Virus record (IMG/VR): IMGVR_UViG_3300017788_000189
Location: 1-22,625 of that record
Length of the DNA stretch: 22,625 bases
Strand: one strand, 5' to 3'
Source: a virus
Both the position numbers and the translations under genes were made by a program. How positions within the stretch are numbered: position 1 is the stretch's first letter; the number at the start of each line of letters is the position of its first letter. Below, piece after piece: positions 1-22,625 of this stretch. Under the pieces are notes generated by a model. That model did not search any database and had not been told where the DNA came from. It saw only the letters and a list, made by a program, of their open reading frames with translations.

Positions 1-156
1 GCAGTGCGAGAGCTTGAAAAGGCCATCAAACCAACAAAAACCAGCTTCTACAGGCCAGGAGTGTTGGCGCGTCAGCAGGGCTATCAAATGGACCTCATGA
101 GCCGGGAGTTGACAAAGGGCGAAAACCAGCTACTCTGCTCATACCCCGACTGGTAA
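1..156 (+). CDS. C-terminal fragment of an unrecognised protein
   Basis: Frame 1 is open from the first base and stops with TAA at 154-156, giving the last 51 residues of a protein that begins outside the window. The fragment is mixed basic and polar (it contains RELEKAIKPTKTSFYRPG and ends in LLCSYPDW). It has no motif I recognise and no membrane segment. The next gene starts 31 bases later on the same strand, so the two could share a transcript. Without the N-terminus no function can be assigned. It could also be chance open frame, but the codon pattern resembles the neighbouring genes. Confidence 0.5.
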   Translation, partial: AVRELEKAIKPTKTSFYRPGVLARQQGYQMDLMSRELTKGENQLLCSYPDW

Positions 157-186
157 ATCATCGGGCTCCTCTCGACAATTATCACC

Positions 187-594
187 ATGTCTTCCCACGA
201 CGAACTGTTTTGTCTTTCCATGGACTATGCAAGCAGCCCTGAGCTGCCTGCCCTAAAGAAGCGTTTTGAAGGCTTCTCTGCTTGTAAAGACAAGGCCACT
301 GCCGCTGCTTTTGGCTACCTAGCAGCCATGCAAGATGCCACAATGTCAGAAGAAGAAGAAGAAGAAATAACAGTGTTTGATGAAATTTGCGTTGTAATGG
401 ACCAGCTTCTTGATAAAGAAGGTTTTTCATGCACAGAAGAGGCTGCTGATTTAACCATGGGCCTTATTTACAACTGGCTGCATGATCAATTTGTTGAAGA
501 AGGTTTTGCTGGTAGCGTGCTTGATAGTCTGGCAACATTATTTCGTCCTTTCGTCAAGCCAGGCGTTATCAAGGAAGGCACCATCAAAGAATGA
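187..594 (+). CDS. Small acidic hypothetical protein
   Basis: This ORF encodes 135 residues from an ATG at 187. The protein is strongly acidic and looks mostly helical. It carries a run of six glutamates (SEEEEEE, about residues 54-60) encoded by a GAA-type triplet run, then a predicted helical middle (about residues 63-110) rich in Leu, Asp and Glu. No signal peptide, membrane segment or known domain is visible. No clear Shine-Dalgarno precedes the ATG, as with several other genes here. A strong intrinsic terminator lies 38 bases downstream, so this is probably the last gene of a short transcript. Two small genes near 13-14 kb have the same kind of glutamate run, but I see no wider similarity to them. 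Function unknown. Confidence 0.7.
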   Translation: MSSHDELFCLSMDYASSPELPALKKRFEGFSACKDKATAAAFGYLAAMQDATMSEEEEEEITVFDEICVVMDQLLDKEGFSCTEEAADLTMGLIYNWLHDQFVEEGFAGSVLDSLATLFRPFVKPGVIKEGTIKE

Positions 595-631
595 GCTGGT
601 AACTACCACTACTGCCTTTTCCCATAGTTTG

Positions 632-663
632 GCCCTAGTCTTAATAAAAGACTGGGGCTTTTT
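632..663 (+). terminator. Strong intrinsic terminator
   Basis: An 11-bp stem pairs GCCCTAGTCTT (632-642) with AAGACTGGGGC (648-658), with one G-U pair, a 5-base loop and a T run at 659-663. It lies after the stop of the acidic ORF and 59 bases before the next start. This is the textbook layout of a factor-independent terminator on the plus strand. Confidence 0.9.
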
Positions 664-721
664 CTAAAAGCTTGCAAGGCTTTGTCAGCAGCTTTTCTCC
701 CCACGCCCATCAGAGTTTCTC

Positions 722-910
722 ATGTTTGACGATCTTCCTGCGCCTTTCATGATAGAGACAATCAAAGTATGGCCAGTTCATAGTCGCCCAGGCTTTGCTT
801 GGTTTGTTGCCCATGAGGGCAAGCCATATTATTTCAAGACTAAGCCAGAGGCGATTTTGTTTGCCAAGGACGCCCAAAGCGGAAGTGATCCTGAAGGGCT
901 TTGCGACTGA
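722..910 (+). CDS. Small hypothetical protein, 62 aa
   Basis: The ORF starts with ATG at 722 and encodes 62 residues. The middle of the protein (roughly residues 24-50: FAWFVAHEGKPYYF followed by KTKPEAILFAKDAQ) has the beta-beta-alpha feel of small single-domain proteins such as DUF2188, where two strands precede an 'A..A...A' helix. This resemblance is by eye and weak. No membrane segment or cysteine motif is present. The ATG follows a pyrimidine tract (GTTTCTC) and lacks a good Shine-Dalgarno. The gene lies between two terminators (632-663 and 934-957), so it may be a separate small transcript. Function unknown. Confidence 0.6.
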   Translation: MFDDLPAPFMIETIKVWPVHSRPGFAWFVAHEGKPYYFKTKPEAILFAKDAQSGSDPEGLCD

Positions 911-933
911 GCTACAGTAAGGAGTGTCCGTTC

Positions 934-957
934 AGCCCGCGCAAGGCGGGCTTTGTT
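934..957 (+). terminator. Intrinsic terminator just before nrdA
   Basis: A perfect 7-bp GC-rich stem pairs AGCCCGC (934-940) with GCGGGCT (946-952) around a GCAAG loop, followed by a T-rich tail (TTGTTGT). It ends six bases before the ATG at 963. Its presence argues that the upstream GTG at 924 is not the nrdA start. It may limit read-through into nrdA. Confidence 0.75.
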
Positions 958-962
958 GTCTC

Positions 963-2393
963 ATGAAGCTCAAGGAAAAGGCAAAGTGCGAAAAGATTGC
1001 TCGCACTGGCAGGGTGGAAAGCTGGCTGAGCGACCCTGAGGGGCGTCTGGCAGTGAGCTGCACTGTATTTGTCGTGGAAGATTCCATGGAGGGGCCTGAT
1101 GGCATTGAACAGTCATGGCGCTTTGTATCCCATGGGCTACGAAATGGTGCAGGCGTAGCCGTCCATCTTTCGAATTTGCGCCCCAAGGGAGAAGAAAATG
1201 GCAAGGGGCTTGTTGCTAGTGGTCCTCTCAGTTTTGGCAAAATCTATTCCACGCTGAACGAAATCTTGCGTCGTGGAGGCAAGTACAAAAATGGTGCCGT
1301 TGTGCTTCATTTGGACTATGACCACCCCGATGCCATTGATCTAATCAAGGCTCCACGCTCAGAATTTCCATGGGCAAAGCGTTGCATTGACGTGGATGAT
1401 CAATTCTTGGACAAAAGCTCGCCTGAATTTATCAAAGCATTATGTCAGGGCATTTCTAGTGGAGACATTTGGCTCAACAAGATTCGCTATAACGAAAGAG
1501 GAGAACGTCTGCGTGGAAATGTCTGCCTCGAAATTTATCTTCCTCATCGTGGCACTTGTCTTCTGCAGCATGTCAATCTCGGTGCTTGCAGCATCAATGA
1601 AATAGAGCAAGCATTTGCGGACGGCATGAAGCAGCTTTGTGAGCTGCATCCTTCCACTGGCGTGGGCGACACTGGCGAATACCTTTCTCCGTCCGTTGAC
1701 AAGCAAGTGGGCCTTGGCATTCTTGGTCTTGCTAATTTCCTTTCCATTCATGACATCTCCTACGAAGACTTTGGTAAAGCTTTGGAAGCTTATCTTGACG
1801 AGGATCCTCATCCTTGGTGTCATCACTGGGCTGGTCAACGTGCTGGCGAAGCCGTAGCTGCCATTCAACGGGGCTTATTGGGCGCTGCGGACATTGCTAA
1901 GGAGCATGGCATGGAACGTGCTTTTACCATTGCCCCCACTGCTTCATGCTCCTATCGCTATTTGGACTCCAAAGGCTTTACAACTGCTCCTGAAATTGCC
2001 CCTCCCATTGATCAAATTGTCGATCGAGATAGTGAAACAATGGGCGTGGAAAGGTTTGAATATGGGCCAGTGGAAATTGCGGAGCAAGTGGGCTGGGAAG
2101 CGTTTAAGAGAGTGGCTGATGGCATTGTTGAACTGATGCAACGCACTGGTCTTTTTCATGGCCATTCCATGAACTGGTGGTCTGATATGACAGTTTGTGA
2201 TGAAGCTTTCCTCCGCGAATGGCTTGCCAGCCCTCAATCGTCTATTTACTATGCCCTACAAGTGCAATCGGGCACACAAGCCAAAGACGATGTTGGAGTA
2301 GACTTAGGAGAGAGTCTGACCGACTTCTTTAATTTGGACGAGCCCGAAGCTTGTTCTTTAGAAGCTGGTTTCTGTAGCGCCTGCGCAGAGTGA
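963..2393 (+). CDS. nrdA: Class I ribonucleotide reductase, catalytic (alpha) subunit, compact form
   Basis: The product reduces ribonucleotides to deoxyribonucleotides in the cytoplasm to feed phage DNA synthesis. From the ATG at 963 it has 476 residues, far shorter than E. coli NrdA (about 760), and no N-terminal ATP-cone is visible. Active-site marks are present: the NxCxE triad in GNVCLEI (N186, C188, E190), a likely redox cysteine pair C33 (VSCTVF) and C209 (GACSI), the paired tyrosines of SIYYALQ (Y429, Y430) that carry the radical in class I enzymes, and a C-terminal CxxC tail (C471, C474). The tyrosine dyad and an adjacent beta-subunit gene favour class I over the class II label often given to short cyanophage reductases. 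An in-frame GTG at 924 would add 13 residues but would place a terminator hairpin inside the gene. nrdB follows after 76 bases. Confidence 0.92.
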   Translation: MKLKEKAKCEKIARTGRVESWLSDPEGRLAVSCTVFVVEDSMEGPDGIEQSWRFVSHGLRNGAGVAVHLSNLRPKGEENGKGLVASGPLSFGKIYSTLNEILRRGGKYKNGAVVLHLDYDHPDAIDLIKAPRSEFPWAKRCIDVDDQFLDKSSPEFIKALCQGISSGDIWLNKIRYNERGERLRGNVCLEIYLPHRGTCLLQHVNLGACSINEIEQAFADGMKQLCELHPSTGVGDTGEYLSPSVDKQVGLGILGLANFLSIHDISYEDFGKALEAYLDEDPHPWCHHWAGQRAGEAVAAIQRGLLGAADIAKEHGMERAFTIAPTASCSYRYLDSKGFTTAPEIAPPIDQIVDRDSETMGVERFEYGPVEIAEQVGWEAFKRVADGIVELMQRTGLFHGHSMNWWSDMTVCDEAFLREWLASPQSSIYYALQVQSGTQAKDDVGVDLGESLTDFFNLDEPEACSLEAGFCSACAE

Positions 2394-2411
2394 TCCACGA
2401 CCAGGACAATT

Positions 2412-2436
2412 GGGCGGCATTTGCTGCCCTTATTTG
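2412..2436 (+). terminator. Terminator-like hairpin between nrdA and nrdB
   Basis: GGGCGGC (2412-2418) pairs with GCTGCCC (2423-2429), including one G-U pair, around a 4-base loop, followed by a T-rich TTATTTGT. It may attenuate transcription between the two subunit genes or protect the nrdA 3' end. The T run is interrupted, so termination would probably be partial. Confidence 0.45.
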
Positions 2437-2469
2437 TCGTCTCTTGTTTTTCCCCATTGCTTCTTTTTC

Positions 2470-3201
2470 ATGGCAGTCCTCGACTATTTCTCTGCTGTTG
2501 CCCGTAAGCGCCCTTGGCAGGCAGTGCCTGTCACCAAGGGCCAGTTTGTAGAAGGCTCCGAGGAAACCATCCTTCGCGCCTTGGCCATTCGCCACCTTGA
2601 GCTACCAGTGAAGGACATGCTCCTCGAGGGGCTTGAGCGAGAACTTCCCAGCAGCCCTGGCCTCATTGAAAGCGTCTATAGCAACATCAAAGACGAAGAA
2701 CGTCACGACGAAGCCTTGAATTATGTTGCGGCTGCTCATGGCACGAATGAGAAGGCTGAAAAAGAAGCCCTGCGCATTCGTCAGGCTTGGTACGATCATC
2801 CTGCCCACCCCATGGCAAAAGTGGCAGTGCTAGAGCGAAGTTTGTTCTTTACCATTCTTCCCTTTTTCCGTTTCAATGGGGACAAAGGACTTCGCACTGT
2901 TGCAACGGACATTTCTCGCGATGAAATCTGTCACGCCTATTGCCATACGAAGATTTGCGAGGAAGCTGGCGAAAAGTATGGAGATAGCCTGAACAAGCTG
3001 CGCAAAATGACTGCGTTGTGGATCTATGACAAGCTTGGCTCGTCAGACAACAAATATCTCGACAAGGACTTCTGGTTGCGTCAAAGCGACAGCTTGTTCT
3101 ACAGCGGCAAAGCTCCAGAGCTACAAGAGACTCGTGCCAGCACAATGCCATGTTTCTTTGAGAGTAATGCGCTAAATCTGCCTGCCTATGGGCGTGGTTG
3201 A
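2470..3201 (+). CDS. nrdB: Class I ribonucleotide reductase, small (beta) subunit without the usual radical tyrosine
   Basis: This is the metal-containing partner that generates the radical used by the alpha subunit encoded just upstream. The 243-residue protein is shorter than typical NrdB (about 320-380). Two ExxH metal-binding motifs are visible, E76-H79 in DEERHDE and E152-H155 in RDEICHA. E122 (VLERSLFF) and a glutamate near residue 44 sit at the spacing of the other two ligands. Four residues after the first histidine, where E. coli has the radical Tyr122, I count a leucine (L83). A tyrosine lies two residues further on. The ATG at 2470 was chosen because an upstream TTG extension (2410) adds an implausible Cys/Phe-rich leader overlapping a hairpin. 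The start sits in a pyrimidine tract with no Shine-Dalgarno. Ferritin-like proteins are the only alternative, and the nrdA neighbour makes that unlikely. Confidence 0.85.
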   Translation: MAVLDYFSAVARKRPWQAVPVTKGQFVEGSEETILRALAIRHLELPVKDMLLEGLERELPSSPGLIESVYSNIKDEERHDEALNYVAAAHGTNEKAEKEALRIRQAWYDHPAHPMAKVAVLERSLFFTILPFFRFNGDKGLRTVATDISRDEICHAYCHTKICEEAGEKYGDSLNKLRKMTALWIYDKLGSSDNKYLDKDFWLRQSDSLFYSGKAPELQETRASTMPCFFESNALNLPAYGRG

Positions 3202-3452
3202 CGCTATATTGATGGAGCGGCTAAGCCCTCTAACGCTTGGCCTGTAAACCAAGTCCTGCTTGCAGGCCAGAAGAGTTGATCGCCTCCTGCTCGGGAAGCT
3301 AAGATAGCGCTAGGCCATAGAGCCTAGAAGAGCAAGGTGCAATTCCTTGCCTTCCCCATTGATTTTCCTTATGGGGCCTTGCAAGGTGCTTGCTCGGGCT
3401 TAAACTACTGACGCCTCCCGCTGCTGAAAGCGCAACCACTAGGTCAGAGCCC
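3202..3452 (+). other. Hairpin-rich intergenic region with a tRNA-like element
   Basis: No convincing gene lies in these 251 bases, but they hold many perfect short stems. CTTGG/CCAAG (3236-3240 with 3249-3253) encloses CCTGTAAA, which resembles a tRNA-Tyr anticodon loop. CCTG/CAGG (3255-3258 with 3263-3266) resembles a class II variable arm, and GAGCGGCTAA just upstream resembles a D-loop. Downstream, GGGAAG (3293-3298) pairs with CTTCCC (3351-3356). Inside it is CAAGG-7-base loop-CCTTG (3333-3349), containing GGTGCAATTCC, one base off the tRNA B-box consensus. Another stem pairs 3354-3359 with 3371-3376. The parts do not assemble into one canonical cloverleaf: the anticodon loops have 8 bases and the right-hand unit is only 65 nt. 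I see a degenerate tRNA or another structured RNA, not a proven tRNA gene. Confidence 0.4.
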
Positions 3453-4001
3453 ATGACAGCTTTCGTTATAGCAGATTCACATTTTGGACACGCCAAAAGC
3501 CTGTCCTTCGACCAGCCAGACGGCTCCCCATTGCGTCCTTTTGACTCTGTTGAGGAGATGGACGAGACAATGGTGGAACGCTGGAATGCAGTGGTCCATG
3601 CTAAAGACACCGTGTATCACCTAGGCGATGTTGCAATTCCCAGAAGTGGCTTAGCTAACCTAGCTAAGTGCAATGGAAGGAAGATTCTCATTCGCGGCAA
3701 CCACGACACTTTTAAGCTCAAGGACTACGCTGAGCATTTTGAAGACATTCGTGGGGCCATGTTTCATCATGCGGGCAATGCACTACCAGGGGGGCTCATC
3801 TTCACGCACATTCCCGTGCATCCCGATAATCTTCGCGGTCACTATTTGGGCAATGTTCACGGCCACCTTCATTGTCATCTAGTCATACGAGACGGACAGA
3901 TTGACAAAAGGTATTTCAATGCTTGCGTAGAAAGAAATGACTTTTCTCCTGTAGCATTAGAAGGCATAATTGCCTATTTCAAGGGCGATGGACGAACGTA
4001 A
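3453..4001 (+). CDS. Calcineurin-like metallophosphoesterase
   Basis: The 182-residue product carries the signature of dinuclear metallophosphoesterases in order: DxH (D8, H10 in IADSHFGH), GD (G58-D59 in HLGDV), GNHD (G82-D85 in IRGNHD), a histidine in FTHIPVH, and GHxH near residue 150 (NVHGHLH). Such enzymes hydrolyse phosphomono- or diesters with two metal ions. Short phage members are soluble and their substrate is usually unknown; cyclic nucleotides, nucleic acid ends and proteins are all possible. The longer reading frame from 3390 lacks support, and ATG 3453 places the DxH motif at the usual distance from the N-terminus. The next small gene overlaps its 3' end by 14 bases, which suggests coupling. 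No membrane segment is visible. Confidence 0.9.
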   Translation: MTAFVIADSHFGHAKSLSFDQPDGSPLRPFDSVEEMDETMVERWNAVVHAKDTVYHLGDVAIPRSGLANLAKCNGRKILIRGNHDTFKLKDYAEHFEDIRGAMFHHAGNALPGGLIFTHIPVHPDNLRGHYLGNVHGHLHCHLVIRDGQIDKRYFNACVERNDFSPVALEGIIAYFKGDGRT

Positions 4002-4191
4002 GCGCACGTTCAACACTCCCACCAGAGCGCCTTGGAACCCAGTCATCCATCAATTACTCAAGGCAGTGGATGAGCACATGCATCTATATTTCCTCCATCG
4101 TGACCCTTGGCATCTCGAGAAGGCTTCAATGCTTAGGGCGTATCTCCACGAGCTAAAAACCTACATTCACAAGCAAGAAGAAAAAAATTAA
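3988..4191 (+). CDS. Small hypothetical protein, 67 aa, overlapping the phosphoesterase gene
   Basis: The ATG at 3988 lies inside the end of the phosphoesterase gene in another frame (14-base overlap), an arrangement typical of translationally coupled phage genes. The product begins with a basic, proline-containing leader (MDERKRTFNTPTRAPWNP). It continues as what looks like one or two amphipathic helices rich in His, Leu and aromatic residues, and ends in KQEEKN. There is no cysteine motif, signal peptide or transmembrane stretch. It may bind nucleic acid or the neighbouring enzyme, but that is a guess; I do not recognise the family. Confidence 0.6.
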   Translation: MDERKRTFNTPTRAPWNPVIHQLLKAVDEHMHLYFLHRDPWHLEKASMLRAYLHELKTYIHKQEEKN

Positions 4192-4226
4192 CAATTTCTT
4201 AAGCAATAAAGTGAGTGGCGTAACAA

Positions 4227-4433
4227 TTGCTACAAAGCTTGCGAGATAGCTTAAAAGAAAGCGCGTGGCTCATTGTGACTCGCCTTGTTTATCGTGGTCT
4301 TCCCTATTTCATGGAAGAAGAGCACGAAGCTTTTTCCGCTTGGTGGCAGCTTGTTCATGCGCCATCCCGCTGGCTTGTTTATCGCGGACAAAAATACCGC
4401 CCCTGTCAAATTGACAAGAGCGGCTGGATGTAG
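4227..4433 (+). CDS. Small protein with two YRGxxY motifs (DUF4278-like)
   Basis: The frame from a TTG at 4227 gives 68 residues. Two copies of a tyrosine-arginine-glycine motif flank a short aromatic and acidic middle: LVYRGLPYF near residue 22 and LVYRGQKYR near residue 52. In cyanobacteria, DUF4278 proteins carry a similar 'YRGxxY' element, often at both ends, and they also occur in cyanophages. The match is by pattern only. The start is uncertain: there is no ATG before 4309, and a second TTG lies at 4239. The stop codon overlaps the 5' arm of a small hairpin (4433-4437 with 4448-4452). Function of the family is unknown. The repeat and the host link make this more likely a real gene than chance. 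Confidence 0.55.
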   Translation: MLQSLRDSLKESAWLIVTRLVYRGLPYFMEEEHEAFSAWWQLVHAPSRWLVYRGQKYRPCQIDKSGWM

Positions 4434-4829
4434 CCCTCAGGCCACGCAGGGCCGATAGCCGTAGATTGAAGCCAACTGCGCCTGGTGAAGCCTTGCGGCT
4501 TTCAGGAGCTGAAGCTTCACAAGCATGAGCTTGTTCACTGGCGTTTCTCCATGGTCCACCCCCGTTTCATGGTGGATTTCATGCACCCCGCAAGGGGCAA
4601 ACGTACTATCAGTCTACCAAAGCAAGCATGGTTGAAGGATGAGCAGAGTGTTCCCGCATTAGGGAATCAATGGAGTGCGGCTCCAACACTCTGTCGGAAG
4701 AGACCTAGCGCTTCAACTCGCTCGATCACGGAATCCACAAACGAAGCCAGCATGGACGAGCATGCTGGTTAAACCGTTGGCCAACGGGCTTCTGCAGAAA
4801 GCTCTAGAAGCATAGCACCATTTCAGGGA
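4434..4829 (+). other. About 400 bases without a convincing gene, densely packed with hairpins
   Basis: This stretch separates the plus-strand accessory genes from the minus-strand packaging genes. I count these perfect stems: GTGAAGC/GCTTCAC (4485-4491 with 4514-4520), ACAAGC/GCTTGT (4519-4524 with 4529-4534), TCCACC/GGTGGA (4555-4560 with 4571-4576), CCCC-GCAA-GGGG (4586-4597, a GNRA tetraloop), a three-way junction at 4644-4693, CCAGCATG/CATGCTGG (4747-4754 with 4761-4768), and a 14-base palindrome at 4774-4787. A reading frame from GTG 4485 to 4772 crosses most of these but looks like no protein I know, and its last codons form the 8-bp stem. The region may encode one or more structured RNAs or carry a regulatory or packaging signal. 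That is inference. Confidence 0.45.
4644..4693 (+). ncRNA. Candidate three-way-junction RNA
   Basis: An outer 7-bp stem (CAGAGTG 4644-4650 with CACTCTG 4687-4693) encloses two hairpins, TTCCC-GCATTA-GGGAA (4651-4666) and TGGAG-TGCGG-CTCCA (4671-4685). They are joined by TCAA and a single A, so 44 of 50 bases sit in stems or hairpin loops. The core does not match the hammerhead consensus or the glutamine riboswitch as I remember them. The strand is assumed plus from the flanking genes. It could be part of a longer RNA spanning 4434-4829. Confidence 0.35.
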
Positions 4830-4976
4830 TTGCTAACAAAAGAAGCTCCAGTACACAGCGGCCCCTTCTACAAACAGCCTTTTATTGACATGGCGAGCCT
4901 CGCGAAAGGGCACTCTAAGCTCATGCCTTTGGCCATGGAGGCTGTAGCACAAGCAGACCATGATCAATCGTCGTAG
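4830..4976 (+). CDS. Possible small protein, 48 aa, weakly supported
   Basis: A plus-strand frame from TTG 4830 to TAG 4974-4976 reads smoothly (it includes EAPVHSGPFYKQPFIDMASL and ends in ADHDQSS). It is open upstream to 4773. The only ATGs are internal, the first at about 4890. Its 3' end overlaps the minus-strand gene ending at 4964 by 13 bases, a tight convergent arrangement common in phages. There is no recognised domain and no clear ribosome binding site. It may be a real short gene or coincidental open frame. Confidence 0.25.
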   Translation: MLTKEAPVHSGPFYKQPFIDMASLAKGHSKLMPLAMEAVAQADHDQSS

Positions 4977-5173
4977 TCTTTACAGGGTCCCTGCCAATGC
5001 TCATCTTCATTGCCTGCCAATGATCGGTAGTCTTCCAGAAGATGCTCGTAAGCGGCCTTTGCCAGGCGGCTTTCTTCACTGAAAGGACCAAAACTTTTGC
5101 CAGCTTCTTCCACAGCCTCAGCCGCCTTCATCGCCCAGTCAAGGGCTTCTTCAGCAGCAACGGAGAGGGCCAT
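4964..5173 (-). CDS. Small helical acidic protein, 69 aa
   Basis: The minus-strand ATG at 5173 opens a 69-residue protein rich in Ala and Glu (MALSVAAEEALDWAMKAAEA at the start), which suggests one or two amphipathic helices. It ends in an acidic tail (CKDYDD). A weak purine-rich element (AGAGGA) lies about 12 bases upstream of the ATG. It is the last gene of the minus-strand block that begins with the nuclease-like gene and terL. Its position downstream of terL leaves open a packaging role, but there is no recognisable small-terminase helix-turn-helix. Function unknown. Confidence 0.6.
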   Translation of the reverse strand: MALSVAAEEALDWAMKAAEAVEEAGKSFGPFSEESRLAKAAYEHLLEDYRSLAGNEDEHWQGPCKDYDD

Positions 5174-5194
5174 GAGAATAACATTTCCTCTAGT

Positions 5195-5371
5195 TTACTG
5201 CTGCTCCATCTTCTTTCGCCTCAGTTCCTTATGCGCATCTTCTAGCTTCGGAAGCAACGAGGGGCGATATGCATGTTCGGCAGCAAGCAATTGAAGAGCA
5301 GTTTGTCTGTCGGCAGTCAAAAGAGCGCAAAGGAAAGACAGTTCCTCAAAAGAAAAGCTAATGTTGGTCAT
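5195..5371 (-). CDS. Small hypothetical protein, 58 aa
   Basis: This ORF sits between terL and the 69-aa gene on the minus strand. The ATG at 5371 (MTNISFSFEEL...) is preferred over a GTG two codons upstream at 5377. The protein looks like two helices: a hydrophobic first half (SFLCALLTADRQTALQLLAAE) and a basic second half ending in LRRKKMEQQ. There is no membrane prediction strong enough to call and no known motif. A 9-bp inverted repeat lies between this gene and the terL stop and may separate their expression. Function unknown; a small regulator or packaging accessory is possible. Confidence 0.55.
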   Translation of the reverse strand: MTNISFSFEELSFLCALLTADRQTALQLLAAEHAYRPSLLPKLEDAHKELRRKKMEQQ

Positions 5372-5384
5372 TTTCACTGCCGGC

Positions 5385-5427
5385 GAATTTTCAGCAAAAA
5401 TTGAAAAAGGAATAACAGTGAAAATTC
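5385..5427. repeat. 9-bp inverted repeat after terL
   Basis: GAATTTTCA (5385-5393) is perfectly inverted as TGAAAATTC (5419-5427), separated by 25 A/T-rich bases. It lies in the 65-base gap between the terL stop (5437) and the next minus-strand start (5371). The stem is A/T-rich and lacks a following T run on the minus strand, so it is a weak terminator at best. It could be a protein binding site. Confidence 0.4.
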
Positions 5428-5436
5428 TACAGGCAG

Positions 5437-6810
5437 TTATCGCACGAGACTATTCAGCCAGTCAATGTCATTGTCTTTTGATGCTTCTAAGATTGCTGCA
5501 GCGAGCGCAAATGCATAGTCATCAACACCCACTTCCTTGCCACCAGTAACGGCCCATTGACCGCTTGCTCTATAAATTACGCTTAAGTTCTTGAGCTGAG
5601 AAACCGCCTTCTGATGAGGATAAAGTTCGACAAGTCCTGCATTGAATAGCTCCTTCATTTTGCTGAAAGCCTTCATTTTTGTACTGACGGACCAAGCGAG
5701 CTCTGCAATGGGAAAGTCCTTGGAAAGATTTTGAATGATAAAACTACTATTAAATTGGTCAAGCACAATGCTTTGAAACTCATAAATACGATGATGCTCC
5801 TTAATCCATTCTTCCACTTTTGCCATATTCACTTCTTTTTTCCCGCCAATTTCAAAGTCAGGCTCAAAGGCATGAAACTTGTCCACGACTAGCCTCGGGC
5901 CTTCATAATGTACAATACAGGCCGTATAATCGTCTCTGCCCACGCCTCCCCTGGCAGGGTCCAATGAGAGCACATAGGTGCCAGTAAATTCTTTTTCTGG
6001 AAAGAGGATACTTCTTTCCTTGTTAATCGCTGCCTCAACGATTTCAGATGCAAGCAGAGCTGTATTATTTTTGGCAAACTGAGCGCCATATTCCACCCAA
6101 AATTTATCAGGATCGCGCTTCAGCTCAGCATCAAGGAATGCACATCCCCATGGCAAATTGATATTGACCTCCCACGTTGGGAGATTTACTGCCTGCATGA
6201 AAGGGAATTCTCCAGACTTTGCTTCGCAGTAGTGCTGGTAGAAAAGGCCGTCCGTCAGCCATGGGGACGAAAGCTCCAGGATGCGACCATGGTGGCCAAA
6301 CTGAGCAATGGAAGGAGATAGGGCGTCATAAATGGCCTTGGCTCCTCTGTTTGCATCGCCTTCAATTGCGAAGCTCAGCTCGTCCATAATGAGCATTACC
6401 ACTGCCTTCCCTCGAGAGGCACGAGCAGAAGCCGGGATGGCTTGGAAGACGCAGTTATTGCTGGTTTCAATTTCAGTGGCAGTTTCCCTCGTAATCTCAT
6501 TGACCAAAGGGCTTTCCATGAGCAACTGCCGAATGTTATTGAGCGCCAGTTTGGCTTGGCTTTGATCATTGGCAATGGTTAAAATGTACCATTTCTCTGC
6601 TCTTCTTACGCGGCGCCTATAGTGCTCTTCTAGGACAAAGCAGGCATAGAGTGCAGCAATAGCAGCCATAAGCGTCTTTCCGCAGCGTCTTCCGAGCGCC
6701 CATACGGCATGCGTTTTATTACCGCCAAAATAGCCATCAAGAATTCTTTTTTGCTCGGGCCAAAGCTCTAGCTTTAGAACGTGCTTTGCAAAATCACTGC
6801 ATGAAAGCAT
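5437..6810 (-). CDS. terL: Terminase large subunit
   Basis: This is the DNA-packaging motor ATPase and nuclease that docks on the portal, pumps DNA into the prohead and cuts the concatemer. The 457-residue protein has an N-terminal ATPase domain with Walker A GRRCGKT (residues 40-46) and Walker B VMLIMDE (D143-E144). Its C-terminal RNase H-like nuclease domain has an acidic residue in LSLDPARG (about 281), another in VLDQFNS and a last one in VDDYAFA (about 430). The start at 6810 overlaps the 3' end of the upstream nuclease-like gene by 17 bases, which suggests translational coupling. It lies on the minus strand, opposite the portal and all other virion genes. No small terminase is recognisable in the window. 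Confidence 0.93.
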   Translation of the reverse strand: MLSCSDFAKHVLKLELWPEQKRILDGYFGGNKTHAVWALGRRCGKTLMAAIAALYACFVLEEHYRRRVRRAEKWYILTIANDQSQAKLALNNIRQLLMESPLVNEITRETATEIETSNNCVFQAIPASARASRGKAVVMLIMDELSFAIEGDANRGAKAIYDALSPSIAQFGHHGRILELSSPWLTDGLFYQHYCEAKSGEFPFMQAVNLPTWEVNINLPWGCAFLDAELKRDPDKFWVEYGAQFAKNNTALLASEIVEAAINKERSILFPEKEFTGTYVLSLDPARGGVGRDDYTACIVHYEGPRLVVDKFHAFEPDFEIGGKKEVNMAKVEEWIKEHHRIYEFQSIVLDQFNSSFIIQNLSKDFPIAELAWSVSTKMKAFSKMKELFNAGLVELYPHQKAVSQLKNLSVIYRASGQWAVTGGKEVGVDDYAFALAAAILEASKDNDIDWLNSLVR

Positions 6811-7297
6811 GAGGTTTTAGGGTGCTCATTGGACGAAGAAATTCTTTGGGGACAAAATAGGCAGGTCGGCCTCTAGCTGGATCAGCCCAAAACCTCTCCT
6901 CCATCGCCTCTTCTCCCCAGCACCAGCCGTGGACGAAGGTTTTTTGGTTTTCAATGGTCACGAGCACAAATTTTTTGTGTGGGTTTTCATTTTTTTGCAC
7001 GATGAGGTCATAGGAGTGCTTTGAACGTGTTTTCACATCAATTCCCGGCAGGTCGTCTGAACCGCGACGAGCATCGGTTTCTTTGTAAAGCTCATGCTTA
7101 AGGCCCAGCAAGGCAGCCACGGCCATTTCCCCTGCGGCGCCCAGTAGGTGAATTTCGAGAGCCTTGTCGCCACAGGCGGCTCCTTTGTTCCGCCCACGAA
7201 GCCCTTTGGCTTCATTGACCGACTGGCGCCTATGACCCTCCTCCATTGCATACTTCCTTTCCTCTGCGGAGAAGACAAATTCAATGGGTGTGGGCAT
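6794..7297 (-). CDS. PD-(D/E)XK nuclease-like protein encoded next to terL
   Basis: From ATG 7297 the product has 167 residues. It contains GAAGEMAVAALLGL (E57), followed 30 residues later by GIDVKTRS (D87, K89), then YDLIVQ and KKFVLVTI strands. This helix-E, D-x-K and beta order is that of the PD-(D/E)XK restriction-nuclease-like fold, and similar proteins of unknown role are frequent beside terminases in phage genomes. The C-terminus (ADPARGRPAYFVPKEFLRP) is typical of that group. It could trim or cut DNA during packaging, process concatemers or recombination intermediates, or degrade host DNA. Upstream in-frame ATGs at 7312, 7321 and 7332 are possible but add a hydrophobic leader (MRAMFLFF) not expected here. 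Its start and the portal start are divergent, 63 bases apart. Confidence 0.72.
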   Translation of the reverse strand: MPTPIEFVFSAEERKYAMEEGHRRQSVNEAKGLRGRNKGAACGDKALEIHLLGAAGEMAVAALLGLKHELYKETDARRGSDDLPGIDVKTRSKHSYDLIVQKNENPHKKFVLVTIENQKTFVHGWCWGEEAMEERFWADPARGRPAYFVPKEFLRPMSTLKPHAFMQ

Positions 7298-7360
7298 AAA
7301 GAACAAAAACATCGCTCTCATGGTAGCCACATTTAGAATGAATGCAAGCCTGTTGTGTGA

Positions 7361-9448
7361 ATGATGTCTGAAGAAGTGGTGGATCTTGGTCATGCGTCTG
7401 CTGGCGGCCTGAGAAACGATGGACTGGCCAATGCTTTGACTGGCATGGGCATCGCGGGGCGTGACAAGAGCTTGTTCACACAGGCACAGCCAATTATTTT
7501 TCTGTCGCAGGAAGAGCTCGAAGGGCTTTATGGGGAATGGTTGCCGCGAAGGATTGTCGATATTTACGCGGAGCAAGCCACCCGCAAGGGCTTCAAGGTT
7601 CTTTTTGGCGGCGAAGGTGCTGCTGCTGAAGAAGTGGTGGGCATTGAGCAAGTGATTGAAGATTTGTACATCCTTGAAAACTTCATGCTTGCCTCCAAGA
7701 ATTCCAGGCTGTACGGAGGCTCAGTCATTCTTCTTTATATTGACGATGGGCGTGCCGCTGACCAGCCCGTTGACAAGAGCCGCATTTACGCAGTGGAGGG
7801 CATGGAGGTTTTGGACCGCTGGCAAATTGCTCCGCTTATCAACGAAAATAATTTGTACGACTATTCAAAGGCGACATACTATCAAATTATTTCGGGCGAT
7901 TTGATTAACCAACCGCAACTAGTCAAAATTCACAAAGACAGGATTTTGCGCTTTGACGGCGATTGGCTTCCCTATCGCATTAGACAAAGAAACTATGGGT
8001 GGGGAATGAGCAGTTTGCAGACCATTTACGAAAGCTTCAAGCACTATTGGACCGGCTTAAATAGCGCCGCCACTTTATTGTGCGAGTTTGATATTTTCGT
8101 GCATAAAATTCGCGGCTTGTCTCAAATGCTTGCGGCCGGAAAGGAAAAAGATGTGCGAGATCGTTTGGTGCTGAACGATATGAGCAAGAGCGTTTATCGT
8201 GGCTATGCGATTGATGCGGAAAAAGAAGAGCTTGAATTTATTAGCCGCAATTTTGGTGGCGTTGGAGAAATCTTGGAAAAGATGCGCATTGATATTATTG
8301 GCGCGTCAAAAATTCCTCATACGGTGCTATTTGGTGAAAGCCCTAGTGGCCTTGGCTCTACGGGGCGAAGCGAAGAAAGAGATTTTGCTAAGACGCTTGC
8401 AGACTATCAACAGTCCACTTTCCATCGCCCCTTGAAGAAGCTGATGACCTACATCATGCTCAGCAAAATGGGGCCAACGCAGGGCAGGATGCCCGAGTCT
8501 TGGCGCATTTCGTTTAACAATCTGTTTGAACTGAATGAACGAGAAAAAGCTGACGTAAGGGCTCGCGTGGCGGCCGTAGACGGGCGATATATTCAACTTG
8601 GCGTGCTGAGTCCCAAGGAAGTGGCTGATGCCCGTTACGGAGGCTCTGAGTGGTCAATGGAGCTCACTCTCGATCCTTCAGTGGTGCGTGAATTGCCCCA
8701 GCAGGGTGGTTCTCAGGAGAGGGGTGGTTCCTCTCAGAAAGGGAGTGGCTTGGCAGTGCCTCCCGGCGGCCGTGACCCCCTAGACGAAGAAAATGGCACA
8801 CTTCCCATGGATGGTAGTAGAGAGGTGGAGGATTCCGCTGGTTTGTTCCTTCCGCGAGATTTGGAGAAAGTGCGTGGTGATATTGAGTTTAAGGACAAGG
8901 ACTTACACCAGCAGGCGATTGCTGCAGCCAAGGCGAAGTTCAAGGTGTGGCCCAGTGCTTATGCCAGCGCCTACATGGTCCAGAAATACAAAGAGTTCTA
9001 TCAAAAGAAGCATGGCAGTGGCAGCGGCTTCAAGGGAGATGGTGGTGATGTCAATTACGACGATCTAGACAAGTGGTTCAAAGAAGAGTGGGTGAGAATT
9101 GGCGCCAACGGGGAGATTCTTGGAGAATGCGGCGGGCGCGAAGAAAAAGAAGGAAAGCCGAAGTGCCTTCCCAAGGCAAAAGCTGAAGCCATGAGCAAAG
9201 AAGAGCGTCAAACAATCGTTGCTCGCAAGCGCAAGGCCGACCCCAATCCAGAGCGCAAAGGAGCTGCAAAGATGATCAGCAGCAAAGTTGATGCCATCGA
9301 GCCAGTCAAAGTAGAGGGCCTGATGTTGGCGGACATTGACGAGGCCGCTTTTATCAGCGAGGCTGATGTGGACATGGCCCTGCAGCAATGGAAAGAAGAA
9401 GCCCCCGAGCGCTTTAAGGATCTCCTGGAAGCCGACGATGCTGAATAA
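7361..9448 (+). CDS. Portal protein (DUF1073-type) with fused C-terminal module
   Basis: The 695-residue protein forms the dodecameric channel at the packaging vertex. Residues 1-455 resemble the DUF1073/Phage_portal_3 family: an early EWLPRRIVDIYAEQATRKGF, then YGGSVILLYIDDG, and IPHTVLFGESPSGLGSTG. The rest is unusual for a portal. After a low-complexity Gly/Ser linker (about 447-470), residues about 525-655 carry WPSAYASAYMVQKYKEFY followed by DLDKWFKEEWVRIG, a CGG and KPKCLPKAKAEAM cluster, and a basic ARKRKADPNPER stretch. This combination looks like the DUF5872-type module seen in other phages as a separate protein or tail. The last 40 residues are acidic. It begins the plus-strand virion operon, and its stop overlaps the next start by 11 bases. 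Confidence 0.88.
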   Translation: MMSEEVVDLGHASAGGLRNDGLANALTGMGIAGRDKSLFTQAQPIIFLSQEELEGLYGEWLPRRIVDIYAEQATRKGFKVLFGGEGAAAEEVVGIEQVIEDLYILENFMLASKNSRLYGGSVILLYIDDGRAADQPVDKSRIYAVEGMEVLDRWQIAPLINENNLYDYSKATYYQIISGDLINQPQLVKIHKDRILRFDGDWLPYRIRQRNYGWGMSSLQTIYESFKHYWTGLNSAATLLCEFDIFVHKIRGLSQMLAAGKEKDVRDRLVLNDMSKSVYRGYAIDAEKEELEFISRNFGGVGEILEKMRIDIIGASKIPHTVLFGESPSGLGSTGRSEERDFAKTLADYQQSTFHRPLKKLMTYIMLSKMGPTQGRMPESWRISFNNLFELNEREKADVRARVAAVDGRYIQLGVLSPKEVADARYGGSEWSMELTLDPSVVRELPQQGGSQERGGSSQKGSGLAVPPGGRDPLDEENGTLPMDGSREVEDSAGLFLPRDLEKVRGDIEFKDKDLHQQAIAAAKAKFKVWPSAYASAYMVQKYKEFYQKKHGSGSGFKGDGGDVNYDDLDKWFKEEWVRIGANGEILGECGGREEKEGKPKCLPKAKAEAMSKEERQTIVARKRKADPNPERKGAAKMISSKVDAIEPVKVEGLMLADIDEAAFISEADVDMALQQWKEEAPERFKDLLEADDAE

Positions 9449-10115
9449 CATCAGTAGCTTCAGTGAAATCATTTTGTCCAGCAGAATGGACGCCGACTGG
9501 TCTTATGACCAGAAGAGCGGACGTTACCGAGATGAGCGTGGACGATTCTTAAGCAAAGCTTCAGTCGAAAAGCTTTTGGACAAGCGCATAGATAAGCTGG
9601 ACGCAACATTGCGGCGCTTCACGCGCATGTTGATTGATGAGCAAATTACGCTTGACCAGTGGCAGGGCAGTGTCCGCGAATCGCTTAAAGCTGCTCATAT
9701 TCAGGCAGCGGTTATTGGCCACGGTGGTCGCGCCAATATGGGCAGTGCGGAATACGGTCGCATTGGTCAGCGACTTCGCGAAGAATATACTTATCTACAG
9801 GGTTTTGTTCGGGACTTGCTTTCTGAGGCTGTTTCTGCTCCCATGGCTCTTGCTCGTGTTGGTTTATACGCTCAGAGCGTTCGAGGTAGTTATTGGCAGG
9901 GGGCTGAGCTTCGGCAGGAAAAGCAGGGGTATAGCCTTATGCAAAGAATTTTGGACAGCCAAGCGCAACACTGTGCGGACTGTCTCCGGTATGCATCTCA
10001 AGGAGTAGTGCCCATTGGCACTGTGCCGCTTCCTGGCCGACGCTGCGAATGCGGATCCAGGTGCCGTTGCAGTGTTCGCTATTTGAAGCAGCAACCAGCG
10101 ACGGTGCCGGTCTGA
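9438..10115 (+). CDS. MuF-like minor head protein
   Basis: The ATG at 9438 overlaps the end of the portal gene, and the 225-residue product lies where phages usually encode the head-morphogenesis protein that binds the portal inside the capsid. The N-terminal part has a tryptophan-rich segment (MDADWSYDQKSGRYRDERGR) and helices about residues 50-160. The C-terminus holds a cysteine cluster: CADC, then PIGTVPLPG, then CECGSRCRC. Together these follow the MuF pattern of a CxxC, a 'PIG..PLPG' loop and a final CRC. The cysteines may bind zinc. A later ATG at 9487 is an alternative start. Its stop codon forms the loop of a 7-bp hairpin (10106-10122). Confidence 0.72.
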   Translation: MLNNISSFSEIILSSRMDADWSYDQKSGRYRDERGRFLSKASVEKLLDKRIDKLDATLRRFTRMLIDEQITLDQWQGSVRESLKAAHIQAAVIGHGGRANMGSAEYGRIGQRLREEYTYLQGFVRDLLSEAVSAPMALARVGLYAQSVRGSYWQGAELRQEKQGYSLMQRILDSQAQHCADCLRYASQGVVPIGTVPLPGRRCECGSRCRCSVRYLKQQPATVPV

Positions 10116-10152
10116 GACTGGCCACTAGGATCTAGCGAGATTCTTTTTCCTT

Positions 10153-12048
10153 GTGGCAACCATCCTCTATTGCGGCGACGCTGCTTGCCAAACTGGCTTC
10201 GGCCGAGTGGCTGAGTACCTGCTGCCTGCTCTCGCAGAAAAGCATGACGTGCATGTGCTGGCGGTTAATTGGCACGGCGACCCAGACCCCATGCAAAAGC
10301 ATTGCAAGATGTATCCAGCCATGGCCCACGGCAGCGACCCGTTTGGCAGCCATCGCATTGGCGAACTCTTGCAAACTATCAAGCCAGACTTGGTATGGGT
10401 GACCAATGATATTTGGTGTGCCATTAACCTTTGGGAAGCGGCCAAGCCATTTCAGGAAGCCTTGGGCTTCAAATGGTTTGTCTATACGCCCATTGATAGT
10501 TACGGACTTTTCCCCGAGCTGTTGCCTGCGCTAGAGGAGTGGGATGGCATTGCCACCTACACGCGATTTGGGGCAGAAGAAATTCGCAAGATTGGTTACA
10601 AAGACAAGGTTCGTATTGTAGGCCATGGCACTGACTTCTCGAAGTTTTTTCGCCTGGATCAAGCAGAGTGCCGCAAAGAACTGGGAGTGCCTGAAGATGT
10701 TTTCATTGTTTTCAATGGCAACAGGAATCAACCGCGCAAACGCATCGACTTAACAATCAAGGGCTTTGTCAAGTTTGCCAAGGACAAGCCAGACGCACGA
10801 TTGTGGCTCAACATGGGGAAAAAAGACATGGGGTGGGACTTGGTGCCTTTGTTCAAGCGTGTGGCGCGAGATGAAGGTTACGAAGCAACCGGCAAGCTCA
10901 TTCTCACCAGTCCGCATTTTTCCACTAGCAACTGTCTCCCCATTGAGCAGTTGAACAAGGTGTACAATGCCGTGGATATTGGCGTGAACACTTGCATTGG
11001 CGAGGGATGGGGCCTGGTCAATACCGAGCATGCTGCCACTGGAGTGGCTCAATTGGTTCCAGACCACACAAGCTTGAAGGAAATCTTTCATGGCATTCCC
11101 CGCATCGTCTGTCATGGCTCTGAAACCGATAGGAACTATGGGCTCGAGAGGCCGCTGCCAGAGCCTGATAGCATGGCCGAGCTCTTGACCAGCTATTACA
11201 GCAATCGCACAGCCCTTAAGCAGGCTGGTGACTGGTGCTATCAGCGTGTTCACGAACAAGAGCTGTCTTGGCCCTCCATTCAAAAGCAAATGCTGAACAT
11301 CGTCAAAGAACTGCTTGTCACGGCAAAGAAAACCGCCGCCAAGGGCTTCGCAAAAAAGCCTAAGGGCCAGGGGACAACCAGCTTCCCTGGCCGACAAACG
11401 CAATGGATTGATTTCAGCGAAAGCAATAACGTCTTCTGTATCAGCATTGAAGGGGATGACCGGCGCCAAAAGTTTGCCGATCAGATGGGGAAAATTGGTC
11501 AGGCATTTAATTGGTGGGCGGCTTTCGATGGCAGGCAACTGTCTCGCAAGGAGTTGGATGCACAAAGTCCGGTGCCGATTGACTGGGAGGTCGATGAAGA
11601 CAAGGACACGCTCAAGCGCGTCGGAGAGGCCGCCCTTATTCTCTCCTCCATTGCCCTTTGGAAACATGCCGTCGATCAAGACATGGATCATCTCGTGATT
11701 CTGGAGGACGACACTGAAGTGATGCGCCCGCTGATCCTTGAAGTGCCAGAGGACGCAGACCTTGTCTTTTTCAATGATCGCAGCATGCGAAATAAAGACG
11801 GTTTCACTTGGGGATATGTATGTGGCACGGATGGTTATTTGGTTACCAAGCAAGGACTATCCAAGCTGCTTGAAGTCTTTTCGCGGGCCTATTTGCCCTT
11901 GGATCTCCAAATGATTGCCAACACGGAGAGCATGCGTGATTGCAAACACCACTTATTTGCCTATAGGAAAGAAGAGCTGCCCCTCTTGAAAAGCTACACA
12001 CTGCCTCCCATTGCTTTCCACAACAACTCCCCCTCCCGCATCCGATGA
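10153..12048 (+). CDS. Two-domain glycosyltransferase (GT4-like + GT25-like)
   Basis: The GTG at 10153 opens a 631-residue protein with two catalytic modules. Residues 1-400 look like a GT-B, GT4-type retaining transferase: a glycine-containing N-terminal strand (YCGDAACQTGFGR), FNGNRNQPRKRIDLTIKGF, and the E-x7-E motif EGWGLVNTE (E284, E292). A basic Lys/Ala/Gly-rich linker (about 395-420) leads to a GT25-like module. This has VFCISIEGDDRR, FNWWAAFDGR, then VILEDDTEV (E518-D520), the metal-binding ExD-type site of LPS-type transferases. It would transfer sugars from nucleotide donors, possibly two successive residues on one acceptor. The acceptor is unknown: virion protein, host surface glycan or phage DNA are options. 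It sits between head genes, and the radical SAM gene overlaps its stop (ATGA). Confidence 0.85.
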   Translation: MATILYCGDAACQTGFGRVAEYLLPALAEKHDVHVLAVNWHGDPDPMQKHCKMYPAMAHGSDPFGSHRIGELLQTIKPDLVWVTNDIWCAINLWEAAKPFQEALGFKWFVYTPIDSYGLFPELLPALEEWDGIATYTRFGAEEIRKIGYKDKVRIVGHGTDFSKFFRLDQAECRKELGVPEDVFIVFNGNRNQPRKRIDLTIKGFVKFAKDKPDARLWLNMGKKDMGWDLVPLFKRVARDEGYEATGKLILTSPHFSTSNCLPIEQLNKVYNAVDIGVNTCIGEGWGLVNTEHAATGVAQLVPDHTSLKEIFHGIPRIVCHGSETDRNYGLERPLPEPDSMAELLTSYYSNRTALKQAGDWCYQRVHEQELSWPSIQKQMLNIVKELLVTAKKTAAKGFAKKPKGQGTTSFPGRQTQWIDFSESNNVFCISIEGDDRRQKFADQMGKIGQAFNWWAAFDGRQLSRKELDAQSPVPIDWEVDEDKDTLKRVGEAALILSSIALWKHAVDQDMDHLVILEDDTEVMRPLILEVPEDADLVFFNDRSMRNKDGFTWGYVCGTDGYLVTKQGLSKLLEVFSRAYLPLDLQMIANTESMRDCKHHLFAYRKEELPLLKSYTLPPIAFHNNSPSRIR

Positions 12049-12980
12049 ATCGCCTTAAGAACGTTCAAATTCAAACGCAAGGAGCTTGCAATGCAAACTG
12101 TGTTTTTTGCCCTTGGATAGAAAGTTGGCATCATGCCAATTACGGCGTGATGGATAGAGAATTGTTTTCACGCATTTTAGATATGCTGCTGCCATGGAAA
12201 GAAAACATTGAAGATGGCGGCAAGATTTGTCCCTATTTAATGCAAGAGCCTTTTGTTGACAAACGCATTTTTGAGCTGTGTGAAGAAATACAAAGCAAGT
12301 TTCCGAGAGCTGTTCTTGAACTTTCGACCAATGGGGCGTTGCTTTCCAAGGACAAAACCGAGCGGCTTATTCCCTTGTTAGAAGGCAAGCCTCATGAACT
12401 ATGGGTGAGTCACCATGGCGTTGACAAGGCTTCCCACGAAGAAATCATGAAAATCAACCATGAAAGATCCACTTCTAACTTGATCAATTTGATTAAAGAA
12501 GCCAAGGGGCGCTTAAACATCCGAGTGAGAGGAAGCGGGTCTTCTCGTACTGGCATTGGACGCCATTGGTTCTCCCGACAAGAATATTTTGAATACTGGT
12601 ACAAGCTTTCCAAGGAGCACGGCTTTAATCTCTCGTGGATTGATTTGGACTACTTCACCTATCATGACCGAGCTGGAACAATCAACAGGAAAGAGCGGGG
12701 CGCCGGAGAAAATAATTTCGGGAAGGTTCGCGACATTGGCCCAGGGTCGCCGTTCCATTGCAGCCGTTTGGACGAATGGCTTCATGTTATGTGGAATGGT
12801 GACATTCGACTGTGCTGCATGGACTACCACGCTGAGGTCAAGCTTCCCAATTTGAACCATATGACGATTGAGGAGTATTACCAAGGAAAGGACTTTGGGG
12901 AAGTGGCCGCGCAAGTAACGGGACAAATTGAAAGCCCAGACGATTTTATTTGCAAAAGATGCACGAGTCCAGGGGGCTAA
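12045..12980 (+). CDS. Radical SAM protein with C-terminal cysteine cluster (SPASM-like)
   Basis: The 311-residue protein begins with the radical SAM iron-sulfur motif CNANCVFC (C15, C19, C22; CX3CX2C) and continues with the expected beta/alpha barrel features: a GGKICPYLMQEP loop, LELSTNGALL and LWVSHHG. The C-terminal third has further cysteines, FHCSRLDEW, RLCCMDY and ICKRC. These resemble a SPASM or twitch auxiliary cluster binding additional iron-sulfur centres. Such enzymes cleave S-adenosylmethionine to a radical and modify peptides, sugars or tRNA. Its ATG overlaps the glycosyltransferase stop by four bases, so the two proteins are made together. A joint glycan or glycopeptide modification is a reasonable inference. 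No precursor peptide is recognisable nearby. Confidence 0.85.
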   Translation: MNRLKNVQIQTQGACNANCVFCPWIESWHHANYGVMDRELFSRILDMLLPWKENIEDGGKICPYLMQEPFVDKRIFELCEEIQSKFPRAVLELSTNGALLSKDKTERLIPLLEGKPHELWVSHHGVDKASHEEIMKINHERSTSNLINLIKEAKGRLNIRVRGSGSSRTGIGRHWFSRQEYFEYWYKLSKEHGFNLSWIDLDYFTYHDRAGTINRKERGAGENNFGKVRDIGPGSPFHCSRLDEWLHVMWNGDIRLCCMDYHAEVKLPNLNHMTIEEYYQGKDFGEVAAQVTGQIESPDDFICKRCTSPGG

Positions 12981-13005
12981 GATAAGAGCAGTCCTTTTGA
13001 GCACG

Positions 13006-13302
13006 ATGACCAAGAAAGAAAAGCAGGCGAAGATTCGTCTCGTCATGAGGGAATTCAAGAGCGGCAAGCTGAAGAGCAGCAGCGGCGAAGTAATTACCAG
13101 TCCGCAACGTGCGCTCGCAATTGCGCTGTCTGAAGCCGGAATGTCCCGCAAGCCCAAAAAGGACATGGGCGATGAGTATTACATGGCCTTCATGAAAGAG
13201 CTCGGAGGAGAGGAAGAGGAAGAGGAAGAAATGGATGAAAGCATTGGCGAAAAGCGCTGCAAGGCCTATTTAAGCACTGTCAGAAAAAACAGAAAAAAGT
13301 AG
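13006..13302 (+). CDS. DUF6496-like small protein with acidic tail
   Basis: From ATG 13006 the product has 98 residues. The first 50 match the pattern I associate with DUF6496: a basic KIRLVMREFKSGKLKSSSG followed by SPQRALAIALSEAG and RKPKK. The family occurs in phages and bacteria and has no assigned function. Next comes a glutamate run (GGEEEEEEEMDES, about residues 65-77) and a basic tail ending in VRKNRKK. A longer frame from TTG 12928 overlaps the radical SAM gene and is unlikely. The split into basic head, acidic run and basic tail suggests nucleic-acid or protein binding. It sits in the middle of the head operon, so it may be packaged or assist assembly. Confidence 0.7.
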   Translation: MTKKEKQAKIRLVMREFKSGKLKSSSGEVITSPQRALAIALSEAGMSRKPKKDMGDEYYMAFMKELGGEEEEEEEMDESIGEKRCKAYLSTVRKNRKK

Positions 13303-13331
13303 ATAGGGGCGACGCTGAATCGTTTGCCCCT
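13282..13331 (-). terminator. Hairpin plus T run in the minus direction
   Basis: AGGGGC (13305-13310) pairs with GCCCCT (13326-13331), and ACG/CGT pairs inside it. On the minus strand the hairpin is followed, after the six bases ATCTAC, by a T run (13294-13299 on the plus strand as A's) and then a second. It could stop antisense transcripts coming from the regulator gene at 13936-14235. In the plus direction there is no T run, so virion transcripts should pass. Confidence 0.4.
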
Positions 13332-13340
13332 CCATCGTCA

Positions 13341-13652
13341 GTGAGAGCCGCAGCGCGTCGTGGCCTCGAGCTTCGCAAGAAATATGGCAAAGGCGGCCTG
13401 ACCACGCAGGAGGCAGGAAAGCAAGGCATTGGTAGTGGCGTTGCAAGGGCCACGAGCCTGGCCAATGGAGAGAAAGTGAGCTACGAAACCATTAAGCGCA
13501 TGGCTGCCTTTTTCTCAAGGCATGAAAAAAATAAGAGTGGTGGAGAGGATGACGCGGGTCGAATTGCGTGGATGCTCTGGGGGTCAGATGCGGGCAGGTC
13601 ATGGGCCAATCGAATTATTAAGATGGTGGAAAGCCGCAAGGGGGATCAATGA
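13341..13652 (+). CDS. Conserved phage-type small protein, 103 aa
   Basis: The frame opens with GTG at 13341. It has a basic N-terminus (ARRGLELRKKYGKGGLT), then a conserved-looking core. That core includes GSGVARATSLANGEKVS, then KRMAAFFSRHEKNK, and after a short Gly/acidic stretch RIAWMLWGSDAGRSWANR. I recognise this order ('RMA.FF.RHE' then 'G.IAW.LWG.DAG..WA') as a recurring element in phage head-region proteins, but I know no defined function for it. The next gene starts inside its stop (ATGA at 13649-13652), so the two are coupled. A hairpin lies between the previous gene and this start. No catalytic motif is evident. Confidence 0.7.
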   Translation: MRAAARRGLELRKKYGKGGLTTQEAGKQGIGSGVARATSLANGEKVSYETIKRMAAFFSRHEKNKSGGEDDAGRIAWMLWGSDAGRSWANRIIKMVESRKGDQ

Positions 13653-13960
13653 GCGAATACGTGCGCGTCATTGAGGAAGAAGAAGAGGAAGGCATCGGCG
13701 TCCTGAAGGCACTTGCAATTCTCTCGGCGCATGAGCATCGCAGCACCTCGCACTGGCGCCTAGTCGAAAGACAGCATTTCAAGAACGGACGACTGGATGA
13801 AACTCACATCTTTGTCGAGAGTTTCTACGAAAAGCCAAGCGAGTATTTTGAACCGGTCAAGATGCTCACCTTTGAAGCCGAGGCCATTGCCAAGGCATAC
13901 GTGATGGAGGGTGTTGAAGAACAAATTCGCAGCATTCAGGACGAAGATGACGATGACTGA
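13649..13960 (+). CDS. Small acidic hypothetical protein, 103 aa
   Basis: The ATG overlaps the stop of the previous gene by four bases. The 103-residue product starts with an acidic run (VIEEEEEEGIG), has a mixed central part with several histidines and aromatics (SAHEHRSTSHWRLVERQHF), and ends in a second acidic run (QDEDDDD). Its 3' end overlaps the antisense regulator gene by 25 bases, so the DDDD tail is read on the other strand as the regulator's serine tail. No known domain. An assembly or DNA-mimic role could be imagined from the acidity, but there is no direct evidence. Confidence 0.65.
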   Translation: MSEYVRVIEEEEEEGIGVLKALAILSAHEHRSTSHWRLVERQHFKNGRLDETHIFVESFYEKPSEYFEPVKMLTFEAEAIAKAYVMEGVEEQIRSIQDEDDDD

Positions 13961-14235
13961 GCTGCATTGACCACAAAATTTGGCATTCCGAGCAGCCAGA
14001 GCACCGACAGTCCATAGAGACCACTTAGGGTGGCAATCTGCACTGCAGAGGGTTCTGTTTCGGCGCGTTCCATTCTGCAATAGGTGGCTTGGCCTATATG
14101 CAGTTCTTTTGCGATTGTCCTTTGAGACAGACCACTGTTTAGACGGGCGTCTCTCATTCGCTCTGCCACCAATAACTTCCTTTGATAATGAGGCATGCGA
14201 AGAGCGTTCTTTCCGCTTGTCATCAAATAGCGCAT
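13936..14235 (-). CDS. Cro/CI-type helix-turn-helix regulator, antisense in the head operon
   Basis: From the minus-strand ATG at 14235 the product is 99 residues. A later ATG at 14223 is an alternative, and an upstream TTG at 14256 is less likely. The region about residues 21-78 is an XRE-family HTH: VAERMRDARLNSGLSQRTIA followed by KELHIGQATYCRMERAETEP and a Leu-rich last helix (LSGLYGLSVLWLLG). There is no C-terminal protease or oligomerisation domain, and the protein ends in six serines. It is divergent from the protease-scaffold gene (starts 62 bases apart) and convergent with the acidic gene. It probably represses its own promoter and the 14297 gene, or acts as a timing switch for late genes. 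Host-gene control is also possible. Confidence 0.82.
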   Translation of the reverse strand: MRYLMTSGKNALRMPHYQRKLLVAERMRDARLNSGLSQRTIAKELHIGQATYCRMERAETEPSAVQIATLSGLYGLSVLWLLGMPNFVVNAAQSSSSSS

Positions 14236-14296
14236 TTTGATTCGCTTCTGGATCAAGAGTTGTGGATATTGTAATAGATTTTGCTAGTTTTACATC
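14236..14296. promoter_or_regulatory. Divergent promoter and possible operator region
   Basis: This 61-base gap lies between the starts of the HTH gene (minus) and the protease-scaffold gene (plus). On the minus strand TACAAT (14268-14273) is a good -10 about 33 bases before the HTH ATG, with a weak -35. On the plus strand TTGTGG and GCTAGT are 17 bases apart, a weak pair. GTAA-TAG (14271-14277) and CTA-TTAC (within 14284-14293) form an imperfect inverted repeat that could bind the HTH dimer. The calls rest on pattern only. Confidence 0.4.
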
Positions 14297-15490
14297 ATGA
14301 GCGAAACTTCTTTTCGTTACGACATCGCGCCCATCGAAAAGTACGAGCTAACCCCCGAAGGTTATCTTCGCACTTGGGCCACTATTGCTCGCACTGGCGT
14401 ACAAATGTACACCGATGCGGCCGGTGGGGTTCGGCGTGAATATCGTCCCGAAGAAGAAGTGGGCTCGCCAGAAAGCCTCGCTTCGTTTGCGGGCAAGGCT
14501 GTAACTCTTGAACATCCCCCGGCTCTGCTTGACAGTGCCAATACGAAAGACTATCAAATTGGTTTTTCGGGCACCGAGGTGGTTTATGACAACGGTTTTG
14601 TCCGTGCCGTCATGACCATCACGGATAAGGATGCGATTGAACGCATCATGCGGGGTGATGCAAAAGAAGTGAGTGCTGGTTACAGGGTTCAATTTGACCC
14701 AACGCCCGGCATTGCGGAAGGCGGTGAGCATTACGACGGCGTCCAACGGATGATCGACGGTAATCACATTGCTGTTGTCCGCAGGGGCAGGGCAGGCCCG
14801 CAGGTGAAGCTTCATCTAGATCGCCTAGATGCCGCCGACCCATCTTTACTATCTCTTATTGAGGAACCATCTATGACTGCGAAGGTCAATTTTGATGGCG
14901 CCGAGTTCGAGGTGACCGAGAGCGTTGCTCTGGCGATCACCAAAGAGCGCGAAGATGCCAAAATGTCCTACGAGGACATGAAAAAACAATACGATGCCAT
15001 GATGTCCGAAGCTTCCAAAATGAAGGAAGAAATGGATGCCATGAGCAAAGAAACCAAAGGCAAGTGCGATGCCGCTGAGGGTCGCGCTGATGCCCTGGAG
15101 CAAGAGCTTGAGGCCGTGCGTGCTGAGCTTGATTCCGCTAAGGAAATCAATCTTGATTCGCTGGTTCAAGAACGTGTTGCTCTGATTGATAAGGCTCGCG
15201 CCACCCTGGATAGCGAGTTTGATTTTGCAGGCAAAGATGCTCGTGAAATCATGGAAGCCGCTGTCAAGGCGGTGCGTGGTGATGCCATGGATCTGTCAGA
15301 GAAATCTGACGATTACGTGCAAGCCATGTTCGACACACTGGTTGAATCGGCTCATAGCGATTCTGCCGCCACCGATGAGCTTCGCAAAGCCGTTGCCTCC
15401 ATCGCATCTCCCGCTTCTGCACCGTCTTCCTACCTGGAGCGACTGCAGAATGCCTGGAAGACCCCTCTTTCCATCTCCAAGGAGCGCTGA
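14297..15490 (+). CDS. Prohead protease (DUF2213-like) fused to scaffold
   Basis: This 397-residue protein combines a capsid-assembly protease and its scaffold. Residues about 1-185 fit DUF2213: GKAVTLEHPP (H73), then AKEVSAGYRV (S126) and GNHIAVVRRGRAGP (H157). The serine and two histidines fit a herpesvirus-type assemblin triad, but the assignment is by analogy. Residues 193-300 are a charged heptad-like coiled coil (for example KQYDAMMSEASKMKEEMDAM). The last 100 residues are helical and end in YLERLQNAWKTPLSISKER, probably the shell-contact peptide. The protease would cut the scaffold once the shell is built. It is followed by the decoration and major capsid genes. An internal start at 14873 could make the scaffold alone. 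Confidence 0.85.
   Translation: MSETSFRYDIAPIEKYELTPEGYLRTWATIARTGVQMYTDAAGGVRREYRPEEEVGSPESLASFAGKAVTLEHPPALLDSANTKDYQIGFSGTEVVYDNGFVRAVMTITDKDAIERIMRGDAKEVSAGYRVQFDPTPGIAEGGEHYDGVQRMIDGNHIAVVRRGRAGPQVKLHLDRLDAADPSLLSLIEEPSMTAKVNFDGAEFEVTESVALAITKEREDAKMSYEDMKKQYDAMMSEASKMKEEMDAMSKETKGKCDAAEGRADALEQELEAVRAELDSAKEINLDSLVQERVALIDKARATLDSEFDFAGKDAREIMEAAVKAVRGDAMDLSEKSDDYVQAMFDTLVESAHSDSAATDELRKAVASIASPASAPSSYLERLQNAWKTPLSISKER
14873..15490 (+). CDS. Candidate nested scaffold protein from an internal start
   Basis: Within the protease-scaffold gene, in the same frame, ATG 14873 (M193) is preceded by GAGGA at 14861-14865, with 7 bases between. This is one of the better ribosome binding sites in a window where many genes lack one. 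It falls exactly at the boundary between the protease domain and the coiled coil. The product would be a 205-residue scaffold without protease. Lambda makes Nu3 from inside gene C in the same way. This arrangement is inferred and needs protein evidence. Confidence 0.5.
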   Translation: MTAKVNFDGAEFEVTESVALAITKEREDAKMSYEDMKKQYDAMMSEASKMKEEMDAMSKETKGKCDAAEGRADALEQELEAVRAELDSAKEINLDSLVQERVALIDKARATLDSEFDFAGKDAREIMEAAVKAVRGDAMDLSEKSDDYVQAMFDTLVESAHSDSAATDELRKAVASIASPASAPSSYLERLQNAWKTPLSISKER

Positions 15491-15493
15491 TCC

Positions 15494-16057
15494 ATGGCCG
15501 TTACTTTCACCCCTTCGGGCACGGCTACTGCAGGTGGTGTTCAGCAGAGCTATTCGCTTGAGCTGACCGCCCTCCTGGAAGGCCAACTGTCCGACATTCG
15601 CGACAACACCATCGGCACCTACATCAACGAAACCGGTGCTGTGGTTCCTTTCGGCAATATCGTCACCTGGGCAAGTGGCGGCACTGTTGCCAATTCTGCT
15701 AAGACCATCAGTGGCACTAGCGAGACCGTGGTGGGCGTTAATGCTCTCACCTATGTCGATGAAACCGCTGAAGATGCCAATAGCCGCCCTGGCGTTAAGG
15801 CCGCTCAGGCAATGAACGTTGTCAACGAGGGCGCTGTTGCCATGTATGTGCATGGTTCGGTCACCCCTGCCACTGCAGTGCGCGTGATCCACACCGCCAC
15901 TGGCGTGCAATATGCAGGTCAACTGCGTAGCGCATCGCTTTCGGGCAAGACTGCTGTTCTGTCGAGCGCTCGTTATCTCACTTCCGTCACCGGCTCTGGC
16001 CTGGCGATTGTTGAGTTCAACGGTCCTGCCTTCACTCTCACCGCTGACAATTCCTGA
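15494..16057 (+). CDS. Putative capsid decoration (cement) protein
   Basis: The 187-residue protein is Gly/Thr/Val/Ala-rich and looks all-beta (for example NEGAVAMYVHGSVTPATAVR). It lies between scaffold and major capsid, where head decoration or cement proteins are usually encoded. The first half (LEGQLSDIRDNTIGTYINET then AVVPFGNIVT) and the SASLSGKTAVLSS part match the general shape of the 'structural cement' family found beside DUF2184 capsids. A good Shine-Dalgarno (AAGGAG, 15479-15484) lies 9 bases before the ATG, in line with high expression. It would bind the outside of the shell and stabilise it after expansion. There are no cysteines. Confidence 0.7.
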   Translation: MAVTFTPSGTATAGGVQQSYSLELTALLEGQLSDIRDNTIGTYINETGAVVPFGNIVTWASGGTVANSAKTISGTSETVVGVNALTYVDETAEDANSRPGVKAAQAMNVVNEGAVAMYVHGSVTPATAVRVIHTATGVQYAGQLRSASLSGKTAVLSSARYLTSVTGSGLAIVEFNGPAFTLTADNS

Positions 16058-16071
16058 TAGGAGGCCCTCCA

Positions 16072-16977
16072 ATGTCTGATTTTCGCATGGACGAAGCGGG
16101 TCTGTTTCTCGAGCGTCAGCTTGAGTACATCCGCCCCCAGGTGTTTGAAGTTCAGTACGCTGACATCAAATACCCCACCATCCTGCCTGTGACCAGCGAA
16201 GCTGGTTCTGGCGCCCAAACTTTCACCTACCGCATCATGGATGCCACTGGTGAATTCAAGGTGATTTCCGACGCCGCTGATGATCTGCCCCGCGCCGACA
16301 TCAGCCAAACCGAGAAGAGCATCAACATCCGCTCTATTGGTGGATCGTTCGGTTACACCGTTCAAGAGCTTCGTGCTGCACAAATGGCGAATGTCGCCCT
16401 TGAGCAGCGCCGTGCTTCTGCTGTTCGCCGCGCTTACGAGGAGAAGGTGGAAGACATTGCCATGTTTGGCGAAGCTTCCGTTGGCCTGGCTGGTTTCTTC
16501 AACAATTCCACGGTTGACCTTGTGGTTGCCGATAAGTGGTTCACCGATAGCGGCACCACTGCCCAGGAAATGCTTGAGCTGCTGAACTATGGCGTGACTG
16601 CCATTGTCAATGGTTCCAAGATGAAGGAAGAGCCTGACACCATCCTCATGGCTTATGAGGACTACAACAAGGTCAGCACCACTCGCAATAGCGATTCTTC
16701 GGACGTGACTGTGCTGGAATACTTCCTGCGCACCAACCCCTACATCCGTAACGTTGAGCCCATCAACCAGCTTGATGCCGACAACAGCGTTTTGGAGAAG
16801 AACCGCATGGTGGTGTACAAGCGTGATCCTCTGAAAGTGCAACTGCACCTTCCTCAGCCGCTTGAACTGTTCCCGCCTCAGCAGCGTGGTCTGGAATTCA
16901 TCGTTCCCGCCCATGCCCGCGTCGGTGGCGTGGCCCTTTACTACCCCAAGAGCGTCATTTACGTGCAGGACAACTGA
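16072..16977 (+). CDS. Major capsid protein (DUF2184-type, HK97 fold)
   Basis: The 301-residue protein is the likely shell subunit. It resembles DUF2184 capsid proteins: an N-terminal FRMDEAGLFLERQLEYIRPQ helix, YRIMDATGEFKVISDAADDLP, a long spine helix (RRASAVRRAYEEKVEDIAMFG, about 108-128), GLAGFFNN and a C-terminal ARVGGVALYYPKSVIYVQ. Length is typical for this compact group, and no N-terminal scaffold domain is present because a separate scaffold gene exists. The Shine-Dalgarno TAGGAGG (16058-16064), 7 bases before the ATG, is the strongest in the window and fits very high expression. It follows the decoration gene after 14 bases. Confidence 0.88.
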   Translation: MSDFRMDEAGLFLERQLEYIRPQVFEVQYADIKYPTILPVTSEAGSGAQTFTYRIMDATGEFKVISDAADDLPRADISQTEKSINIRSIGGSFGYTVQELRAAQMANVALEQRRASAVRRAYEEKVEDIAMFGEASVGLAGFFNNSTVDLVVADKWFTDSGTTAQEMLELLNYGVTAIVNGSKMKEEPDTILMAYEDYNKVSTTRNSDSSDVTVLEYFLRTNPYIRNVEPINQLDADNSVLEKNRMVVYKRDPLKVQLHLPQPLELFPPQQRGLEFIVPAHARVGGVALYYPKSVIYVQDN

Positions 16978-17025
16978 ACGTAATCTGGGCGTTAAGCTTG
17001 AAAGCAGTTCTCCAACGAACACACA

Positions 17026-17412
17026 ATGTTGATTGCTTATCGCCCTGACCTCGAAAATCCGCCTCGCGAAGGTGGTCTTGGCGTTATTACTGATGCTGGC
17101 TTGATTCAGCTCAGTCCAGGGGTTAATTCAGACGTGCCCGAGACCAAATGGGCCCAGGCACGAAGCAATGGTACTATCAAGCGCCTCATGGCAATTGGCG
17201 CCATTGAAGAACTGAAAGACACCCCTACGGTGCAAGACATCCCAACCAAGGTGTCTACACTGGCCGGCCTTCCGCTTTCTGATGCCATTCGCATGCTTGA
17301 AATCATGCATGACGAAGATCAGCTCCAGGAATGGAAAAAAGTGGAAGGTCGCGTAAGGGTGCGCAACGCCATTAGCAAGCGCCTTGAAGCCATTCGTATT
17401 GGAAAAGCCTAA
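17026..17412 (+). CDS. Head-region protein of unknown role, 128 aa
   Basis: This ORF lies between the major capsid and the DUF4054 connector gene and reads as a soluble protein of mixed helix and strand. The first half contains LIQLSPGVNSDVPETKWAQA followed by KRLMAIGAIEEL, a 'pGvN.v....W......' pattern that recurs in small proteins beside phage capsid genes. The second half (SDAIRMLEIMHDEDQLQEW and a basic VRVRNAISKRLEAI) looks like helices that could bind a partner. The position suggests a head-completion or capsid-associated role, but this is inference. The next ATG comes 2 bases after its stop, so they are probably coupled. Confidence 0.65.
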   Translation: MLIAYRPDLENPPREGGLGVITDAGLIQLSPGVNSDVPETKWAQARSNGTIKRLMAIGAIEELKDTPTVQDIPTKVSTLAGLPLSDAIRMLEIMHDEDQLQEWKKVEGRVRVRNAISKRLEAIRIGKA

Positions 17413-17414
17413 TC

Positions 17415-17726
17415 ATGGCCGTTACCTACGCCAGCTTTCTCGAGCGCTTCCCCGAATTCACTCCCCATCCATCGGGAATTGTGAATGGGGCCATCACAGA
17501 GGCAACGGCTGATGTGGGCGACGTGTTTGGCAATCAAGCCGACCGCGCAACAAAACATTTAGCCGCTCATATCATTGCCATTCAACTTGCTCAAATGGGC
17601 ATCCAAATCGGAGCTACAGACGGCAAGGTGTATGGCAAAGGGCTCGAAGCCACCCAGTATGGCCAAGAGTTTAAGCGAATGCTTGAAACCGTCGTTGGTG
17701 CTTCTTCCATTGGCTTTGTCGTATGA
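17415..17726 (+). CDS. Head-tail connector (DUF4054-like adaptor)
   Basis: The 103-residue product starts MAVTYASFLERFPEFTPHPS, then has an acidic helix (ITEATADVGDVF) and KHLAAHIIAIQLAQMG. That 'F...FPEF' followed by an 'AAH..A' helix is the hallmark of DUF4054, the small helical adaptor that docks under the portal and joins head to tail. Length fits the family. Its gene comes directly after the capsid block and overlaps the next start by four bases (ATGA), as expected for connector genes expressed together. No alternative function is suggested. Confidence 0.75.
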   Translation: MAVTYASFLERFPEFTPHPSGIVNGAITEATADVGDVFGNQADRATKHLAAHIIAIQLAQMGIQIGATDGKVYGKGLEATQYGQEFKRMLETVVGASSIGFVV

Positions 17727-18112
17727 CCAATGTCCTCACTCCTCTTGCTAATGCCACTTTGGTTTGGCAGGTGGCGTCTGGATATGTGGCCGACAATCTC
17801 ACGGGCAATTATGTGGCGCAGGCAACTGGCGTTACATACTATGCCTCGTTGAAGCAAAAACAAAATCCTCGTTTCGATTATTTGCTTGGTGCGGACAACA
17901 CAGCAGTGTATATGGAAGGACGACTGACTGGTCCATTGACTCTGTCGGGAATCACCCCTGGAAGCTCTGCTGCTGCAACAATCAATGGAAGGGAGGGGCG
18001 GTTTGAACTGTTGCCGAACGAGCAAATTGCTGATTATTATTGGCAGTTCCTCGGCACGCCAATCAGAGGCATTTTTAGACTGGTTGGCAAAGGAAGCGTT
18101 CAGAACGTCTGA
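17723..18112 (+). CDS. Putative head-closure protein
   Basis: This 129-residue protein begins inside the stop of the connector gene. It appears mostly beta-stranded (ADNLTGNYVAQATGVTYYAS, then YMEGRLTGPLTLSGITPG), with a conserved-looking C-terminus (GREGRFELLPNEQIADYYW). It has no enzyme motif. Gene order (capsid, adaptor, this gene, tail tube) suits a head-closure or stopper protein that seals the capsid after packaging. The assignment rests on context, with no family match I can state. Its last codons lie within the terminator hairpin at 18094-18117. Confidence 0.5.
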   Translation: MTNVLTPLANATLVWQVASGYVADNLTGNYVAQATGVTYYASLKQKQNPRFDYLLGADNTAVYMEGRLTGPLTLSGITPGSSAAATINGREGRFELLPNEQIADYYWQFLGTPIRGIFRLVGKGSVQNV

Positions 18113-18128
18113 CGCTTAACCATTTTTT
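18094..18128 (+). terminator. Intrinsic terminator after the connector genes
   Basis: AAGCG (18094-18098) and TCAGA (18100-18104) pair with TCTGA (18108-18112) and CGCTT (18113-18117), with one bulged T and an ACG loop. This gives 10 base pairs, followed after five bases by a six-T run (18123-18128). The stop codon of the head-closure gene is inside the hairpin. It separates the connectors from the tail tube gene. Confidence 0.75.
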
Positions 18129-18149
18129 CTCTCCATTGAGGATCTTCTC

Positions 18150-18728
18150 ATGCTCTATCATCCCACCGAGCTGGTTAAGAGCCAAGACGTTATTGTGCGC
18201 GTTGGCTCGATTATCACTGCTTCTGGTCGCCCTGTCATCACCCAGAGTGGTGCCACTTTCACTGTTAGTGGCGCTCCCACCCTGTACACCCTGCAAGCAG
18301 CCACCACTGCTTCCGTTGCCTTTAACGATGGCAACACCGAGTTCTACGTGCTGGGCGGCGGCGGCTTCTCTGACAGTGTGATCGTCACTTCTCAGGCCAC
18401 TGCCTCGATCACTTCCTATTTCCAGAAGGATGTTGATGGCACCACTTTTGTGCCCGACAGCTTTGACGAAGCCTTCCAGGTGATTGCTACTGGTCGTTAC
18501 GACAAGACTGCGGAAGTCTACGTCGAAATCAACAAGCAGCTTGGTTCAAGCGGCTCTACTTTCTACTACGACCGCGTGGCTTATGCTGGCCGCGTTATGA
18601 ACTACAGCGAGAGCTATCCTGCTGATAACCTTGTGGAAGTCACCTTCGAGCTGATCAGTCGTGGTCGCATTGGCATCCACCAAGCAGCAACCAGCTCTGG
18701 TAGCATCATTCCCACGGCTCCCAACTGA
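18150..18728 (+). CDS. Major tail protein (tail tube subunit), probable
   Basis: The 192-residue protein is rich in Ser, Thr, Ala and Val and looks like a beta sandwich, as tail tube subunits are. It contains a central ITSYFQKDVDGTTFVPDSFD stretch, then EAFQVIATGRYDKTAEVYVE and a late FYYDRVAYAGRVMNYSES segment. It ends in a typical low-complexity tail (SSGSIIPTAPN). It lies after the connectors and before the tail completion and chaperone genes, the usual tube position in siphoviruses. It is flanked by two terminators, which fits a strongly and separately expressed virion protein. A Shine-Dalgarno-like GAGGA (18138-18142) lies 7 bases before the ATG. Decoration protein is a less likely alternative. 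Confidence 0.7.
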   Translation: MLYHPTELVKSQDVIVRVGSIITASGRPVITQSGATFTVSGAPTLYTLQAATTASVAFNDGNTEFYVLGGGGFSDSVIVTSQATASITSYFQKDVDGTTFVPDSFDEAFQVIATGRYDKTAEVYVEINKQLGSSGSTFYYDRVAYAGRVMNYSESYPADNLVEVTFELISRGRIGIHQAATSSGSIIPTAPN

Positions 18729-18749
18729 TCTTTGTGCCGTTTTCTTGCT

Positions 18750-18776
18750 AGCCTCTCCTTACGGAGGGGCTTTTTT
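18750..18776 (+). terminator. Terminator whose T run abuts the next start codon
   Basis: AGCCTCTCC (18750-18758) pairs with GGAGGGGCT (18763-18771), with one G-U pair and a TTAC loop, followed by Ts up to 18776. The next ATG is at 18777. The 3' arm contains GGAGG, the only Shine-Dalgarno for that ATG (9 bases away), so the hairpin can both end transcription and hide the ribosome site. Confidence 0.85.
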
Positions 18777-19187
18777 ATGAACATTCTTCAGCTCAGGGAG
18801 GTGATTACAGACCTTCTTGGGGCGGCCCCAAATTTAATTGGCACTTATATCTTGCCCAACGGCAGCACCATTCCTGCAATGTATGTTGTTGGGCAAAAGA
18901 GCGTTCCCAGCGAATGGAAGGTAACTGGACTAGAAGTGACAATGCGTCAATATCCAGACCTTTTACCCTCTTCCCCATTGAGCGGGACTGTCAAAGTTGC
19001 TCAAATTTGGGAAGTTGTATTGGTTCAGTACAATCCAGATGGCAAGCAGATTGCCGAAGCAATGGAGAGAATGGTACGGAGATTTCCTGATGCTTCTCCG
19101 TTTTACGTTCCTGGGGATGATGTGGCCTATGAGCGCTGTCGGTTTTCTATTCCCGATTTGGTCCTCCATCGCCTTTACCCAGCATGA
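18777..19187 (+). CDS. Tail-region protein, possible tail terminator, 136 aa
   Basis: The ATG at 18777 begins right after a terminator T run. The 136-residue product starts with a helix (MNILQLREVITDLLGAAPNL) and then has strands such as GTYILPNGSTIPAMYVVG and VAQIWEVVLVQYNP, plus a helix AEAMERMVRRFPDAS. This helix-strand layout, with a central IWEVVL.QYN strand, is reminiscent of tail terminator proteins that cap the tube (Gp U type). The gene order, just before the tail completion protein, allows that role. The match is by shape and position only. The next gene overlaps its stop (19184-19187). Expression is probably low because of the hairpin. Confidence 0.5.
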   Translation: MNILQLREVITDLLGAAPNLIGTYILPNGSTIPAMYVVGQKSVPSEWKVTGLEVTMRQYPDLLPSSPLSGTVKVAQIWEVVLVQYNPDGKQIAEAMERMVRRFPDASPFYVPGDDVAYERCRFSIPDLVLHRLYPA

Positions 19188-19654
19188 CGCTAATTATCAC
19201 TGGCGCAAAAATTCTCAATCAGAAAGCATTAGAGCGCCAGCTCACTCAAGCATTTGAGGACTGGGCAAGACAGGACGTGGGAGATCATTTTTACGATCAA
19301 TTTCACGATCCAATATGGAAATACGGACGAGACACAGTTCGTGAAAATCCCGCAGCCCGAATCAAGAACCCCACGGCCGGTGAATTGCGGGATATTGATG
19401 ACTACGGCGATCTTTACGAAAGCGGAAAAGATGTGTCCATTTCTATAGGTCAAGCCGGTGCTGAGGCTTCCTGGACATGGGATGCCAAGAATCGAAGCGG
19501 AAAACCCTACGCTTCTCATGTGCATGAAGGCACGGGGACCAATTATGGCTATCCTCGTCGATGGACTCAAGATCTTGCAGAGCCACAACGTTTTAATGCC
19601 AGCCAGCTCAAGCAAGGCCTCTTGGAGCACATTCGCGGACTTGGGGCGCCTTAA
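19184..19654 (+). CDS. HK97 gp10-like tail completion/neck protein, probable
   Basis: The 156-residue protein starts inside the previous stop codon. Its N-terminal helix (ALERQLTQAFEDWARQDVGD) is followed by DFY-type helical segments, then YESGKDVSISIG, WTWDAKNRSG and YASHVHEGTGTNYGYPRRWT. In gp10-like neck proteins a helix precedes an antiparallel sheet whose last part carries 'yA..vhfGt....R.W', as here. Such proteins join tail and head. The stop overlaps the next ATG (TAATG at 19652-19656). The assignment combines sequence shape and gene order. Confidence 0.62.
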   Translation: MTLIITGAKILNQKALERQLTQAFEDWARQDVGDHFYDQFHDPIWKYGRDTVRENPAARIKNPTAGELRDIDDYGDLYESGKDVSISIGQAGAEASWTWDAKNRSGKPYASHVHEGTGTNYGYPRRWTQDLAEPQRFNASQLKQGLLEHIRGLGAP

Positions 19655-19905
19655 TGAAAATTGACTACTTGGCCAACGCCAGTCAAACTGTCCATGCCAT
19701 TAACAATACAATTGATGGCACTGCAATGGAGGTGGGCATCCTTTGCCTTGTGTCCTGTCGCGAGGCAACCACTAGAATTGCAAGCGACCACCATTCATTT
19801 CTCGTTGAAATACCGCCTGAATTTCGCTCTAGCTTTGAGCGGGTGAAGGTGTTCAACGCTCTTCTTAACATTCTTGATCATGAGCAAATACAGCTTTCTG
19901 CTTGA
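19654..19905 (+). CDS. Small hypothetical protein, 83 aa
   Basis: The ATG shares its first base with the stop of the previous gene, and the 3' end overlaps the chaperone gene by 26 bases, so it is embedded in a coupled tail operon. The protein reads MKIDYLANASQTVHAINNTI, then EVGILCLVSCREATT and FLVEIPPEFRSSFERVKVFN. It looks like a small alpha/beta domain with two cysteines in the middle and no known motif. It could be a tail assembly accessory, but I cannot identify it. Confidence 0.6.
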   Translation: MKIDYLANASQTVHAINNTIDGTAMEVGILCLVSCREATTRIASDHHSFLVEIPPEFRSSFERVKVFNALLNILDHEQIQLSA

Positions 19906-20428
19906 AACGAAAGAAGAAGGCTTCTTTGAGCTTCTCCCTGGCTTGCGGCTAAAAAAGTTTGGCGGCTGGCTTGTGGCGGAAGCCATTGAGCAAGAGGAAA
20001 TTGGCAAGCTCCAGAGCCAGGCCACCATTCGAGCCGTGCAGCTAGCAAAGAAAGTTGCAGTGGCCAAGGGCGTAGATCTCGACGAGGCATTTGCACTGCT
20101 TCAGGGCGGTGGAAGCACTTTGTCAGAGGCGGAACTTCTGTCTGAATTTACAGAAGAAACTCTTGGCATGCTTACTAGTGGTTCCTCTGTCGAGGCCACC
20201 AATGCCAGAATGGTCACGGCATTCATCCGTTCGCGAGGACAAGGCTTGATTGATGGCGAATGGCAAGATGTTGCTGATTGGAGCGCCGAAGATACCAACG
20301 GTTTGCCTCGTCGCACAGTGGCGAAGGTGGTGGAATTTATTGCTGCTGAGCAAGAATCAGAAATGAAGGGGGTCGGAGAAGCAAAAAAAGCTCCGAAGAG
20401 GAATTCTCCTCAAACACCGAGCGCCTAG
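19880..20428 (+). CDS. Tail assembly chaperone, N-terminal frame (lambda G-like)
   Basis: The 182-residue product begins at ATG 19880, since TTG 19874 adds only two residues. It is helical and acidic (FELLPGLRLKKFGGWLVAEA, then a long EEIGKLQSQATIRAVQLAKK helix and ETLGMLTSGSSVEATNARM). The position directly before the tape measure gene is that of the tail chaperone pair, which keeps the tape measure soluble and recruits tube subunits. Near its end the mRNA holds an A-AAA-AAA slip site at 20383-20389, and shifting -1 there reads into the 20458 frame with no stop. Without the shift the protein ends in KAPKRNSPQTPSA. Confidence 0.78.
   Translation: MSKYSFLLETKEEGFFELLPGLRLKKFGGWLVAEAIEQEEIGKLQSQATIRAVQLAKKVAVAKGVDLDEAFALLQGGGSTLSEAELLSEFTEETLGMLTSGSSVEATNARMVTAFIRSRGQGLIDGEWQDVADWSAEDTNGLPRRTVAKVVEFIAAEQESEMKGVGEAKKAPKRNSPQTPSA
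20383..20411 (+). promoter_or_regulatory. Programmed -1 frameshift site between tail chaperone frames
   Basis: Seven As (20383-20389) are phased so that the zero frame reads A-AAA-AAA, followed by G. A stem of GAGGA (20398-20402) and TCCTC (20407-20411) with an ATTC loop begins 8 bases after the slip site, the usual spacing for a stimulatory hairpin. After a -1 shift the ribosome continues from 20389 (AGC TCC GAA) for 23 codons without a stop into ATG 20458. The product would be a 325-residue fusion. Confidence 0.8.
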
Positions 20429-20457
20429 AGTCGCAGGCCCGGCAGTTCCTGGCCTCT

Positions 20458-20856
20458 ATGACAAATTGGAATGAACTGTATTTCCGACTGTGCTCGTCTG
20501 ATTTTCAAGACGATCGCTGGTCTGCCAAGAATTTTGGCAAACAGAAAATGCAGGATCTGCGGGCTGCGTTGAAATACCTCGATAAGCACGACATTGCAAA
20601 ATACAACATTCAAAGTGTTGCGGTGGCCAAGCTGGGGTCTATGGCAGCGACGATGATAGGAGGGAAAAAGGCTGCTATTAAGCCTGACTATTTCCTGCCA
20701 TTTGACATGAAGGCAATCAAAAAAGAGGAGAGTGTAACGCAGGAAAGCATGGCGGTGCTGCAAAAACTGATGAAGCAACGACGAATGAATGGAAGGGTTA
20801 TTGCCTTGCTTGCTGATGAGCTAAAGACATTTGGTGGTCGAAACCAAGATCAATGA
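20458..20856 (+). CDS. Tail assembly chaperone, second frame (lambda T-like, expressed by -1 frameshift)
   Basis: The 132-residue frame from ATG 20458 (MTNWNELYFRLCSSDFQDDR) lies in the -1 frame relative to the first chaperone. It is most likely made as the C-terminal part of a frameshift fusion. Entered from the slip site it carries 23 extra residues including ERLESQARQFLAS, a natural linker helix. The rest is helical (QDLRAALKYLDKHDIAKYNI, then EESVTQESMAVLQKLMKQRR) with a basic segment in the middle. Like lambda GpT it should bind the tape measure and tube subunits. Independent initiation at 20458 is possible but not needed, and I see no good Shine-Dalgarno there. The tape measure gene follows after 32 bases. 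Confidence 0.75.
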   Translation: MTNWNELYFRLCSSDFQDDRWSAKNFGKQKMQDLRAALKYLDKHDIAKYNIQSVAVAKLGSMAATMIGGKKAAIKPDYFLPFDMKAIKKEESVTQESMAVLQKLMKQRRMNGRVIALLADELKTFGGRNQDQ

Positions 20857-20888
20857 TTATAGAATGAACGGAATAGTGGCAGTGTGCG

Positions 20889-22625
20889 ATGGCGGCTCAG
20901 AGCGCTGAACTAAAGCTAAGGGTAAGCCTTGACCTGACCACGCTGCGCAGGCAGCTCAATAGCATCAACACTGAACTGGGTGGCAAGGGCATTACGCTGC
21001 CAATCAAGTTTGACAGGGAAAGTATAGTCAAAGAATTTGGGCTGCTCAATAGATACATTGGCAACAAGAAATTCGACGTAAAAGTTAATACCAATCTCAA
21101 GACCGAGTTGGAGAGGGCGGAAAAGCTTGCAGAAAGGCTTGGCGAAATCAAGAAGGCTGCTTCTGGAATAAGCGGCGTGTCCACGCAAGCGGCACGCGGC
21201 GGCGGCATGGCTGGTAATGTCGCCACCGCTGGTTACAAAGATTTGCAAGCTTTGTATAAGTTTGCGAAAGAAGCCAAAATTCCTTTTGAACAATTGGTTC
21301 GCGGAGCTGCAAGTTCGGCGGCGGAACTGCAAAGAGTTTTGGCCCCTGCATTTGCCAACGTAGCAGAAGATATTAAACAAGGTATTGCAACAGGCTTGGC
21401 AGATGCAAATAGCACCCTGGCAAAGCTAGGCCAAGGAATGGGTGAATCGTTGCTTGGCGCAATCAAAGCTTCTCTTGGCATCGCTAGTCCTTCCAAGGAA
21501 ACCAAAAGGCTTGGTGAATTTGCCGCCGATGGTTTTGTTTTGGGATTTATTAAAAATTTAGTGCGCTCTGAAAGAAAAATTGCCAATGCTGTTACTAGGA
21601 CTGCGGTTGGATTTATCTATGAAGGCCTGTCTGCGATTGGAGATCTTGGGCCAGCATTTGCTCCATTGGAGCGCCAGTTAAAGGCCGGGGCCATGCGAGC
21701 AGTTCGCAGAGCCCTTAGAGACGGCTTCAAGGAGGGAGTTCTCCCTGGGGTAAAGGGTGGCATTTTGGGATTGCTTGGTGGTGGCGCCACTGGAGGTTTA
21801 ATTGGCGGGGGACAAGCGTTAGGGGGTGGACTGGCCGCCGGCTTAACACAGCTAGCAGGTGGAGGAAAGCTTGAAATGGCAAGGCAAGTTGGTCGCCTTG
21901 CCATTGGAGATACGGCTGGACTTACTGCTTATGTACAGGACCTTGCCGGGCAGGTAATTGAGCAGGCATTCAGCACAGGCACACTTGGAGCGCTAGTGGG
22001 GACTGCGGCTGTTGCCGGAGTGGCCGGAGCCTCGGGATTTGTCAAGGGCACTGCAGGGTCTCTGACAAAGCAGATCATTGAAATAATTAGCAACAAAATT
22101 ATTTCTGATATTTCCACCGTCGCCACTGGAGATCTTGGCCCTGTCCTAGGAAGATTAGCTCAGACGATTATCAATGCATTGGTGAAGGGTCTGGAAAAAC
22201 GTGTTCAATCAATGAACATTTCTTTTCCATCAATGCTTCCTGCTTTACCCCCGGCATATAGAGGACTTCCTCAGGCTGGCGGAAATGCCATTGGCGCATT
22301 GCCGCCGGCATATCGAGGGCTTCCAGGTCGAACCAGTCCCATGTTGCCTCCGGCTTACAGGGGCCTACCGATAGGGGGATTTGATTTTGCGGCCATGGGC
22401 GCAATGCCCAAAGGCGGAGCGGGCGATGATTCAGGAGGTAAAATCGTTTCCCTTCAAAGTGGATTTATTGTCTCCATGCGTGAGCGTTTTGCTCGCGCTG
22501 CAGAGCGTTATTTATTTGGCATTGAAGCGCAAATTTTAGATCTTTACGATGCGGCAAATGCTGCTGTGCGTGTAAAAATAGATCGAGCCATTGCCCGTCT
22601 TGAAGCTCAAATTAGAGCGAGAGAA
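20889..22625 (+). CDS. Tape measure protein, 3' end outside the window
   Basis: The frame from ATG 20889 stays open for 579 codons to the window end. The N-terminal part is charged and helical (AELKLRVSLDLTTLRRQLNS). It is followed by a heptad-like KTELERAEKLAERLGEIKKA, ASLGIASPSKETKRLGEFAA (the 'GI.SPS' sequence common in tape measures), and a Gly/Ala-rich hydrophobic region (about residues 285-400) that could form membrane helices. Residues about 450-495 hold three copies of a PPAYRGLP motif. The protein sets tail length, fills the tube lumen and is ejected with DNA. It lies right after the chaperone pair, as expected. Confidence 0.88.
   Translation, partial: MAAQSAELKLRVSLDLTTLRRQLNSINTELGGKGITLPIKFDRESIVKEFGLLNRYIGNKKFDVKVNTNLKTELERAEKLAERLGEIKKAASGISGVSTQAARGGGMAGNVATAGYKDLQALYKFAKEAKIPFEQLVRGAASSAAELQRVLAPAFANVAEDIKQGIATGLADANSTLAKLGQGMGESLLGAIKASLGIASPSKETKRLGEFAADGFVLGFIKNLVRSERKIANAVTRTAVGFIYEGLSAIGDLGPAFAPLERQLKAGAMRAVRRALRDGFKEGVLPGVKGGILGLLGGGATGGLIGGGQALGGGLAAGLTQLAGGGKLEMARQVGRLAIGDTAGLTAYVQDLAGQVIEQAFSTGTLGALVGTAAVAGVAGASGFVKGTAGSLTKQIIEIISNKIISDISTVATGDLGPVLGRLAQTIINALVKGLEKRVQSMNISFPSMLPALPPAYRGLPQAGGNAIGALPPAYRGLPGRTSPMLPPAYRGLPIGGFDFAAMGAMPKGGAGDDSGGKIVSLQSGFIVSMRERFARAAERYLFGIEAQILDLYDAANAAVRVKIDRAIARLEAQIRARE
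22245..22370 (+). repeat. Three LPPAYRGLP repeats in the tape measure protein
   Basis: The nonapeptide LPPAYRGLP is encoded at 22245-22271, 22299-22325 and 22344-22370, at offsets of 54 and 45 bases. The protein copies are identical but the codons differ (TTA CCC CCG, TTG CCG CCG, TTG CCT CCG), so this is not a recent DNA duplication. It points to selection on the peptide. Confidence 0.85.

Follow-up and report, generated by a model that had tools for sequence, protein, structure and literature searches.

A variable slot in the head operon of S-CBS4-like cyanophages carries a GT4-GT25 glycosyltransferase fusion and a radical SAM protein that may tailor a sugar

The window analysed here, a stretch of 22,625 nt (IMGVR_UViG_3300017788_000189), is part of an S-CBS4-like siphovirus. 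Around the slot, its gene order matches that of Synechococcus phage S-CBS4 (NC_016766): ribonucleotide reductase genes, a phosphoesterase, a terminase (minus strand), the portal, a MuF-like gene and a GT4 glycosyltransferase, followed by a slot of variable content, small genes, an HTH gene (minus strand), the protease and the major capsid gene. The slot and its surroundings comprise the following features:

9438..10115, plus strand: MuF-like gene, upstream flank of the slot region (phrog_24776; homologues in the same place in relatives)
10153..11316, plus strand: GT4 domain (residues 1-388) of the constant slot gene (phrog_2170 glycosyltransferase, E=6.5e-52)
11317..11388, plus strand: lysine-rich linker between the two glycosyltransferase domains (model pLDDT <50 at residues 394-412)
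11389..12048, plus strand: GT25 domain fused to the GT4 C-terminus, including the stop codon (PF01755; 7 IMG/VR loci)
12045..12048, plus strand: ATGA overlap of the fusion stop and the radical SAM start (read directly)
12045..12980, plus strand: radical SAM/twitch protein, 311 aa (Pfam; model pLDDT 92.5; BtrN top by profile and fold)
12087..12110, plus strand: codons of the cluster motif C15-X3-C19-X2-C22 (invariant in 25 aligned relatives)
12759..12962, plus strand: codons of the putative auxiliary-cluster cysteines C239, C257, C303 and C306 (one-to-one with BtrN cysteines)
13006..13302, plus strand: small constant gene at the downstream slot edge (homologues follow the slot in relatives)
14297..15490, plus strand: head maturation protease (DUF2213, E=1.3e-42; phrog_530, E=2.4e-103)

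The original prediction, made from the nucleotide sequence, had placed the glycosyltransferase and radical SAM genes between MuF-like and protease genes. The protease is confirmed by its DUF2213 and phrog_530 matches, with three small plus-strand ORFs and the minus-strand HTH gene intervening; only by motif can the upstream gene be called MuF-like, phrog_24776 carrying no function and Pfam giving no match. The small gene at the downstream edge is DUF6496-like below the cut-off, and its start codon at 13006 is a guess. The window, like all relatives whose flanks can be read, has the slot in the head operon; counts of promoters and terminators between MuF and protease are at chance level. Many relatives have an additional 3-kb insert between MuF and GT4 that encodes a TIM-barrel protein (AP_endonuc_2), a FAD oxidoreductase, and other genes. 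Farther upstream, the portal (7361-9448) bears a C-terminal extension (residues 512-625), beyond the portal domain proper, that matches DUF5872 above the cut-off.

As had been predicted, two glycosyltransferase domains, GT4 (phrog_2170) and GT25 (PF01755), are fused in a single ORF of 631 aa (10153..12048, plus strand) with a GTG start. The first domain matches Pfam Glycos_transf_1 below the cut-off and belongs to GT4 by its GT-B fold and C-terminal E-x7-E motif (E284, E292), which is invariant across 28 aligned sequences. The top Foldseek match of its model is the chlorovirus GT4 B736L (3oy2, E=6e-23), followed among the top matches by BshA, MshA, and PimB', all of them GT4 enzymes. B736L, from chlorovirus NY2A, is the closest solved GT4 by sequence too (E=2.9e-13) and is likewise virus-encoded, but it comes from an algal virus, is about 22% identical and is not fused to GT25. 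Residues 426-523 match Glyco_transf_25 (PF01755; E=2.5e-13, 50.8 bits against a cut-off of 24), which assigns the second domain to GT25; the match spans profile positions 3-98 of 199, and the motifs ILEDD and GTDGYL can be read directly in the domain. The GT25 half of the structure model is mostly of low confidence and the solved GT25 enzymes are weak sequence matches (E 0.06). In relatives without GT25, the GT4 genes stop at about residue 404-411.

The ATGA overlap between the fusion and the radical SAM gene was also seen as predicted, at 12045-12048, and in relatives, too, GT4 and the gene after it overlap by a median of 4 bases. The radical SAM gene occurs at 87-96% identity in seven IMG/VR contigs, with the GT4-GT25 coding region directly upstream in all seven. 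Four of them (L008, L009, L010, and L012) have the complete 631-aa fusion ORF, and in two (L006 and L011) it is cut by the contig start; an eighth contig (L015) has the intact 631-aa fusion and ends ahead of the next gene. The search for the pair in relatives, proposed together with the original prediction, thus found the GT25 fusion and the radical SAM gene linked in every contig where both are visible. In L007 (1262-3150), the fusion is split into two overlapping frames, by either a natural split or a sequencing error. The GT4, GT25, and radical SAM domains are all under strong purifying selection, with pairwise omega values of 0.017-0.041 (0.034-0.041 for GT25) and dS near or above 1. GT25 is the fastest-changing domain: identity between the window and L009 is 89% for GT4, 87% for the radical SAM protein, and 74% for GT25, and L014 is 82% identical to the window in GT4 and 54% in GT25.

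The second gene of the pair encodes a member of the radical SAM superfamily, as indicated by a CX3CX2C motif on a radical SAM barrel, the structure model and the fold matches; in Pfam, SPASM is above its cut-off (E=2e-7) and Radical_SAM just below (2.4e-6). The protein has this motif and four C-terminal cysteines, so that the predicted extra cysteine clusters were rightly called, the four most likely forming one auxiliary cluster. BtrN, the 2-deoxy-scyllo-inosamine dehydrogenase (PDB 4m7s/4m7t), is the best solved match in a single-sequence search (E=0.0025) and leads a profile search (E=1.6e-30, with all seven BtrN cluster cysteines aligned; EpeE next at 1.7e-12). The profile was made from 25 relatives, down to about 23% identity, and therefore describes a broad family. 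BtrN is also the top Foldseek match of the AlphaFold2 model (pLDDT 92.5, pTM 0.91) and heads the VIA-align comparison (Z 21.9 over 235 of its 246 residues, 2.8 A), DesII being next at 19.3. BtrN, whose twitch domain holds one auxiliary cluster on four cysteines, catalyses the two-electron oxidation of 2-deoxy-scyllo-inosamine (PMC9012708). It shares with the phage protein the twitch layout, seven cluster cysteines, and the C-X17-C (C239, C257) and C-X2-C (C303, C306) spacings, but is about 17% identical over the aligned residues and acts on a free cyclitol in an antibiotic pathway. By sequence, the phage protein has the BtrN-type twitch layout, in which a truncated SPASM domain would hold a single auxiliary cluster on four cysteines, and its fold and cysteine layout predict a sugar or cyclitol dehydrogenase activity of the BtrN type. 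Residues H124, R162, D208, R209, H262, and E264 are invariant in the five closest sequences. Among NCBIfam models, no equivalog came near its cut-off; the best match, TIGR04317 (tungsten oxidoreductase maturase), scored 42 bits against a cut-off of 380, and its function was not adopted. Phage and plasmid records gave one weak, uninformative match each (29% and 25%). In the relative L009 (5995-7641), the radical SAM ORF runs on without a stop through a cysteine-rich stretch, to 548 aa in total, and extends into the homologue of the next gene.

Fold alone leaves the substrate unfixed, and we consider it improbable, if worth weighing, that the radical SAM enzyme modifies the acceptor protein and not the sugar, for example by oxidising or epimerising a virion-protein residue at or near the glycosylation site. 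Most of the SPASM/twitch enzymes near it in fold do act on peptides (SuiB, ChlB, SkfB, anSME, and EpeE): judged from the model, ChlB, SuiB, anSME, and SkfB follow BtrN closely in VIA-align (Z 17-19), a proximity that speaks against a sugar substrate, and EpeE ranks second in the profile search. However, the E-value of BtrN is better by 18 orders of magnitude, and the second-highest Z belongs to DesII. Moreover, the protein sequence opens directly with the radical SAM core, which leaves no space for an N-terminal domain that binds peptides, and the enzymes that replace it in other slots (methyl- and aminotransferases and an epimerase, see below) are typical of sugar tailoring.

GT4 relatives in IMG/VR number 146, and we surveyed the slot in the best 80 of them, taking one locus per contig and assigning slot contents with Pfam support; 63 loci span the region from GT4 to the next constant gene. 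The most common filling is Gly_transf_sug (GT32-type) followed by DUF4422 (38 loci), which also occurs with an added methyltransferase (6 loci) or with an epimerase and a DegT aminotransferase (3 loci). Gly_transf_sug is otherwise accompanied by an FkbM methyltransferase and an unassigned protein (3 loci) or by a GT2, a C-methyltransferase, and a CmcI-type methyltransferase (2 loci), and the remaining fillings are single cases. None of the 63 complete slots found among the best 80 of the 146 GT4 relatives is empty, and all of them are filled with glycan-type genes. With fillings that vary and no empty slot, GT4 represents the fixed component, and what lies behind it can be exchanged. The filling of the window, GT25 fused to GT4 plus the radical SAM gene, was never mixed with other fillings in the sampled loci. 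The pair had been taken for a self-contained modification unit: it is indeed linked, as the overlap, the co-occurrence and the glycosyltransferase contexts of viral relatives (see below) attest, but it is not self-contained, GT4 being constant and only GT25 and the radical SAM gene exchangeable. The predicted lack of sugar-nucleotide synthesis genes was borne out, none being seen within the window and the Epimerase and NTP_transferase families being absent from a 64-kb relative and from S-CBS4 (controls positive).

Several relatives have HNH endonuclease genes within the glycan slot or bordering it (L001:12317-12832, L029:3261-3827, L022:5461-5976, and L049:2291-2830), annotated as such in S-CBS4 and recognised as HNH_3 in the other three; these endonucleases might drive cassette exchange by homing. 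The slot of L043 encodes a 408-aa protein (7274-8500; cluster c8) with no Pfam match, and the cluster c8 protein comes after the FkbM methyltransferase in 4 of 4 loci.

The closest known arrangement is that of S-CBS4 itself, where gp014-gp016 (NC_016766), annotated as glycosyltransferase, galactosyl transferase, and SAM methyltransferase, occupy the same place in a collinear genome. The S-CBS4 GT4 gene is 61% identical to that of the window and likewise precedes another glycosyltransferase and a tailoring enzyme, but there the former is a separate GT2-type gene and the latter a methyltransferase, with neither GT25 nor radical SAM. Our literature search returned nothing direct on the S-CBS4 glycosyltransferase or on phage radical SAM glycans.

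The reading of the locus as a glycan cassette is well supported. As the best explanation, in which our belief and our doubt are about evenly matched, we propose that S-CBS4-like cyanophages have a variable slot for glycan decoration and that the locus represents one of its fillings, the radical SAM enzyme serving to tailor the sugar. With a double glycosyltransferase and a radical SAM protein built like a cyclitol dehydrogenase, the virus probably decorates its own particle, or the surface of its host, with an unusual sugar. The acceptor would receive its first sugar from the constant GT4 domain and its second from the fused GT25 domain, both domains drawing on host sugar nucleotides. The co-translated radical SAM/twitch enzyme would abstract a hydrogen from a sugar ring carbon, before or after transfer, and oxidise or otherwise tailor the sugar, as BtrN does with its cyclitol; such a tailoring step is the role that gene context and the likeness to BtrN favour. 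Since the unit belongs to the head operon, the most likely carrier of the completed glycan would be a virion protein that is being assembled during the same period. We infer the order of these steps, the sugar substrate, the oxidation chemistry, and the acceptor.

The locus combines a phage-encoded glycosyltransferase with linked structural genes, an arrangement expected of a phage virion glycosylation system. Virion glycosylation by phage glycosyltransferases is established (Freeman 2023, cited in PMC12363180 and PMC12619734), and the mycobacteriophages Che8, Corndog, and Myrna have their own glycosyltransferases, thought to decorate capsid or tail proteins (Freeman 2023, cited in PMC12363180). 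In those phages the virion glycan has been measured, and the passages cited mention no radical SAM enzyme. The head-operon position, and the capsid and tail glycosylation established in mycobacteriophages, suggest that the virion is a likelier acceptor than the host surface. That position also fits the late expression of a host-surface modifier, and a serious alternative, though one that we regard as doubtful, is that the cassette alters a host surface polysaccharide (O-chain type) during infection, for instance to block superinfection or the re-adsorption of progeny, its place in the head operon merely ensuring late expression. In pelagimyophages, a single hypervariable region holds both glycosyltransferases and radical SAM gene cassettes, and the authors who described it preferred to see these glycosyltransferases as modifiers of the host O-chain (PMC7029224). 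Pfam annotates GT25 as an LPS biosynthesis family, and the slot fillings with epimerase, DegT aminotransferase, and C-methyltransferase resemble O-antigen gene sets. The pelagimyophage region, likened to ours by gene content alone as a variable region with both kinds of genes, nevertheless surrounds a myovirus tail-fibre module, in contrast with the consistent head-operon location of the slot in S-CBS4-like relatives, and no polymerase, flippase, or acyltransferase was found in the slots seen. Glycosylation of the phage DNA, as a hypermodified base, is very unlikely. Virus glycosyltransferases that hypermodify DNA exist (Pyle 2024, cited in PMC12619734), but the thymidylate-synthase-type hydroxymethylase (PF00303) is absent from 13 viral records including the 64-kb relative (controls positive; the records may be fragments), S-CBS4 is annotated with thy1 and without a base hydroxylase, and the cassette partners are sugar aminotransferases, C-methyltransferases, and epimerases. 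Tet/JBP (PF12851) had no match either, a weak result since its control was also silent.

For the exact gene set, the original claim that no phage system of this composition has been described largely holds, the pelagimyophage cassettes and virion glycosylation being already known. Phage-encoded glycosylation of virion or host is not new; the GT4-GT25 plus radical SAM filling is. If our preferred reading, a radical SAM enzyme tailoring the sugar of a glycan cassette, is right, radical chemistry joins methylation and transamination among the means by which phages diversify their glycans. The slot offers a natural comparison set, with one constant glycosyltransferase and many exchangeable second steps in a phage group that has a cultured member, S-CBS4, so that what phage glycan cassettes decorate becomes directly testable.

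Five further viral lineages have a radical SAM relative (35-50%) in a glycosyltransferase cassette, at loci that were found via the radical SAM protein, with no selection for glycosyltransferases. GT2 is the next gene in L172/L173; a methyltransferase precedes and a GT2 follows the radical SAM gene in L174-L176/L200; L193 has a sulfotransferase-GT2 fusion and then a GT2; and in L199 a GT-B gene lies before it and a methyltransferase and a GT2 after. In L181 the relative is in a sugar cassette, with a GT4 five genes upstream and DegT-like and epimerase genes nearby. More distant relatives adjoin a methyltransferase-GT2 fusion (L178) or lie four ORFs downstream of a GT2 (L182), while L179 has just a methyltransferase-like neighbour and the contigs of L180 and L183 are too short for judging gene context. 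The L182 protein (6989-8413) is extended at its C-terminus by about 200 aa that lack a Pfam match and look glycosyltransferase-like by eye only; its contig has GT2 and methyltransferase-like genes. We tentatively raise the possibility that viruses decorate their particles with an oxidised (keto- or dehydro-) sugar made by a dedicated BtrN-like radical SAM family, which circulates among unrelated phages as an exchangeable tailoring module with varied glycosyltransferases. Compact and well delimited, the family lends itself to the search for a new carbohydrate-acting reaction, and the reaction of the enzyme studied here is possibly new.

Outside viruses, the only full-length relatives above 29% in a pattern scan of 84,980 species genomes came from SAR324 and a deltaproteobacterial bin (43-47%); the scan rests on two peptide patterns, and there was no cyanobacterial relative among its 80 best genome matches. 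The tree does not place the viral and bacterial groups relative to each other. In SAR324, a match occurs in 4 of 52 genomes and is just 55 residues long in one. The SAR324 copies adjoin SufS/SufU, dUTPase, or isoamylase and ABC transporter genes, neighbours that pointed to no function, with no glycosyltransferases alongside in the contexts examined, which counts against our best explanation. The short SAR324-group copy (L191, 1489-1821), reduced to the first 55 matched residues, shares its isoamylase/ABC-transporter surroundings with the full-length copy of L190 and is probably a decayed gene.
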